Assembly (NCBI RefSeq): GCF_003030465.1 | Contig: NZ_CP028339.1 | Location: 1,736,001 to 1,800,000 of the forward strand | Length of the DNA: 64,000 nt | Source of the DNA: Thauera aromatica K172 | GTDB lineage: Bacteria > Pseudomonadota > Gammaproteobacteria > Burkholderiales > Rhodocyclaceae | Direction: 5' to 3' | Shown: piece by piece, positions 1 to 64,000 of the stretch | Position numbering within the stretch: position 1 is the stretch's first letter | Layout: each line of letters begins with the position of its first letter | Notes under the pieces: model-generated | Told to the model about the DNA's origin: nothing | The model's database searches: none | The model's input: only the letters and a program-made list of their open reading frames with translations | Position numbers and translations under genes: made by a program

Positions 1-743
1 CGCTGGCGTGAGACCGCGGCCTTGATCAGCTGGCCGCACAGCACGCCGACGTGGCCGACGGCGACCAGCAAGAGGCCGAGGAGGGCGAAGGGCGAGCGGC
101 TTTTGCCGCCCCGGCCGCCGCCGCGCAGCAGCATGCGGCCGATCAGGGAGAGCACGAGGATGCCGTGCAGCAGGCCGATCAGGCGCAGGTTGAGGCGCAT
201 GTCGCCGTTCAGGATGTGGCTGAACTCGTGGGCGACGACGCCCTGCAGCTCGTCCCGGTCGAGCTTTTCGAGCGCGCCGCGGGTGAGCGCGACCACCGCT
301 TGCTGCGGCCGCGTGCCGGCGGCGAAGGCATTGATCCCGGGCTCCCCATCGAGCACGTAGACCGGCGGAGCGGGAAGGCCCGAGGCGACCGCCATCTCGT
401 CGACGATGTTGAGCAGGCGGCGCTCGCGCGGATCGGGGGTGGCGCGCGCGAGCGGGCGGCCACCGAGGGTCCGCGCCACGGCCTCGCCGCCGCCGGCGGC
501 AAGGCGGGCGATGCGGTACAGCGAGGCGAGCAGGATCACGCCGCCGACGACGGCGGCGGTTGCGAGGAACTGCGCCGGGTCGAGCAGGCGGGAAGTCGCC
601 ACGCTGCCGTCCTCGCCGGGAAACAGCAGCAGCGCGGCGCCGGCATGGACGACGACGATGATCAGCACGACCGCGAGCGCGAACCACAGTATCAGCAGGC
701 GGCTCTGGCGGCGGGCGTGGTCCTGGGCAGCGAAAAAATCCAT
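1..743 (-). CDS. M48 family zinc metallopeptidase (HtpX-like), partial
   Basis: This membrane-anchored zinc metalloprotease runs off the left edge of the window, so its C-terminus is missing; about 247 codons are visible. The start is the ATG at 743 (protein begins MDFFAAQDHARRQ). A hydrophobic segment follows at about residues 17-40 and a second at about 58-75. The catalytic motif HEFSH (His172, Glu173, His176) sits inside VVAHEFSHILNGD, the M48 signature. Further hydrophobic stretches lie after the motif near the window edge. The gene is 73 nt downstream of lemA on the same strand; LemA and M48 peptidases are often paired. The third zinc ligand would lie outside the window. Family is clear; the specific member and substrate are not. 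Confidence 0.9.
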   Translation of the reverse strand, partial: MDFFAAQDHARRQSRLLILWFALAVVLIIVVVHAGAALLLFPGEDGSVATSRLLDPAQFLATAAVVGGVILLASLYRIARLAAGGGEAVARTLGGRPLARATPDPRERRLLNIVDEMAVASGLPAPPVYVLDGEPGINAFAAGTRPQQAVVALTRGALEKLDRDELQGVVAHEFSHILNGDMRLNLRLIGLLHGILVLSLIGRMLLRGGGRGGKSRSPFALLGLLLVAVGHVGVLCGQLIKAAVSRQ

Positions 744-816
744 CGCGGGCGGCAGGCCTGGAGGCGGGGCGCGAGCGGGCGGGGGTGTGATCGAATCGGA
801 GTGAGGGGCGCTGGCT

Positions 817-1404
817 TTAGCCGAAATCCACCTTCAGCGCTTGGCGGGCGTCGGCGTTCTCCAGCACCCATTGCTCGGCGGCGGCAAAGCCCACGGCGTT
901 GGCGATCAGAACGTCAGGAAGCTGCTCGCGGCGGATGTTGTAGGCGGTGACCGCGTCGTTGTAGGCCTGGCGGGCGAAGGCGATGCGGTTCTCGGTGCTG
1001 GCGAGCTCTTCCTGCAGCTGCATCATGTTCTGGTTGGCCTTGAGCTCCGGGTAGGCTTCGGCGAGCGCGAAAAAGCGCGTCAGCATGCCGCCGAGGGCCG
1101 CTTCGGCACCGGCGAGCTGGCGCATCGCGGCGGCATCGGTCGGCGCCCCTTCGGCGCGTTCGGCGGCGGCGCGGGCCTGGTTGCGCGCGGCAATCACCGC
1201 TTCGAGGGTTTCGCGCTCGTGGCGCATGTAGGCCTTGGCCGTTTCCACCAAGTTGGGAATCAGGTCGTAGCGGCGCTGCAGCTGCACGTCGATCTGGGAG
1301 AAGGCGTTCTTCACCCGGTTGCGCAGCGCGACCAGGCCGTTGTAGATCAGTACCGCCCAGGCGAGCAGGGCGACGACCAGGGCAATCACGATCCAGCTCG
1401 ACAT
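817..1404 (-). CDS. lemA: LemA family protein
   Basis: A 195-residue LemA-family protein: an N-terminal membrane anchor (MSSWIVIALVVALLAWAVLI, residues 1-20) followed by a long helical domain with the family's typical N-R-V-K-NAFSQIDVQL start and RRYDLIPNLVETAKAYM stretch. The reading frame could extend upstream to 1524, but the ATG at 1404 has GGAGGT about 8 nt upstream and gives the canonical N-terminus. It is first in a probable two-gene operon with the M48 protease. LemA proteins are membrane-anchored and of unclear function; the pairing suggests a membrane quality-control or stress role (inference). Confidence 0.93.
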   Translation of the reverse strand: MSSWIVIALVVALLAWAVLIYNGLVALRNRVKNAFSQIDVQLQRRYDLIPNLVETAKAYMRHERETLEAVIAARNQARAAAERAEGAPTDAAAMRQLAGAEAALGGMLTRFFALAEAYPELKANQNMMQLQEELASTENRIAFARQAYNDAVTAYNIRREQLPDVLIANAVGFAAAEQWVLENADARQALKVDFG

Positions 1405-1741
1405 CGGAGACCTCCGTGGGATGCAGTCGTGGGGCCGCGCCGGGGACAGCGGCCGGCGGCGGAGCGCTTGTGCGCATGGGCGGGAACGGGAAACGATTGT
1501 GCGGCAGCACCGGCGCCGGGGCAATTGGTGCGTGCAGCCGTGGCGCCTATGTCCGTGCCGTGTGCATCCGCAATCCGGGCTGCGGAATGGAGCTTGAGTG
1601 GCGGCTGGTGCGTTGTGCCGGCCGTTGCCGCCTGCAGGGGGCGGCCGCGGAGCGGATGTGCCGGAAGGGTGGGCTCAGGCATACTTGCACCTTTGCCTCC
1701 GTAGCACCGAATCCTGGCCGATGTCCCGGCCCCCCTTGCCG

Positions 1742-2740
1742 ATGTCCTGTGAATCCGCAGCCGAGCACTCCGCCCGGCCCTCTCCTGCTCCATGCCCCAG
1801 TACCGGTACGCCGTTCGGCGAGCGCCGCTACAACGCCTGGAACGACCATGTGAAGCGCCGCTATGGCGGGCGGGTGCAGAAAGTGTCGGTCGCGGCCGGC
1901 TTCAGCTGCCCCAACCGCGACGGCGTGCTCGGCACCGGCGGGTGCACCTTCTGCAACAACGCCGGGTTCACCCCGGGCTACCTCGACCGCCGTCAGCCGA
2001 TCGGCGAGCAGATCGACACCGGGCTGCGCTTCCTGCTCCGGCGCTACCCCGGAACGCAGCGCTACATCGCCTATTTCCAGAGCTACAGCAACACTTACGG
2101 CGAGTTCGAGCGCCTGCGCGCGTGCTACCAGGAGGCGCTCGCCCATCCCCGGATCAGCGGGCTGGCGATCGGCACCCGCCCGGACTGCCTGCCCGACGAG
2201 GTGCTCGACTACCTCGCCGAGCTGGCGCGCGAATCCATCATCGAGCTCGAGATCGGCGTCGAGTCGTGCAGCGACGAGGCCCTGCGCCGGGTCAATCGCG
2301 GCCACGACTTCGCCTGCAGCGCGGACGCGATCGAGCGCGCGGCGGCGCGCGGCCTGGAAGTCACTGCGCACCTGATCCTCGGCCTGCCCGGGGAGTCGCG
2401 CGCAGATCTGCTCGACGGCGCCCGCCGGCTCTCCGCGCTGCCGCTGCGCGCGCTCAAGCTCCACCAGCTCCAGCTCGTGCGCGGCACCGCGCTGGCGCGC
2501 GACTGGGAGCGCGATCCGGGCGCGGTGCCGCTGCTCGGCGAGGACGAATATATCGCGCTGCTGGCCGACTTCGTCGAGCGCCTGTCGCCCGACATCCTGC
2601 TCCAGCGCCTGGGCAGCGAGGTGCCGCCGGCGCTCAAGCTGGCGCCGCAGTGGAACACGCGCCTGTCCGAACTGGCGCCCCGCCTGAGCGCCGAGCTGGC
2701 GCGGCGGGGAAGCTGGCAGGGCTGCCGCGCAGGAACATGA
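1742..2740 (+). CDS. YhcC/TIGR01212-type radical SAM protein
   Basis: Radical SAM enzyme of the YhcC (TIGR01212) family, about 332 residues. The cluster-binding signature has the spacing typical of this subgroup: CPNRDGVLGTGGCTFCN, that is Cys-x11-Cys-x2-Cys rather than Cys-x3-Cys-x2-Cys. Downstream are the family motifs IAYFQSYSNTY and IGTRPDCLPDEVLDYL and the glycine-rich LILGLPGES. The substrate of the family is not established. The start is uncertain: ATGs at 1721 and 1742 are both possible and neither has a strong ribosome site. The stop is followed within 20 nt by the next gene's likely start, and an in-frame ATG of that gene overlaps the stop by 4 nt, so the two are probably one operon. 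Confidence 0.87.
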   Translation: MSCESAAEHSARPSPAPCPSTGTPFGERRYNAWNDHVKRRYGGRVQKVSVAAGFSCPNRDGVLGTGGCTFCNNAGFTPGYLDRRQPIGEQIDTGLRFLLRRYPGTQRYIAYFQSYSNTYGEFERLRACYQEALAHPRISGLAIGTRPDCLPDEVLDYLAELARESIIELEIGVESCSDEALRRVNRGHDFACSADAIERAAARGLEVTAHLILGLPGESRADLLDGARRLSALPLRALKLHQLQLVRGTALARDWERDPGAVPLLGEDEYIALLADFVERLSPDILLQRLGSEVPPALKLAPQWNTRLSELAPRLSAELARRGSWQGCRAGT

Positions 2741-2757
2741 TTTTGACTCGAGCGAGA

Positions 2758-3936
2758 ATGATGATGAACGAGCGCAGCACCCCCGGTTTGGCCACTCTCG
2801 GCATCCACGGCCACGGCTTCAAGGACGCCTACGGCAGTCCGCATGTCCCGGTGTATGACACTACCACTTTCTCTTTCGCGTCGACGGCCGACCTGCTCGA
2901 CGTCATCGACGGGCGCAAGGCGGGCGGGCTGTACACCCGCTACGGCCTGAACCCGTCGATCCTCGCCCTCGAAAATACCCTTGCCGGCCTCGAAGGCGCC
3001 GAGCAGGCCTGGGCTTTCTGCTCCGGAATGGCGGCGGCGAGCGCGCTGTTCCTGACCCACGGGCGCGAGGGCATCGTCTGCGTCGGTGAAGCCTACGGCG
3101 GCACGCTGGAGCTGCTGTCGAGCCAGCTGCCGCTGCTGGGCATTCCCACCCACCTGATTCTCGACGACGAGCTCGACCGCCTCGATGCCCTGCTCGCCGG
3201 CGGGGCGAAGCTGGTGTTCTTCGAGACGCCCACCAATCCGACCCTGAGCCTGATCGACATCCGTGCCATCGCCCGCCGGGCGCACGCCCACGGGGCGCTG
3301 GTCGCGGTGGACAACACGTTCGCCTCGCCGGTGAATCAGCACCCGCTTGCGCTCGGCGCCGACATCGTGATGCACAGCGCGACCAAGTACCTCGGCGGCC
3401 ACAGCGACCTCACCGCCGGCGCGCTGATGGGGGCGAAGGCGCTGCTGCAGCCGGTGTGGAGCTGGCGCAAGAACCTCGGCTCGATGATCGCGCCCGCGAC
3501 CGCGTCGCTGCTCGCGCGCAGCCTGCGGACCCTGGTGGTGCGCGTGCGCCAGCACAACGCCTCGGCGCAGCGCATCGCCGAAGCCATGCAGCGCCATCCG
3601 CGGGTGCGCCGCGTGTTCTACCCCGGACTGACCGATTTTCCCGGCCACGAACTGGCCCGGTCGCAGATGGCGGGCTTCGGCGGCATGCTGACGATCGAAC
3701 TGGCCGGCGACGGTGCGGACGCCACCCGTGTTGCCGACCGTCTGCGCCTGTTCGCCCTCGCCCCCAGCCTGGGCGGGGTCGAAAGCCTGGTCACCCAGCC
3801 GTGCACCACCACCCACCACGATCTGTCTGCGGCGGAGCGTGCCCGCCGCGGCATTTCGGATGCGATGCTGCGGCTGTCGGTCGGCCTTGAGGATGTCGAC
3901 GACCTGATCGCCGACCTGGAGCAGGCGCTGGCCTGA
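2758..3936 (+). CDS. Cys/Met metabolism PLP-dependent enzyme (trans-sulfuration family)
   Basis: Fold-type I PLP enzyme of the cystathionine gamma-synthase / beta-lyase / methionine gamma-lyase family, about 392 residues (family norm 380-400). The Schiff-base lysine is in SATKYLGGHSD (about Lys210). Other family motifs are YTRYGLNPSILALE, FCSGMAAASA, FFETPTNPTL, VDNTFASP and SLGGVESLVTQP. Sequence alone does not separate lyase from synthase. In-frame ATGs occur at 2737, 2758, 2761 and 2764; 2737 overlaps the upstream stop as ATGA, while 2758-2764 follow a weak GAGCGAGA. I prefer the cluster at 2758-2764. It is probably co-transcribed with the radical SAM gene before it. Confidence 0.88.
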   Translation: MMMNERSTPGLATLGIHGHGFKDAYGSPHVPVYDTTTFSFASTADLLDVIDGRKAGGLYTRYGLNPSILALENTLAGLEGAEQAWAFCSGMAAASALFLTHGREGIVCVGEAYGGTLELLSSQLPLLGIPTHLILDDELDRLDALLAGGAKLVFFETPTNPTLSLIDIRAIARRAHAHGALVAVDNTFASPVNQHPLALGADIVMHSATKYLGGHSDLTAGALMGAKALLQPVWSWRKNLGSMIAPATASLLARSLRTLVVRVRQHNASAQRIAEAMQRHPRVRRVFYPGLTDFPGHELARSQMAGFGGMLTIELAGDGADATRVADRLRLFALAPSLGGVESLVTQPCTTTHHDLSAAERARRGISDAMLRLSVGLEDVDDLIADLEQALA

Positions 3937-4079
3937 AGGCCGCCTCGGTGCGGGCCGCTCCCGGTGCTGCGGCGCCGGATTCACTGAGGCCGCGGGGGCG
4001 GCTTGACGCAGTTCAATCTCCGCCCGCGGCGAAGCGGATAGCATCGCCATCCTGTCGATCCTTCTTCGGAGCAAAGCCC

Positions 4080-4553
4080 ATGCAACCCAGGTTCTTCATC
4101 TCCGCACTGGCGCTCGCCGCGGTGCTCGCCGGTTCGGCCCCCGCCGCGCTCGCCGCCGACGGCGGGCGTCCCGCGGCGGAGCCGGCCGCGTCGGCCGATG
4201 CGCTTCCGCGGCCCGCTGACGAAGCGCTGCGCAGCGCGATGACGGCCTTGCGCGATACCCTCGAGCAGCGCATCCACGACGCCGAGTCCCGGCCGCTGGC
4301 CGAAGCCGACTACGTGGCGCTGGCCGCCGAGATCGAGCGCCAGATCGCCGCGATCGTCGCCGGGCGGGATTTCCACAGCCGCTCCGGGCGCCACCTGCAG
4401 TGGCTGCTCGGCGACATCACCGATGCCGCCGGGCTGATGCGCAGCGCGCCGCGGGCGCCGGCAAAGAAACTGGGATTGATGCGGGTGGTGGAGACGCTGA
4501 ACTTCTACGGCCGTGAATACGACCATCCAGGTTGGGTCGTGCTCAAGTACTGA
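4080..4553 (+). CDS. Hypothetical secreted protein
   Basis: A 157-residue protein with a typical signal peptide: MQPRFFISALALAAVLAGSA followed by an Ala-rich cleavage region ending near ALAA/DGG. The mature part is mostly helical and charged (for example LRDTLEQRIHDAESRPLAEADYVALAAEIERQI), so it is probably a small periplasmic helical protein. I do not recognise a named domain. The start was chosen at 4080 because CGGAG precedes it and it gives the signal peptide; the frame is open further upstream without support. Its last 11 bases overlap the 3' end of pgi on the other strand (tail to tail). Confidence 0.7.
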   Translation: MQPRFFISALALAAVLAGSAPAALAADGGRPAAEPAASADALPRPADEALRSAMTALRDTLEQRIHDAESRPLAEADYVALAAEIERQIAAIVAGRDFHSRSGRHLQWLLGDITDAAGLMRSAPRAPAKKLGLMRVVETLNFYGREYDHPGWVVLKY

Positions 4554-6210
4554 GCTTGCGGCGGTAACGGTCGCGGTAACGCGCGACCAGCGCTTCGGTG
4601 CTGCTGTCGTGGTCGCCGGGGAGGGCGGCGGGACGGGCCGGGTCGAGTTCGCCCAGTACCCGGGCCGCCAGCTGCTTGCCCAGTTCCACGCCCCACTGGT
4701 CGAAACTGTTGATGCCCCAGATCGCCCCCTGGACGAAGGTGCGGTGTTCGTAGGCGGCGATCAGCGCACCGAGCGAGAAAGGCGTCAGGCGCTCGAGCAG
4801 GATCACGTTGCTCGGCCGGTTGCCGGGGAAGGTCCGGTGCGGCACCAGGGCCTGGATGCGTGCTTCGGCCAGGCCGGCGGCGCGCATCTCGGCTTCGGCC
4901 TGCTCAGCGCTGCGTCCGCGCATCAGGGCCTCGGCCTGGGCGAGCAGGTTGGCGAAGGCGATGCGGTGGTGGAATTCGTCCTCGGCGCCGGCCTCGAGGA
5001 CGCCGATGAAATCGACCGGGACCGGCTGGGTCCCCTGGTGCAGGAGCTGGAAGTAGGCGTGCTGGCCGTTGATGCCCTGTTCGCCCCAGATCACCGGGCT
5101 GGTGTGGCAGCCTACCGGCTGTCCGTCGGCACGCACCGACTTGCCGTTCGATTCCATCTCGAGCTGCTGCAGGTAGGCGGGCAGGCGGTGCAGGCGCTGG
5201 TGATAGGGCGCGATCAGCTGGCTGCGCGCGCCGAGGAAATCGATGTTCCAGATCGCGATCAGTGCCATCAGCACCGGCAGGTTGCGTTCCAGAGGGGCGC
5301 TGCGGAAATGCTCGTCCATCGCGTGGGCGCCGGCGAGCAGGGCGTCGAACTGCCCGGCGCCGATCTGGAGCAGGATCGGCAGGCCGATCGCGCTCCACAG
5401 CGAGAAGCGCCCGCCCACCCAGTCCCAGAAGCCGAACATGTTGTCGGCGTCGATACCGAAGGCGCGGACCGCGGCGGCATTCGTCGACACCGCGACGAAA
5501 TGGCGGGCGACGGCCGCTTCGTTGCCGGCATGGGCGACCAGCCAGGCACGGGCACTGCGGGCATTGATCAGCGTCTCCTGGGTGGTGAAGGTCTTCGAGG
5601 CGACGATGAAGAGCGTGGTCTCGGGATCGGCGCTGTGCAGCACGTCGCCGATCTGCACGCCATCCACGTTCGACACGAAGTGCAGGCGCAGCGCCGGGTG
5701 GGCGAGATCTTTCAGCGCTTCGCACACCATCGCCGGGCCGAGATCGGAGCCGCCGATGCCGATATGGACGATGTCGGTGATGCGGCGGCCGCTGTAGCCC
5801 AGCCACTGCCCCTCGCGCACTTCGGTGCTGAAGCGGCGCATGCGCGTGCGCACCGCCTCGACTTCGGCGCCGAGGTCGACGCCTTCCACCGTGCTCGGCA
5901 TGCCCGCCGGACGGCGCAGGGCGACGTGCAGCACGGCCCGGTCCTCGGTGCTGTTGATGCGTTCGCCGGCGAACATCGCCGCGATGCGGGCCGGCAGCCC
6001 TGTTTCAAGCGCCAGGCGCAGCAGCAGCGCGAGGGTGTCGTCGCGCACGAGGTTCCGCGCGTAGTGGAAGACGAGGCCGCAGGCGTCGGCCTGCAGGCGC
6101 CGGGCACGGGCGGGGTCCTCGGCGAACAGCGAGTTCAGGGAAAGGCCGGCAAGGGCGTTGCGGTGAGCGGAAAGCGCAGTCCATGCGGCGGATTGCAGGA
6201 GAGTGGGCAT
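4543..6210 (-). CDS. pgi: Glucose-6-phosphate isomerase
   Basis: Interconverts glucose-6-phosphate and fructose-6-phosphate in the cytoplasm. 555 residues, close to the usual ~550. Both PGI signatures are present: WDWVGGRFSLWSAIG and the C-terminal SFDQWGVELGKQLA, plus the sugar-phosphate SIS-type motifs GIGGSDLGPAMV and VASKTFTTQET. The start is the ATG at 6210 (MPTLLQSAAW); the frame is open upstream to 6345 but lacks similarity. It is divergent from pgsA, with about 156 nt between the two starts. Confidence 0.96.
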   Translation of the reverse strand: MPTLLQSAAWTALSAHRNALAGLSLNSLFAEDPARARRLQADACGLVFHYARNLVRDDTLALLLRLALETGLPARIAAMFAGERINSTEDRAVLHVALRRPAGMPSTVEGVDLGAEVEAVRTRMRRFSTEVREGQWLGYSGRRITDIVHIGIGGSDLGPAMVCEALKDLAHPALRLHFVSNVDGVQIGDVLHSADPETTLFIVASKTFTTQETLINARSARAWLVAHAGNEAAVARHFVAVSTNAAAVRAFGIDADNMFGFWDWVGGRFSLWSAIGLPILLQIGAGQFDALLAGAHAMDEHFRSAPLERNLPVLMALIAIWNIDFLGARSQLIAPYHQRLHRLPAYLQQLEMESNGKSVRADGQPVGCHTSPVIWGEQGINGQHAYFQLLHQGTQPVPVDFIGVLEAGAEDEFHHRIAFANLLAQAEALMRGRSAEQAEAEMRAAGLAEARIQALVPHRTFPGNRPSNVILLERLTPFSLGALIAAYEHRTFVQGAIWGINSFDQWGVELGKQLAARVLGELDPARPAALPGDHDSSTEALVARYRDRYRRKLST

Positions 6211-6366
6211 CGCAGTGTCGCGGTTCGAAGCGGTCGGAGGTATGGCGTTCGGGCACAGATGGTACAGACAGGGGACGCCGAAGTGTGTACCTTCCGACGC
6301 GCGTCGAGGGGCTGATCGGCGCTGATATACTCGGAGCCCGATCACACGATTCCCTGGCCTGCCGGC

Positions 6367-6945
6367 ATGCCGCTCAACATCCCGAATGCGCTCACCTGGG
6401 CGCGTATCGCGCTCATCCCGATTTTCGTCGGTGTCTTTTACCTGCCCGACAGCTGGATGCCGGTGGCGAGCAAGAATCTGGTGGCGACCGCGATCTTCAT
6501 CGCCGCTGCGGTCACCGACTGGTTCGACGGCTATCTCGCGCGCGCGCTCGGGCAGACTTCGGCTTTCGGCGCCTTCCTCGACCCGGTGGCCGACAAGCTG
6601 ATGGTGGCTGCAGCGCTGATCCTGCTGGTGCAGCTGGCGCGGGTCGATGCCCTGATCGCGGTGGTCATCATCGGCCGCGAAATCACGATTTCGGCGCTGC
6701 GCGAATGGATGGCTCGGGTCGGCCAGTCGGCCAGCGTCGCCGTGGCCTACGTCGGCAAGCTCAAGACGGCGGCACAGATGGTGGCGATCCCGCTGCTGCT
6801 GTTCGATGCGCCGCTGCTCGGCTTCGATCTGCGCCTGATCGGCGAGGTCCTGATCTATGTCGCCGCTGCGCTCACCTTGTGGTCGATGGGCTATTACCTT
6901 CGCCGGGCGATGCCCTTGTTGCTGGACAGGGACGGGGCCGCCTGA
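6367..6945 (+). CDS. pgsA: CDP-diacylglycerol--glycerol-3-phosphate 3-phosphatidyltransferase
   Basis: Membrane enzyme that makes phosphatidylglycerol-phosphate, the committed step to phosphatidylglycerol and cardiolipin. 192 residues with several membrane spans. The CDP-alcohol phosphotransferase motif D-G-x2-A-R-x8-G-x3-D-x3-D is complete (Asp54, Gly55, Ala58, Arg59, Gly68, Asp72, Asp76). The N-terminal MPLNIPNALTWARI is typical. As in Escherichia coli, a tRNA cluster containing tRNA-Gly and tRNA-Cys lies directly downstream, which supports orthology. Confidence 0.95.
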   Translation: MPLNIPNALTWARIALIPIFVGVFYLPDSWMPVASKNLVATAIFIAAAVTDWFDGYLARALGQTSAFGAFLDPVADKLMVAAALILLVQLARVDALIAVVIIGREITISALREWMARVGQSASVAVAYVGKLKTAAQMVAIPLLLFDAPLLGFDLRLIGEVLIYVAAALTLWSMGYYLRRAMPLLLDRDGAA

Positions 6946-6993
6946 GTTGCAAGTCCCGGTGCTGCGCTTGAAGCTGGAAATGCAATTCAGAAG

Positions 6994-7021
6994 TTGACAT
7001 GTAAAAAAGACTGACTATAAT
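6994..7021 (+). promoter_or_regulatory. Consensus sigma-70 promoter for the tRNA cluster
   Basis: Perfect -35 TTGACA at 6994-6999 and perfect -10 TATAAT at 7016-7021 with a 16-bp spacer rich in A. The expected transcription start is near 7028, about 9 nt before the first tRNA-Gly. A perfect match in both hexamers fits a strong stable-RNA promoter. Confidence 0.9.
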
Positions 7022-7036
7022 GGCGGTCTTTCCCGG

Positions 7037-7112
7037 GCGGGAATAGCTCAGTTGGTAGAGCGCAACCTTGCCAAGGTTGAGGTCGCGAGTTCGAGACTCG
7101 TTTCCCGCTCCA
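7037..7112 (+). tRNA. tRNA-Gly(GCC)
   Basis: 76-nt cloverleaf with acceptor GCGGGAA/TTCCCGC, D arm TAGCTCAGTTGGTAGAGC, anticodon stem-loop CAACCTTGCCAAGGTTG (anticodon GCC), T arm GCGAGTTCGAGACTCGT and an encoded 3' CCA. First gene of a Gly-Cys-Gly cluster. An identical copy lies at 7329-7404. Confidence 0.97.
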
Positions 7113-7185
7113 AGAATTTGCTGCCCAGGATCGTTCCTGGGTGCGGAGGCTCCGGCAGGTTCGGGGCAGCCAGCCGAAAGGTCGT

Positions 7186-7259
7186 GGCGCGATGGCAGAG
7201 TGGTTATGCAGCGGCCTGCAAAGCCGTGTACCCCGGTTCGATTCCGAGTCGCGCCTCCA
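7186..7259 (+). tRNA. tRNA-Cys(GCA)
   Basis: 74-nt cloverleaf with acceptor GGCGCGA/TCGCGCC, anticodon GCA in GGCCTGCAAAGCC, T arm with GGTTCGATTCC and an encoded CCA. Middle gene of the cluster, 73 nt after the first tRNA-Gly. Confidence 0.97.
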
Positions 7260-7328
7260 GAAGTAAATGCAGTTTGCAGTATTGCGGCAGAGTGCGGAAG
7301 TTGATATATTTCGCGCCCTGTCGTCAAA

Positions 7329-7404
7329 GCGGGAATAGCTCAGTTGGTAGAGCGCAACCTTGCCAAGGTTGAGGTCGCGAGTTCGAGACTCGTTTCCCGC
7401 TCCA
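7329..7404 (+). tRNA. tRNA-Gly(GCC), second identical copy
   Basis: 76-nt sequence identical to the gene at 7037-7112, anticodon GCC, encoded CCA. It occupies the position where Escherichia coli carries a tRNA-Leu in the glyW-cysT-leuZ operon. Transcription ends at the hairpin just downstream. Confidence 0.97.
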
Positions 7405-7411
7405 GAATCCG

Positions 7412-7447
7412 AAGCCGGATGAGTACAATGTGCTCATCCGGCTTTTT
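7412..7447 (+). terminator. Intrinsic terminator of the tRNA cluster
   Basis: Perfect inverted repeat AAGCCGGATGAG (7412-7423) and CTCATCCGGCTT (7433-7444), with a 9-nt loop and a T run directly after the stem (CTTTTTCGC). Strong Rho-independent terminator for the tRNA-Gly/Cys/Gly unit. Confidence 0.92.
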
Positions 7448-7506
7448 CGCATTTCCCTTCCTGTGCCGGTCTGCGGCGCCGGCGGCGCCCGCCAGATGAC
7501 GGCCCG

Positions 7507-8694
7507 ATGCCCGTGCTGAACATCCGTTTTCCGCTTCCTGCCGATTCCGTGCTGCCCGAATACGGCCGCGGGGGCCTGTATGAGCTGGCCAGCACCTTGC
7601 GTACCTGGCTGCACGAGCCCGGAGCAGGGTGGCACGCGGGCGGCGTTGCTCCGGGGGACGCTGCGGCGACGGTCGTGCTGCTGGTGATCGACGGCCTGGG
7701 TGACCGTTATTTGTGCTCGGCGGGGGCGGGTTCGGTGCTCCATGCCCACCGCCGGGGGGCGCTGACTTCGGTCTGTCCAAGCACCACCGCGAGTGCGGTG
7801 ACAACGTTGTTGACCGGCGTCGCGCCCGCGGTCCATGGCCTGAATGGATGGTTCGTCCATGACCGCCGGTTCGGCGGCGTCGTTCTGCCCCTGCCGCTGA
7901 GTCTGCGCGCCGGGCCGCCGCTGGAAGCCGTCCGGCTGATGTCGCGGCTCTGTCCGGTGCCGCCGATGTTCCATCACGCGAGCCGGCCCGCGGTGCTGGT
8001 CTCCCCGGCCGATATCGCGTTTTCGCGTTTTTCGCGGCACCACGCGCGGGGCGCCCGGATCGCGCCCTACCAGGGACTGCAGGGGCTGGAAGCGCAGATC
8101 CTGGCCCAGGTCGATCGCCTTGCGCCGAGCGGTGGCCTGGTCCATGCCTATTACCCCGTATTCGATGCGCTCAGCCATCTGCATGGCTGCCGCTCGGCCC
8201 AGGTCCATGCCTGCTTCGAGCGGATCGACGCGATGTTCGCCAATCTGCTGAAGGCGTTGGTGGGGCGGGGCGTGCATCTGGTGGTGACCGCCGACCACGG
8301 TTTCACCGATTCGTCCCCGCAGCGCACGGTCGACCTGGCGCCGGGCGGAGAAGTCGCCGCGATGCTTGCTGCGCCGCTGTTCGGCGAGCGTCGCCTGGCT
8401 TTCTGCCGGGTGCGCAAGGGGGCGGCGGCCGAGTTCGAAGCATGGGCAAGGGCGGAGCTGGCAGGCAAGGCCGTGCTCGTCGCCGGCAAGGAGTGCCGCG
8501 AGTCGGGGCTGCTCGGCCCGGGCGCGCGGCATCCGCGGCTGGCCGAGCGGGTGGGGACCCATGTGCTGCTGATGGAGCCCGGGTGGACGATCATCGATCA
8601 TGTCGAAGGCGAACTTTTCCACGAAATGATCGGGGTGCACGGCGGCCTGAGTGCGGACGAAATGACCGTGCCGTGGATCGCCGCGCGCAGTTGA
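7507..8694 (+). CDS. Alkaline-phosphatase-superfamily phosphodiesterase/nucleotide pyrophosphatase-like protein
   Basis: 395-residue protein of the type I phosphodiesterase / nucleotide pyrophosphatase group. Metal-binding and catalytic features are visible in order: LLVIDGLGDRY (metal Asp), CPSTTASAVTTLLTG (Thr/Ser nucleophile region), HAYYPVFDALSHLHG (Asp/His), TADHGFTD (metal Asp-His) and a late VHGGLSADE. There is no signal peptide, so it is probably cytoplasmic. The substrate cannot be told; candidates are phosphodiester or phosphonate compounds. It follows the tRNA terminator, so it has its own promoter, which I cannot identify. Confidence 0.82.
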   Translation: MPVLNIRFPLPADSVLPEYGRGGLYELASTLRTWLHEPGAGWHAGGVAPGDAAATVVLLVIDGLGDRYLCSAGAGSVLHAHRRGALTSVCPSTTASAVTTLLTGVAPAVHGLNGWFVHDRRFGGVVLPLPLSLRAGPPLEAVRLMSRLCPVPPMFHHASRPAVLVSPADIAFSRFSRHHARGARIAPYQGLQGLEAQILAQVDRLAPSGGLVHAYYPVFDALSHLHGCRSAQVHACFERIDAMFANLLKALVGRGVHLVVTADHGFTDSSPQRTVDLAPGGEVAAMLAAPLFGERRLAFCRVRKGAAAEFEAWARAELAGKAVLVAGKECRESGLLGPGARHPRLAERVGTHVLLMEPGWTIIDHVEGELFHEMIGVHGGLSADEMTVPWIAARS

Positions 8695-8708
8695 ACGGCC
8701 GGCGCCTT

Positions 8709-9155
8709 TCAGTGCTGGTTTTCGTCCGGCGGCACGGGCATCACCGCGATGCCTTCGTCGAGCAGCTCCTCGACTTCGTCACGCGATGCGGCGCCACGGA
8801 TGTTGCGCGGCTCGGCTTCGCCATAGTGGATGCGCCGCGCTTCCTCGGGCAGGCGCTCGCCGACGTCCTCTGCGCCTTGCGCCATGTGGCGCAGCGCGGC
8901 CATCAGCCGGTCGAGGGGCGCGGCGGGCGGTGAATGCGCCGGCCGCCCGGACGGCCGGGCGGGAGCGTCGTGCGCGGGGGCCGCGCTCGCGCGTGTCCGC
9001 ACATGAGGCGCGCTGGGCAGGCGCCGGACCTCGGTGCTGGCGCAGACCGGGCAACTCAGCTGTCCCTGCGAGTACTGCTCCTCGAATGCTGCTGCGGAGG
9101 CGAACCAAGCTTCGAAACGATGGCTGTGGTCACAGGAAAGGTCTAGAACGATCAC
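8709..9155 (-). CDS. DUF1178 family protein
   Basis: 148 residues. The N-terminus VIVLDLSCDHSHRFEAWF matches the DUF1178 pattern, with a CPVC pair after it (two Cys pairs in the first ~45 residues could bind zinc). The middle is Ala/Pro-rich and probably disordered, and the C-terminal part (EEARRIHYGEAEPRNIRG...EVEELLDEGI) is the conserved DUF1178 tail. The start codon is GTG at 9155; no ATG gives the conserved N-terminus. Function unknown. Tail-to-tail with the upstream plus-strand gene, 14 nt apart. Confidence 0.85.
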   Translation of the reverse strand: MIVLDLSCDHSHRFEAWFASAAAFEEQYSQGQLSCPVCASTEVRRLPSAPHVRTRASAAPAHDAPARPSGRPAHSPPAAPLDRLMAALRHMAQGAEDVGERLPEEARRIHYGEAEPRNIRGAASRDEVEELLDEGIAVMPVPPDENQH

Positions 9156-9321
9156 GGAGTCAGTGCCGCTGCAATGGATGTATGTAGGTGTCCGGTGCCG
9201 ATGGCCGCCGATGGCCGATCACGGCCGAAGGGCTGCGATCGGCGGACAATGGGACCACCGTGGGGGCGACGGGACGCGATTCGCGCGCACGGTGCGGGCA
9301 TCACGCTACAATGCGGACCCC

Positions 9322-9403
9322 GCCCGGGTGGCGAAATCGGTAACCGCAGTGGACTTAAAATCCACCGCCGCATGGCTTACGGGTTCGAGTCCCGTCCCGG
9401 GCA
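9322..9403 (+). tRNA. tRNA-Leu(TAA)
   Basis: Class II tRNA with a long variable arm, acceptor GCCCGGG/CCCGGGC, anticodon TAA in GGACTTAAAATCC and T arm GGGTTCGAGTCCC. The CCA end is not encoded (discriminator A is followed by CGA), unlike the other tRNAs in the window. A TACAAT at 9307-9312 may be part of its promoter, but I see no good -35. Confidence 0.95.
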
Positions 9404-9517
9404 CGACAGTCGAGCCGCACATTATGTCCTGCGCTGCGGGGCTTTTCCACCGCAGCGCAGCCGATGTCGCGGCATCCCGGCCGGCGTCGCCGGCACTGTG
9501 CCTGCTGGGCCAAGAAC

Positions 9518-10348
9518 ATGCGCGATGATCGTCCGACCTCTCTTCCGCTCGTCCCCGATGCGGGTGCCGACTGCCTGATCTTCCGCGGCAATCAGTTGCT
9601 GGTGGACGCGGCCGGCGCGCCGCCGTCGGCGTGGCGCGATTACCTGACCGCGGTCGCGCCGCTGCGGCTGATCCCGACCGGCGGCGGGCAGGGCGGGACG
9701 TGCTTCGTCGCCGAGGTCGCCCGCGAGGCAGAAGCCCCGCGAGGCCACGAGTTCCGCCACCTGAAAGGGCTGCTCGACACCTTGCCGCGCGCGCTGCGCG
9801 AGCGGGCGATGCGCAGCCTCGAACTCCTCGAATTCGACCGTGCCCACCAGTACTGTGGTGCCTGCGGCTCGATGACGATCCTGAAGCCGGACAGGATCGC
9901 GCGCGTCTGCACCAACGACGCCTGCGCGCGCGAGCACTTCCCGCGGGTTTCTCCGGTGGTGATCATGGCGGTCGAGCGCGGGCCGGAGATCCTGCTCGGG
10001 CGCTCGCCGCACTTCGCTCCCGGCCTGTACAGCACGCTGGCGGGCTTCGTCGATGCCGGCGAGTCGGCCGAAGAGGCCGTCCAGCGCGAGGTCTTCGAGG
10101 AAACCGGGCTGCATGTGCGGAATTTGTCCTACGTGGCCAGCCAGCCCTGGCCTTTCCCTCACGCCCTGATGCTCGGCTACCGGGCGGAGTACGCGGGCGG
10201 AGAGATCGTCTGCGCGGTCGATGAAATCGAGGACGCGCGTTTTTTCCACGTCGACCACCTGCCCCCGGTGTTCCCGATGAAATATGCGATGGCCAGCGCG
10301 CTGCTCGACGATTTCTGCAGGCGTCACGGTCGTCCAGGGTTCCTGTAA
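9518..10348 (+). CDS. nudC: NAD(H) pyrophosphatase / RNA-deNADding enzyme
   Basis: Nudix hydrolase that cleaves NADH and removes NAD caps from RNA. 276 residues. Domains in order: N-terminal NudC domain, a zinc ribbon (YCGACGS near the middle, then CTNDACAREHFPR), the Nudix box GFVDAGESAEEAVQREVFEETG-type motif (G-x5-E-x7-REUxEE) and the NudC hallmark SQPWPFPHALM just after it. The ATG at 9518 was chosen because it begins the conserved region; the frame is open 54 nt further up. Confidence 0.94.
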   Translation: MRDDRPTSLPLVPDAGADCLIFRGNQLLVDAAGAPPSAWRDYLTAVAPLRLIPTGGGQGGTCFVAEVAREAEAPRGHEFRHLKGLLDTLPRALRERAMRSLELLEFDRAHQYCGACGSMTILKPDRIARVCTNDACAREHFPRVSPVVIMAVERGPEILLGRSPHFAPGLYSTLAGFVDAGESAEEAVQREVFEETGLHVRNLSYVASQPWPFPHALMLGYRAEYAGGEIVCAVDEIEDARFFHVDHLPPVFPMKYAMASALLDDFCRRHGRPGFL

Positions 10349-10432
10349 GTGCGGAGCACGCCGGCCGCGACCCGCTCCGTGCGCTCCCGGGGAGGGTGGT
10401 AGTGGTGGGGTGGAAACGACCGCTCCCGGCGT

Positions 10433-10696
10433 TCACGAGGGATCGTGGTCGCGCCGGGCGGGCCCCGCTTCGCCGGTGTTTCCGTCCCGCAGCAGATCGA
10501 AGGCGATGCGCATTCCAAGCAGCGCGTTGCCCAGCGCGAACACCGCGACCAGCGCCGCGGCAAGCGGCACCAGCGGATAGGTGCGCAGCACCCAGGCCAG
10601 AACCGCGGACAGCAGGTTGAGGACGACCATCAGCCAGAAACGCGAATCGCGCGGCCGGAACAGGCGGGAAAGTTTCAACGGGAGGATCGAACGCAT
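10433..10696 (-). CDS. Small two-span membrane protein, hypothetical
   Basis: 87 residues starting MRSILPLKLSRLFRPRDSRF, with two hydrophobic segments (about residues 20-37 and 42-62) and a polar C-terminus (RDGNTGEAGPARRDHDPS). A basic N-terminus before two spans predicts a hairpin in the inner membrane with both ends in the cytoplasm. I recognise no named family. The open frame extends upstream but only this ATG gives a sensible N-terminus. Convergent with nudC. Confidence 0.55.
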   Translation of the reverse strand: MRSILPLKLSRLFRPRDSRFWLMVVLNLLSAVLAWVLRTYPLVPLAAALVAVFALGNALLGMRIAFDLLRDGNTGEAGPARRDHDPS

Positions 10697-10835
10697 GGCG
10701 GGAAGGATACCGGGAAGAGGGCGGTAGGCGGGCGGGAGGCGCAGTCGCGGGCCAACAGCCGCGGGCCGGCCGTCACGAACCGTTGTCCGGCGATGCTGCG
10801 GGCGAAGAGGGTCGATCATTATTTGATGTTTATCA

Positions 10836-10854
10836 AATGATAACAATTCGTATT
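10836..10854 (+). promoter_or_regulatory. Putative Fur box upstream of the TonB receptor
   Basis: AATGATAACAATTCGTATT resembles the 19-bp Fur consensus (GATAATGATAATCATTATC) and the AATGATAATnATTCnCATT form common in proteobacteria. It lies in an AT-rich patch that stands out from the GC-rich surroundings, about 95 nt before the receptor start. A second small palindrome, TTTGAT-N4-ATCAAA, is immediately upstream (10823-10838). Fur repression by iron is inferred, not shown. Confidence 0.7.
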
Positions 10855-10949
10855 AACTGTATCCTTGTCCTGGATAACCTGATCCAGTAGGGCAAGCCAG
10901 CGACCGACCGCCAGCCAGCCCGGATGTTTCCTTTCCGGAGAGCTTCCCC

Positions 10950-13013
10950 ATGGTGTTTCGCTTGCGCCCATCCGTCGTCGCCGTTCTCGGCCTGTCCGCT
11001 GCCCCCGCCTTTCATTCCGCCCATGCCGAAGTGCTGCTCGAAACCCGGCTGGTGACCGCCAAGGGCTATGCCGCGGATGCGCAGGACACGCCGCAGGCGG
11101 TGGAAATCCTGCCTTCACCCGGTGCCGGCGGGGCGGTGGTCGGTGATCTGCTGCGCGGCCAGCCCGGCCTGGCGGTGCAGTCCGACGGCGCCTGGGGACA
11201 GAACCCGGTATTGCGTGGGCAAAAGAAGGAGAGCGTGGTGGTGATGGTCGATGGTCTGCGGGTGAATTCGGCCCAGCCGCAGGGGGCGATCGCCTCCTTC
11301 CTCGATCTCGGCCTGCTCGAGCGCGCGGAAGTCGTCAAAGGGCCGGGCTCGGTGCTGTACGGCAGCGGGGCGATGGGCGGCGTGGTGAATCTGATCACTC
11401 CCGAAGCGCGCTTCAGCGCCGAGGACACGCACGGCGGGCGGGTCGGCCTCGGCGTCGGCAGCGTCGATCGCAGCGTGGCCGGGGCGTTGCTGCTGACGCG
11501 CTCGAACACCGACCATGCACTGGTGCTCGGCGCTGCGGGGCGCGATGTCCACGACTATCGCAGCCCGGACGGGCGCGAGCAGCGTACCGGCTACGATTCC
11601 GGCTCGCTGCTGGCGAAGTACCGCCACCGCCTCGGCGACGATGCCAGCGTGCGCCTCAACCTGCAGCGCCACACCGACCGCGACGTGTGGTATCCGGGTT
11701 CGGCGCGCAGCGGCGCGGGGATTCCGAAGCCGCTGGGGGTGGCGACCATCCATTCGCCCGAACAGCGCCGGGAGCTCTACGAAATCGGGGTGGACGCCGC
11801 CGTCGGCAACGGGCAGCTGTCCGCAGAGCTCTATCGGCAGGAAGTTTTCCGCCAGATCCGTGCCCATTCCTCGGCCAAGGAGCGCGACTACGTGCGCAAT
11901 GACGTCACTTTCGTCACCGATGGGGCAAAGGCGAAATACCTGTTTTCCCCTGCGGCGGACCACCTGCTGACGGTCGGTGTCGATGTCTGGAACATGCGCG
12001 GCGACCCCGAACGCTATATCGACAACAATCCGCCCGCGTTCGACAACAACCAGCGCAACGATCCTTTCGACAAGGGGCGCATCGAATCGACCGGGCTGTT
12101 TGTGCAGGACGAGTTCGAACTCGGGACGACGCGGATCGTGGCCGGTGCGCGCTATGACCGTGTGCGCGGCGACGCCCGGCAGAAGGGTTCGGGGCCGGCG
12201 GCGCAGACCAGCGGGCTGGAGAACACCGATAACAACCTGTCGTGGTCGCTGGGGGCGATCTATCCGTTGTCCGGGTCGCTCAATGTCTACGCTAATGTCG
12301 GCCGCTCCTATCGTGCAGCCGACATGCGCGAACGCTTCGAGGATTCGGCGCGCGGCGACGGCTACTACCATGTCGGCAACCCGCAGCTCGACCCCGAAGT
12401 GTCGACCAGCGTCGAGCTCGGCCTGAAGGGGCGCGAAGGCCGGCTGCGCTACCAGCTCGCCGCCTTCCATACCCGCATCGACGACTACATCGCCGGCCGG
12501 ATCACCGGGACGACGCACAGTGCGACCGGGCTTCCCCTCAAGCGCACCGAAAACCTCGACAAAGTCACCCTCTACGGCCTCGAAGGCAGTGCCAGCCTGC
12601 CGGTGGCGGCGTTCGTGATCGATGGCAGCTTCACCTGGCTGCGCGGCAAGAACCATCAGGACGACGAGCCGCTGTACCAGATGCCGGCTCCCGAGCTGAC
12701 CCTGGGCATCGGCCAGCCGGCCGAGCGCGGTTTTTACTGGCATGCCCAGCTGCGCGCGGTGGCCGAGCAGGACCGGGTCGCCACCCGGTTTTCCAATGGC
12801 ACCGAGGATCGCACCGCCGGTTTCGTCACCGCGGATGCCGGATTCGGCTGGCGCTTCGGCCCTGTGGCCGCGTTCGAGGCCGCCAGTGTCGGCGTCACCC
12901 TCCGCAACCTGGCCGACAAGCGCTATCACGAGCACCTGACCGATGGTGTTTCCGGCAACGAACTGGCCGCGCCCGGGCGCGGCATCGCCCTCAGTCTGAA
13001 CGGGAGCTTCTAG
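10950..13013 (+). CDS. TonB-dependent outer-membrane receptor
   Basis: 687-residue outer-membrane active transporter with a signal peptide (about residues 1-26, ending HSAHA). The plug domain contains the typical PGLAVQSDG, NPVLRGQKK, VVVMVDGLRVN, and VVKGPGSVLYGSGAMGGVVNLIT stretches, followed by a long beta-barrel ending in a terminal Phe. The region YRAADMRERF ... HVGNPQLDPE is placed like the FRAP/NPNL boxes of heme-type receptors, but the match is partial. Downstream genes encode an ABC transporter and NnrS, only 2 nt away. Its ligand is unknown; iron regulation is suggested by the upstream Fur-like site. Confidence 0.92.
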   Translation: MVFRLRPSVVAVLGLSAAPAFHSAHAEVLLETRLVTAKGYAADAQDTPQAVEILPSPGAGGAVVGDLLRGQPGLAVQSDGAWGQNPVLRGQKKESVVVMVDGLRVNSAQPQGAIASFLDLGLLERAEVVKGPGSVLYGSGAMGGVVNLITPEARFSAEDTHGGRVGLGVGSVDRSVAGALLLTRSNTDHALVLGAAGRDVHDYRSPDGREQRTGYDSGSLLAKYRHRLGDDASVRLNLQRHTDRDVWYPGSARSGAGIPKPLGVATIHSPEQRRELYEIGVDAAVGNGQLSAELYRQEVFRQIRAHSSAKERDYVRNDVTFVTDGAKAKYLFSPAADHLLTVGVDVWNMRGDPERYIDNNPPAFDNNQRNDPFDKGRIESTGLFVQDEFELGTTRIVAGARYDRVRGDARQKGSGPAAQTSGLENTDNNLSWSLGAIYPLSGSLNVYANVGRSYRAADMRERFEDSARGDGYYHVGNPQLDPEVSTSVELGLKGREGRLRYQLAAFHTRIDDYIAGRITGTTHSATGLPLKRTENLDKVTLYGLEGSASLPVAAFVIDGSFTWLRGKNHQDDEPLYQMPAPELTLGIGQPAERGFYWHAQLRAVAEQDRVATRFSNGTEDRTAGFVTADAGFGWRFGPVAAFEAASVGVTLRNLADKRYHEHLTDGVSGNELAAPGRGIALSLNGSF

Positions 13014-13015
13014 AC

Positions 13016-14164
13016 ATGGAAACAGATCGCTGCAGCCCGCCTCCTGCACTCTGCCTGGTCGATCGCACCGTCGCACGCCCGGGGGCGCGCGCGCACGGCA
13101 GGCACCGTGCCGCGTCGGCCTGCGGGGGGAAGCACGGGGCTGTACGGCCCGTCCTTGCGGCGTGGACGCGGCTTGCATTGCACCTCGGCGTCGTCTGCGC
13201 GTTCCTGCTCGTGACCGGCATCGCCTACGCGCAGAAGCTGCCCCGGCTCGTCCTCGCCGGCCCGTCGGCAGCGGTGTCGAACCCGCTGATCCGGATGGTC
13301 GATTCGGGGGCGCTCGCCGATGTCGCCGAAGTGGTGGAGTTCGTGCCCTGGCGCGACCCCGACCAGCTGCGGGTGATGGCGCTCGATGGCCGCGCCGACG
13401 TGCTGGCGATGCCGACCAACGTCGCCGCCAACCTCTACAACCGCGGCGCGAAGCTGCAGCTGCTCAACGTCTCGACCTGGGGCGTGCTGTGGCTGGTATC
13501 GCGCGATCCGGCGCTGAAGACGCTCGCCGACCTGCGCGGCAAGGAGCTGGCGATGCCGTTCCGCGGCGACATGCCCGACATCGTGTTCCAGCTCCTGGCC
13601 GGCCAGCAGGGGATCGACGTCAGGAAGGAGCTGCGCCTGCGCTACGTCGCCAGCCCGGTCGATGCGATGCAGCTGCTGGTGATGCGCCAGGTCGATCACG
13701 CCCTGCTCGCCGAGCCGGCGGTGTCGATGGCGCTGCGCAAGACCGGCTCTTTCCCGCTCAACGTGGTCGCGCCCGAGCTGCACCGCAGCATCGATCTGCA
13801 GCAGGAATGGGGGCGGGTGTTCGCGCGTGCGGCACGCATTCCGCAGGCCGGGATCGCGGTGATGGGGGCGCTGCGCGAGCGCCCCGAGGTGGTCGCGCGC
13901 ATCGAAGCCGAATACGCGCGCGCGCTCGCCTGGTGCCGCGAGCAGGCGAGCGCCTGCGGACAGGCCGTGGCGGCGCGCATCGATCTGCTCAGCGCCGAGG
14001 CGGTGGCCGATTCGATCGCGGTCAGCCAGACCGAAGCGGTGCCGGCCGCGGCTGCACGGGCCGAACTCGAATTCATGTTCGGCCACCTGCATGCGAAAAA
14101 TCCCGCGCTGATCGGCGGCAAGCTCCCCGATGACGGCTTCTACGCCGGCGCCGTGCGCAGATGA
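13016..14164 (+). CDS. ABC transporter substrate-binding protein (NitT/TauT type)
   Basis: Periplasmic solute-binding protein of the nitrate/sulfonate/thiamine-precursor type, 382 residues. It has an unusually long basic N-terminus before the hydrophobic signal (LALHLGVVCAFLLVTGIAYA, about residues 53-72). The GGGAG at 9-13 nt before the ATG at 13016 supports this start; no good internal start is seen. Family stretches include VDSGALADVAEVVEFVPWRDPDQL, LAMPTNVAANLYNRGAKLQL and TLADLRGKELAMPFRGDMPD. The stop overlaps the permease start by 4 nt (ATGA). Ligand unknown. Confidence 0.85.
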   Translation: METDRCSPPPALCLVDRTVARPGARAHGRHRAASACGGKHGAVRPVLAAWTRLALHLGVVCAFLLVTGIAYAQKLPRLVLAGPSAAVSNPLIRMVDSGALADVAEVVEFVPWRDPDQLRVMALDGRADVLAMPTNVAANLYNRGAKLQLLNVSTWGVLWLVSRDPALKTLADLRGKELAMPFRGDMPDIVFQLLAGQQGIDVRKELRLRYVASPVDAMQLLVMRQVDHALLAEPAVSMALRKTGSFPLNVVAPELHRSIDLQQEWGRVFARAARIPQAGIAVMGALRERPEVVARIEAEYARALAWCREQASACGQAVAARIDLLSAEAVADSIAVSQTEAVPAAAARAELEFMFGHLHAKNPALIGGKLPDDGFYAGAVRR

Positions 14165-14952
14165 GCCTGCTCCGCGCCTGGCTCGCCGGACTGCCCGCCT
14201 ATCTGTGGAGCGGCTGGGGGGCGATCGCCAGCCTGTTCCTGCTCTTTGCCGCCTGGGAGGCGGTCAGCCTCGTTTACGGCGCGCTGGTGTTGCCCGATCC
14301 GCGCTCGACCTTTTCCACTCTGTGGCAGCTGATCGACAGCGGCGCGGCCTGGCCCGAACTGGCGGTCACCGCGCGCCGTGCGCTCACCGGCTATGCCTTG
14401 TCGGTGGTCGCCGGCAGTGCCCTCGGCCTGCTCGCTGGGCTGTCGCTGACCGCGTCGATGATGTCGCGCCCGCTCGTCACCGTGCTCATGGGGACGCCGC
14501 CGATCGCCTGGCTGGTGCTGGCGATACTGTGGTTCGGCGCGAGCGACGGCACGCCGGTGTTCACCGTGTTCGTCGCCGCCTTCCCGGTGATCTTCATCGG
14601 TGCGCTGCAGGGCACGCGCACCCTCGACAACCAGCTCCGCGGCATGGCCGAGGCCTTTCGCCTGCCGCGGCGCATGATGTTCACCGACGTCTATCTGCCG
14701 CACCTGGTGTCCTATCTGTTTCCGGCCTGGATCGCAGCCCTCGGCACGGCGTGGAAAGTGGTGGTGATGGCCGAGCTGCTCGCCACCCAGGACGGTGTCG
14801 GCGCCGCGCTCGCGGTGTCGCGCTCGCACCTGGATACGGCGGCGACGATGGCCTGGATCAGCGCGGTGGTGGGGCTGCTGCTGATGGTCGAATACCTCGT
14901 GCTCGAGCCGCTCAAGCGTGAGCTCGAGCGTTGGCGGGAGCAGGGCGCATGA
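14161..14952 (+). CDS. ABC transporter permease (NitT/TauT type)
   Basis: 263-residue inner-membrane permease with about six spans and the binding-protein-dependent (SsuC/TauC-like) domain. The coupling helix EAA-like loop is visible as QLRGMAEAFRLPRRMMFTDVYLPHLV. The 5' end overlaps the binding-protein gene by 4 nt and the 3' end overlaps the ATPase gene by 4 nt, so the three genes are translationally coupled. Confidence 0.92.
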   Translation: MSLLRAWLAGLPAYLWSGWGAIASLFLLFAAWEAVSLVYGALVLPDPRSTFSTLWQLIDSGAAWPELAVTARRALTGYALSVVAGSALGLLAGLSLTASMMSRPLVTVLMGTPPIAWLVLAILWFGASDGTPVFTVFVAAFPVIFIGALQGTRTLDNQLRGMAEAFRLPRRMMFTDVYLPHLVSYLFPAWIAALGTAWKVVVMAELLATQDGVGAALAVSRSHLDTAATMAWISAVVGLLLMVEYLVLEPLKRELERWREQGA

Positions 14953-15869
14953 GGCACCCGGCGTCCCCCTCCGGCGGGCTCGAGGTTCGCGGCCTGGGCT
15001 ATGCCTTCGCTCGTGACGAAGTGCTCGCCGGGATCGATTTCGAGGTCCGTGGCGGCGAAGTGCTGGCCCTGGTCGGCCCTTCGGGTTGCGGCAAGACCAC
15101 GCTGCTCCACCTTGCTGCGGGGCTGTTGAGCGTGCAGCAGGGCGAGGTCGACAACCGCTTCGCCACGACCGCCTTCATGTTCCAGCAGCCTCGTCTGCTG
15201 CCGTGGAAGAGTGCGCTCGACAACATTGCGCTCGGCCTCAAGGCGGCGGGAGTCGGGCGCGGCGAACGCCATCGGCGGGCCCGCTCGCTGGCGCTGCGCC
15301 TCGGACTCGCCGCGCACGATCTCGACAAGTTTCCCCACCAGCTCTCCGGCGGCATGCAGAGCCGGGTCGCGCTGGCGCGTGCGCTGGTGCTCGCGCCCGA
15401 GCTGTTGCTGCTCGACGAGCCGTTCTCGGCGCTCGACGTCGGGCTCAAGGAAGAGCTCTACCGCTTGTTGCTGGCGCACCAGCGCGAGCGTGGGATGGGC
15501 GTGCTGATGATCACGCACGACCTGATGGAGGCGGTCCGCCTGTCGGACGCCATTCTCGTCATGGCGCCGGCGCCGGGGCGCATCGTGGCGCGTTTCGAGC
15601 TTGCCCGCCCGAGCGCCGCACGCGATGACGCATGGGTGTATCGCCACACCGCCGAACTGCTGCAGGCGGCGGCGGTGCGCGACAGCTTCGGCCTGCCGGC
15701 GGCGGCGGGGGGCGCCTTGGCTGCGCTCGGCGGCAGGGGCGGCGCGCGCCTTCGTATCGTCGGCGAGCCGGCGTCCGGGCATGCGGGGCTCGTCCCGTCC
15801 GACCTGCGCGTACTCGCCCCTTCCGCGCCGCCCCATGGCGCGGCCGCAGGCAAGCGCTGCGGCGCCTGA
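14949..15869 (+). CDS. ABC transporter ATP-binding protein (NitT/TauT type)
   Basis: 306-residue ATPase with Walker A GPSGCGKTT, Q-loop FMFQQPRLLPWKSALDN (typical of SsuB/TauB-like ATPases), signature LSGGMQSRVALARAL, Walker B LLLLDEPFSALD and H-loop MITHDL. The final ~50 residues form an Ala/Gly-rich tail. The ATG at 14949 overlaps the permease stop. Energises uptake through the adjacent permease. Confidence 0.93.
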   Translation: MRHPASPSGGLEVRGLGYAFARDEVLAGIDFEVRGGEVLALVGPSGCGKTTLLHLAAGLLSVQQGEVDNRFATTAFMFQQPRLLPWKSALDNIALGLKAAGVGRGERHRRARSLALRLGLAAHDLDKFPHQLSGGMQSRVALARALVLAPELLLLDEPFSALDVGLKEELYRLLLAHQRERGMGVLMITHDLMEAVRLSDAILVMAPAPGRIVARFELARPSAARDDAWVYRHTAELLQAAAVRDSFGLPAAAGGALAALGGRGGARLRIVGEPASGHAGLVPSDLRVLAPSAPPHGAAAGKRCGA

Positions 15870-15883
15870 GCAAGGAATCAACG

Positions 15884-17281
15884 ATGACGATCGAGGCGCC
15901 CGTCGACGCCGTTCCCTCCCACTCCGTCGGCCTCCATCGCCGTCGCAGCGCCGCTGCGGCTGCCGGTTCGCCCATCACCCACCTCACCCGCCTCGCCGCC
16001 CTGCCTGTTTTCATGTGCGGTTTCCGTCCCTTCTTTCTCGCCACCGCGGTGTACGGCGCGCTGTTGGTGTTGGTCTGGCTCGTCTTTCTCGGGACGGGCG
16101 GCGCGCTGCCGGCGGTTGCGGGCGGTGCGCTGGTGTGGCACGCCCATGAACTGATGTTCGGGTTTGGGCTGGCGGCGCTGGCGGGCTTCGTGCTGACCGC
16201 GGTGCCCGAGTTCACCGCCACGCCGCCCTTCGGCCGCGGTGTGGCACTGCTGTGCGTGCTGCTGTGGGGTGCGGCGAGGGTGGCATTCTGGCTGTCGCCT
16301 CTGGCAGGGGACGTGGCGGGGCCGGTGCTTGCGGCGTTGTTCGAAACCGGTTTTGCCCTCGTCCTGCTGGGACTGGTCGTCCCCCGCCTGTGGCGGGATC
16401 CGGAACGGCGCCAGCTCGGTTTTCTGTGGGGACTGGCGGCGATGGTGGCGATGGTCGCCGGTTTCCACTTCGATGTCGTGCGCGGGCTTTATCCGATGCG
16501 CTGGCTGCTGGCGGCGGTGGGGGTGATGATGACGCTGATCGTGGTCGCGATGAGCCGGATCTCGATGCGCATCGTCAATGATGCGCTCGATGTCGAACGC
16601 ACGCGGCGCGCCGCCGGCAGCGCCGGGCGGGACGCCGACGAGGATCTGCCCGCCTATCGCGCCCGCCCGCCGCGGCGCAACCTGGCGATCTTTGCGATCG
16701 CGCTGTACACCGTGGCCGAATTCGCCCTGCCGCAGTCGGCGATCGCCGGCTGGGTGGCGCTGGCCGCGGCCGCGGCGGTGCTCAACCTGCTCAATGACTG
16801 GCACGTCGGGCGCGCGCTGCTGACGCGCTGGGCATTCATGCTTTACGCGGTGTATTGGCTGCTGGCGCTCGGCTACGGGCTGATCGGGGTGGCGCGACTC
16901 GGGCTGCCGATCGCCGCCAGCGCCGGCCTGCATCTGCTCACCGTGGGGGCGATGGGGCTGTCGGTGTTCGCCGTGTTGTGCATTGCCGGCCGCACCCATG
17001 CAGGCTATCCACTGGATCTGCGGCCCTGGGTCGGGGTGGCGGGCATGCTGATCGGGGGGGCGGCCCTGCTGCGGGCGGCGGCGGGGTTTCCCGGGGTGCC
17101 GGCGCCGGCATTGCAGCTGGCCAGCGGCCTCGCCTGGGTGCTGGCCTACGGGTTGGCCGCATTCCGTCTGGGCGTGCTCTTCATCCGCGCGCGGGTCGAT
17201 GGGGGCGAAGGCTGCGAGGAGATGCGCGTGCAGCCGCCCGCAGTGCATGCTCCGGCGCCCGGGCCGCTCCCGCCGGGGTGA
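15884..17281 (+). CDS. nnrS: NnrS family membrane protein
   Basis: 465-residue integral membrane protein with about 12 hydrophobic segments. NnrS proteins are heme- and copper-containing and are linked to nitric-oxide stress and denitrification. The typical N-terminal PVFMCGFRPFFLATAVYG and HAHELMFGFG (His-rich) motifs are present, with HLLTVGAMGLSVFAVLCIAGRTH in the second half. The ATG at 15884 follows GGAAT, 14 nt after the ATPase stop, so it is probably in the same operon as the receptor and ABC genes. The tail after the last span is Pro/Ala-rich. Confidence 0.92.
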   Translation: MTIEAPVDAVPSHSVGLHRRRSAAAAAGSPITHLTRLAALPVFMCGFRPFFLATAVYGALLVLVWLVFLGTGGALPAVAGGALVWHAHELMFGFGLAALAGFVLTAVPEFTATPPFGRGVALLCVLLWGAARVAFWLSPLAGDVAGPVLAALFETGFALVLLGLVVPRLWRDPERRQLGFLWGLAAMVAMVAGFHFDVVRGLYPMRWLLAAVGVMMTLIVVAMSRISMRIVNDALDVERTRRAAGSAGRDADEDLPAYRARPPRRNLAIFAIALYTVAEFALPQSAIAGWVALAAAAAVLNLLNDWHVGRALLTRWAFMLYAVYWLLALGYGLIGVARLGLPIAASAGLHLLTVGAMGLSVFAVLCIAGRTHAGYPLDLRPWVGVAGMLIGGAALLRAAAGFPGVPAPALQLASGLAWVLAYGLAAFRLGVLFIRARVDGGEGCEEMRVQPPAVHAPAPGPLPPG

Positions 17282-17293
17282 AGGACGCCGCGT

Positions 17294-18496
17294 TCAGCAC
17301 AGCGGGGATAGGCGGGGCTGGCGGCTGCGGCGCAGCAGCACCAGCACCGCCGCGGCAAGGACGACCTCGATCGCGCCGATGGCGGCGAACACCGCCGGAT
17401 AAGGCGCACCCAGCCACAGCGAGAAGGCGGCCAGCAGGCCGCTGCTGAGCAGCGGTCCGGCGGCGAAACCGAGGGAGCCGGCCATGTTGAAAGCGGCCAG
17501 CGCGCTGGCGCGGCAGTCGTCGCCGCCGTAGTGGGTGGCGAGCACCAGCGAAGGGGCGTACATCAGTGCGGCGATCAGCCCGCCTGCGGCCATCGCCGGC
17601 ACGATCAAGGTGCCCGGGAGGACGCCGAGGACGGCGAGGAAAACCCCGTACAGCATGCTGCCGCCGATCATCATTGCCATCGGATCCCAGTGCCGCGACA
17701 GGCGGCCGGCGGGGTAGGTCAGGATCGAGAACGGGATCAGGAAGGCCGCCATCGCGCCGCCGATCTGGCGGGCATCGAAGCCGATCACCAGGCCGAGGTA
17801 GAGCGACAGCGTGGACACGATGAAGCCCACCGTCAGCCGGTCGACGAAGGAGAAGGCGAGCGGAATCAGCAGCGCCCGGCGGCCGCGCAGGGTGGTGAGG
17901 ATGTCCGCGATCGACAGGCGCGCGCGCGTGCCGGCGGTGTCCGCCAGGCCGAGGTAGCCCAGCGCCGCGAGCGCCAGTGACAGCAGGCCGCCCCCGAGCG
18001 GCACCCACAACGGCTCGATGCCGCCGACCACTCCGCCCAGCGGTGCGCCGCTGGCCACGCCCAGGCTGATCGAGGCGCCGACCGCGCCCATGCGCGCGCC
18101 GAGCCCGCCCCGGCCGACGTGGTCGGCTCCCAGCGCCATCAGCAGCGACAGCGCCGACATGTGGGCGAAGCCTTCGACCAGGCGCAGCGCGAGCAGGACG
18201 GCGTAGCTGTCGGCGTGGCGGTAGGCCCAGGCGATGCCGAGCAGGCTCAGCCCGTTGACCGCCAGCGCCGCCACCGCCAGCGTCCGGCGGCGCCCCAGGC
18301 GGTCGGACAGCAGCCCGGCGAGGGGTGCGCCGAGCAGCGCGCCGACCATGTTGATCGACATGAACAGATGGCTGGCAAACTGGCCGAGGCCGGGAAAGCG
18401 CTGCACGGTGAAATCGGACAGCACCGGCACCATCGCGGTGACCGGCAGCATCAGACCGTAGAGCAGCAGCAGCGGGAGCAGGCGAGGGCCGATCAT
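17294..18496 (-). CDS. MFS transporter
   Basis: 400-residue major facilitator with about 12 membrane spans. The loop 2-3 motif A is present as GLLSDRLGRRRTL, and the matching loop in the second half reads PAGRLSRHWDP. No substrate can be assigned. It is convergent with nnrS (12 nt between stops), so it is probably a separate unit. No strong ribosome site is seen before the ATG at 18496. Confidence 0.85.
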   Translation of the reverse strand: MIGPRLLPLLLLYGLMLPVTAMVPVLSDFTVQRFPGLGQFASHLFMSINMVGALLGAPLAGLLSDRLGRRRTLAVAALAVNGLSLLGIAWAYRHADSYAVLLALRLVEGFAHMSALSLLMALGADHVGRGGLGARMGAVGASISLGVASGAPLGGVVGGIEPLWVPLGGGLLSLALAALGYLGLADTAGTRARLSIADILTTLRGRRALLIPLAFSFVDRLTVGFIVSTLSLYLGLVIGFDARQIGGAMAAFLIPFSILTYPAGRLSRHWDPMAMMIGGSMLYGVFLAVLGVLPGTLIVPAMAAGGLIAALMYAPSLVLATHYGGDDCRASALAAFNMAGSLGFAAGPLLSSGLLAAFSLWLGAPYPAVFAAIGAIEVVLAAAVLVLLRRSRQPRLSPLC

Positions 18497-18712
18497 GGGG
18501 GGCGTTCGGGCAAGCCGATGCGGGCAAGTGGGGACGACACCGGAATCATACGTTGGCAGCGGGGCCGGATGGCAAGCTCCGTTGTTCCGTCTGCGCTGCG
18601 GAGCGATCCCGTGGGGACGCCGCGGCCGGCCCGGAAGGCATCGCTTCAGCGGGAGAAGAGCTCCTGGCCGGGGCGGACGAACCGTTCCCGGATCCGCGCG
18701 CTGGAAAAATGA

Positions 18713-18747
18713 AAAGGCGCTGATCCTTTGATGGAGTCAGCGCCTTT
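18713..18747 (-). terminator. Intrinsic terminator after the tRNA-Arg pair
   Basis: On the minus strand AAAGGCGCTGA pairs perfectly with TCAGCGCCTTT across a 13-nt loop, followed by TTCATTTTTCC. It sits just past the 3' end of the first-listed tRNA-Arg and closes the minus-strand tRNA unit. Confidence 0.88.
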
Positions 18748-18754
18748 CTGTGTC

Positions 18755-18831
18755 TGGCGCGCCCGGAAGGATTCGAACCTCCTACCCCCTGGTTCGTAGC
18801 CAGGTACTCTATCCAGATGAGCTACGGGCGC
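18755..18831 (-). tRNA. tRNA-Arg(ACG), promoter-distal copy
   Basis: 77-nt cloverleaf with acceptor GCGCCCG/CGGGCGC, anticodon ACG in CCTGGCTACGAACCAGG, T arm GAGGTTCGAATCCTT and an encoded CCA. Identical to the copy at 18874-18950. Confidence 0.97.
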
Positions 18832-18873
18832 GTTGCCGAAATCGTTTAGAGCCCGATATCGGAAGGCTGTGTC

Positions 18874-18950
18874 TGGCGCGCCCGGAAGGATTCGAACCTC
18901 CTACCCCCTGGTTCGTAGCCAGGTACTCTATCCAGATGAGCTACGGGCGC
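18874..18950 (-). tRNA. tRNA-Arg(ACG), promoter-proximal copy
   Basis: Identical 77-nt sequence to the copy at 18755-18831, with an encoded CCA. The identity continues a few bases into the 3' flank (TGTGTC side), consistent with a recent tandem duplication or gene conversion. A promoter lies at 18978-19005. Confidence 0.97.
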
Positions 18951-18977
18951 TTTTTGCTGCGACTGCGAAGGAGCGGG

Positions 18978-19005
18978 ATTATAGCGTTTAATTCCGCTTT
19001 TTCAA
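18978..19005 (-). promoter_or_regulatory. Promoter of the tRNA-Arg pair
   Basis: On the minus strand TTGAAA (19000-19005) and TATAAT (18978-18983) are separated by 16 bp, placed about 28 nt upstream of the 5' end of the proximal tRNA-Arg. A good sigma-70 match between tRNA-Ser and tRNA-Arg, so the Arg genes have their own promoter. Confidence 0.82.
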
Positions 19006-19011
19006 CAAAAT

Positions 19012-19101
<90 letters not shown>

Positions 19102-19115
19102 GCTCGAAGGTCGGC

Positions 19116-19143
19116 ATTATAGTGAATTCACCGAAAATGTGAA
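19116..19143 (-). promoter_or_regulatory. Promoter of tRNA-Ser(CGA)
   Basis: On the minus strand TTCACA (19138-19143) and a perfect TATAAT (19116-19121) with a 16-bp spacer, 15 nt from the tRNA 5' end. Confidence 0.82.
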
Positions 19144-19205
19144 CGCTTATTTGCCGCCGCCCGAAAAATCATGCCGGGTGGTGCGCTGCCCCGGCCGGGG
19201 GCGGG

Positions 19206-19556
19206 TCAGGCGTTGCCGGGCAGCATTTCCTCGTAGGCGCGGACCGCTTCGGCGGCGTACATCAGGGCCGGGCCGCCCCCCATGTAGGTGCATACGCCGA
19301 GGGTTTCCATGATCTGCTCGCGGCTGGCGCCGAGGCGGATCAGCGCCTTGATGTGAAAGCCGACGCAGGCGTCGCAGCGCTGGGTCACGGCGATGGCGAG
19401 CGCGATCAGTTCCTTGTGCAGCTCGTCGAGGGCGCCGTCCTGCAGCGAGCTTTTCGCCATCGCACCGAAACCGGCCATGGTCTGGGGGATTTCCCGGCGC
19501 AGCGTGCCGAGGGCTTTGGAAACGTCGGAAGTGATCTGGACGAAGGATTTGGACAT
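19206..19556 (-). CDS. Carboxymuconolactone decarboxylase / AhpD-like protein
   Basis: 116-residue alpha-helical protein of the AhpD/CMD family. The redox motif is complete: an upstream Glu ([10 protein letters not shown]), then Cys-x2-Cys-x3-His in [14 protein letters not shown], the pattern of AhpD-like peroxidase partners. Followed by [23 protein letters not shown]. Probably a small cytoplasmic thiol peroxidase-type enzyme; a decarboxylase role is unlikely given the CxxC. Gene stands between tRNA-Ser and folE2. Confidence 0.88.
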
Positions 19557-19688
19557 CGTGGCGGTTCCGTATTTAAGGAAACGCTTATTTTACGATGTCC
19601 CGCGCGCCGCTGCCATCCCGGGCGGTCGTGCGGGTGACCGGATGGGCGGCCGCGGGCCGCCACCGCCGCTGCGGCAGCGGGGCGCCGT

Positions 19689-20498
19689 TCACGCCGCGCT
19701 GCGCTTGTCGCGCTCGATCAGGGCATAGGCCGAATGGTTGTGAATCGACTCGAAGTTTTCCGATTCGACGACGTAGGCGTCGATACGCGTTTCCTGATCG
19801 AGGCTGGCGGCGAGGTCGCGGACCATGTCTTCGACGAACTTGGGGTTGTCGTAGGCGCGTTCGGTGACCCATTTTTCGTCGGGGCGCTTGAGCAGGCCGA
19901 AGAGCTCGCAGGAAGCCTGGTTTTCGACCAGCTGCACCAGGTCTTCGATCCACAGGTGGTCGTTGAGCACGGCGGTGACGGTGACGTGGGAACGCTGGTT
20001 GTGCGCGCCGTAGGCGGAGATCTTCTTCGAGCACGGGCACAGGCTGGTTACCGGCACCACCACCTTGATGGTGAATTCGTAGTGCCCGTCGTCGCGGATC
20101 GAGCCGATGAAGCAGACTTCGTAATCCATCAGGCTCTGCACGCCGGATACCGGCGCGGTCTTGTTGATGAAGTAAGGGAAGCTCATCTCGACATGGCCGG
20201 CTTCGGCTTCGAGGCGCTCGACCATCGCGCGCAACATCGGCTCGAAGGATTCGACCGAGATTTCGCGCTCGTTGCCGTTGAGGATGTCGACGAAGCGCGA
20301 CATGTGGGTGCCCTTGAAGTTGTGCGGCAGCCCGACGTACATGTTGAAGCTCGCCACCGTATGCTGCACGCCGCCGCATTTGTCGGCGACTTTGACCGGG
20401 TGGCGGATCGACTTGATGCCGACCTTGTTGATCGCGATCCGGCGGCTGTCCGCGCTGTTCTGTACGTCGGGGATGGCGTGGTCGGTGGGGGCGTTCAT
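19689..20498 (-). CDS. folE2: GTP cyclohydrolase FolE2 (type IB)
   Basis: Makes 7,8-dihydroneopterin triphosphate from GTP, the first step of folate and queuosine precursor synthesis. 269 residues with the FolE2 features: [49 protein letters not shown] (the conserved Cys of the active site) and [11 protein letters not shown]. The ATG at 20498 follows GCAGAG; an ATG 33 nt further up is possible. FolE2 can work with metals other than zinc, so it often serves under zinc limitation; no Zur site is evident here. Confidence 0.95.
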
Positions 20499-20649
20499 GT
20501 CGGTTCTCTGCGGGTTGGGGGCGTCGTGCAATCGAGTTGCACTAACTTGGAATGGTAGCTTTCCCGACCAATCCGCTCAACTTCTTCGGGGGTGGCGACG
20601 GCGGAAGGCGTTCGCGCCCGCGGAGGCGGGCGGCGAAGGGGAAAGGCGC

Positions 20650-22506
20650 TCAGCGCGGATCGATGCGCGCGATGCTGGCGAGGATGCCGGCCTTGTCGAG
20701 GCCGACGGAGGCGAGCAGGCGGGCCTGGTCGCCATGGTCGATGAAGTGGTCGGGCAGGCCCAGGCGGAGCATGCGCGGGCGGGCCTCGAGGCCGTCGACG
20801 ATGCGCGCCACTTCGGCGCCGACGCCGCCGACGACGGCGTTTTCCTCGAGGGTCACGAGCACGTCGTGGTCGGCGGCGAGGGCGGCGACCAGCGCTTCGT
20901 CGAGCGGCTTGACGAAGCGCATGTTGGCCACCGTGGCGTCGATCTCCTCGGCCACCTCGCGGGCGACGCCGACCATGCTGCCGAAGGCGAGCAGGGCGAT
21001 GCGCGTGCCGCTGCGCAGCACTTCACCCTTGCCGATCGGCAGAGCGGTCATTTCCGCGGCCGGCGTCACCCCGCTGCCACCGCCGCGCGGGTAGCGCACC
21101 GCGCTCGGGCCTTCGTGGCGCACCGCGGTGTACAGCATCTGGCGGCATTCGTTTTCATCGGCCGGAGCCATCACCACCATGTTGGGGATGCAGGTCAGAT
21201 AGGACAGGTCGAAGGCGCCGTGGTGGGTCGCACCGTCGGCCCCGACCAGGCCGCCGCGGTCGATGGCGAACACCACCTGCAGGTTCTGCAGGGCGACGTC
21301 GTGGATCAGCTGATCGTAGGCGCGCTGGAGGAAGGTGGAATAGATCGCCACCACCGGCACCAGGCCTTCGCAGGCGAGGCCGGCGGCGAACGTGACCGCA
21401 TGCTGTTCGGCGATGCCGACGTCGAAGTAACGCTCGGGGTATTCCTGGGCGAAGCGCACCAGGCCTGAGCCTTCGCGCATCGCCGGAGTGATGCCGACGA
21501 TGCGCGGGTCGATTTTCGCCATGTCGCACAGCCAGTCGCCGAACACCTGGGTGTAGGTGAGCGTGCTGCTTCCCTTGGCGGCCTGGATGCCGGCGGTGTG
21601 GTCGAACTTGGAGACGCCGTGATACAGGATCGGATCGGCTTCGGCGAGTTTGTAACCCTGGCCCTTGCGGGTGATCACGTGCAGGAACTGCGGCCCTTTC
21701 AGTTTCTTCAGGTTGTTCAGGGTGGGAATCAGCGCGTCGAGGTCGTGGCCGTCGATCGGGCCGTAGTAGCGGAAGCCGAACTCCTCGAACAGGGTGCCCG
21801 GGCTGATCATGCCCTTGGCGTACTCCTCGACCTTGCGCGCGAGTTCGGCCACCGGCGGGGCCATGCCCAGCACTTTTTCGCCGACGCGGCGCGCGGTGTT
21901 GTAGGTCGAGCCCGACAGCATCCGCGCGAGGATCTTGGTGAGCGCGCCGACCGGCGGCGAGATCGACATCTCGTTGTCGTTGAGGACGACCAGGAGGTTG
22001 AGGTCTTCCATGTCGCCGGCGTTGTTGAGGGCCTCGAACGCCATTCCTGCCGACATCGCGCCGTCGCCGATCACGGCGATCGCATGGCGCTCCTCCTTGC
22101 GTGCGCGGGCGGCGACGGCCATGCCCAGCGCCGCCGAGATCGACGTCGACGAATGGGCCGTGCCGAAGGTGTCGTACTCGCTCTCGCAGCGCCGCGGGAA
22201 GCCGGAAATGCCGCCCCAGTGGCGCAGCTTGCCCATCGCCTCGCGACGTCCGGTGAGGACCTTGTGGCCGTAAGTCTGGTGGCCGACATCCCACACGATG
22301 CGGTCGTGCGGCGTGTTGAAGACGTGGTGGAGGGCGATCGTGAGCTCGACCGTGCCGAGGTTGGAGGACAGGTGGCCACCGGTCTTCGAGACCGATTCGA
22401 TCAGGAAGGCCCGCAGCTCGTTGGCGATCGTCGCCAGCTCGTGGCGGTCGCGCGTGCGCAGATCGGCGGGCTTGGCGATGCGTTCCAGGTTGGGGTAGGG
22501 AGCCAT
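20650..22506 (-). CDS. dxs: 1-deoxy-D-xylulose-5-phosphate synthase
   Basis: Thiamine-diphosphate enzyme that condenses pyruvate and glyceraldehyde-3-phosphate, the first step of the MEP isoprenoid pathway. 618 residues, the normal length. Visible motifs: [36 protein letters not shown], the ThDP motif [18 protein letters not shown] ... LNDNEMSI, and the transketolase-like domain with [17 protein letters not shown]. Third gene of the operon xseB-ispA-dxs, 66 nt after ispA. Confidence 0.97.
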
Positions 22507-22572
22507 TGGCGGTCCGGGGTCAGTGCTTCTGTTCGGTGGGCTGCAGGTGCAGAACCGTGAATGCGGCAGAAC

Positions 22573-23481
22573 TCAGAAGGCGCGATGCACGATGTAGTCG
22601 GCGAGGGCGCCGAGGCGGGCGGCCCGCGCGCCGAAGGGGGCGAGCGTGGCCCGGGCGTCGACGAGCATCTCTTCGGCCAGACGACGGGCGTCGGTCAGGC
22701 CGAGCAGGCTGACGTAGGTCGGCTTGTTCTGCTCGGCGTCCTTGCCGGCGGTCTTGCCCAGGGTGGCGGTGTCGGCTTCGGCGTCGAGGATGTCGTCGAC
22801 GACCTGGAACAGCAGGCCGACAACTTTTGCGTAGTGGTCGAGGCGCTCCAGCTCGTCGGCGCCGAGGCCGTGCCCGCAATGGGCTCCGAGCAGCACGGCG
22901 GCGCGGATCAGGGCGCCGGTCTTGTGGATGTGCATGAGTTCGAGCTCGGCGCGGCCGAGCTGGCGGCCGACTGCGGCCAGGTCGATGGCCTGGCCGCCGG
23001 CCATGCCGCGCGAACCGGCGGCGGCGGCGAGCCGGGCGAGCATCGCGAGCTGGGCCGCGGGCGCGTCGCAGATCGGCGTCTCGGCCAGGACCTGGAAGGC
23101 GAGGGCCTGCAGGGCATCGCCGACCAGAAGCGCGGTAGCCTCGTCGTACTCGACATGGACGGTGGGCTTGCCGCGGCGCAGCACGTCATCGTCCATGCAC
23201 GGCATGTCGTCATGGACCAGCGAGTAGGCGTGGATCAGCTCGACGGCACAGGCGGCGCGGTCGACGTTGCCGGGAGCGGCCCCGGCGAGCTCGCCGGCCG
23301 CGTGGGCGAGCAGCGGGCGCACGCGTTTGCCGCCACCGAGCACGGCGTAGCGCATCGCTGCGTGCAGGCGCTCGGGGGTAATCGACGGCTCGGGCAACAA
23401 GGCGGCGAGCGCGGTTTCGGTGCGCTGCTGGATATGCCTCATCCAGTCGGCAAACGTCGGGCTGCGGTCGGGGTCGTTCAT
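22573..23481 (-). CDS. ispA: (2E,6E)-farnesyl diphosphate synthase
   Basis: Short-chain polyprenyl synthase that builds geranyl and farnesyl diphosphate. 302 residues. The first Asp-rich motif is DDMPCMDDD, preceded by ELIHAYSLVH; the second is DDILD in LLFQVVDDILDAEA. GGGKRVRP is the substrate-binding loop. The start overlaps the xseB stop as ATGA (4 nt), indicating translational coupling. Confidence 0.96.
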   Translation of the reverse strand: MNDPDRSPTFADWMRHIQQRTETALAALLPEPSITPERLHAAMRYAVLGGGKRVRPLLAHAAGELAGAAPGNVDRAACAVELIHAYSLVHDDMPCMDDDVLRRGKPTVHVEYDEATALLVGDALQALAFQVLAETPICDAPAAQLAMLARLAAAAGSRGMAGGQAIDLAAVGRQLGRAELELMHIHKTGALIRAAVLLGAHCGHGLGADELERLDHYAKVVGLLFQVVDDILDAEADTATLGKTAGKDAEQNKPTYVSLLGLTDARRLAEEMLVDARATLAPFGARAARLGALADYIVHRAF

Positions 23482-23738
23482 GCGCCTTCTCCTTCTTCGC
23501 TGTCGCGCCGGCCTTCGGGCTGGAAATCCGACAGGCCGCCCCCCTCGAGCATTTTCACGCGTTGTTCGGCATCGCCGAGGGTGGTCTGGCAGTATCGCAG
23601 CAGCTGCGTGCCGCGCTGGTAGCGCGCGAGCGCGTCTTCGAGTGCGAGCGTGCCCGCTTCCATTTCCTGGACGATGCTCTCCAGCTCGGAAACCGCGGCT
23701 TCGAAGGACTTCGGGGAAGAGGACGCCGACTTTGGCAT
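23478..23738 (-). CDS. xseB: Exodeoxyribonuclease VII small subunit
   Basis: 86 residues starting MPKSASSSPKSFEAAVSELE, with the family core SELESIVQEMEAGTLALEDAL and YQRGTQLLRYCQTTLGDAEQRV. Partner of XseA (not in the window) in single-strand exonuclease VII. The frame is open upstream to 23885 but the conserved family start is the ATG at 23738. First gene of the xseB-ispA-dxs operon. Confidence 0.93.
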   Translation of the reverse strand: MPKSASSSPKSFEAAVSELESIVQEMEAGTLALEDALARYQRGTQLLRYCQTTLGDAEQRVKMLEGGGLSDFQPEGRRDSEEGEGA

Positions 23739-23865
23739 GGATCGATATCTGGCGCGGTAAAGGCGGAAAAATAACCGAAGGCGGGTCTGGCGGTCAAACG
23801 GGCGCTGTCTTAAACTAGCCTGTTTATTTTTCCGGATATCTTGTCCGCGCGAGGAGGAGTCGGGA

Positions 23866-24993
23866 ATGGCCGACATCGGCGCCAAGGGGCAACTGGCGCA
23901 GGCTGTTTCGCAGCTGCCTGTTTCCTGGTACTTCGACGAAAAGATCTTCGAGCAGGAAAAGAAGCTGCTGTTCGATGCCGGCCCGGGCTATACCGGTCAT
24001 GAGCAGATGGTTCCCGAAATCGGCAGCTACCGCTCGCTCGAATGGCTGGACCATTCGAAGCTGCTGGTCCGCACCGAGGCCGGCGTGCACCGGATGTCGA
24101 ACGTCTGCCGCCATCGCCAGGCGATCATGCTGCAGGGCAGCGGCCAGACGGCGCGCGTGACCTGTCCGGTCCATCGCTGGAACTACGACCTGGAGGGGAC
24201 GCTGGTCGGTGCGCCGCACTTCCGCGAAAACCCTTGCCTGAACCTGCGCCGCGACCCGCTCGAAAGCTGGCATGGCCTGCTGTTCAAGGGGCCGCGCTCG
24301 CCCAATGCCGACCTGGCCGGCATGCAGATGGCGCCGGCGCTCGATTTCTCCGGCTTCAAGCTCGACCGGGTGGAGATCCACCGCTGCAATTACAACTGGA
24401 AGACCTTCATCGAGATCTATCTGGAGGACTACCACGTCGTCCCCTTCCACCCCGGGCTGGGACGCTTCGTCACCTGCCGGGACCTGAGCTGGCAGTTCGG
24501 CGACTGGTATTCGGTCCAGCGCGTCGGTCTCGGATCGCTGGCCAAGCCCGGCTCTGCCGCCTATGCCCGCTGGCACGAAGCGGTGCTCGCCCGCTACGGC
24601 GACAGGACGCCCGAGCACGGCGCGATCTGGCTCACCTACTACCCCAACGTCATGGTCGAGTGGTATCCCCAGGTGCTGGTGGTGAGCACGCTGGTGCCGA
24701 CCGCGGTGGACAAGACCACCAACGTCGTCGAGTTCTACTACCCGGAAGACCTTGTCGCGTCGGGGCGCGCGTTCATCGAGGCCGAGCAGGCGGCCTACAT
24801 GGAAACCGCGATCGAGGACGACGAGATCGGCGAGCGCATGGACCGCGGGCGCCGGGCGCTGCTCGAGGAAGGGCGCAACGAGATCGGCCCGTACCAGTCA
24901 CCCTATGAAGACGGGATGAAGCACTTCCACCAGTTCTACCGCCGGATCATGGCGCCGCACATCGGCGGCAGCGGCAGCGCGGCGCAGGAGTGA
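23866..24993 (+). CDS. Rieske non-heme iron oxygenase, alpha-subunit type
   Basis: 375-residue aromatic-ring-hydroxylating-dioxygenase-like protein. The Rieske [2Fe-2S] ligands are in NVCRHRQ (Cys-x-His) and TCPVHRWNYD (Cys-x2-His). The mononuclear iron site follows in EIYLEDYHVVPFHPG, with the bridging Asp before His-x4-His. A good ribosome site (GAGGAGG) precedes the ATG at 23866. There is no beta subunit, ferredoxin or reductase gene beside it, so the true substrate and electron partner are unknown. Divergent from xseB with 127 nt between starts. Confidence 0.9.
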   Translation: MADIGAKGQLAQAVSQLPVSWYFDEKIFEQEKKLLFDAGPGYTGHEQMVPEIGSYRSLEWLDHSKLLVRTEAGVHRMSNVCRHRQAIMLQGSGQTARVTCPVHRWNYDLEGTLVGAPHFRENPCLNLRRDPLESWHGLLFKGPRSPNADLAGMQMAPALDFSGFKLDRVEIHRCNYNWKTFIEIYLEDYHVVPFHPGLGRFVTCRDLSWQFGDWYSVQRVGLGSLAKPGSAAYARWHEAVLARYGDRTPEHGAIWLTYYPNVMVEWYPQVLVVSTLVPTAVDKTTNVVEFYYPEDLVASGRAFIEAEQAAYMETAIEDDEIGERMDRGRRALLEEGRNEIGPYQSPYEDGMKHFHQFYRRIMAPHIGGSGSAAQE

Positions 24994-25026
24994 GTCCAGG
25001 CCGCGGCCGCTCCGGTCGCGGCGAGC

Positions 25027-25353
25027 TTAGCCCCAGACTTCCGCGGAGACCTTCAGACGCTCGACGGGCTGGTTGCCGAGCAGGTGCTCGTCGATGATCG
25101 TGGCGACGTCCTCGGGCTTCAGCTTCCCGTACATCAGCCCTTCCGGATACACCAGCGCGACCGGGCCGGCGCTACAGGCGCCCAGGCAGCCGGTGCGGGT
25201 GATCGCGAAGCGCCCGAGCAACTCGCGCTCCTTGAGCTGCTGATAGAACGCGCCGGCGACGTCCTTGCCGCCACAGGCGCCGCACGACGGGCGCCCCAGT
25301 TCGGGCGGGTGGATGTGGCTGCAGACGAATACGTGTTTTTCGGGTTTTGCCAT
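25027..25353 (-). CDS. Thioredoxin-like [2Fe-2S] ferredoxin
   Basis: About 108 residues with a thioredoxin-fold ferredoxin pattern: HVFVCSHIHPP, then PSCGACGGKDV, and the C-terminal pair in GCLGACSAGPVALVYPEG. The four ligands are most likely the first Cys, one of the Cys in SCGAC, and the Cys-x3-Cys pair. Two adjacent ATGs exist at 25356 and 25353; AAGGAG is 7 nt from the second, so I take 25353. It lies 126 nt downstream of ispH on the same strand, after an AT-rich gap that may hold its own promoter. Confidence 0.9.
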   Translation of the reverse strand: MAKPEKHVFVCSHIHPPELGRPSCGACGGKDVAGAFYQQLKERELLGRFAITRTGCLGACSAGPVALVYPEGLMYGKLKPEDVATIIDEHLLGNQPVERLKVSAEVWG

Positions 25354-25479
25354 CATGGGCTCCTTCGTGGCTGGTTAATGGGATGAGCTTATGTAAGATC
25401 TCGATATTTTAATCGAATTCTCCCCCGTTCCATACCATCGCGTACGGCCGCAGCAGCCCGTCGCCCGCAGCGGCGGCTC

Positions 25480-26418
25480 TCAGCGCACGTCCTGCAGTTC
25501 CTTCGGCAGCGGGAAGGTCACTTTTTCGGGCACGCCGTCGAGGTTGCGCACCGCCGCGCCGGCGAGCTCGGTGAGGCGCCCGACAACCTCTTCGACGAGT
25601 ATTTCCGGAGCCGAGGCGCCGGCGGTGACGCCGATGCGGCGCTTGCCCTCGAGCCACGCCGGGTCGATGTCGGAGGCGTTGTCCACGAGGTAGGCGGGGA
25701 CGTCGCGCAGGGCGGCGACTTCGCGCAGGCGGTTGGAGTTCGAGCTGTTCTTCGAGCCGACCACGAATACCACGTCGGCCTGCATGGTCATCGCCTTCAC
25801 CGCATCCTGGCGGTTCTGGGTGGCGTAGCAGATGTCGTCCTTCCGCGGGCCGGCGATGTTCGGAAAGCGCGCGCGCAGCGCGCCGACGATCGCCGCGGCG
25901 TCATCCACCGACAGCGTGGTCTGGGTGACATAGGCGAGCCTGTCGGGGTTGGCGACCTGCAAGGCGGCCACGTCCGCCGGCGTTTCGACGAGGTGGATGC
26001 CGCTCTCGATCTGCCCCATCGTGCCTTCCACCTCGGGGTGGCCCTTGTGCCCGATCATGACGATTTCGCGCTCCTGCTCGTGCATGCGGCCGACCTCCAG
26101 ATGGACCTTGGTCACCAGCGGGCAGGTCGCGTTGAACACGCGCAGGCCGCGGCGCCCGGCTTCCTCGCGCACCGCCTGCGAGACACCGTGGGCGGAGAAG
26201 ATCACCGTGTTGCCGGCGGGGACCTCGTCCAGTTCCTCGACGAAGATCGCGCCCTTGCGGCGCAGGTTGTCGACGACGAACTTGTTGTGCACCACTTCGT
26301 GGCGGACGTAGATCGGCGCGCCGAAGCGCTCGAGGGCACGCTCGACGATCTCGATTGCGCGTTCCACGCCGGCGCAAAAACCGCGCGGGTTGGCCAGCAG
26401 GATTTCCTTGTCGCTCAT
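25480..26418 (-). CDS. ispH: 4-hydroxy-3-methylbut-2-enyl diphosphate reductase
   Basis: [4Fe-4S] enzyme for the last MEP-pathway step, giving IPP and DMAPP. 312 residues. The three cluster cysteines are visible in NPRGFCAGV (Cys15), NATCPLVTK (near 99) and [10 protein letters not shown] (near 199). Substrate residues are in [26 protein letters not shown] and [10 protein letters not shown]. It ends the ribF-ileS-lspA-fkpB-ispH run, as in many Proteobacteria. Confidence 0.97.
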
Positions 26419-26476
26419 CGGGGGGCTCCGGGGCAGAAGTGGGACGGTTCGGGCCGGCGGGCCGGCTGCGGCAGCC

Positions 26477-26911
26477 TCAGAGGATGCCGATGACCTCGAC
26501 TTCGAGGCGGATGTGCTTGCCGGCGAGCGGGTGATTGAAGTCGATCAGTGCCGATTGGGCGTCGATTTCGCGCACCAGGCCGGAGTAGCGCGAGCCGTCG
26601 GGGGCGGTGAATTCCATGATGCTCATCGCTTCGATCTCTTCGTCGGGTATGTGTTCGCGCTTGACCCGCTCGACCAGTTCCGTGCGGTGCGGGCCGAACG
26701 CGTTTTCCGGTGTCAGCTCGAACACCTGGCGGGCGCCGGGGGCGAGGCCGAGAAGCAGTTTTTCCATTCCCGGCAGCATCTCGCCGGCGCCCAGCTGCAG
26801 GGTCGCGGGAGTCGCCTCGAAGGTGCTGATCAGCGGCTGGCCGTTGGGCAGGGTGATGCGGTAGTGCAGGGTGACGAGGCTGTTGGCTTCGATGGTCTGG
26901 CTCAAGATCAT
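26477..26911 (-). CDS. fkpB: FKBP-type peptidyl-prolyl isomerase (SlpA-type)
   Basis: 144 residues, a short FKBP of the FkpB/SlyD group: [18 protein letters not shown], then [38 protein letters not shown] in the insert-in-flap region, and [20 protein letters not shown], the FKBP hallmark end. No His-rich metal tail, so FkpB rather than SlyD. Positioned between lspA (15 nt) and ispH (58 nt), the usual order. Confidence 0.92.
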
Positions 26912-26926
26912 GCTCCGGGTCGGGTC

Positions 26927-27427
26927 TCAGTCGTCATCGCGGTGGCCGCGGCACTGCGCCCACAGCATCAGCACGACGCCGACGGTGATGGCCGAGTCGG
27001 CCAGGTTGAACGCCGGCCAGCTGTAGCCGGCGTAGTGGAAATGCAGGAAGTCGACCACCGCGCCATGCACCAGGCGGTCGTAAACGTTGCCCAGCGCGCC
27101 GCCGATGACCAGTGCGAAGGCGGCCGGCAGCAGCCTTTCGTGGCGGTGCCGGTGCATCAGCACCAGCAGCCAGGTGCAGATGCTCATCGCCAGCACGGTG
27201 AAGAACCAGCGCTGCCAGCCGCCGTGGGTGGCGAGGAAGCTGAAGGCGGCGCCGGGGTTGAACACCAGCACCAGATCGAAGAAGCCGGTCACCGGCACGA
27301 CCTGGCCGAGGTGCAGGTTCGCCAGCACCAGCTGCTTCGTGGCCTGGTCGAGTACGCCGACCGCTGCCGCCAGGATCAGCCAGGGCAGCAGCAAGGCCAG
27401 CGCGCCGCGTCCGGCGTCGGGCTTCAT
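26927..27427 (-). CDS. lspA: Lipoprotein signal peptidase
   Basis: Inner-membrane aspartyl protease that removes prolipoprotein signal peptides. 166 residues and four spans. Conserved boxes: [45 protein letters not shown] (first catalytic Asp) and [14 protein letters not shown] (second catalytic Asp). The frame also has ATGs at 27469 and 27448 that would overlap ileS; I chose 27427, 13 nt after the ileS stop, because GAAGG precedes it. Confidence 0.93.
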
Positions 27428-27440
27428 CGCCTTCACCGCC

Positions 27441-30278
27441 TCAGGCATGGGTGCGGGTTTCGCCGTCACCGAACAGGTTGCTCGCGCAGCGTCCGCACAG
27501 GGCAGGATGCTCGGCGTCGCTGCCCACCGATTCGACGTAGTGCCAGCAGCGCTCGCACTTTTGCGCCGCCGCCGGGCGAGCGACGATGCGCTCGTCCTCG
27601 GGGCTGGCGGCCACGGCCAGGGTCGCGGCCGAGGTCATGGTGACGAAGCGCAGATCCTCGCCCAGGCTGGCGAGCGCGGCATGCTTGTCGGCGCTCAGGG
27701 ACAGGGCCAGCTCGGCCTGCAGCGAGGAGCCGACCTTGCCTTCGGCGCGCAGCGCTTCGATTACCTTGAGCGCCTCGGCGCGCACCGCACGGATGGCCTC
27801 CCAGCGCGCGATCAGTCCCGCTTCACCTTCCTGCGCCGGCAGGGCGTGGAAAGAGTGCAGCATCACGCTGTCCGGTTCGTCGCCGCCCGGGGTGAGCACC
27901 GCCCAGGCCTCTTCGGCCGTGAAGGCCAAAATCGGCGCCATCAGCTTCACCAGCGTCTGGGTGATGTGCCACAGCGCGGTCTGCGCGGCGCGGCGCGGCA
28001 GGCTGCCGGCGGCGGTGGTGTACAGGCGGTCCTTGAGGATGTCGAGATAGAAGGCGCCCAGGTCTTCGGCGCAGAACACCTGCAGCGCCTGGACGATGCG
28101 GTGGAACTCGAACTTCGCATAGTCGGCCTCGACCTGCTGGGCGAGGCGGCGGGTGAAGGCGAGTGCGTAGCGGTCGATGTCGAGCCACTGCGCGAGCGGC
28201 ACCGCGTCCTTCGCGATGTCGAAGTCGGCGGTGTTGGCGAGCAGAAAGCGCAGGGTGTTGCGGATGCGGCGATAGACTTCGACCACGCGGTCGAGGATCT
28301 CCTTGCTGATCGACAGCTCGCCCGAATAGTCGGTGGACGCGACCCACAGGCGCAGGATCTCGGCACCGAGCTTGCCGGTGACTTCCTGCGGCACGACGAC
28401 GTTGCCTAGCGACTTGCTCATCTTGCGCCCGGCACCATCGACCGCGAAGCCGTGGGTGAGCAGGCTGCGGTAGGGGGCGTGGCCGTCGATCGCGCTGCCG
28501 GTGAGTAGCGAGGAATGGAACCAGCCGCGGTGCTGGTCGGAGCCTTCGAGGTACATGTCGGCGCGCGGCCCCTGGGGGTGGCCGTCGTTGTGCGAGCCGC
28601 GCAGCACGTGCCAGTGGGTGGTGCCGGAGTCGAACCAGACGTCGAGGGTGTCGCTGATCTTGTCGTACTGGGGCGCTTCGTCGCCGAGCAGATCAGAAGC
28701 GTCGAGCCGGAACCAGGCTTCGATGCCTTCCTGCTCGACCCGGCGGGCGACTTCTTCCATCAGCTCGACGGTGCGCGGGTGCAGTTCGCCGCTCTCCTTG
28801 TGCAGGAAGAAGGGGATCGGCACGCCCCAGTTGCGCTGGCGCGAGATGCACCAGTCGGGACGGTTGGCGATCATCGCGTGCAGGCGGGCCTGCCCCCAGG
28901 CGGGGTAGAACTGGGTCGCCTCGACCGCGCGCAGTGCGCGCTCGCGCAGGGTGGAGCCGTCCGCGGCGACGCGGTCCATGCCGACGAACCACTGCGCGGT
29001 GGCGCGATAGACCAGCGGCGTCTTGTGGCGCCAGCAGTGCATGTAGCTGTGGGTGATCTTGCCGTTCGACAACAGCGCGCCGACTTCGGCGAGCTTGTCG
29101 ATGATCGCGGCGTTGGCTTTCCAGATGTTCATGCCGCCGAAGAACGGCAGTTCGGACACGTACTCGCCACCGCCCATCACGATCGACAGGATTTCCTCGT
29201 TGCTGCGGCCGTAGGCGCGCCAGGCGTTGAAGTCGTCCACGCCGTGCGCCGGGGCCGAGTGCACGATGCCGGTGCCGGCGTCGAGACCGACATAGTCGGC
29301 CAGGTAGACCGGCGAGGGACGGTCGTAGAACGGGTGGCGGAACTCGATGTGCTCGAGCGCCGCGCCTTTCGCGGTGGCGACGATGGTGCCTTCGAGCCGG
29401 TAGCGCTGGAGGGCGGATTCGACCAGATCCTTGGCGAGTACGAGCAGGCGCGCGCCGCCGTCCTCGAGCGTGACCTCGACGAGCGCGTAGTCGAACTCGG
29501 CATGGGCGTTGAGCGCCTGGTTGGCGGGGATCGTCCACGGCGTGGTGGTCCAGATCACCGCGGCGGCGGGCTTGTCGAGCCGGGCGAGGCCGAAGGCGGC
29601 GGCGAGTTTACGCAAATGAGTCCCGCCATCGGCATCCGATACCGGGAAGGCGACGTCGATCGTCGGTGACGGCTTGTCGGCGTATTCGACTTCGGCCTCG
29701 GCGAGCGCCGAGCCGCAGTCGAAGCACCAGTTCACCGGCTTGAGGCCCTTGAACACGTAGCCGTTTTTGGTCATTTCGGCGAGTGCGCGGATCTCGTTGG
29801 CCTCGTTGGCGAAATCCATCGTGCGATAGGGCTTGTCCCAGTCGCCGAGCACGCCGAGGCGGATGAAGTCGGCGCGCTGGATGTCGATCTGCTCGGCGGC
29901 GTAGGCGCGGCACAGCTCACGGACCTTGTCGGCGGGCAGGTTCTTGCCGTGGGTGACTTCGACCTTGTGCTCGATCGGCAGGCCGTGGCAGTCCCAGCCC
30001 GGCACGTAGGGCGCGTCGAAGCCAGCGAGGGTCTTCGAGCGGATGATGATGTCCTTGAGGATCTTGTTCAGCGCGTGGCCGATGTGCAGGCTGCCGTTGG
30101 CGTAGGGCGGGCCGTCGTGGAGCACGAACTTGGGTCGCCCCGCGCTGGCCTTGCGGATGCGCTGGTAGAGCTTCGTGCGCTGCCAGTCGGCGATCCAGTT
30201 CGGCTCGCGCTTGGGCAGATCGCCGCGCATCGGGAAGGACGTGTCGGGCAGGTTGAGCGTTTTACGGTAGTCGGCCAT
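27441..30278 (-). CDS. ileS: Isoleucine--tRNA ligase
   Basis: Class I aminoacyl-tRNA synthetase, 945 residues. The HIGH motif is in [20 protein letters not shown], the KMSKS motif in [12 protein letters not shown], and the C-terminal zinc finger is [24 protein letters not shown]-type (two Cys pairs). An editing (CP1) domain lies between. Second gene of the ribF-ileS-lspA-fkpB-ispH run. Confidence 0.98.
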
Positions 30279-30317
30279 GGCGGGAAAGAGGTCGGTTGGA
30301 ACGTTGCAGGGCCCGGT

Positions 30318-31262
30318 TCAGGCCTGCAGCCGGTCGGGGTTGTCCTGGAGCCACTGGCGGGCGGTGGCGGCATCGGCGGCGATTTGTGCGCGCAGGGCGT
30401 CGAGCGAATCGAAACGGCGTTCCGCGCGCAGCTTGTGCAGGAAATGGACGCGGATGTGCGCGCCGTAGCAGTCCCGCGTCCAGTTGAACAGGTGGACTTC
30501 GAGGCGGGCGCGACCGTTGGCCGTCACCGTCGGGCGCAGGCCGATATTGGCGACGCCGGCGATGGGGGCGGCGGCCAGCCCTTCGACGCCGACCGCATAG
30601 ACGCCGGTGAGCGGCGGCAGGCGGTGCTTCATCTGGATGTTGGCGGTCGGAAAGCCGAGCTGGCGACCGAGCTTGTCGCCGTGGCTCACCCGCCCGGCGA
30701 TGCTGTAGGGGCGGCCGAGGAGGCGGGCGGCGCGGGCGAGGTCGGCTTCGGCCAGCGCGCTACGGACCGCCGAGCTGGAGACGCGCTCGCCGTCGACGGA
30801 GAGGGTGGGCATCGATTCGACACCGAAGCCGAGGCGGCGGCCGGCTTCCTGCAGCATCGCGAAGTCGCCCTGGCGGCGCGCGCCGAAACGGAAGTCGTCA
30901 CCGATGAAGAGGTGGCGCACGCCCAGTCCATGCACCAGGGTGTCGTCGATGAAGCTTTGTGCGTTCTGTGCCGCGAAGCGGGCGTCGAAGCGGCAAACGT
31001 GGGTGCGGTCCACCCCCGCGGCGCCCAGCAGCAGCAGCTTTTCGCGCAGCGAGGCGAGGCGTGCGGGGGCATCGGCCGGGCTGAAGTATTCGCGCGGATG
31101 GGGTTCGAACGTGAGCACCACCGCCGGCAGGCCGAGGGCGCGGGCTTTTTCGGTCAGCAGTGCGAGCAGGGCCTGATGGCCGAGGTGGAGGCCATCGAAG
31201 TTGCCGATGGTGAGCACCGTCGCCGTGTCGGCCTGCTCGGGGATTCCGCGGTGAACCTGCAT
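30318..31262 (-). CDS. ribF: Bifunctional riboflavin kinase / FAD synthetase
   Basis: Makes FMN and FAD from riboflavin. 314 residues. The N-terminal adenylyltransferase has TIGNFDGLHLGHQALL and the FIGDDFRFG motif; the C-terminal kinase has GRPYSIAGRVSHGDKLGRQLGFPTAN. On the minus strand a TATAAT lies just upstream at 31284-31289, a possible -10, but I see no matching -35. First gene of the run through ispH. Confidence 0.97.
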   Translation of the reverse strand: MQVHRGIPEQADTATVLTIGNFDGLHLGHQALLALLTEKARALGLPAVVLTFEPHPREYFSPADAPARLASLREKLLLLGAAGVDRTHVCRFDARFAAQNAQSFIDDTLVHGLGVRHLFIGDDFRFGARRQGDFAMLQEAGRRLGFGVESMPTLSVDGERVSSSAVRSALAEADLARAARLLGRPYSIAGRVSHGDKLGRQLGFPTANIQMKHRLPPLTGVYAVGVEGLAAAPIAGVANIGLRPTVTANGRARLEVHLFNWTRDCYGAHIRVHFLHKLRAERRFDSLDALRAQIAADAATARQWLQDNPDRLQA

Positions 31263-31297
31263 GAACGCCTGACAAAAGCCAGGATTATAACGACAAA

Positions 31298-31313
31298 GCC
31301 CGCTTCTGCGGGC
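31298..31313 (-). terminator. Possible terminator after the amidase gene
   Basis: GCCCGC-AGAA-GCGGGC hairpin on the minus strand followed by TTTGTCGTT, about 78 nt past the amidase stop and just before the ribF promoter region. The stem is short (6 bp) and the T run imperfect, so this is a weak call. Confidence 0.5.
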
Positions 31314-31390
31314 CTGGCGCTTGCGGGCTGGAGGGCGATCCGGGGATGCGGATACGCCGGGCGCGGTGGGGCGGTGGCGGGCGGCGAACG

Positions 31391-32758
31391 CTAACCGAGG
31401 CGGGCGACGCGGGTCGGGGTGGCCGGTGCGTGATCCTGGAAGTAGCGCTGGATGCCGCGCAGCAGCGCGTCGGCCATTTTGTCCTGGTAGTCCTCGTCGT
31501 TCAGGCGGCGCTCTTCCCGCGGGTTGCTGATGAAGGCGGTTTCGACCAGCACCGAAGGAATGTCGGGGGCGCGCAGCACGGCGAAGCCGGCCTGTTCGAC
31601 TTCGGGCTTGTGCAGACGGTTGATCGTGCCCAGTTCGCCGAGCATGGCGCGGCCGAGCTTGAAACTGTCGTTGATCGTCGCCGTCTGCGACAGATCGAGC
31701 AGGGTGCGGGCGATGTGCCCGTCCTGGCCGGCAAGATTGACGCCGCCGACGAGGTCGGCGTCGTTTTCCTTCTGCGCCAGCCAGCGCGCGGCGGAACTCG
31801 AGGCGCCGCGTTCGGACAGGACGTACACCGAGCTGCCGTTCGCTTCCGGGCGGACGAAGGCATCGGCGTGGATCGACACGAACAGGTCGGCGCGCACCCG
31901 GCGCGCGCGCGTCACGCGCTGGTGCAGCGGCACGAAGTAGTCGCCGTCGCGGGTGAGCACCGCACGCATGCCGGGCGCCGCGTCGATCTTGCGTTTCAGG
32001 CGGCGGGCGATCGAAAGTGTGACGTTCTTCTCGTAGCTGCCGCCGCGGCCGACGGCGCCCGGGTCTTCGCCACCGTGGCCGGCATCGAGCACCACCGTGT
32101 ACAGGCGATCGACCTCGGGTCCCTTGGTGCGCGCGGGCGGGCGCGATTCGGTGCGCGCGACCGGAGCGGCGTCCCCGCCGGCGTCGCCCAGTGCTGCGTC
32201 CAGCGGCGAATCCTTCAGGATCAGCGCCATCAGGGGGTCGTGCTCTTCGGTCGAGTGGAGGTCGAGCACCAGGCGATGGCCGTAATCGCCGACCGGCGCG
32301 AGAGTGAAGACTTGCGGATCGACCGGTTTTTTCAAATCGACCACCATCCGCACCACGCCGGGGCGGTTCTGCCCGGCGCGGATCAGGCGGATGTAAGGGT
32401 CGGAGTCGAGCACTTTGGATGGCAGCGACTGAAGCACGCTGTCGAGCCGGACGCCTTCGAGATCGACCACCAGGCGGTCGGGGTCCTGCACCAGCATGTG
32501 GCTGAAGCGCAACTCGGCTGCACCTTCGAGGGTGATCCGGGTGTACTCGGGGGATGGCCAGACGCGCACCGCGAGCAGGCTCGCCGGGGCCGCGTGGCCG
32601 AGCGGGCTCACCATCAGCGCGAGCGTGGCGCCGGCGAACTTGAGCAGTTCGCGGCGACTCAGGCCGCGGTCCAGCGGCGCGCCTTCCGGGTCATGGCTCA
32701 GGTCGTCCCGGGCGCCGGGTCCGCGCCCCGTAGTGCTTTCACCAGTTCGATCACGCAT
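31391..32758 (-). CDS. amiC: N-acetylmuramoyl-L-alanine amidase (AmiC type)
   Basis: 455-residue periplasmic zinc amidase that cleaves the stem peptide from peptidoglycan during cell separation. A twin-arginine signal is visible (SRRELLKFAGATLALM, about residues 34-49). The AMIN domain follows (VRVWPSPEYTRITLEG ... RLVLDLHS), then the Amidase_3 domain with VVLDAGHGGEDPGAVG (zinc His), ADLFVSIHADAF (zinc His) and SVLVETAFISNPREE (catalytic Glu). The ATG at 32758 overlaps tsaE by 61 bp; no other ATG lies before the Tat motif, so this start may be slightly long. Downstream of tsaE as in many Proteobacteria. Confidence 0.93.
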   Translation of the reverse strand: MRDRTGESTTGRGPGARDDLSHDPEGAPLDRGLSRRELLKFAGATLALMVSPLGHAAPASLLAVRVWPSPEYTRITLEGAAELRFSHMLVQDPDRLVVDLEGVRLDSVLQSLPSKVLDSDPYIRLIRAGQNRPGVVRMVVDLKKPVDPQVFTLAPVGDYGHRLVLDLHSTEEHDPLMALILKDSPLDAALGDAGGDAAPVARTESRPPARTKGPEVDRLYTVVLDAGHGGEDPGAVGRGGSYEKNVTLSIARRLKRKIDAAPGMRAVLTRDGDYFVPLHQRVTRARRVRADLFVSIHADAFVRPEANGSSVYVLSERGASSSAARWLAQKENDADLVGGVNLAGQDGHIARTLLDLSQTATINDSFKLGRAMLGELGTINRLHKPEVEQAGFAVLRAPDIPSVLVETAFISNPREERRLNDEDYQDKMADALLRGIQRYFQDHAPATPTRVARLG

Positions 32759-33228
32759 GTCCGCCCCGCTTCAGTGTTGCCGCTGATTTCCGCAAACCGC
32801 CCGCTCCCCTCGGCATCCAGGCGAATTTCGATGTCCGCCACGGGCAGGTAGGGCGCGGCTTTGTCCGGCCACTCCACGATGCATGTCCCCTGCCCGGAAA
32901 AGTATTCGTCCAGCCCTGCGTCCAGGTATTCTTCTGGCGAGTTGAAGCGATAAAAATCAAAGTGATATAAGTCTAATCTAGAAACGACGTAAGGTTCAAT
33001 CAAGGTATATGTCGGACTCTTGACCTTTCCGGCGTGACCGAGGCCGCGCAGCAGCCCGCGGGTGAGGGTGGTTTTGCCCATGCCGAGGTCGCCCTGCAGC
33101 CAGATGTGCAGGCCGGGGACGAGCACCGTGGCCAGCGCCGCACCGAGGGCTTCGGTGTCGGTTTCGGCCGGCAAGTGCGTGCGCAGGCGGGCGCCGTTAT
33201 CATCAGGGGCTTGAATCGACTCGATCAT
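32698..33228 (-). CDS. tsaE: tRNA threonylcarbamoyladenosine biosynthesis ATPase
   Basis: P-loop ATPase required with TsaB/TsaD for the t6A modification of ANN-decoding tRNAs. 176 residues. Walker A LQGDLGMGKTTLTRG, then VKSPTYTLIEPY, DLYHFDFYRFNSPEEYLDAGLDEYF and CIVEWPDKAAPYLP, all diagnostic. The ATG is at 33228, only 15 nt from the divergent queG start. A much longer frame upstream is antisense to queG and not real. Confidence 0.94.
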   Translation of the reverse strand: MIESIQAPDDNGARLRTHLPAETDTEALGAALATVLVPGLHIWLQGDLGMGKTTLTRGLLRGLGHAGKVKSPTYTLIEPYVVSRLDLYHFDFYRFNSPEEYLDAGLDEYFSGQGTCIVEWPDKAAPYLPVADIEIRLDAEGSGRFAEISGNTEAGRTCVIELVKALRGADPAPGTT

Positions 33229-33243
33229 GGGAACCTCGTGGGG

Positions 33244-34392
33244 ATGGCGGCAGGGCTGGGGGGCGATACGGACAACGGCGTGGACAACAATGCGGGCGAA
33301 CCTGCGGGCAATCGGCTCCGGCTCGACGCTGCAGGTCTTGTTGCGCGGATCAGACAGTGGGGGCAGGCGCTGGGTTTTTCCGCGATCGGCGTGGGCGGGA
33401 CCGATCTGTCCGGCGCCGAGCCGGGGCTGGCGGCCTGGGTCGAGGCCGGCTTTCACGGCGACATGGATTATATGGCGCGCCATGGCATGAAGCGCGCCCG
33501 TGCGGCCGAACTGGTGCCCGGCACCCTGCGCGTGATCAGTGCGCGCATGGACTACTGGCCGGATGCCGCGCCGGCCCAGGCGGTGCTGGATGATCCGGCG
33601 CGGGCCTACGTGTCGCGCTATGCGCTGGGGCGGGACTACCACAAGGTGCTGCGCGCGCGCCTGCAAAAACTCGCCGAGCGCATCGCGGCTGAAACGGCCC
33701 ACCAGTACCGGGTGTTCACCGACTCCGCGCCGGTGCTGGAGGTGGAGCATGCCAGCCGCAACGGCCTGGGCTGGCGCGGCAAGCACACTTTGCTGCTCGA
33801 TCGTGCGGCCGGCTCCTGGTTCTTCCTCGGTGAAATCTTCACCGACCTGCCGCTCCCGCTCGATCCGCCGGTCGCGCCGCACTGCGGCCGCTGCAGCGCC
33901 TGCATCGATGCCTGTCCCACCGGCGCCATCGTCGCGCCCTACCGGGTCGATGCGCGGCGCTGCATCTCCTATCTCACCATCGAGCTGCACGGCGCGATTC
34001 CCGAACCCCTGCGCCCGCTGCTGGGCAACCGCATCTATGGCTGCGACGACTGCCAGCTCGCCTGCCCGTGGAACCGCTTCGCCGGGTTGAGCTGCGAGCC
34101 GGATTTCACCCCGCGCCATGGGCTGGACGGCGCCACCCTGGCCGAGCTGTTCGCGTGGACCGCGGCCGATTTCGCCGAGCGCACTGCCGGCAGTCCGATC
34201 CATCGCATCGGCCACGAACGCTGGCTGCGCAACCTCGCGGTGGCGCTGGGCAATGCCCCCTCTGCTCCCGAAGTGCTGGCCGCGCTCGAGTCCCGCGCCG
34301 GCGACGACAGTGCGCTGGTGCGTGAGCACGTCGCCTGGGCGCGCGCCCGCCATCGCCGTAACGGCGCCACGGCGGAGGACGGGGCAGGCTAG
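33244..34392 (+). CDS. queG: Epoxyqueuosine reductase
   Basis: Cobalamin- and [4Fe-4S]-dependent enzyme for the last step of queuosine synthesis on tRNA. 382 residues. Conserved regions: LGFSAIGVGGTDL, WVEAGFHGDMDYMARH, ALGRDYHKVLRARL and GLGWRGKHTLLL, then two cluster motifs CGRCSACIDACPTGAI and GCDDCQLACPWNRF. The ATG at 33244 gives the family N-terminus; the frame is open upstream into the region antisense to tsaE. Confidence 0.95.
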   Translation: MAAGLGGDTDNGVDNNAGEPAGNRLRLDAAGLVARIRQWGQALGFSAIGVGGTDLSGAEPGLAAWVEAGFHGDMDYMARHGMKRARAAELVPGTLRVISARMDYWPDAAPAQAVLDDPARAYVSRYALGRDYHKVLRARLQKLAERIAAETAHQYRVFTDSAPVLEVEHASRNGLGWRGKHTLLLDRAAGSWFFLGEIFTDLPLPLDPPVAPHCGRCSACIDACPTGAIVAPYRVDARRCISYLTIELHGAIPEPLRPLLGNRIYGCDDCQLACPWNRFAGLSCEPDFTPRHGLDGATLAELFAWTAADFAERTAGSPIHRIGHERWLRNLAVALGNAPSAPEVLAALESRAGDDSALVREHVAWARARHRRNGATAEDGAG

Positions 34393-34422
34393 AATCCGGC
34401 TCCTGCACGCATCGGAAACGTC

Positions 34423-34623
34423 ATGGAAGATCGCATCGAAACGCTGGAAACCAAGCTGATGGCCGTCGAAGACCTGGTCGACGAACTCAATCGCACGGTC
34501 TGGCGCCAGCAGCAGGAGCTCGACCTGCTGCGCGAACAGGTGCGCCAGCTCGCCCAGCAGGTGAAAACAATCCAGCCGGCCAATCCGCTGCGTCCGGAAG
34601 ACGAGATCCCGCCGCATTGGTGA
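34423..34623 (+). CDS. slyX: SlyX family protein
   Basis: 66-residue coiled-coil protein: MEDRIETLETKLMAVEDLVD then QQQELDLLREQVRQLAQQV with clear heptads, ending in the Pro-rich PEDEIPPHW typical of SlyX (consensus ending ..PPHY). Function unknown. 30 nt after queG, likely the same transcript. Confidence 0.92.
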   Translation: MEDRIETLETKLMAVEDLVDELNRTVWRQQQELDLLREQVRQLAQQVKTIQPANPLRPEDEIPPHW

Positions 34624-34700
34624 CTTCTCCGCAGCCGGCCCGCGTTTCACTATCCGTGCTGCCGCAGGCTGCGGGCAGCCCCAACCCGAAGGAGGAACGC

Positions 34701-35177
34701 ATGACCTTGAAAACCGCCACCGCCCTGCTGGCCTTCGCCCTGACCCTGGGCATCAACGCGCATGCCGAAGAGGTCGGCAGCGTCGACACCGCCTTCAAGC
34801 TGATCGGGCGCAACCACCAGGTGGTGGTGGAAGTGTTCGATGACCCCAAGGTCAAGGGCGTGTCGTGCTATGTGTCGCGCGCCCGCACCGGCGGCATCAA
34901 GGGCAGCCTGGGACTGGCCGAAGACACTGCCGACGCTTCGGTCGCATGCCGCCAGGTGGGCGAAATCGCGTTCACCGAGGCGCTGCGCCAGCAGGAGGAG
35001 GTGTTCTCGCAGAGCGCCTCGATCCTGTTCAAGAAGATCCGCATCGTGCGCATGGCCGACGTCAAGCGCAACACCCTGGTGTATCTCGTGTACAGCGACA
35101 AGCTCATCGACGGCAGTCCGCAGAACAACGTCACTGCCGTTCCGCTGCCGCCCGGCCTGCCGCTGCGCATGCGCTGA
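34701..35177 (+). CDS. creA: CreA family periplasmic protein
   Basis: 158 residues. Signal peptide MTLKTATALLAFALTLGINA with cleavage near AHA/EE, then the CreA core: VGSVDTAFKLIGRNHQVVVEVFDDPKV, CYVSRARTGGIKGSLGLAEDTADASVAC, two conserved Cys that may form a disulfide. An ideal ribosome site AAGGAGG lies 6 nt before the ATG at 34701. Function of the family is unknown. Confidence 0.93.
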   Translation: MTLKTATALLAFALTLGINAHAEEVGSVDTAFKLIGRNHQVVVEVFDDPKVKGVSCYVSRARTGGIKGSLGLAEDTADASVACRQVGEIAFTEALRQQEEVFSQSASILFKKIRIVRMADVKRNTLVYLVYSDKLIDGSPQNNVTAVPLPPGLPLRMR

Positions 35178-35331
35178 GCGTCCGGCTGGCGCCGGGGCAA
35201 AACGTCGGCCCCCGGAGGCGAAACATCGGAGGTGAATCGCCGGACATTTGCCGCCGGTCAACGCAGCGAAAGGTCGGTCGTGGTCCGATTGGCGCCTTTG
35301 ATCACAACATGGCGTGTGGAGGAAAGCAGGC

Positions 35332-36780
35332 ATGGCGAAAGTGAAATTTTACGGTGGCGAGTCGGTTCCCCTTGAAATGCACAAGGTGCGCATCGTCCAG
35401 AAGCTCAACCTGCCGCCGGTGGAGCGCCGCCTGGAGGCGATCACCGAAGCGGGCAACAACACCTTCCTGCTGCGCAACGCCGATGTGTTCATGGACATGC
35501 TGACCGACAGCGGCGTGAACGCCATGAGCGACCAGCAGCAGGCGGCGATGATGATCGCCGACGACAGCTACGCCGGCAGCGCCACCTATACGCGCCTCGA
35601 GGCCAAGCTGCAGGACATCTTCGGCATGGACTACTTCCTGCCTGCCCACCAGGGCCGGGCCTGCGAGAACATCCTCGGCCAGGTGCTGGTGACGCCGGGC
35701 TCGGTGGTGCCGATGAACTACCACTTCACCACCACCAAGGCGCACATCACCCTCAACGGCGGCATCGTCGAGGAGCTCGTCTCCGATGCCGGCCTGGAAG
35801 TCGTCAGCGTCCACCCGTTCAAGGGCAACATGGACGTCGCCAAGCTGCAGGCCACGATCGGCAAGCACGGCGCCGACAAGATCGCCTTCGTGCGCATGGA
35901 GGCGGGCACCAACCTGATCGGCGGCCAGCCGTTCTCGCTCGAGAACCTCGCCGACATCCGCAAGGTCTGCGACCAGCACCGCCTGCTGCTGGTGCTCGAC
36001 GCCAGCCTGCTCGCCGACAACCTGCATTTCATCAAGAACCGCGAGGAAAGCTGCAAGGGGCTGAGCATCCGCGAGATCACCCGCAAGATGGCCGACCTGT
36101 GCGACCTCATCTACTTCTCCGCGCGCAAGCTCGGCTGCGCTCGCGGTGGCGGCATGTGCATGCGCAGCGAGGAACTGTACCGCCGCATGCGCGGGCTGGT
36201 TCCGCTGTACGAAGGCTTCCTCACCTACGGCGGCATGTCGGTGCGCGAAATGGAAGCGCTCACCGTCGGCCTCGAGGAGACCATGGACGAGGAGGTGATC
36301 AACCAGGGGCCGCAGTTCATCGGTTACATGGTCGATGAGCTGCAAAAACGCGACATCCCGGTGATCACCCCCGCCGGCGGCCTGGGCTGCCACATCAACG
36401 CGATGAAGTTCGTCGATCACATCCCGCAGGCCCAGTATCCGGCTGGCGCGCTGGCTTCGGCGCTGTACATCGCCGGCGGCATCCGCGGCATGGAGCGCGG
36501 CACCCTGTCCGAGCAGCGCGAACCCGACGGCAGCGAGATCTTCGCCAACATGGAGCTGGTCCGCCTGGCCCTGCCGCGGCGCGTGTTCACCCTGTCGCAG
36601 GTCAAGTACGCGGTCGATCGTCTCGAATGGCTGTACGCCAACCGCCGCATGATCGGCGGACTGGTGTTCACCGAGGAGCCGGAAATCCTGCGCTTCTTCT
36701 ACGGCCGCCTGGCGCCGGTGTCGAACTGGCAGGAAAAACTGGTTGCCAAGTTCCGCGAGGATTTCGGCGACAGCCTCTGA
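35332..36780 (+). CDS. Tryptophanase / tyrosine phenol-lyase family beta-eliminating lyase
   Basis: 482-residue PLP enzyme of the aromatic amino-acid beta-lyase family (TnaA 471, TPL about 456 residues). The Schiff-base Lys is Lys266 in IYFSARKLGCARGGGM, and the upstream PLP Asp is in LLVLDASLLADNLHFI. Also visible: LPAHQGRACENILGQVL (phosphate site), NYHFTTTKAHITLNGG, and AGGLGCHINAMKF near the end. GGAGGAA precedes the ATG at 35332. The exact substrate (Trp, Tyr or another beta-substituted amino acid) cannot be settled; the sequence around the Lys differs from the classical SGKKD of TnaA/TPL. No tna leader peptide or permease is adjacent. Confidence 0.85.
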   Translation: MAKVKFYGGESVPLEMHKVRIVQKLNLPPVERRLEAITEAGNNTFLLRNADVFMDMLTDSGVNAMSDQQQAAMMIADDSYAGSATYTRLEAKLQDIFGMDYFLPAHQGRACENILGQVLVTPGSVVPMNYHFTTTKAHITLNGGIVEELVSDAGLEVVSVHPFKGNMDVAKLQATIGKHGADKIAFVRMEAGTNLIGGQPFSLENLADIRKVCDQHRLLLVLDASLLADNLHFIKNREESCKGLSIREITRKMADLCDLIYFSARKLGCARGGGMCMRSEELYRRMRGLVPLYEGFLTYGGMSVREMEALTVGLEETMDEEVINQGPQFIGYMVDELQKRDIPVITPAGGLGCHINAMKFVDHIPQAQYPAGALASALYIAGGIRGMERGTLSEQREPDGSEIFANMELVRLALPRRVFTLSQVKYAVDRLEWLYANRRMIGGLVFTEEPEILRFFYGRLAPVSNWQEKLVAKFREDFGDSL

Positions 36781-36941
36781 GCCTTCCCCCGCCTGTGCCG
36801 GCATCCGCCCGGCGCAGGGTGCGGAATCGGCGAACGCGCAGCGTCATTGGCCTGCGCGTTCGTCCGTTTACGCTCCTTGCCGCGTGTTTCCCGGCCGTGT
36901 GTCGGCCGTTTGTCCCGGCAGGTGCCGGAGGAGACCACGCC

Positions 36942-37355
36942 TCAGCGCGACAGCTGCGCCGCCAGGGCCCGCACTTCGTCGGGGACGTCGGGGGCGGGGC
37001 GTAGGGGCGCGCCGGACAAGGCGTCGATCAGCCGTGCGACCACGGCCTCGTGCGGCAGGGTGACACCGAAATGGAGCACGACCCCGCCGCGTATGACTGC
37101 AAGGGTGGGGAAGTTGGCCACGTCGATGTCGCCGACGAGTTCGGCGTCGTCCTCGATGTCGGCCCAGGCGAAGACGATGCCGGGACGGGCGCCCGCGATG
37201 CGCTCGAACGCCGGGCGGAAGTCGCGGCAGGTTCCGCACCAGGCGGCACAGAGGGCGACGACGACGAGCGGGGCTTCGGCCGCGCGCGGGCGGTCGGCGA
37301 GTTCAGCTGGATCGGCGAGGTCGGCGAGGTCGGCGAGCGGAGTCAGGGGCGGCAT
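36942..37355 (-). CDS. Thioredoxin family protein
   Basis: 137 residues with a thioredoxin fold: VVVALCAAWCGTCRDFRPAF (active site Cys40-Gly-Thr-Cys43), FAWADIEDDAELVGDIDVANFPT with the cis-Pro, and GVVLHFGVTLP. The active site WCGTC differs from WCGPC. The N-terminus has a 9-bp DNA repeat (37312-37338) encoding LAD-LAD-LAD. No signal peptide, so cytoplasmic. Confidence 0.88.
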   Translation of the reverse strand: MPPLTPLADLADLADPAELADRPRAAEAPLVVVALCAAWCGTCRDFRPAFERIAGARPGIVFAWADIEDDAELVGDIDVANFPTLAVIRGGVVLHFGVTLPHEAVVARLIDALSGAPLRPAPDVPDEVRALAAQLSR

Positions 37356-37454
37356 CGATGCAGTGGATTCCGGGATTTCGATCGGACGAGCGGTTGCGCC
37401 GCTGCGGGGGCAAGATTACCAGAGCGGGCGGTGAGGTCGCGCTTGATGCCGCAT

Positions 37455-39449
37455 CTAGCCGCGTTTTGGGAAAAACTCCAGCTTGCGTTCCATTGTTTCG
37501 TGCATCTTCGCGACCTGCGGCTTCAGCGCGCCGATGACGTGCATCTCGCAGCGCTTGCAGTCGAAGCGCAGGGTCAGGGTCTGGTCGCCGTGGACGAGCT
37601 GCATCGGTTCGGGGCGGATGCCTTTCACTTCCTTCGGGCACTGGTTGAGGCTGTAGCGCAGGCAGTGCCGGGTGATCATTAGCGGCACTTCGCCGCGTTC
37701 CTCGTTCGCTTCGAAGGCGGCGTCGATCCGCTTCACGCCGTGCCTGGCGTAAAAGGCGCGGGCGTGGGCGTTGGCGACGTTGGCGAGATAGCTCAGATCG
37801 TCCTGCGGATAGGGTACCGGCGGTTCGACCGCTGCCGCCCGTGGCGGGCGCCGATGGGCGGCGAGGCGCGCTGCCTCGAGGCGTTCGACGGCCTCGCGGC
37901 GCAGGGCGTTGAGCTGGGCGGCGGGCAGGAAGGGCGCGGCCGGCTCGGTGCCGGAGGCCGCCGCGCCCGAGGCCGGCGGCAGCGTGAGGACGATGTCGCC
38001 GGCGGTGAACATCGTGCCGCCGAGCTTGCCGAGCTGCTCGCGGATGCCGGCCAGCGCGCGCCCGGCATTGCGCGCTGGCTCCCAGGCGGTATCCAGGTTC
38101 GCGGTCGCGCCAATGCCGTCCTCGTCGGTGAGGCTGAGGGCAAAACCGGTGGCGGTGGCGGCAAAGCGCGCATCGACGCGGATGCGGCGCTCGGCGGACT
38201 TCTTTTCCAGGGCGCGTTCGAATTCGTGGTCGTGGTTGCGGAACAGCGCGCTGCCCGGCATCAGCCCGGCAGGCAGCGGCTCGGACACGAACACGCGGTC
38301 GACGCCGCCGGTCCCGGCCTCGACCCGGTTGACGCGCAGGCCGGCGAGTTCGCCCTTCGGGCCGTACCAGGCCAGGCCGTCGCCGTTGTGCAGCGGCGTG
38401 CTGCGCTCGACATCGAAGAACTTCCGGCCCTTGGCGTCGACCTTCGCCACGCGCCCGATCGGCTCGCCGACGAATTTCGGCGACTCGAAGGCCTCGATGC
38501 CGTGCTGGCGCTCGTTCGTGAAGTAGTCGGTGTAGCCGCGGTTGAAGGTCTTGTCGGCCTGCGGGGTGAACAGGAAGGTGGTGCGCCCGCTGGAGGCGCG
38601 GCGCCAGGCCGGGCCGTCGGCCTCGGGGTGTTCGAGGAGGTGGTCGAGCAGCGTGCGGTAGTGGGCGGTGATGTTCTTGACGTAGGCGAGGTCCTTGTAG
38701 CGGCCTTCGATCTTGAACGAGCTCACTCCGGCGGCGGCCAGCGCGCGCAGGTTGGCGCTCTGGTTGTTGTCCTTCATCGACAGCAGGTGCTGGCCGCTGG
38801 CGAGGGTGTGGCCGTCCTGGTCCTTCAGATCGTAGGGCAGGCGGCAGGCCTGCGAGCATTCGCCGCGGTTGGCGCTGCGCCCGGTATGGGCGTGGCTGAT
38901 GTAGCACTGGCCGGAAAAGGCCACGCATAGCGCGCCATGGACGAAGTATTCGAGCTGGCAGGTGGTGGCCTCGGCGATCTTGCGCACCTGGGCGAGCGAG
39001 AGCTCGCGCGCCAGCACGAGCTGCGAGAAGCCGACGTCCTGCAGGAAGCGCGCCTTGCTCGCGTCGCGGATGTCGGTCTGGGTGCTGGCGTGGAGCTGGA
39101 TCGGCGGCAGGTCGAGTTCGAGCAGGCCCATGTCCTGCACGATCAGCGCATCGACGCCGGCGTCGTAGAGTTGCCAGATCAGCCGCTGTGCCGCTTCCAG
39201 TTCCTGATCGAACAGGATCGTGTTGGTGGCGACGAAAACCCGGGCGTGGTAGCGGTGGGCATGGGCGGCGAGGCGGGCGATGTCGGCGACCGTATTGTCC
39301 GCCGCCGAGCGCGCGCCGAAGGCCGGGCCACCGATATAGACGGCGTCGGCGCCGTGGTTGATCGCCTCGATGCCGAAATCGGCGGTCTTGGCCGGAGCGA
39401 GGAGTTCGAGGACGTGGCGGGCAGCGAGGACGTGGCGGGCAGTGTTCAT
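37455..39449 (-). CDS. rlhA: Peptidase U32 family protein, probable 23S rRNA hydroxylase RlhA
   Basis: 664 residues, matching the long U32 proteins (Escherichia coli RlhA, 653 residues), which add a hydroxyl to 23S rRNA cytidine, rather than the ~450-residue TrhP/YegQ. The U32 signature EYFVHGALCVAFSGQCYIS is exact; AVYIGGPAFGARS and KIEGRYKDLAYV are also typical. Conserved cysteines (C in GALC, GQC, GECSQAC and the C-terminal CKRC) likely bind a cluster. The ATG at 39449 gives the family start. Preceded by a VanZ-like gene, 52 nt upstream. Confidence 0.85.
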   Translation of the reverse strand: MNTARHVLAARHVLELLAPAKTADFGIEAINHGADAVYIGGPAFGARSAADNTVADIARLAAHAHRYHARVFVATNTILFDQELEAAQRLIWQLYDAGVDALIVQDMGLLELDLPPIQLHASTQTDIRDASKARFLQDVGFSQLVLARELSLAQVRKIAEATTCQLEYFVHGALCVAFSGQCYISHAHTGRSANRGECSQACRLPYDLKDQDGHTLASGQHLLSMKDNNQSANLRALAAAGVSSFKIEGRYKDLAYVKNITAHYRTLLDHLLEHPEADGPAWRRASSGRTTFLFTPQADKTFNRGYTDYFTNERQHGIEAFESPKFVGEPIGRVAKVDAKGRKFFDVERSTPLHNGDGLAWYGPKGELAGLRVNRVEAGTGGVDRVFVSEPLPAGLMPGSALFRNHDHEFERALEKKSAERRIRVDARFAATATGFALSLTDEDGIGATANLDTAWEPARNAGRALAGIREQLGKLGGTMFTAGDIVLTLPPASGAAASGTEPAAPFLPAAQLNALRREAVERLEAARLAAHRRPPRAAAVEPPVPYPQDDLSYLANVANAHARAFYARHGVKRIDAAFEANEERGEVPLMITRHCLRYSLNQCPKEVKGIRPEPMQLVHGDQTLTLRFDCKRCEMHVIGALKPQVAKMHETMERKLEFFPKRG

Positions 39450-39501
39450 CGCAAGGGAGGTCCGGTTCGAAAATTCGCCTTCGGGAGCGCCGGGGCGCAG
39501 C

Positions 39502-39846
39502 TCACAGCCGATCCTGCCGGCGCCGGGCAAAGGGCAGCAGCACCAGCAACCCGGTCGCGTCGGCCAGCCAGTCGAGCGGATCGCCGACTCGGTGCGCGGT
39601 CAGCGCCTGCGCCACTTCCATCGCCGTGCCGTACAGCAGCAGGCCGCCGGCGATGCGTAGCGCCTGCCGCGGCCAGGCTGCGAGCGCCAGCAGGGCGAGG
39701 GTGGCGAACAGTACGGCGTGTTCGATCTTGTCCTGCCAGACCACCAGCCGGGGCACCTCGGGAGCCGGTAGCAGCGCCAGCCAGAACACGGCCAGCAGGA
39801 CGATGACAAAAAGCAGGCGCAGCAGTTGACGAACGGTCGCGGGCAT
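39502..39846 (-). CDS. VanZ-like membrane protein
   Basis: 114 residues with about four hydrophobic segments and the VanZ-like motifs QDKIEHAVLFATLALLALA and AMEVAQALTAHRVGDPLDWLADATG. Inner-membrane protein of unknown role; no vancomycin-resistance context, so the name is only a family label. Confidence 0.88.
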   Translation of the reverse strand: MPATVRQLLRLLFVIVLLAVFWLALLPAPEVPRLVVWQDKIEHAVLFATLALLALAAWPRQALRIAGGLLLYGTAMEVAQALTAHRVGDPLDWLADATGLLVLLPFARRRQDRL

Positions 39847-39943
39847 GCGAAGTCCTAAATGCGTTGATCACGATCGCCGGCCACGGGAAGGCCGGAGCCG
39901 CGGGAAGGCCCCGCTTGCTCCCGTCCGGCGCAGGAGAACGAGG

Positions 39944-41095
39944 ATGGCTACGGCGAAAGCGGTGCGGCGCACCCCCTTGCTCGGTGCGCTGCTGCTCACG
40001 GCAGTGCTTGTTCCCTTGCCGGTTTGGGCGAGGGACGTGATCGTGCGCACCGAAACGGCCAGCGTCAAGGTCAGCGAGGTCGCGCGCGGGTTGGAAAACC
40101 CGTGGTCGCTCGCTTTCCTGCCCGATGGCCGCATCTTGGTCACCGAACGGCCGGGGCGGATGCGCATCGTCACCGCCGACGGCGCCCTGTCGGCGCCGAT
40201 TGCCGGCCTGCCCGAGGTGCACGCGCAGGGTCAGGGCGGGCTGCTCGACGTCGCCCTCGGCCCCCGTTTCGCCGAGGACGGCCTGATCGTGTTTTCCTAC
40301 GCGGAACCCACCGCGCGCGGCGCGCGCACCGCGGTGGCGCGCGCCCGCCTCGACCTCGATGGCTTGCGCGTGCATGCGGTGCAACGCATTTTCGCCCAGA
40401 ACGAGGACCCATCCGGCAGCCATCACTGGGGGTCGCGCCTGGTGTTTGCGCCCGACGGCAGCCTGTTTGTCACCCTCGGCGACCGCTATCACTTCCGCGA
40501 CCGGGCCCAGGCCCTCGACAGCCACCTCGGCAAGGTGGTGCGCATCGCCGTGGATGGCAGTGCGCCGGCGGACAACCCTTTCCGCGCTCGTGCCGGCGCC
40601 CTGCCCGAGATCTGGTCCTACGGCCACCGCAATCTCCAGGGGGCGGCACTGGACCCGCAGAGCGGCGAGCTGTGGACACACGAACACGGCCCGCAGGGCG
40701 GCGACGAGCTCAATCTCACCCGTGGCGGGCGCAACTACGGCTGGCCGGTGATCACCTACGGCCGCGAATACGTCACCGGGAGCAAGATCGGCGAAGGCAC
40801 CGAGCGCACCGACGTTGAGGCGCCGCGGTGGCAGTGGACGCCGTCGATCGCGCCGTCGGGAATGGCCTTCTACACCGGAGAGGCCTTTCCCCAGTGGCGC
40901 GGCAATCTCTTCGTCGGTGCGTTGAAGCACCAGCTTGTCGTTCGCCTGGTGCTCGAGGAGGGCAAGGTCGTTCATGAAGAACGCATGCTCAGTGCGCTCG
41001 GCCGGCGGATCCGCGATGTCCGCCAGGGGCCGGACGGCAAGCTGTGGCTGCTCGACGAGAGCGGGGGGCGCATCCTGCGTCTCGACCCGGCCTGA
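39944..41095 (+). CDS. PQQ-dependent aldose sugar dehydrogenase family protein
   Basis: 383-residue soluble beta-propeller of the glucose/sorbosone dehydrogenase family (YliI/Asd type), probably periplasmic: hydrophobic signal LLGALLLTAVLVPLPVWA at about residues 14-31. Family motifs: LENPWSLAFLPDGRILVTERPGRM, GQGGLLDVALGP, HHWGSRLVFAPDG, EIWSYGHRNLQGAALDP, HEHGPQGGDELN and NYGWPVITYG. His and Arg residues in these loops bind PQQ and calcium. Oxidises aldoses; natural substrate unknown. GGAGAACGAGG precedes the ATG at 39944. Confidence 0.9.
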   Translation: MATAKAVRRTPLLGALLLTAVLVPLPVWARDVIVRTETASVKVSEVARGLENPWSLAFLPDGRILVTERPGRMRIVTADGALSAPIAGLPEVHAQGQGGLLDVALGPRFAEDGLIVFSYAEPTARGARTAVARARLDLDGLRVHAVQRIFAQNEDPSGSHHWGSRLVFAPDGSLFVTLGDRYHFRDRAQALDSHLGKVVRIAVDGSAPADNPFRARAGALPEIWSYGHRNLQGAALDPQSGELWTHEHGPQGGDELNLTRGGRNYGWPVITYGREYVTGSKIGEGTERTDVEAPRWQWTPSIAPSGMAFYTGEAFPQWRGNLFVGALKHQLVVRLVLEEGKVVHEERMLSALGRRIRDVRQGPDGKLWLLDESGGRILRLDPA

Positions 41096-41165
41096 GCCGC
41101 GGACGGCAAGACGGTGGGGTTTCGTGCCATCATCGCGGTCCCGCGACGACACCGACGACATCAGG

Positions 41166-41534
41166 ATGGAAAGCCCCTTCAAAAGCACGAAAGGCCTGCG
41201 CCATGTCTGGAGCGCCTTGCATTACTCGCTCGACGGTCTGCGCGCCGCGTACCGCAACGAAGACGCTTTTCGCCAGGAGGTCTGGATCGCCCTGATCGCA
41301 GTGCCGGTCGCGCTGTGGCTGGGAGACTCGGCGTTGGAGCGGGCCCTGATGATCGGCAGCGTGCTGCTGGTGATGGTGGTCGAGCTGCTGAACTCCGCGA
41401 TCGAAGCGGTGGTCGATCGGGTATCCCTGGAGCGCCATCCCCTGTCCAAGCGCGCCAAGGATATCGGCAGTGCGGCGGTGTTCATGGCGCTGCTCAATGC
41501 GGCCGTGGTGTGGGCGCTGCTGTTGCTGGGCTGA
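41166..41534 (+). CDS. dgkA: Diacylglycerol kinase
   Basis: 122-residue membrane enzyme that recycles diacylglycerol to phosphatidic acid. Three spans with the conserved active-site segments AAYRNEDAFRQE, VELLNSAIEAVVDR and KRAKDIGSAAV. The ATG at 41166 follows CAGG weakly. 70 nt after the sugar dehydrogenase. Confidence 0.95.
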   Translation: MESPFKSTKGLRHVWSALHYSLDGLRAAYRNEDAFRQEVWIALIAVPVALWLGDSALERALMIGSVLLVMVVELLNSAIEAVVDRVSLERHPLSKRAKDIGSAAVFMALLNAAVVWALLLLG

Positions 41535-41566
41535 GCTTGCCGCGCCTTTTCCCGATCCGCTGCGGA

Positions 41567-42142
41567 TCAGGCCGGCCGGGGGCCCCAACTGCGCACCGGG
41601 CCGGTGTCGATGTGGACGAAATCCGATTCGGGGTAATAGCCGACGCCGCCGGCACGCAAGGCGAGTGCGGCATCGCGCAGGCGCGCGGTGGCCACTCCGG
41701 CGAGGCGGATGTCGATCGCCCTGCCGTCCATGTGCAGGCTGCGTCTGGCCACGCCGCTGCCGGTCTTGCGCAAGGCCTGGTTGGTGGCGGGCGAACGGTA
41801 GCCGGAAATGATCTCGAAGGTATCGCCGCCGCAGCGCAGGCTCAGGGCATGCAGCACGTCGTACAGGCGGGGGTCCATGGCGACGGCGTCTCCGGTGCGG
41901 AAGTCGCGCAGCAGCCAGTTCATGCGCTGTAATGCCGGTTCGATGTAGCCGCGCCGGTCGCGGTACGCGAGTTGGAGGCGCTCGTCGGTGTGGGTGTGGC
42001 GGAACGCGAGCCGGTGATCGTGGGCGAATGCGGCAGGATGGGCCCGTGCGCTGCCGAGGGAGAGGCCCAGCGGCAAGGTGGAAAGACCTTTGAGGAACAG
42101 CCGGCGGCGTGCGCCAGAGTGATCGTGGGGAGTTCTCGACAT
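41567..42142 (-). CDS. DUF882 (YcbK/MepK-type) peptidoglycan endopeptidase
   Basis: 191 residues of the DUF882 / Peptidase M15-like family. A Tat signal begins with RRRLFLKGLSTLPLGLSLGS. The zinc-site residues are visible: ISGYRSPATN, then RRSLHMDGRAIDIRL (H-x6-D type) and the last His in SDFVHIDTG. MepK of Escherichia coli cleaves 3-3 cross-links made by L,D-transpeptidases. The start codon on the minus strand (42142) overlaps by 2 bases the start of the plus-strand L,D-transpeptidase. Confidence 0.9.
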   Translation of the reverse strand: MSRTPHDHSGARRRLFLKGLSTLPLGLSLGSARAHPAAFAHDHRLAFRHTHTDERLQLAYRDRRGYIEPALQRMNWLLRDFRTGDAVAMDPRLYDVLHALSLRCGGDTFEIISGYRSPATNQALRKTGSGVARRSLHMDGRAIDIRLAGVATARLRDAALALRAGGVGYYPESDFVHIDTGPVRSWGPRPA

Positions 42143-43958
42143 GGATAATCGTCAGTCCGAACAAGCACTTGAATCGCGCATCCTAACTGAAACAGAGATC
42201 CGGCCGGGCAAAAGTTTTGTAACTCTGGCGGCGTTGGTGGTGGGGGTGCTGGTCGCCGCTGCGGGGCAATCCGTCGCCGCCGCGGCCGCTGCGGCGACGG
42301 CGGGCTCGCATCCCGGCTCGCCGGTTGTGGCTCCCGCCCTTCCCGCCCGCGGGGCTGGCGACGCTGCGGCGGCGGGGGCGCTGGACGACATGGCCGGGGC
42401 CATCGCCGGCGAGCTTGAGCTGCGCAGCGCAGCCCTCGACGACAGTGTGGCGCCGTTTTACCTTGCCCGAGGGTATCGCCCGGCATGGGCCGGTACAGCG
42501 CAGGCCGCAGCGCTGTTGGCCGCGGTGGAAGCCAGCCGCGAGCATGGGCTGGACCCCGCCGATTTCGCACTCGAACGCTTGCGTCAGGCCGTCGATGCCG
42601 ATCCGGCCACCCTCTCACCCGCGCAACGGGCCGCGCGCGAGGTGAGCCTCTCCGACAGCCTTGCCCGCTTGTTGCGCCAGTTGCGCTACGGCAAGCTCGA
42701 CCCGCGCCTGTTGTACCGTGAGTGGAACTTCGCGCCGCAACCCGGTCCGTCGCTGCGGGCTGGCGAACTCGAGGCGGTTCTGGCGGCCCCCGGGCTGGGG
42801 GCGGCGATCGCGAACCATGCGCCTGCGCTGCCCCTGTACCGGGGCTTGCAGCAAGCCTATGCGCAATACCGCGCCCAGGCCGCCCTCGGCGACTGGCCGC
42901 CGGTCCCTGCCGGGCCGACGCTGCACCCCGGCGACTATGACCGACGTGTCGCTGCGCTGCGCGCCCGCCTGCAGGCGGGCGGGGAGAGCGGTCTGGAGGC
43001 GGCCGATCCGGCATACTTCGATCCTCTCCTGGCCGAGGCGGTGCGCCGCTTTCAGCGTGCCCAGGGGCTCGAAGCCGATGCCCTGGTCGGGCGCCGGACG
43101 ATGGCGGCGCTCGAGGTCGGCGCGGCGCAGCGTGCCGACCAGATCCGTGCCAACCTCGAGCGCCTGCGCTGGGTCGCGCAAGACCTACAAGGCGACCATC
43201 TTGGGCTCGATATCGCCGCCCAGAGCGCCGAACTCGTGCTCGATGGCGTGCGTGCGTGGTCTTCGCGCGTGGTGGTGGGGCGGCCGTCGCGCAAGACCCC
43301 TTTGCTCCGCGACCGCGTGCAGCACCTCGTACTCAATCCGAAATGGGTGGTGCCGCCTACCATCCTCAAACAGGATGTCATTCCCGCGATGGTGCGCGAT
43401 CCGGGTTATCTCGCCGACCAGAGGATGCGTGTCGTCGACGGCAACGGGCAGGCGGTCGACCCGACCGAGATCGACTGGGCGGCGGTGCCCCGCCACGGCT
43501 TTCCTTACCGGATCGTGCAGGAGTCGGGCGCCGACGGCGCGCTCGGGCGGATCAAGTTCGTGCTCGCCAACCCCTACACAATCTTCATGCACGACACCAA
43601 TGCCCCGGAGCTGTTCGAGCGCAGCGTGCGCGCGTTCAGCTCGGGTTGTCTGCGTCTGGAAAAGCCGCTGGAGCTCGCCTTGCTGCTGCTCGACGATCCG
43701 CAGCGCTGGAGTGCGGAAACGCTCGCGGCCGAGCTCGATCGCGGGGCGACCCACACGATTGCGGTCGGGCGCGAGATTCCGGTACTGCTGCTCTACTTCA
43801 CCGCGGGGCTCGATGAAGCCGGCGGCGTGCAGCTGCGCGAGGACATCTACGGTTATGACGGAGAGATCATCGCTGCGCTGACGGGACGGAGTGGTGGCGC
43901 ACCGAGCGATTCCGTACGCCCGGCCCCGGGCCCGACCGGCCGCGAGCGCGCCGGTTAA
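42141..43958 (+). CDS. LdtD (YcbB)-like L,D-transpeptidase
   Basis: 605 residues, as long as Escherichia coli LdtD/YcbB (615). Hydrophobic signal at about residues 27-50; a peptidoglycan-binding-like domain (ADPAYFDPLLAEAVRRFQRAQGLEADALVG), then the YkuD catalytic domain with HDTNAP (His484) and SSGCLRLEK (Cys503, nucleophile). Forms 3-3 cross-links in peptidoglycan. The ATG at 42141 has GGGGAG nine bases upstream; the basic RPGK before the signal supports it, though the first ~25 residues are unusually AT-rich in DNA. The DUF882 gene is divergent, as the ycbB/ycbK neighbours in enterics are also linked. Confidence 0.9.
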   Translation: MDNRQSEQALESRILTETEIRPGKSFVTLAALVVGVLVAAAGQSVAAAAAAATAGSHPGSPVVAPALPARGAGDAAAAGALDDMAGAIAGELELRSAALDDSVAPFYLARGYRPAWAGTAQAAALLAAVEASREHGLDPADFALERLRQAVDADPATLSPAQRAAREVSLSDSLARLLRQLRYGKLDPRLLYREWNFAPQPGPSLRAGELEAVLAAPGLGAAIANHAPALPLYRGLQQAYAQYRAQAALGDWPPVPAGPTLHPGDYDRRVAALRARLQAGGESGLEAADPAYFDPLLAEAVRRFQRAQGLEADALVGRRTMAALEVGAAQRADQIRANLERLRWVAQDLQGDHLGLDIAAQSAELVLDGVRAWSSRVVVGRPSRKTPLLRDRVQHLVLNPKWVVPPTILKQDVIPAMVRDPGYLADQRMRVVDGNGQAVDPTEIDWAAVPRHGFPYRIVQESGADGALGRIKFVLANPYTIFMHDTNAPELFERSVRAFSSGCLRLEKPLELALLLLDDPQRWSAETLAAELDRGATHTIAVGREIPVLLLYFTAGLDEAGGVQLREDIYGYDGEIIAALTGRSGGAPSDSVRPAPGPTGRERAG

Positions 43959-44121
43959 GGGATACGGACTGCGGACCGCGACTCAGCGGGGTGCTGCGGT
44001 GTCGAGGCTGCGCTGGCTGGTCAGGCCAGGGGGCGGCGTGCTGCGGTGGTCGGTGACCGGAGGATGCGGTCGTCGAAGCAGCCTGCGCCTGCGGCGATGT
44101 GGCCTGTGCCTGCGGCGACGT

Positions 44122-44811
44122 TCATTCGCCTTCCTGCCGCGGACGGCGGAAGTCGTCGGTGATCCACGCGGTGGCGCTCGCGCTCGTCAGCCTGAAGTCG
44201 GGGCGCACCCGCAGTTGCGCAAGTTCGTCGCCCGCCTCGTCGAATGCGCTGAGCACGGCATAGGGTTCGTAGTCGTCGGGAACGATATCCAGCCGGACTT
44301 CCCACTGCCTGTCGAGGGCGAACACCGTCAGGCGTTTGTGCAGCGCGGCATGGCGTTGCTGCTGGTGGCGCAGGAGCACTTCGGAGGCGGTCTTCACCAA
44401 GGTGTTGAACGCGGCCTGATCCAGCGGCTTGGGGTTCTTCTTGTCGCGCCCCATGGTCCACGGGCCGACCAGTGCCGGTTCGGGCTCGCCATCCTGGAGC
44501 ATTTCGACGGCCCAGCCGTCGTCATCCTCGTTCTTGATCACGCGTGCCATCCAGCCGGCGTCGTGCCACAGGCGGTCTTCGCGGATCGCCACCGGAGCGT
44601 CCGCCGCGGCGGATTCAGGGGTGGATTCAGGGGTGGATTCAGGGGCGGAAAGGGGATGAGTGTCGGTGGTCATGGGCGCGAGTCGGGCGGGGTCCGGATC
44701 GGATTTGGTCGGAGCCGGGTACGGCCTGGGAGCGGCCGTGTGTCTGGAAGATGCGGCACGCCGAGGAGTGAAGCCGCGATCGGCAGCAAAATCGAAGCTG
44801 AGCTGGCTCAT
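44122..44811 (-). CDS. Hypothetical protein, possible clamp-binding N-terminus, SOS-linked
   Basis: 229 residues that I cannot assign to a family. It begins MSQLSFDFAADRG, where QLSFDF resembles hexapeptide sliding-clamp-binding motifs (QLxLxF/L, as in Hda QLSLPL and Pol IV QLVLGL). A low-complexity region follows (Arg/Pro/Ala, then ESTP repeats around residues 56-65), and a folded region from about residue 78: EDRLWHDAGWMARVIKNEDD, VGPWTMGRDKKNPKPLDQAAF, TLVKTASEVLLRHQQQRHAA and WEVRLDIVPDDYEPYAVL. The start ATG overlaps the upstream gene stop by 4 nt (ATGA). It is the second gene after a LexA box. The family identity is unknown and the clamp idea is inference. Confidence 0.7.
   Translation of the reverse strand: MSQLSFDFAADRGFTPRRAASSRHTAAPRPYPAPTKSDPDPARLAPMTTDTHPLSAPESTPESTPESAAADAPVAIREDRLWHDAGWMARVIKNEDDDGWAVEMLQDGEPEPALVGPWTMGRDKKNPKPLDQAAFNTLVKTASEVLLRHQQQRHAALHKRLTVFALDRQWEVRLDIVPDDYEPYAVLSAFDEAGDELAQLRVRPDFRLTSASATAWITDDFRRPRQEGE
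44611..44646. repeat. Three 12-bp in-frame tandem repeats
   Basis: Three copies of GGATTCAGGGGT (the last ends in C) at 44611-44646. On the coding (minus) strand they encode ESTP-type repeats in the low-complexity linker. The 12-bp unit keeps the frame, so the copy number could vary without breaking the gene. Confidence 0.85.
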
Positions 44812-45080
44812 CTCATGCCGTCGGCGTGACCGGAATGCCGCTCCACGAGATCGGGCAGGCAGGGGGGGAGCGCTTGTGCCGCATCTGCCGGCGCGGTCGG
44901 CTCTGCCGTGCTGCGTGCCGCTGCAGATGCGGTCGACGGCTCGCTCAGGAGCAGGGGGTGTCCGCATTCCGGACAGACCCTGTAGGCGTGGATGCGGTCC
45001 GAGGCGAACTCGAACTGTTCGATGGCGACCGGCATGTGGCAGTACGGGCAGGTCTGGTGGGATCGGCGGCTGGGGGACAT
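44808..45080 (-). CDS. Small zinc-ribbon-like protein, SOS-linked
   Basis: 90 residues with two Cys pairs: Cys11-x2-Cys14 (CPYCHMPV) and Cys36-x2-Cys39 (CPECGHPLLL), a typical four-Cys zinc ribbon with the sequence EQFEFASDRIHAYRV between. The C-terminal half is Ala/Pro-rich and probably disordered. AGGAG lies 10 nt before the ATG at 45080. A LexA box is centred 27 nt upstream. It overlaps the next gene by 4 nt. I do not recognise a named family. Confidence 0.78.
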   Translation of the reverse strand: MSPSRRSHQTCPYCHMPVAIEQFEFASDRIHAYRVCPECGHPLLLSEPSTASAAARSTAEPTAPADAAQALPPCLPDLVERHSGHADGMR

Positions 45081-45099
45081 GATGGTGCTTCTCCTGTGG

Positions 45100-45115
45100 C
45101 TGTATTTTTATACAG
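45100..45115 (-). promoter_or_regulatory. LexA (SOS) box
   Basis: CTGTATTTTTATACAG is a near-perfect LexA operator: CTGT-N8-ACAG with an AT-rich core, the two half sites CTGTATTT and CTGTATAA being 6 of 8 identical. On the minus strand it overlaps TATAAA, a likely -10 element, 20-35 nt upstream of the zinc-ribbon gene start at 45080. The position fits classic SOS repression. Confidence 0.85.
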
Positions 45116-45223
45116 ATATGGAGAAGCGGCAAGTCGTGTCGATCAAGCGTGTACCGGCATGGCGCACAAGCCGGCTTCCATCCGGTGTCGCAGTGGAACA
45201 GGCCGTCACCCGCGCCGGCCCCA

Positions 45224-45254
45224 GCGCGAACTGCTATCCGGCGCGAACTGCTAT
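45224..45254. repeat. 17-bp-period tandem direct repeat
   Basis: Two copies of GCGCGAACTGCTAT at 45224-45237 and 45241-45254, separated by CCG. Non-coding, in the gap between the LexA-box gene pair and the tRNA-Ser terminator. No function seen. Confidence 0.7.
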
Positions 45255-45322
45255 TTGCCGGCGAGGTTTTTCCAGCCGGACGCTGCGGGAACTCACCAGA
45301 CTCCGGATGCCTACAAAAAGAT

Positions 45323-45346
45323 AAAGCCCTGACGAATCAGGGCTTT
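45323..45346 (-). terminator. Intrinsic terminator of tRNA-Ser(GGA)
   Basis: AAAGCCCTGA-TTCG-TCAGGGCTTT on the minus strand, a perfect 10-bp stem with a stable UUCG-type tetraloop, followed by ATCTTTTTG. It lies 11 nt past the tRNA 3' end. Confidence 0.9.
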
Positions 45347-45357
45347 ATGGTGTTCGG

Positions 45358-45448
45358 TGGCGGACAGGGCGGGATTCGAACCCGCGTTGGGATGTTATCC
45401 CAAACACGCTTTCCAGGCGTGCGACTTAAACCACTCATCCACCTGTCC
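45358..45448 (-). tRNA. tRNA-Ser(GGA)
   Basis: 91-nt class II tRNA with acceptor GGACAGG/CCTGTCC, anticodon GGA in CACGCCTGGAAAGCGTG, long variable arm GTTTGGGATAACATCCCAAC, T arm GCGGGTTCGAATCCCGC and an encoded CCA. Confidence 0.97.
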
Positions 45449-45461
45449 GTGAAAGCGCGGC

Positions 45462-45490
45462 ATTATAGCCGGAAGAGCGGGAAGGCGAAA
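45462..45490 (-). promoter_or_regulatory. Promoter of tRNA-Ser(GGA)
   Basis: On the minus strand a perfect TATAAT (45462-45467) lies 14 nt from the tRNA start, with TTTCGC (45485-45490) 17 bp further up as a weak -35. Confidence 0.7.
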
Positions 45491-45518
45491 GTTTTTTATG
45501 CCTTGCCGGTGCGCATGC

Positions 45519-46121
45519 TCACGCCCCGTCGCGTGTGCGCCGGCGCTGCGCGGACAAGGCCTGGATATAGCCGTGCAGCTCGTGGAAGGGGATGGGTTTG
45601 CGATAAACCGTGACGTCCTTGGGCAACGGGCCGCTGGCGGCGATTTCCTTCGTGCTCAGCGCCGAGACCACGACGATGGAGGTGCGGCTGCTCAAGGGAT
45701 TGGCGCGCAGACGGCGGATCATTTCGAAACCGTCGACACCGGGCATGCGCAGGTCGGTGATCAGCAGATCGGGTTGTTCGCGGCCGAGTTCGACGAGCGC
45801 GTCGAGGCCGTGATCGACGATGTTCAGCTCGAGCGGAATCGGCCAGGTCGAGAACGTCTCGCGATAGAGTGTTTGCAGCAGCTTGTCGTCCTCGACGATC
45901 AGCACCCGCAGTGTCCCGCCGTGAGTGCGGCCGCGAGCGAGCAGGGCATCGACCGAATCCTGCCAGATCCGGCGATGGCCGCCGGCGGTTTTCCAGCCGG
46001 AAAGGGCGCCAGCCTCGACCATGTGCTGAACGGTGCCCAAAGACAAACCCAGCTGACGTGCAGCCTGGGCGGTGCTGATGAATTCACGCTTCAAAGCTTG
46101 CGTGTCGGGCATGACAGACAT
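45519..46121 (-). CDS. Response regulator with N-terminal excisionase-type HTH
   Basis: 200 residues in an unusual order. Residues about 13-62 form an excisionase/MerR-like winged helix (FISTAQAARQLGLSLGTVQHMV ... GALSGWKTAGGHRRIW), and residues about 72-190 a receiver domain with the acidic pair in LIVEDDKLL, phospho-acceptor Asp123 in LLITDLRMPG, Ser/Thr in VVVSAL and Lys175 in YRKPIP. Standard response regulators have the receiver first. No histidine kinase gene is nearby, so the partner is an orphan sensor elsewhere. The start could be 46121 or the ATG at 46112. Confidence 0.9.
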   Translation of the reverse strand: MSVMPDTQALKREFISTAQAARQLGLSLGTVQHMVEAGALSGWKTAGGHRRIWQDSVDALLARGRTHGGTLRVLIVEDDKLLQTLYRETFSTWPIPLELNIVDHGLDALVELGREQPDLLITDLRMPGVDGFEMIRRLRANPLSSRTSIVVVSALSTKEIAASGPLPKDVTVYRKPIPFHELHGYIQALSAQRRRTRDGA

Positions 46122-46305
46122 TCAGGTACCGAAATCGATGTAACACGGCAAAAATAGCAGAAATACGCTGTTTTCGGTCGGTCGGGGAGCGCTGGCGCTA
46201 CAATGCTCCGGCCACTGCGGGGTGCCGCCACCTGGCTTGCCGGGCGGCCGGGCGCTTCGCTTCGTGTTTGCCGGTGTGGTCCATCAATCTGCGGAAAGAA
46301 CGAGC

Positions 46306-46692
46306 ATGAATGCGTCAAGAAACGTATTGGGCGGCCCCTTGCTGGCCTGCAGTTATTCCCCGTTGACGGGGTTTTTCCGGACGGGATGCTGCGAAACCGG
46401 CCCCGACGATCTTGGCCGCCATACGATTTGCGTGCGGGTCGATCAGGCTTTTCTGGCTTTTTCCCAGGCGGCGGGCAACGACTTGAGCACGCCGCGCCCG
46501 GAGTTCCGGTTCGCAGGCTTGAAGCCGGGCGATCGCTGGTGCCTGTGCGCGCTGCGCTGGAAAGAAGCGCTGGAAGCGGGCGTGGCGCCGCCGGTGGTGC
46601 TCGAGGCCACGCACGAGTCGGCGCTGGGGGTGGTCGACCTGGAAACACTCAAAGCCCACGCCTACAGCGCTGCGGCGGGGCCGCGGGCGTAA
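46306..46692 (+). CDS. DUF2237 family protein
   Basis: 128 residues matching DUF2237: LLACSYSPLTGFFRTGCCETGPDDLGRHTICVRV, then FSQAAGNDLSTPRPEFRFAGLKPGDRWCLCALRW and VVLEATHESALGVV. Six conserved Cys suggest metal or redox chemistry, but function is unknown. 5 nt before the DUF364 gene, probably co-transcribed. Divergent from the response regulator across 184 nt. Confidence 0.92.
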   Translation: MNASRNVLGGPLLACSYSPLTGFFRTGCCETGPDDLGRHTICVRVDQAFLAFSQAAGNDLSTPRPEFRFAGLKPGDRWCLCALRWKEALEAGVAPPVVLEATHESALGVVDLETLKAHAYSAAAGPRA

Positions 46693-46697
46693 GCGCG

Positions 46698-47537
46698 ATG
46701 GGGTTTGCTGAAGATCTGATCGCCTGTCTCGAACACGCCCTTGCCGGCCAGCGGGTTCCGCGCGTGCGGGCACTGCATCTGCCGCCTGCCGAAGCGGCCG
46801 ATTCGAGAAATGGCGAATTCTGCGCGCTGGAACTCGATGACGGCGCGCTCGGCCTTTCCTACGTTCTGCTCGGCAACGCCCTCGTCCGGCTGCTCGGCTC
46901 GAACGATCCGAACGCCATTGTCGGGATGGACGGGCTGCAGCTCGCACGCGAATTCGCAGCGCCCGCAGGAGCGGGGGGCGATGCCGAGTTGCGCCGGATG
47001 CTGGGATTCGCCGCGGCCAATGCACTGTCGCGCACCGTGATGGAGCGGATGGGTTTTGCGCCGCCGCGCGCGCCCGATTCGATCGGCGGGATCGCGCCCC
47101 GGATGGGGGAGCACATCGGGATGGTCGGGCTGTTTACGCCGCTGCTCAAGCAGGTTACGGCAGCGGGCGCGCGTCTGACCGTGATCGAGCTCAATCCCGA
47201 GCGTGTCGGCGAGTACGAGGACTATCGCGTCACCCTCGATGCGGCGGAACTCGAGACCTGCGACAAGGTGCTGTCGACCAGCACGATCCTGCTCAACCAT
47301 ACGGTGGACGCCATTCTCGGCCATTGCCGCCACGCCCGCCGCATCGTCCTGATCGGCCCGAGCGCGGGTTGCCTGCCCGATCCGCTGTTCGCCCGCGGCG
47401 TGACCATGGTGGGAGGCAGCTGGGTTACCGATCGCACCGGCTTCATCGACGCCTTGCGGCGGGGCGATGCCTGGAGCGGCTTCGCCTACAAGTTCGCGCT
47501 GACCCCAGCGGACTGGCCCGGCCTGCCCCGCGCTTGA
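46698..47537 (+). CDS. DUF364 family protein (putative heavy-metal chelation domain)
   Basis: 279 residues. N-terminal DUF4213-like part with LLGNALVRLLGSNDPNAIVG, and a C-terminal DUF364 part with IGMVGLFTPLLKQVTAAGARLTVIELNP, VLSTSTILLNHTVDAIL, RIVLIGPSAGCLPDPLFARGV and WVTDRTGFIDALRRGD. The family is described as enolase/Rossmann-like with a possible metal-chelating role. The ATG at 46698 begins the conserved region. Confidence 0.88.
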   Translation: MGFAEDLIACLEHALAGQRVPRVRALHLPPAEAADSRNGEFCALELDDGALGLSYVLLGNALVRLLGSNDPNAIVGMDGLQLAREFAAPAGAGGDAELRRMLGFAAANALSRTVMERMGFAPPRAPDSIGGIAPRMGEHIGMVGLFTPLLKQVTAAGARLTVIELNPERVGEYEDYRVTLDAAELETCDKVLSTSTILLNHTVDAILGHCRHARRIVLIGPSAGCLPDPLFARGVTMVGGSWVTDRTGFIDALRRGDAWSGFAYKFALTPADWPGLPRA

Positions 47538-47596
47538 GGCAGGGCAGGGCGCGGCCCTGCTGCGATCGAAAATCCGAAAAAAATAAAGCACTTCCG

Positions 47597-48532
47597 ATGA
47601 ATCTCTCTCCCCGGCTGTTCTTCTTTCTGATCCTGCCGCCCCTGCTGTGGGCGATCAACGCGGTCGTCGGCCGGATCGCGATCGAGCGCATGGATCCGCT
47701 CTGGCTCAATGCGGTGCGCTGGGCGCTGGCCCTCGTGCTGCTGCTGCCGCTGGGCTGGCGCGCCTTCGGCACGCCTGCGGCGCGTGCCCAGGTTCGGGCG
47801 CGCTGGGCGCATCTGGCCGTGCTTGGACTGATCGGCGTGGGCGCCTACAACGCGCTCCAATACATGGCGTTGCGCACCAGTACGCCGCTCAACGTCACCC
47901 TGATCGCCTCGAGCGCGCCGGTGTGGATGATGCTGATCGGAGCGTTGTTCTACCGCGTGATTCCGCGCCCGGTACAGGTTCTGGGCGCGTTGCTGTCGCT
48001 CGCCGGGGTGGCGGTGGTGCTCTCGCGCGGCGAGCTGGGCGCGCTCGCACGCATCGAGTTTGTCGAGGGCGACCTGTTGATGCTGCTGGCGATGATGGGC
48101 TGGACCGCGTACAGCTGGATGCTTGCGCGCCCGCCCGCGCACATGGCCGGGGAAGCCCGCCCGGCGTGGAACTGGGCGGAATTCCTCGTTGTGCAGTGTG
48201 TGTTCGGGGTGGGCTGGGCGGTCGCCGCTGCCGCCGCCGGCGATATCATCGTGCCTTCGGGGCCGACGCAGTGGTCGTGGGGGCTGGCCGCCATCATCCT
48301 CTATGTCGCCGTCGGGCCGTCGATCATCGCCTACCGTGCGTGGGGCGTGGCGGTGGCTGAAGCCGGCCCGGCGGTTGCGGCCATCTTCTACAACTTCAAT
48401 CCGCTGTTTACCGCGGTGCTGTCGGCCGCTGTGATCGGCGAGTGGCCGCGCCTCTACCATGGTGCCGCGTTCGTGCTGATCGTTGGCGGCATCCTGGTCA
48501 GCACGCAGACTGCGCGCCGACGCGCAGCCTGA
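47597..48532 (+). CDS. EamA/DMT family transporter
   Basis: 311 residues with ten hydrophobic segments in two EamA repeats: LLWAINAVVGRIAIERMDPLWLNAVRW in the first and AEAGPAVAAIFYNFNPLFTAVLSAAVIGE in the second. Inner-membrane permease or exporter; substrate unknown. The start at 47597 follows an AT-rich run (GAAAATCCGAAAAAAATAAAGC), a possible promoter region. Confidence 0.9.
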   Translation: MNLSPRLFFFLILPPLLWAINAVVGRIAIERMDPLWLNAVRWALALVLLLPLGWRAFGTPAARAQVRARWAHLAVLGLIGVGAYNALQYMALRTSTPLNVTLIASSAPVWMMLIGALFYRVIPRPVQVLGALLSLAGVAVVLSRGELGALARIEFVEGDLLMLLAMMGWTAYSWMLARPPAHMAGEARPAWNWAEFLVVQCVFGVGWAVAAAAAGDIIVPSGPTQWSWGLAAIILYVAVGPSIIAYRAWGVAVAEAGPAVAAIFYNFNPLFTAVLSAAVIGEWPRLYHGAAFVLIVGGILVSTQTARRRAA

Positions 48533-48614
48533 GGCCGACACGAGCGGGGCGTCCGCCGCCCCGGCCGGGTAAGCCGTTCCCGTCAGCCGTTGCGGCCTTG
48601 GTGCCGTCGACCTG

Positions 48615-48638
48615 CCCGCCGCAGCTGTCTGCGGCGGG
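48615..48638. terminator. Hairpin between converging genes
   Basis: Perfect 10-bp inverted repeat CCCGCCGCAG-CTGT-CTGCGGCGGG between the stops of the EamA gene and ettA. No T run on either side, so it may be a 3'-end stabiliser or Rho-type terminator rather than an intrinsic one. Confidence 0.5.
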
Positions 48639-48664
48639 GCTCTCCGGCAAGCGCCGGAAAGCGG

Positions 48665-50329
<1,665 letters not shown>

Positions 50330-50512
50330 TGGGCGGGGTCCTGCGGAGTCGGAAAGGGCAGGAGTCTACCGGAGGCGGACGCGGGGGGCACGCATCGTCT
50401 TGCGCCCGAGCAGGGCGGGAGCAGCGGACGAGGATGTTGCGGAGGAAAGGGGGCGGCGTGTGCAAGGGCGCCGCAGCAGGTCACGGCGGGTGCCTCCCCG
50501 CCGCGGGGCGGG

Positions 50513-51289
50513 TCACTTCTCGACGAAGGCGCGCTCGATCACGTAGTCGCCGGCCACGCCGATGCGCGGCGACATGGTGAAGCCGCGCGCGTCGAGCAGC
50601 TCGCAGCAGTCCTTGTTCATCGCCTGGCTGCCGCAGATCATCACCCGGTCGTGCGCAGGATCGAGCGCCGGCAGACCGATGTCGGCGAACAGCTTGCCGG
50701 TTTCGATCACATGGGTGATGCGGCCGGTGTTGCGGAAGGGTTCGCGGGTGACCGTGGGGTAGTAGATCAGCTGCTCGCGCACCTGCTCGCCGAAGAATTC
50801 ATTCTGCGGCAGCTCGCGGGTGATGAACTCGGTGTAGGCAAGCTCGGAGACAAAACGCACCCCGTGCACCAGTACCACCTTCTCGAAGCGCTCGTAGGTG
50901 TGTGGGTCCTGGATCACGCTGAGGAAGGGGGCTAGCCCGGTGCCGGTGGCGAGCAGGTAGAGGTGCTTGCCGGGGTGGAGGTCGTGCACGACGAGGGTGC
51001 CGGTGGGTTTCTTGCTGACCACGATCGGGTCGCCCGGACGCAGAAACTGCAGGCGCGAGGTGAGCGGGCCGTCGGGCACCTTGATGCTGAAGAACTCGAG
51101 GTGTTCCTCGTGGTTGGGGCTGGCGATGCTGTAGGCGCGGGTCAGCGGCTTGCCTTCGACATCGAGGCCGATCATCACGAACTGGCCGTTCTCGAAGCGC
51201 AGGCCGGGGTTGCGGGTGGTGCGGAAGCTGAACAGGGAGTCGTTCCAGTGATGGACGCTGAGGACGGTTTCGGTGACGAGGTTGGTCAT
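50513..51289 (-). CDS. fpr: Ferredoxin--NADP+ reductase
   Basis: 258-residue FAD flavoprotein. FAD-binding RAYSIASPNHEEHLEFF, NADP-binding LLATGTGLAPFLSVIQDP and GSQAMNKDCCELL, C-terminal VIERAFVEK, matching the bacterial Fpr subclass II. Moves electrons between NADPH and ferredoxins or flavodoxins in oxidative stress. Divergent from a LysR-type gene, the arrangement known for fpr/finR in Pseudomonas. Confidence 0.95.
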   Translation of the reverse strand: MTNLVTETVLSVHHWNDSLFSFRTTRNPGLRFENGQFVMIGLDVEGKPLTRAYSIASPNHEEHLEFFSIKVPDGPLTSRLQFLRPGDPIVVSKKPTGTLVVHDLHPGKHLYLLATGTGLAPFLSVIQDPHTYERFEKVVLVHGVRFVSELAYTEFITRELPQNEFFGEQVREQLIYYPTVTREPFRNTGRITHVIETGKLFADIGLPALDPAHDRVMICGSQAMNKDCCELLDARGFTMSPRIGVAGDYVIERAFVEK

Positions 51290-51340
51290 GATCGGGGGCC
51301 GTGTGCGCTGTTGGGATGGGTGGATTCTAAGGAGATTCTT

Positions 51341-51378
51341 TTACCTGTTTACTGGATAATATTTATATCTCTTACCTG
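51341..51378. promoter_or_regulatory. Repeated TTACCTG sites between fpr and the LysR gene
   Basis: TTACCTG at 51341-51347 and again at 51372-51378, 31 bp apart (about three helix turns), in an AT-rich 100-bp divergent promoter region. Plausible LysR-type regulator sites; the AT-rich stretch GGATAATATTTATATC between them probably holds promoter elements. Inference only. Confidence 0.45.
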
Positions 51379-51388
51379 AAAAATAGAT

Positions 51389-52315
51389 ATGCGATTCACT
51401 CTTCGTCAGCTCCAGGTCTTCGTCGGGGTCGCGCGCAGCGAGAACGTGTCGCGCGCAGCCGAGGCGCTGGCGCTGTCGCAGTCGGCGGCAAGTGCGGCGC
51501 TGGCCGAACTGGAAAGCCTGTTCGAGCAGCAGCTGTTCGACCGCAAGGGCAAGCGCCTGCGCTTGAACGAGCAGGGCAGCCTGCTGCTGCCGCATGCGGT
51601 GGAGTTGCTCGACCGTGCCGAGGAGATCGAGACCTTGCTGCGCGGCGATCATGGTTTGGGCAATCTGCGCGTGGGGGCGACGCTGACGATCGGCAACTAC
51701 CTGCTGCCGCTGATCGCGTCGGCTTACCTGCAGCGTCACCCGGAAAGCCGGGTCCGGCTGCAGGTGCATAACACGGCGAGCATCGCGGCGATGCTGTTGC
51801 GCTACGAGATCGACCTCGGCCTGGTCGAAGGGCAGGTGGTGGATGCCGAAATCGAGCTCGAGCCGTGGGTCGATGATGAGCTGGTGGTGTTTTGTGCGCC
51901 CTCGCATGCGCTGGCTGGACGCGAGGCGGTGTCGGTGGAGGAGATCGCGCCGCAGCCGTGGATCTTGCGTGAGCGTGGCTCGGGAACGCGCGAAACCTTC
52001 GATCGGGCGCTGCGCCATCGCCCCGGCGGGCTGGTGCCGCGCCTCGAGCTGGAGCACACCGAGGCGGTCAAGCGTGCGGTGGAGAGCGGGCTGGGGCTGG
52101 GGTGCCTGTCGCGCCTGGCGCTGCGCGATGCGCTGCGGCGTGGCAGCCTGGTGGCGCTGGAGACGCCGGAGCTCGATCTGCGCCGGCAGTTCAGCTTCGC
52201 CTGGCACAAGGGGAAGTACCACAGCGCGGCGATCCGCTGCTTTCTCGACGATTGTCGCGCGTTCACCGCTGGCGCCCGCCGCAGCGACCTGATTGCGCTG
52301 CCGGCGGTACCTTGA
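51389..52315 (+). CDS. LysR-family regulator, FinR-like
   Basis: 308-residue LysR regulator: N-terminal winged helix (FTLRQLQVFVGVARSENVSRAAEAL, SQSAASAALAELESLF) and an effector domain. Divergent from fpr, like finR in Pseudomonas, which activates fpr under superoxide or ferricyanide stress. The ATG at 51389 has only a weak ribosome site. The neighbour makes FinR the best guess, but the effector is unproven. Confidence 0.85.
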   Translation: MRFTLRQLQVFVGVARSENVSRAAEALALSQSAASAALAELESLFEQQLFDRKGKRLRLNEQGSLLLPHAVELLDRAEEIETLLRGDHGLGNLRVGATLTIGNYLLPLIASAYLQRHPESRVRLQVHNTASIAAMLLRYEIDLGLVEGQVVDAEIELEPWVDDELVVFCAPSHALAGREAVSVEEIAPQPWILRERGSGTRETFDRALRHRPGGLVPRLELEHTEAVKRAVESGLGLGCLSRLALRDALRRGSLVALETPELDLRRQFSFAWHKGKYHSAAIRCFLDDCRAFTAGARRSDLIALPAVP

Positions 52316-52330
52316 TTCGCGGACCGCGCC

Positions 52331-53866
52331 TCAGGCGCCGCGGCGGCGGAAGTCGCGCAGGCGAAAGCCGAGAGCGAACAAGGTGGCGAAGTAGGTGAGC
52401 GCGCCGGCGGTGACGATCGCGGCCAGCCTCAGGCCGCGTTCCAGTCCGCCGATCTCCACCCAGTGCGCTTCCGCGCCGCTGCCGAACCACAGGACGGCGC
52501 CCATCACCGCCAGTGCCGCGAGCAGCTTCAGTGCAAACACGCTCCAGCCCGGCTGCGGAGCGTAGATCGCCCGCCGGCGCAGGCCGCGGAACAGCAGCCC
52601 GGCGTTCAGGCAGGAGGCCAGGCCGATCGCCAGTGCCAGCCCGGCGTGGCGAAGCGGAACGATGAAGGCGAGGTTCATCAGCTGGGTGGCGGCCAGCGTG
52701 ATCAGCGCGATCTTGACCGGAGTACGGATGTCCTGGCGGGCGTAGAAGCCGGGCGTCAGCACCTTCACCAGGATCAGCCCGGTGAGGCCGATGCTGTAGG
52801 CGACCAGCGCGCTGCGCGTGTGCATGACATCGGTGGCGGAAAAAGCGCCGTAGTTGAACAGCGTCGCCACCAGCGGCACGGCCAGCAGCGCTAGCCCGAG
52901 CGCGGCCGGCAGGGTCAGCAGCAGGGTCAGGCGCAGGCCCCAGTCGAGTAGTGCGGAGAATTCTGCGGCGTTGTCATCGGCGTGCAGCCTGGACAGGCTG
53001 GGGAGCAGGATCGTCCCCAGCGCGACACCGAGCAGGCCGGCGGGGAATTCCATCAGGCGGTCGGCGTAATACAGCCAGGACACGCTGCCGCTTTCCAGAA
53101 AGGAGGCGAAGATGGTGTTGATCAAGAGCGAGATCTGGCTCACCGAGACGCCGAGGATGGCCGGTGCCATCAATTTCATGACGCGGCGCACGCCGGGGTC
53201 GGAAAGATTGAGCTCGAAGCGCGGCAGCATGCCGATCTTTGCCAGCGGGCGGATCTGCAGTGCGAGCTGGAGCAGGCCGCCGAGGAACACCGCCCAGGCC
53301 AGTGCGAGCACCGGCGGATCGAAGTAGGGGACGGCAAAGAGGGCCATGCCGATGAAGGTGAGGTTGAGCAGCACCGGGGTGAAGGCCGGAATCGCGAACC
53401 GGCTCCAGGTGTTGAGCACGCCGCCGGCGAGTGCCACCAGTGCCATGAAGAAAATGTAGGGGAAAGTGATGCGGGTGAGTTCGACGGTGAGTTCGAACTT
53501 GCCGGGGTCGCCGGTAAAACCGGGGGCGGAAACGTAGATGATCAGCGGGGCGGCAAGCGCGCCGAGGGCGGCGACGCAGGCCACCACCAGGCCGAGCAGG
53601 GTCGCCACGCGGTTGACCAGGGTCTGCGTCGCTTGTGCGCCCTGGCGGTTCTTGTACTCGGCGAGGATGGGTACGAAGGCCTGGGAGAAGGCGCCTTCGG
53701 CGAACATCCGGCGCAGCAGGTTCGGTAGGCGGAAAGCGACGAAGAAGGCGTCGGTGGCCATGCCGGCACCGAAGGTGCGTGCGATCACGAAGTCGCGCAC
53801 GAAGCCGAGGATGCGGGACAGCAGGGTCATGCCGCTGACGGTGGCGAGGGCGCGCAGCAGGTTCAT
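52331..53866 (-). CDS. murJ: Lipid II flippase MurJ
   Basis: 511-residue MATE-like membrane protein with about 14 spans that flips lipid II for peptidoglycan synthesis. Start [22 protein letters not shown] with [43 protein letters not shown] is the MurJ hallmark; the ESG[28 protein letters not shown] stretch follows. The ATG at 53866 is the family start. Divergent from rpsT, the conserved murJ/rpsT arrangement. Confidence 0.96.
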
Positions 53867-53934
53867 GCGGGAGGGGGAGGGCGCCGGGATGGCACGCTGG
53901 AGATGGAGAGCGCGCATGATAGCCGAAAACAGGC

Positions 53935-53963
53935 TTGCATCCGGATCGCTACGCGGATAGAAT
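53935..53963 (+). promoter_or_regulatory. rpsT promoter
   Basis: TTGCAT (53935-53940) and TAGAAT (53958-53963) with a 17-bp spacer, 38 nt before the rpsT start. Good sigma-70 fit. Confidence 0.75.
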
Positions 53964-54001
53964 CGCGGACTTTCTAGAACCACCAATACGGAATCGAATT
54001 T

Positions 54002-54268
54002 ATGGCCAACTCGGCACAAGCTCGCAAGCGCGCCCGTCAGGCAGTCAAGTCTCGCGCTCACAACGCCAGCCTTCGCTCCCGCCTGCGTACCGCGATCAAG
54101 GCCGTGCGCAAGGCCATCGCGGGTGGCGACAAGGCGGCGGCTCAGTCGGTCTTTCGCACCTCGATGAGCACCATCGACAGCATCGCCGACAAGAAGATCA
54201 TCCACAAGAACAAGGCCGCGCGTCACAAGAGCCGCCTGTCGTCTGCAGTCAAGTCGATGGCCGTCTGA
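54002..54268 (+). CDS. rpsT: 30S ribosomal protein S20
   Basis: 88-residue, highly basic small-subunit protein: [40 protein letters not shown] and [20 protein letters not shown]. Followed by a strong terminator, so monocistronic. Confidence 0.98.
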
Positions 54269-54312
54269 GCCGTCCGCACGCAAGCCATTGCGCCGCCGCG
54301 GCGCAGTGAATG

Positions 54313-54340
54313 AAAAAAGCGACCCGATGGTCGCTTTTTT
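54313..54340 (+). terminator. Intrinsic terminator of rpsT
   Basis: AAAAAAGCGACC-CGAT-GGTCGCTTTTTT, a perfect 12-bp stem with A and T flanks, so it can stop transcription from both sides (rpsT and the opposing DUF3579 gene). Confidence 0.95.
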
Positions 54341-54456
54341 CATTCTCAGGGCGCCTTTTTCATGGGGTCGAACCCTGGTGCGTGCGCCCGTGGCTCGGCT
54401 GACGGTGCAGGATCGCACCGCGGATGCCCATGCTTCCGGCCTGCCGGGGCAGCGCG

Positions 54457-54747
54457 CTAGAGCGGGGCGTCGCCCATCCAGTCGATCTGCAGATCGTTGT
54501 CGTTGGCGAAGTTGATGAGGAATTTGTAGGCCAGCGGCTCGACGTCGTAGAGCCGGGCGTCGACGAGAACGGTCTTGTTGCCGGTGAGAGTGCAGCCCGG
54601 GCGCACGTAGGGAGAGTACATCATGCGATGGTCCGCGCCGAAAGCGGACATGATTCCGCACAGGCGGTCGGCCCAATCGCTTGGACGGAACGTCTTTCCT
54701 TCCCTCGTGACCCCGACAATGACGAAGTTTTCGATCTTCTGGTTCAT
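54457..54747 (-). CDS. DUF3579 family protein
   Basis: 96 residues: [85 protein letters not shown] betaproteobacterial family of unknown function, found here in its usual place between rpsT and argD. Confidence 0.9.
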
Positions 54748-55117
54748 GTGTGATGCCTTGGCGGCTTCGGGGGGTGTTCAGGTCCCGGTTCATTGTCGCC
54801 GGGACTCAAAAGCGCGCGAATTCTAGCAGAAAAGCACGGCTCGAAACGGACGAGGGCGCGAGTGCGGACGGCGAAGGCGGGCGATGAGGGCGGACGCGGC
54901 CTGAAGGACGGGGTGCGGGGGCGCTGCCGGTGGCGGCGCGGGCACGGCCGTGGAGGGGCGGTTACGGGAGGCTGGATCGTGATCCCGGAAGGCGTTCGAA
55001 CGCTGTCGGGCTTATGTACAGGGCCGAGGTTTTTGGCTTAACATTCCGACTTCACCCTGCACGGCGGCACCTGCCGCCGTGCGCGTTTTTCAGCCTTCGT
55101 TTCGTTCGAGGTACTCC
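54748..55117. other. 370-nt intergenic region upstream of argD
   Basis: No credible gene. The left part is GC-rich without features; the right part has GCTTATGTACAG, then GGTTTTTGGCTTAACATTCC (possible promoter elements) and a terminator-like hairpin (55059-55090, listed separately) close to argD. Confidence 0.6.
55059..55090 (+). terminator. Terminator-like hairpin in the argD leader
   Basis: GCACGGCGGCA-CC-TGCCGCCGTGC, a perfect 11-bp stem with a minimal loop, followed by GCGTTTTTC. It ends about 28 nt before the argD start. It may attenuate argD or end an upstream short transcript; no leader peptide gene is apparent. Confidence 0.65.
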
Positions 55118-56293
55118 ATGTCCCATCTGATGAACACCTACGCGCGCCTGCCCGTCGCCTTCACGCACGGAGAGGGCGTGTGGCTGTACGATGATGCCGG
55201 CAAGCGCTATCTCGATGCCCTGTCGGGGATCGCCGTCAACACCCTTGGCCACAATCACCCCGGCCTGGTCAAGGCCATCGCCGACCAGGCCACGCGCGTG
55301 CTCCACACTTCCAACCTGTACGGCATTCCGCTGCAGGAACGTCTCGCCGACCGCATCGCCGAGGCGTCGGGCATGGATGAAGTGTTCTTCTGCAATTCCG
55401 GTTGCGAAGCCAATGAAGCGGCAATCAAGCTCGCGCGCATGTACGGCCATCAGAAGGGTATCGATCTTCCCCACGTCATCGTGATGGAAAATGCCTTCCA
55501 CGGGCGTACCCTGGCGACCCTGTCGGCGACCGGCAACCGCAAGGCCCAGGCGGGTTTCGAACCGCTGGTGCAGGGGTTCATCCGCGTTCCCTATCGCGAC
55601 ATCGAGGCGATTCGCAAAATCGGCGAGCACAATCACGGCGTGGCTGCGGTGATGCTGGAGATGATCCAGGGCGAGGGTGGCGTCAATGTGGCCGACGAGA
55701 CCTTCCAGCGCGATCTGCGCGCGTTGTGCGACGAGAAGGGCTGGCTGCTGATCTGCGACGAAGTCCAGTGCGGCATGGGGCGCACCGGCAAGTGGTTCGG
55801 CTGGCAGCACGCCGGCACGAAGCCGGACGTGATGACGCTGGCGAAGGGGCTGGCCTCGGGCGTGCCCATCGGCGCATGCGTCACCGCGGGCAAGGCGAAG
55901 GGACTGTTCGGACCGGGGAACCACGGCTCCACCTTCGGTGGCAATCCGCTGGCCTGCGCCGCCGGCCTGGCCACCTTCGACGCGATCGCCGGCGACCGGC
56001 TGATGGAGAACGCCGTCAGCGTCGGCGAGGCGATCCGCAAGGGGATCGCCGAAGCGCTCGAAGGCGTTGCCGGCGTGGTCGATATCCGCGGCCGCGGGCT
56101 GATGATCGGTATCGAGCTCGACCGTCCCTGCGGGGAGCTGATGGCGCGTGCCGCTGAACAGGGGTTGCTGCTGAGCATCACTTCGGAGCGCGTCGTCCGC
56201 CTGCTGCCGGCGCTCACCTTCACCGCCGCCGATGCGCAGACATTGGTGTCGATGCTGGCGCCGATGATCCGCGATTTCCTCGCCCAGGGCTAA
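55118..56293 (+). CDS. argD: Acetylornithine aminotransferase
   Basis: 391-residue class III PLP aminotransferase in arginine synthesis. PLP Lys243 in [13 protein letters not shown]; other motifs [55 protein letters not shown] and [17 protein letters not shown]. The ATG at 55118 ([15 protein letters not shown]) is the family start. 9 nt before argF, so one operon. Confidence 0.95.
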
Positions 56294-56302
56294 GGAGGCG
56301 GC

Positions 56303-57226
56303 ATGAGCCAGATCAAGCATTATCTGCAGTTCAAGGATTTCTCCCGCGACGAGTACGACCACCTGTTCGCGCGCGCGAAGTGGATCAAGGACAAGTTCAA
56401 GCGCTACGAGCCCTACCATCCGCTGTTCGACCGCACCCTGGTGATGATCTTCGAGAAGGCCAGCACGCGGACGCGGCTGTCGTTCGAAGCCGGCATGCAC
56501 CAGCTCGGCGGCACGGCGATCTACCTCAACACCCGCGACTCGCAGCTGGGCCGCGGCGAACCGGTGGAAGATGCCGGCCAGGTGATTTCGCGGATGAGCG
56601 ACCTGGTGATGATCCGCACCTTCGAGCAGGACATCGTCGAACGCTTCGCCGCCAACTCGCGCGTGCCGGTGATCAACGGTCTGACCAACGAATACCATCC
56701 CTGCCAGATCCTCGCCGACATCTTCACCTACATCGAGCACCGCGGCTCGATTCAGGGCAAGACCGTGGCCTGGGTCGGCGACAGCAACAACATGTGCAAC
56801 ACCTGGCTGCAGGCCGCCGAAGTGCTCGACTTCAACGTCCATGTGTCGACGCCGCCGGGTTACGAAGTCGAGCCCGAACGCGCCGGCCTGTACGGCACGG
56901 CCAACTTCGAGCAGTTCGCCGATCCGCTCGAGGCATGCAAGGGCGCCGACCTGGTCACCACCGACGTGTGGACTTCGATGGGCTTCGAGGCCGAGAACGA
57001 AGAGCGCGTGAAAGCTTTCGCCGACTGGTGCGTCGATGCCGAGATGATGGCGGTCGCGCACAAGGATGCGCTGTTCATGCACTGCCTGCCGGCGCACCGC
57101 GGCGAGGAAGTCACCGCCGAGGTCATGGACGGCCCGCAGTCGGTGGTCTGGGACGAGGCGGAAAATCGCCTGCACGCGCAAAAGGCGCTGATGGAATACC
57201 TGATGCTCGGCCGCATCGAGAACTGA
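56303..57226 (+). CDS. argF: Ornithine carbamoyltransferase
   Basis: 307 residues. Carbamoyl-phosphate motif STRTR in [25 protein letters not shown] in [15 protein letters not shown], ornithine site [11 protein letters not shown] and [19 protein letters not shown]. Makes citrulline from ornithine. Starts after AAGGAGGC, 9 nt from argD. Confidence 0.97.
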
Positions 57227-57297
57227 CCGGGCCGCGAAACAATCACGGCGTGCACGGGCGTGCGCGCCGGCAACACAGCAGGAAACAGGAAAACAGC

Positions 57298-58527
57298 ATG
57301 AGCGACGTCAACAAGGTTGTGCTCGCCTACTCGGGCGGGCTGGACACTTCGGTCATCCTGAAGTGGCTGCAGGACACCTACCGCTGCGAAGTGGTGACCT
57401 TCACCGCCGACCTCGGCCAGGGTGAGGAACTCGAACCTGCGCGCACCAAGGCGCTCAAGTTCGGGATCAAGCCCGAGAACATCTTCATCGACGATCTGCG
57501 CGAAGAATTCGTGCGCGACTTCGTCTTCCCGATGTTCCGCGCCAATACCGTCTACGAAGGCGAATACCTGCTCGGCACCTCGATCGCGCGCCCGCTGATC
57601 GCCAAGCGCCAGATCGAGATCGCACGTGCCACCGGCGCCGACGCGGTGTCGCACGGCGCCACCGGAAAGGGTAACGACCAGGTCCGCTTCGAGCTTGGCT
57701 ACTACGCGCTGATGCCGGGCGTGAAGGTGATTGCGCCGTGGCGCGAGTGGGATCTGCTGTCGCGCGAGAAGCTGCTCGCCTACGCCGAGAAGCACGGCAT
57801 CCCGATCGAGATGAAGCACAAGCAGGGCGGCTCGCCCTACTCGATGGATGCCAATCTGCTGCATATCTCCTTCGAAGGGCGCCACCTCGAGAACCCCGCC
57901 GCCGAAGCCGAAGAGTCGATGTGGCGGTGGACCGTGTCGCCGGAGGCGGCCCCGGACGCCGCCGAGTACATCGACCTCGAGTTCGAGCAGGGCGACCTCG
58001 TCGCCATCGACGGCACCCGCATGAAGCCGCACGAGCTGCTCGCCAAGCTCAATGAGCTCGGCGGCAAGCACGGCATCGGCCGCCTCGATCTGGTCGAGAA
58101 CCGCTATGTCGGCATGAAGAGCCGCGGCTGCTACGAAACCCCGGGCGGCACCATCCTGCTGCGCGCCCACCGCGCCATCGAATCGGTCACGCTCGACCGC
58201 GAAGTCGCCCACCTCAAGGACGACCTCATGGCGCGCTACGCCAGCATGATCTACAACGGCTACTGGTGGAGTCCAGAGCGCCAGGCGATCCAGGCGCTGA
58301 TCGATCACACCCAGCAGACCGTCAACGGCTGGGTGCGGCTCAAGCTCTACAAAGGCAACGTCATCGTCACCGGGCGCGACTCGAAGACCGACTCGCTGTT
58401 CGACCCGACCATCGCCACCTTCGAGGACGATGCCGGCGCCTACAACCAGAAGGACGCCCACGGCTTCATCCGCCTCAACGCGCTGCGCATGCGCATCGCC
58501 GCCAACGCCAGGGCGAAGCGCGGCTGA
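57298..58527 (+). CDS. argG: Argininosuccinate synthase
   Basis: 409 residues. ATP pyrophosphatase motif [15 protein letters not shown], then [43 protein letters not shown] and the C-terminal [14 protein letters not shown]. 71 nt after argF, same direction, so argD-argF-argG form one pathway run. Confidence 0.97.
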
Positions 58528-58540
58528 TCCGCCTCCGGCC

Positions 58541-58570
58541 GGCGCCCCGCGCTCCGTTGCGCGGGGCGCC
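58541..58570. repeat. Strong hairpin after argG
   Basis: GGCGCCCCGCG (58541-58551) and CGCGGGGCGCC (58560-58570), a perfect 11-bp inverted repeat with an 8-nt loop, 13 nt after the argG stop and 28 nt before the DUF2788 start. No T run follows; it may separate the two genes' transcripts or stabilise argG RNA. Confidence 0.6.
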
Positions 58571-58598
58571 GGCCGCATCCTTCGAGTACTGCCTTCCG

Positions 58599-58829
58599 AT
58601 GGACGATGACATCCTCCTCTTCGGCCTGACTCTCGCCGAGTTCGAGTCGATCTCGCTGAAGGTCTGCCTCGCGGCCCTGGTCCTCTACATGCTATTCATC
58701 ATCGGCAATCTCGCCAAGGAATCGAAGGCCGGCCGCTACGGCACGATCTGGCTGTTCGTCGTCCTCGGCCTGGGCTTTCTCGGCTTCATCTCGAAGGGTC
58801 TCATCCAGAAAATCCTCGGCATCGAATAG
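58599..58829 (+). CDS. DUF2788 family membrane protein
   Basis: 76 residues with two membrane spans: ISLKVCLAALVLYMLFIIGNL and YGTIWLFVVLGLGFLGFIS. Starts MDDDILLFGLTLAEFE. A small betaproteobacterial family of unknown function. 15 nt before ppnP. Confidence 0.88.
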   Translation: MDDDILLFGLTLAEFESISLKVCLAALVLYMLFIIGNLAKESKAGRYGTIWLFVVLGLGFLGFISKGLIQKILGIE

Positions 58830-58844
58830 GAGTCCGCTTTCGCC

Positions 58845-59180
58845 ATGAGCATCACCGCAAAGATCGACGGCGTCGCCGTCACCACCCAGGCCAATGTCTA
58901 CTTCGACGGCAAGTGCGTCAGCCACGGCATCCAGTTCGCCGATGGCACCAAGAAGTCGGTCGGCGTCATCCTGCCGGCTGCGCTCACCTTCAATACCGGC
59001 GCGCCCGAAATCATGGAAGGCGTCGCCGGCCAGTGCCGCGTGCGCCTGAAGGGCACCGATGGCAAGCCCGGCGAATGGAAGACCTACGGCGCCGGTGAAT
59101 CCTTCAGCGTGCCGGGAAACTCCAGCTTCGACATCGAGGTTGCAGGCGAGCCTTATCACTACATCTGTCACTTCGGCTGA
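58845..59180 (+). CDS. ppnP: Pyrimidine/purine nucleoside phosphorylase
   Basis: 111-residue single-domain cupin (DUF1255, Escherichia coli YaiE). Motifs [27 protein letters not shown] and [22 protein letters not shown]. Splits nucleosides with phosphate. Confidence 0.93.
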
Positions 59181-59202
59181 ACGCGGGGAGGGGGAGGAAA
59201 TC

Positions 59203-59688
59203 ATGCCGTCTTTCGACATCATGTCCGAGGTCGATCAGCCTTCGCTGCGCAACGCCGTCGAGCAGGCCAACCGCAAGGTCGAAGGCCGCCACGACTTCAA
59301 GGGTACCAGCGCCAGGATCGAGCATGCCGACAAGCTGCTCACCCTCTACGGCGACAGCGACTTCCAGCTCGACCAGATCAAGACCATCCTGCTGCCCGAG
59401 ATGACCAAGAAAAACGTCGACATGCGTTGCCTCGACTACGGCGACGTGCAGAAGATTTCCGGCAACAAGGTCAAGCAGGAAGTCAAGGTGCGGGTCGGCG
59501 TCGATCAGGATCTGGCGAAGAAGATCGTCAAGCACATCAAGGACAGCAAGCTCAAGGTCCAGGCTGCGATCCAGGGCGACGCGGTACGGGTCTCCGGCGC
59601 CAAGCGCGACGTACTGCAGGATGCGATCGCGCTGGTGAAGAAGCAGATCACCGATTTTCCGCTGCAGTACGGCAACTTCAGGGACTGA
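59203..59688 (+). CDS. yajQ: YajQ family cyclic-di-GMP-binding protein
   Basis: 161 residues, the family length: [103 protein letters not shown]. Related proteins bind c-di-GMP or nucleic acids. GGGAGGAAATC before the ATG is a strong ribosome site. Confidence 0.95.
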
Positions 59689-59869
59689 AGGCCCCCTCGG
59701 CCTGCCGGGAGCGGGAGGTCGCTCGGAAGACCAGTTCGGCTGTCCTCATGTATTGCGCGAAGGTGGGCTTCTCCTGTTTTCGATCCGGAATCGTGAAGTA
59801 TTCGCTCACCGTTCCGTAGGGGAGGGCTGAGAATGGTCGCGTTTTTCCACCCTTGGCTCACCCCACACC

Positions 59870-60136
59870 ATGCAAAGCACACCCCGCTCCGGTCCGAAGG
59901 TCGATACGACGGCGCTGTTCGAGCGTTTCCCCCACCTCGCGCCGCGCATCAGCGCAATGTGGGGAACCCGCGATGGGCGCAAGTATCTTTCCGGCCTGAT
60001 CATGGATACCCGCGACGGCCAGCGTCAGGGCTTCCCGCCGGAGCACGCGAAGACGATCGTCCGTCTGCTGCTGGAGCACGACATCGCGTACCCCGAGTTC
60101 GAACCGGTTGATGACCGAGTCTGGAACGAACGTTAG
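59870..60136 (+). CDS. Conserved-looking hypothetical protein
   Basis: 88 residues: MQSTPRSGPKVDTTALFERF, then HLAPRISAMWGTRDGRKYLS, DTRDGQRQGFPPEHAKTIVR and EHDIAYPEFEPVDDRVWNE. Charged, soluble, no signal peptide and no named domain that I know. Composition looks coding. Lies alone between yajQ and the pilin cluster. Confidence 0.65.
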   Translation: MQSTPRSGPKVDTTALFERFPHLAPRISAMWGTRDGRKYLSGLIMDTRDGQRQGFPPEHAKTIVRLLLEHDIAYPEFEPVDDRVWNER

Positions 60137-60203
60137 GGCGCGCGTGCGGACTCTGTCGAATCCACTCTGTGCGCAGATCGATCGCCACGGTGCGCCCTGA
60201 CCT

Positions 60204-60593
60204 TCACCAGCATCCTGCTGGCGAACGTGTTTCCCCCGTGGTCGAGATCGTCAGGGTCAGGGTGTGGCAGGCGCCGGCCAGTTGCTCGGTGCTGGTTGCC
60301 GTCAGCGTATAGCCGGTTGCGCTGGGGTCGCTGAGCGCAAGGGTGAAATATCCCTCTGACGATCCTGCCGGAATGTCGAGATCGTCCAGGCTTCCATAAC
60401 TTGCGTTGTTCGCACGCCATTTCTCCTGCGCCAACTGGACGCGCAGGATGGCGTCCTGGCCGTCGGCACGGCGCGCGCGTTGGACATATTCGATGTAGCT
60501 CGGGTAGGCGATCGCGGACAGGATGCCGATGATGGCGACCACCACCATCAACTCGATGAGGGTAAAGGCGGCTTGTTTCAGACGGGCATTCAT
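60204..60593 (-). CDS. Type IV pilin, PilE-like minor pilin
   Basis: 129 residues. Prepilin leader MNARLKQAA then FTLIELMVVVAIIGILSAIA with Phe+1 and Glu+5, but the residue before the cleavage site is Ala, not the usual Gly. The C-terminal part holds two Cys (GACHTL and AGCW) that can form the pilin D-loop disulfide. Last gene of the minus-strand pilW-pilX-pilV-pilE run, 88 nt after pilV. Confidence 0.88.
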   Translation of the reverse strand: MNARLKQAAFTLIELMVVVAIIGILSAIAYPSYIEYVQRARRADGQDAILRVQLAQEKWRANNASYGSLDDLDIPAGSSEGYFTLALSDPSATGYTLTATSTEQLAGACHTLTLTISTTGETRSPAGCW

Positions 60594-60681
60594 CGCAGGC
60601 TCGGCGGGCTGGGGCAGATCGGAGCAGGCTCAAACGGTGACCGCAGGGCCGTCGAGTCAGCGCTCCGATCCGCCAGCGGTT

Positions 60682-62241
60682 TCAGGGGAAGTTGAGTTCG
60701 TTGATGGCGTTGCAGGCGAATGATTCGAGGGTTTTTGTGGTGGTGGTATTGCCTGAAGTTTGGCTGATGGTGAGCACCGAGCCCTGTACAGCAGTGATTC
60801 CGCAAGTGTAGTTCTTGATATTTCCGCCGCTGGTCGCGCACTCGACGGTTTCAACCGAACTTGTCGCACTGACCTTCGCGCCCGAGCTCTCGGTGCTGCC
60901 ACTGACCGTTCCGCTACAGGTACCGGTCGACTCATCGGAGCCGCCATCCTCGTCGCCGTCGGTGCTGCCGAAATCGCCGGCACCGGCGCCGATGAAGGCG
61001 GGCCAGCCCGGCCATATTTTGGGGCACTTGTCGTCTGCGGGGCTGTCGTCGGGCGACAGGCACAGGGCCGCGCCGGCGTTCTTGCGGAAGTGGGTGCTGA
61101 ATTCGCCCATCACGCTTTGGCAGCTGTCCTGGCCTTTGAGGTCGGTGATCAGGAAGTGGTGGTTGAAGTAGTTCTGCGTTGTCGACGACGTGCTGTAGCT
61201 GCTGAAGTGCGACGGCTTCGGCATCCCGTCTTCGGGATAGGTACCGCCGTTGGCGATGCCGGTGATGAAATAACCGGTCGGCGAGCTCGCCAGGCTCTTG
61301 TAGCCGCGGTACACCCGGCGTGACGAGGGCTGGGCCATCGGCAGGGTCGTCCAGTAGTTCATGCTCGGGCTGGTGGTGAAGGTGGGGTCGCCGACGCACA
61401 CGTTCACTTCGTTGTTGTCGAGATTCTGGATGGCGATGTTGGCATACCAGCCTTCGCCGACGTAGCAGATGTAATCGTAATATTTCAGGCTGGATGAAAC
61501 GGTTGTCAGCGAGATGCTGGCGCTGGTGCTGGGGAAGCAATGCCCTTCTGCCGTGCTGGCGACGAAAACGTTGGCGGCGCTGAACGTGTTGTTCAGCCGG
61601 GCGAAGTCGAAGTACACCCGCCCGCTGATGGTGGCGAATTCGCGCGGGTTGTCTTCGGCGATCGGGTCGAGAATGAGCAGGACGTTGCCTTCGGCGTCCC
61701 GGAGCTCGCGTTTGTCGCCATCGTTGTAGACGCCGGGGTCGCCCGCTTCGCGCTGGATCGGGACGGCTGGCCGTCGGGCGAGGCCGATCGGCGGGCGCAA
61801 GGCATTGTCATAACCGGGAACGCCTTCCTCGAGGTGGATCAGAAGCGCGGGGTCCGACCAGTTGAGCAGGGTACGGACGGTGACGCTGTCGGTGCCGCCG
61901 TCCGCGGGTGAAACCCAGCTGACCGTGACGTCGATGCTCTTCAAGGTGGTGCTCAGGTCCGTCACCGTCCGCAGCACGGTAAACAGCGCGTTCTTGCCCG
62001 CCACATTGGCCGTTGTCTGATCGCCGATCCCATCGAAGCTGCTCTTCATCACCTGGGTGCGCAGCGCTTCGATTTCGGCCTGTGCCAGCTGGGCGGCTTC
62101 GGCCCTGGCTTTGGTCAGGCCAGCGGCGTCCATCATGTGGGCGTCGAGTTTGCCGAGGGCAAGGATGCCCACCGAGAGGACCACCACCGAGATCAGTCCC
62201 TCGAGCAGTGCGATGCCGCGTAGATGGCGATGGATCAGCAT
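60682..62241 (-). CDS. PilV-like minor pilin, unusually large
   Basis: 519 residues; typical PilV is under 200. N-terminus MLIHRHLRGIALLEGLISVVVLSVG has Gly-1 and Glu+5 in a prepilin leader and then a hydrophobic helix, as in PilV. The rest is a large extracellular domain with many Ser/Thr and several Cys, ending in an acidic Ser/Gly-rich linker (GDFGSTDGDEDGGSDESTG) and a Cys-containing tail. The ATG at 62241 puts the leader in place. Probably a tip or accessory pilin; the large domain is unrecognised. Confidence 0.75.
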   Translation of the reverse strand: MLIHRHLRGIALLEGLISVVVLSVGILALGKLDAHMMDAAGLTKARAEAAQLAQAEIEALRTQVMKSSFDGIGDQTTANVAGKNALFTVLRTVTDLSTTLKSIDVTVSWVSPADGGTDSVTVRTLLNWSDPALLIHLEEGVPGYDNALRPPIGLARRPAVPIQREAGDPGVYNDGDKRELRDAEGNVLLILDPIAEDNPREFATISGRVYFDFARLNNTFSAANVFVASTAEGHCFPSTSASISLTTVSSSLKYYDYICYVGEGWYANIAIQNLDNNEVNVCVGDPTFTTSPSMNYWTTLPMAQPSSRRVYRGYKSLASSPTGYFITGIANGGTYPEDGMPKPSHFSSYSTSSTTQNYFNHHFLITDLKGQDSCQSVMGEFSTHFRKNAGAALCLSPDDSPADDKCPKIWPGWPAFIGAGAGDFGSTDGDEDGGSDESTGTCSGTVSGSTESSGAKVSATSSVETVECATSGGNIKNYTCGITAVQGSVLTISQTSGNTTTTKTLESFACNAINELNFP

Positions 62242-62264
62242 GGGGGCTCCTGCGCTGGCGCGGC

Positions 62265-63638
62265 TTATTCGATGGACCAGTCGCGCCACGATCCGGGGAT
62301 GACCGTGCGGCGGCCTACTTTCATGGTGTTGCCGAGCACGGCCTCGTCGTAAAAGATGGTCGGGTTGCCATTGAGATTGGTGGTGCCGCCATGGGCCAGG
62401 ACGGCACCGTAGATATTGCCGTTTGCATTGCCGCTGAGGCTGCCCGAAGTGTAGACGACGCCGTAGAAGTCGATGCCGGCGCCAAGCGCAAGATCGCCAT
62501 CGACGACGATGACCACCGGGCGGTCGATGGAGCCGATCGGTTCGTTGCCGGACAGGGTAAGGTCGCCGTCGACCCAGATGACCTCTCCGTGCGCCCCATC
62601 GGCGAATTTATCGGCGGCTTCGCCCGGGGTCAGGACCTCGCTGGCGACGCTGTCCTTGTAATCGGCCTTGTCGAGACCGAAGAACTGGCGGAAGAAATCC
62701 GCTTCGGACAGTGCGGCGAGGTTGATGTCCTTGTCGACGACGTCGGCGCCGATGGTATTGGCATTGGCGCCCTTGTCGGTCGATTGCAGCAAATGGGTGG
62801 TGCTCTTGTTGGTCGGCGCCTTGCATTTGCTATTGTAGATGCGGTCGCTTTCATCGGTGATGACCGCGCATTGATCACCGAGGGCATCGGCCAGCTGATA
62901 GCTTTTGTAGATGTCCGATTCGCTTGGATAGACACTGTCATCGCTGTAATTGGTCGGTGTGCTGCCAGGATTGCGAATGAAGCTCTTCACCGTGGCGTTG
63001 CCATAATCGAGGCTGCCGCCGGCCCAGTACGTGAGGTTGTTGAAATAGTTGACGACCGTAAAGCTGCCGCCCATGCCGGCGGAAGCCGGCGTCGAGAGCG
63101 GGTTGTTGACCGCCCCGGAGGGGAATGCAGGGGTGCCGCTGAGGCGCTGGACGACGATGTGGCGGGCGGAATCGTCGTCGCTCCAGCCGCAGGCGACGGC
63201 GAAGGGCTGGAGCAGGTATTCGCCGGCGGGCGGCTGGCAGTTCTGGATCGGTGTCACCGCATCGGGCGTGTCGGCACATCTGAAATCGGCCGCGGCGGGG
63301 GAGCAGAATGCAACGCGGACGCGGGCCGCCAGACCCTCCGGAACTTCGCCCCCCATTGCCAGCGGGCTGCTGACGGACGTGATGTCGAGGCCTCCGGCAA
63401 ATTCGCCCACGGCGTAATCGAGGCCGCCTTGTGCATGCTCGAACGCGGCCCTCGACCTCGCCTCGTTGGCCGACAGGCGTTGCTCGGAGAGGGTGGAGCG
63501 CGAGGCGACGAAGACGGTGAGCGTGGAGATCAGCAGGATGACGACCGAGAACAGGAGGGCCATCGCCCCTTCTTGCGCACGTGGGGCCGTTGGTGCGCGA
63601 TGAACAAGGCTCGAAACGGGCATCGTGTTGGCTTCCAT
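62265..63638 (-). CDS. PilX-like minor pilin
   Basis: 457 residues. PilX_N-type N-terminus: basic leader, then QEGAMALLFSVVILLISTLTVFVASRS and LSEQRLSANEARSRAAFEHAQGGLDYAVGEF, without Glu+5, as usual for PilX. A long C-terminal part ends with repeats of the type VIVVDGDLALGAGIDFYGVVYTSGSLSGN, similar to adhesin/bactofilin-like beta-helix turns. The ATG at 63638 starts 8 nt after the pilW stop; an ATG at 63623 is also possible. Confidence 0.8.
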   Translation of the reverse strand: MEANTMPVSSLVHRAPTAPRAQEGAMALLFSVVILLISTLTVFVASRSTLSEQRLSANEARSRAAFEHAQGGLDYAVGEFAGGLDITSVSSPLAMGGEVPEGLAARVRVAFCSPAAADFRCADTPDAVTPIQNCQPPAGEYLLQPFAVACGWSDDDSARHIVVQRLSGTPAFPSGAVNNPLSTPASAGMGGSFTVVNYFNNLTYWAGGSLDYGNATVKSFIRNPGSTPTNYSDDSVYPSESDIYKSYQLADALGDQCAVITDESDRIYNSKCKAPTNKSTTHLLQSTDKGANANTIGADVVDKDINLAALSEADFFRQFFGLDKADYKDSVASEVLTPGEAADKFADGAHGEVIWVDGDLTLSGNEPIGSIDRPVVIVVDGDLALGAGIDFYGVVYTSGSLSGNANGNIYGAVLAHGGTTNLNGNPTIFYDEAVLGNTMKVGRRTVIPGSWRDWSIE

Positions 63639-63646
63639 GTTTCGTT

Positions 63647-64000
63647 TCAGAACACCCTGTCGTTGCGCACGCGGATCGTGTCGCGGGTTTGCACCGCCAC
63701 GCTCTGGTCGGCAGTGAGCTGGGCTGCGATTTCGACCGTGATGCGCCGGACGAGGACGCCGGAAACAAGATCGCCGCAATCTATCGCGTCGTTGGTGGTT
63801 CGATCGAAGCATGCCGATCCGCTGGCATCGAAGTCGAGGGCGGTGATGTTGACCATGCTCGAGTCGGTGACCGCTGCCCAGGTGCCGCTGGAGCAGTCTT
63901 CGAGCGTCCCGCCGTCCTTCAATTCGATCTGGCCCGCATTGAGGCGAAAACCGGCATTGCGTTCGTCGCCGTCGAACTGATAGCGATAGACGATGCAACT
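63647..64000 (-). CDS. PilW-like minor pilin, C-terminal part
   Basis: The gene enters from the right edge; 117 residues are visible, ending at 63647. Segments CIVYRYQFDGDERNAGFRLNAGQIE and RRITVEIAAQLTADQSV ... RDTIRVRNDRVF match the C-terminal region of PilW proteins. The N-terminal leader lies outside the window. First visible gene of the pilin run. Confidence 0.8.
   Translation of the reverse strand, partial: SCIVYRYQFDGDERNAGFRLNAGQIELKDGGTLEDCSSGTWAAVTDSSMVNITALDFDASGSACFDRTTNDAIDCGDLVSGVLVRRITVEIAAQLTADQSVAVQTRDTIRVRNDRVF

Follow-up and report, generated by a model that had tools for sequence, protein, structure and literature searches.

A LexA-boxed zinc-ribbon gene and a neighbour with a clamp-type peptide form a probable SOS operon in Thauera aromatica

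Two overlapping genes of Thauera aromatica K172 lie behind what resembles a LexA (SOS) operator, and a known family for either product was sought through Pfam, NCBIfam, PHROGs and PADLOC and rejected. The question raised by the locus is whether the pair forms a damage-inducible unit and, if it does, what such a unit may do. Coordinates in Table 1 refer to the window, the whole stretch of 64,000 nucleotides that was analysed; the first gene is termed ZnR and the second gene 2. The first-pass annotation had placed an SOS box over the likely -10 region of two genes of 90 and 229 residues that overlap by 4 nt, and this layout was confirmed, with all eight consensus positions of CTGT-N8-ACAG present in the box. 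The overlap reads ATGA, the box stands 20-35 nt upstream of the ZnR ATG with TATAAAAAT inside it on the minus strand, and a tRNA-Ser gene (45358-45448) is located upstream of the box. The cysteines of ZnR are C11, C14, C36 and C39, and the gene 2 protein begins with MSQLSFDFAADRG. A generic sigma-70 scan gave no promoter at its threshold; by eye, in the aligned promoters, the window reads TTGCCG-N16-TAAAAA, and of the 12 ZnR promoters printed, 10 have TTGC at a distance of exactly 17 nt upstream of the box.

Table 1. Features of the ZnR-gene 2 locus and the basis of each assignment.
Feature	Position in window	Strand	Basis
LexA (SOS)-type box CTGTATTTTTATACAG	45100..45115	minus strand reads CTGTATAAAAATACAG	8/8 consensus positions; 27.5 bits
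Putative -35 element TTGCCG	45127..45132	(-)	promoters aligned by eye
Putative -10 element TAAAAA within LexA box	45105..45110	(-)	inferred from promoter alignment by eye
ZnR, zinc-ribbon-like, 90 aa, first gene	44808..45080	(-)	ORF; family of 32 loci
ZnR zinc-ribbon core, C11 to C39	44964..45050	(-)	invariant residues, 25 aligned sequences
Gene 2, 229 aa, second gene	44122..44811	(-)	ORF; present in 18/29 Thauera genomes
Predicted clamp-binding hexapeptide QLSFDF, gene 2 residues 3-8	44788..44805	(-)	peptide type in 16/16 box-bearing relatives
Gene 2 variable Pro/Ala-rich linker, residues 9-75, likely disordered	44587..44787	(-)	low pLDDT; length and sequence vary among relatives
Gene 2 conserved domain, residues 76-226, beta4-alpha-beta4-alpha	44134..44586	(-)	mean pLDDT 81.2; conserved core

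The bare CTGT-N8-ACAG pattern is common by chance, at least one copy being found in 37 of 100 shuffled windows, and the T. aromatica genome holds 17 such places against 15 for a reversed control pattern. The significance of the box therefore lies in the conservation of the box together with its position, and not in the bare pattern. A weight matrix was built from Thauera lexA and recA sites only, each with at least 7/8 consensus positions, and a LexA-type box was called at 16 bits, a score reached by 1 in 152,440 windows of background. The training sites score 20.2-28.2 bits and the box of the window is near the top of that range. The threshold was reached in 30 of 32 ZnR promoters, the exceptions being L027, which scores 12.8 bits and offers no clear start, and L265, which lies close to a contig end and scores 3.8 bits, and gene 2 carries a box in 16 of the 18 Thauera genomes that have it (17.8-27.5 bits); the proposal that the box is conserved at orthologous loci was thus borne out. 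In a matched control, 32 of 422 gene upstream regions (150 nt, fetched loci) reached 16 bits, among which 26 lie at lexA, recA or umuD, four belong to an integron integrase or share the box of a neighbouring SOS gene (L244, L245, L086, L151) and two (L084, L094) are without explanation.

The genus itself provides the regulator. lexA was detected in 27 of 29 Thauera genomes, and all eight consensus positions are present in the best upstream box at 26 of the 27 lexA loci and at 18 of the 25 recA loci read; in T. aromatica, CTGTTTAAAATTACAG closely precedes lexA (G000:C1:2310318), and CTGTATTTACATACAG lies 110 nt ahead of recA. Both sequence features expected of a LexA regulon member, namely a box at the promoter and a lexA gene with the same type of box in the genome, were found. 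Judged by sequence, the ZnR-gene 2 unit is real and very probably LexA-controlled. It might be argued that the conserved stretch is mainly a -10 element (TATAAAAT) and no LexA site at all, since TATAAAAT is the best conserved part of the gene-2 promoters and only four of the 16 Thauera gene-2 boxes are 8/8, the other 12 having one mismatch among the eight consensus positions, mostly with a weak right half. We regard this as very improbable: nearly every gene-2 box retains CTG and CAG as its outer trimers, the box of the window is 8/8 with 27.5 bits, and ZnR also heads operons of umuDC, a classical LexA target.

Among the 15 chromosomal places with the bare pattern, four are A/T-rich and away from transposases, namely lexA, recA, the ZnR operon and G000:C1:1926689; five adjoin copies of a single transposase, and six are not A/T-rich. 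The fourth place (G000:C1:1926689-1926704; L243:2690-2705) holds the extended palindrome TAACTGTATATAAATACAGTTA, which is perfect and precedes by 34 nt a minus-strand ORF for a hydrophobic protein of 52 aa (METGTTRSLIGMGLIAGLMIGTGHIGG...), with tRNA-like stretches by eye on the opposite side, and this ORF is a candidate for an SOS-induced small membrane protein. The five transposase copies (L034, L037, L043, L046, L047), presumably IS1595-like, have CTGTACGTACATACAG about 30 nt outside their start; this sequence, which fits the LexA consensus perfectly, probably belongs to the end of the transposable element. Both copies of the pattern on plasmid G000:C2 precede integron integrase copies (L244:2106-3562 and 5729-6595, boxes CTGTTTTTTTGTACAG); together with sul1, the plasmid looks from its sequence as if it carries a class 1 integron.

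In a profile search of 199 genomes from the GTDB family to which Thauera belongs, ZnR was found in 24, spread over 16 of 68 genera, before G498 (L269) was left out for having its ribbon inside a longer protein; duplicate loci were counted once. The order yielded 3 of 389 genomes, all from the same GTDB family, and the class 4 of 350, which are T. aromatica and three weak matches (E 7.7e-6 to 6.8e-5). Strong ZnR matches are restricted to the GTDB family of Thauera. Against Pfam, ZnR gave 29 weak matches, the 25 best listed all being under the cut-offs; its eight NCBIfam matches were likewise under the cut-offs, and three relatives stayed under all Pfam cut-offs. Neither ZnR nor gene 2 matches an S24 peptidase or a Y-family polymerase, the domains looked for as marks of UmuD, UmuC or ImuB; genes of that kind adjoin ZnR in other genomes only. 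A plasmid or phage origin of ZnR was considered and rejected, as three members searched against plasmids and one against phages gave no match. No description of the family was found in the portions of the open-access literature on LexA/SOS and umuDC in related bacteria that were available to the search.

The genes that follow ZnR belong to different kinds. Gene calls and start codons in the genomes of relatives come from a codon-score script and reading by eye. ZnR comes first with umuD and/or umuC (Pol V) next in 9 of 32 loci; in eight of these umuD is next, followed by umuC in six, and one (G004) has the order umuC-umuD, whereas only a short umuC fragment is left in L260 and only a umuD remnant in L259. 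A UvrD/PcrA-like helicase stands directly after ZnR in 11 loci. Three loci have a 90-aa protein without a known family in this place, two have gene 2 (T. aromatica and its sister G025), and seven are without a clear partner. Profiles confirmed UmuC in L250, L241 and L080, UmuD in L254, L241 and L080, and, for L257 and L267, the helicase, whose reads end at the locus edge and score below the curated equivalog cut-offs; the other partners were assigned by eye.

Several further observations were made around these loci. The 90-aa protein (L031, L255, L256) has the pattern MFDVRVMRRDGVR...RLRLKSPWT..YAPVELYEPVL..AR.G.QLWRGYER, and an ORF of G017 (L084:6030), judged similar by eye, carries a 17.5-bit box of its own and is a further possible SOS gene. 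H-NS-like proteins (recognised by eye, K.RNP...W.GRGR.P.W) occur near ZnR in L080, L082, L083, L084 and L241, and some ZnR loci sit among mobile-element genes.

The two-gene unit proposed at first holds in T. aromatica and one close relative, G025, among 29 Thauera genomes; G004 and G017 carry ZnR and gene 2 separately, both genes having a box of their own. Because T. aromatica and G025 are sisters, the pairing may be a single chance event. Of the two genes, ZnR is the finding of wider reach: a family of zinc-ribbon proteins with LexA-type boxes, standing first in repair operons.

Could ZnR be a translated leader that sets the translation of a downstream SOS gene and yields no functional protein? 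Its shortness, its variable C-terminal tail in the alignment and its overlap with the next start, 4 nt in the window and 4-11 nt in nine loci where both genes were called (L253 and G004 have a short gap), would all suit such a role. Seven residues typical of zinc ribbons (C11, P12, C14, H15, C36, P37 and C39; CPxCH...CPxC) are nonetheless invariant in 25 aligned sequences, and six of the seven loci without a clear partner still have a box of at least 16 bits, so that we find the leader reading decidedly unlikely and prefer that of ZnR as a protein with a function.

Gene 2 was found in 18 of 29 Thauera genomes (G000-G028), with a dN/dS of 0.24 between T. aromatica and G025; the ZnR genes of the same two genomes give 0.60. 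Within the first 12 residues, all 16 of the box-bearing Thauera genes encode a clamp-type peptide, either hexameric, QLSFDF (2), QLSLDF (1), QLSLEL (1) and QLSLAL (2), or pentameric, QLSLF (1), QMTLF (5), QMPLF (1) and QIPLF (3). The summed expectation from shuffled N-termini is 0.006, for a search pattern that was written after the sequences had been seen and start codons that were the choice of the analyst. Pentameric QLxLF and hexameric QLxLxL are recognised clamp-binding motifs according to the accessible text of PMC4564189, PMC3716654 and PMC4549789, and the form QL[S/D]LF is given in that of PMC3716654. The agreement with these motifs suggests that gene 2 probably binds the clamp.

For the remaining two Thauera genes, those of T. 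terpenica and G023, box and peptide alike were missing from every frame of the stretch read; the two features are thus together in 16 of 18 genes and jointly absent in two. Outside Thauera, the peptide was found in 0 of 72 gene-2 loci, a count in which the domain start was not located for L186, L223, L225 and L228 and only the first stretch was scanned, and three of the 72 (L235, L225, L198) have a box of at least 16 bits within 400 nt, none with the peptide. The earlier expectation that residues 3-8 would be conserved among homologues consequently stands for the box-bearing Thauera genes and fails for the relatives beyond the genus. As those relatives are without the peptide and 69 of 72 are without a 16-bit box, the SOS link of gene 2 looks like an innovation of Thauera. 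Separately, the extended N-terminus of L215 (Herbaspirillum sp. Sphag64) reads SQFALPF, which is clamp-peptide-like, but QFALPF is not a standard motif; no LexA-type box was seen in the stretch scanned there.

The 18 Thauera gene-2 sequences group together in the tree with a support of 94/83, just under the tree's own threshold, G023 being the first branch and T. terpenica nested. From this placement, box and peptide would probably have been gained together and lost together in T. terpenica; for G023, a second loss is as possible as a gain after it had split off.

This history bears on the view that the domain of gene 2 is a Burkholderiales housekeeping protein unrelated to repair, to which Thauera has added a damage-inducible promoter and an N-terminus that only looks like a clamp peptide. 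Short homologues are indeed widespread, with the domain family in 46 of 399 genomes of the order, and the 29 loci read there apart from our own show only two box matches, both G+C-rich, 7/8 and of the kind expected by chance. The joint presence and joint absence of box and peptide speak against such a coincidence, as does the alternation of the peptide between two equivalent classes of clamp motif while the linker varies freely, and we judge this explanation unlikely. Against the preferred reading, in which gene 2 acts at the clamp, it does count that the relatives outside Thauera are without the peptide and mostly without a box, so that the core function of the domain need not concern DNA damage.

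The conserved domain (residues 76-226) was modelled with AlphaFold2 from 66 sequences with a mean pLDDT of 81.2 and a pTM of 0.48, and the predicted order of secondary structure, beta4-alpha-beta4-alpha, fits two beta4-alpha repeats. Its conserved core reads RLW..GWTARVIKN...GWAVEM..GEPEPALVGPWTMGRDKKNPKPLD, and several Trp, Lys and Arg residues are invariant, a feature that would fit contact with nucleic acid but is no proof of it. The best PDB matches in Foldseek are chains of human PURA (E 0.014 and 0.017, TM about 0.2, rmsd >20 A); the structure searches returned no significant relative, with a best viral E of 0.0034. Gene 2 has no Pfam family and no sequence match to PDB profiles, and 51 aligned members compared with profiles gave 11 weak families with no PUR or Whirly among them. 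A PUR repeat consists of four strands and a helix, two repeats making up a nucleic-acid-binding domain, as described in the available text of PMC2954813. The likeness of gene 2 to PUR is only a lead because of the E of 0.017, the TM of 0.23 and the rmsd above 20 A. The likeliest account of gene 2 is that of a protein induced in the SOS response and tethered to the clamp, with a possible role in single-stranded DNA binding for its domain of beta4-alpha-beta4-alpha (PUR/Whirly-like) layout.

An alternative in which the peptide does most of the work would make gene 2 an SOS-induced clamp blocker, filling the clamp cleft and thereby slowing replication or limiting error-prone polymerases in the manner of a checkpoint, with the domain as an anchor or oligomeriser. 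The position of the peptide at the very N-terminus, as in Hda, agrees with this, and a single Y-family polymerase was found in both genomes with the pair; that of T. aromatica is DinB by profile with the C-terminus KLQGSLFEAG, containing QGSLF, and that of G025 ends alike. The domain, however, is by far the most conserved part of the protein and is widespread without the peptide; being older than the peptide and most conserved, it must have a function of its own. We therefore hold the blocker to be possible, if on the unlikely side, and continue with gene 2 as a clamp-tethered protein with an active domain.

The polymerase setting of the genus was also examined. No LexA-type box was seen at the dinB loci of T. 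aromatica and G025, and neither genome gave a detectable ImuB, DnaE2 or UmuC. Elsewhere in Thauera, 24 of 27 genomes have at least two Y-family matches; the three that do not (G015, G024, G026) are fragmentary or incomplete. Of all 29 genomes, 25 show a weak ImuB-type match, which in 24 of them adjoins lexA, and DnaE2 is over its cut-off in 22 of 29, the other failures (G015, G019, G020, G024, G027) being incomplete or in pieces at contig edges. Strong UmuC-like matches in the genus are limited to G002, G004 and G014. In T. aromatica and G025, lexA is directly followed by a membrane gene that by eye is the one after imuA-imuB in G014, which looks like a clean loss of imuAB. An ORF of L085 is called ImuB for its place after a profile-confirmed ImuA and its PF00817 match (G014:C11:209046-209414), and has no NCBIfam family.

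As T. aromatica and G025 are close sisters, the absence of ImuB, DnaE2 and UmuC alongside the pairing counts as one event and provides no statistical link. Gene 2 as a strict replacement of ImuB was rejected, since an ImuB-type match is present as well in 15 of the 18 Thauera genomes that carry gene 2. A broader proposal would see ZnR as a common SOS adaptor of Rhodocyclaceae for executors that can replace one another, be it Pol V, a UvrD-like helicase or a PUR-like binder of single strands tethered to the clamp, the ZnR-gene 2 pair being the lesion-tolerance module that remains where ImuA-ImuB-DnaE2 and Pol V are gone; we offer it as a rather doubtful conjecture.

Comparison with known systems helps to locate the pair. 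The locus shares with umuDC (Pol V) a LexA-type box over the promoter and, in 9 of 32 loci, umuD or umuC behind ZnR; in contrast, the window is without polymerase genes and has gene 2 in their place. In the open-access text within reach of the search, ZnR does not figure among the umu genes. ImuA-ImuB-DnaE2 is SOS-induced and its ImuB, a catalytically inactive Y-family member, is predicted to act via the clamp (PMC11791113, in the text available). The likeness is that of an SOS-induced module with a clamp-acting protein, and the difference lies in gene 2 having no Y-family match. Hda likewise has a clamp-type hexapeptide at its extreme N-terminus, that of Thauera G008 starting with MKQLVLDI and thus having it in the same place, but gene 2 has no AAA+ match. 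To our knowledge, Hda is not an SOS gene. PUR-domain proteins such as Pur-alpha and Borrelia BpuR share two repeats of four strands and a helix with the prediction for gene 2, and differ in that the match is not significant and that no sequence match was found in Pfam or PDB profiles. We know of no PUR protein with a clamp peptide or a LexA box.

Overall, we consider it probable, from sequence and predicted structure, that the pair is a LexA-repressed operon in which gene 2 would be tethered to the clamp at stalled forks and ZnR would be a zinc-binding helper of SOS enzymes. LexA would occupy the box over the -10 element and repress ZnR and gene 2; upon DNA damage, active RecA would bring about cleavage of LexA and both proteins would be made, their production presumably coupled through the ATGA overlap. 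Gene 2 would hook onto the beta sliding clamp via QLSFDF, and its long flexible linker would hold out the conserved domain, perhaps PUR/Whirly-like, which at stalled forks may contact repair partners or single-stranded DNA and so alter which proteins gain access to the clamp. ZnR would belong with SOS enzymes (Pol V, the UvrD-like helicase, gene 2) and probably aids their assembly on damaged DNA.

LexA-controlled genes shape bacterial survival and mutation under damage, and proteins docked on the clamp decide the outcome at stalled forks. On the present sequence evidence, ZnR and gene 2 hint at a component of the bacterial response to DNA damage that has yet to be described. A LexA-boxed family heading operons of Pol V, helicase and a putative clamp protein would be a specific missing component, testable by single-gene deletion, and an older domain that probably gained box and clamp peptide together would be a clean case of recruitment into the SOS response.
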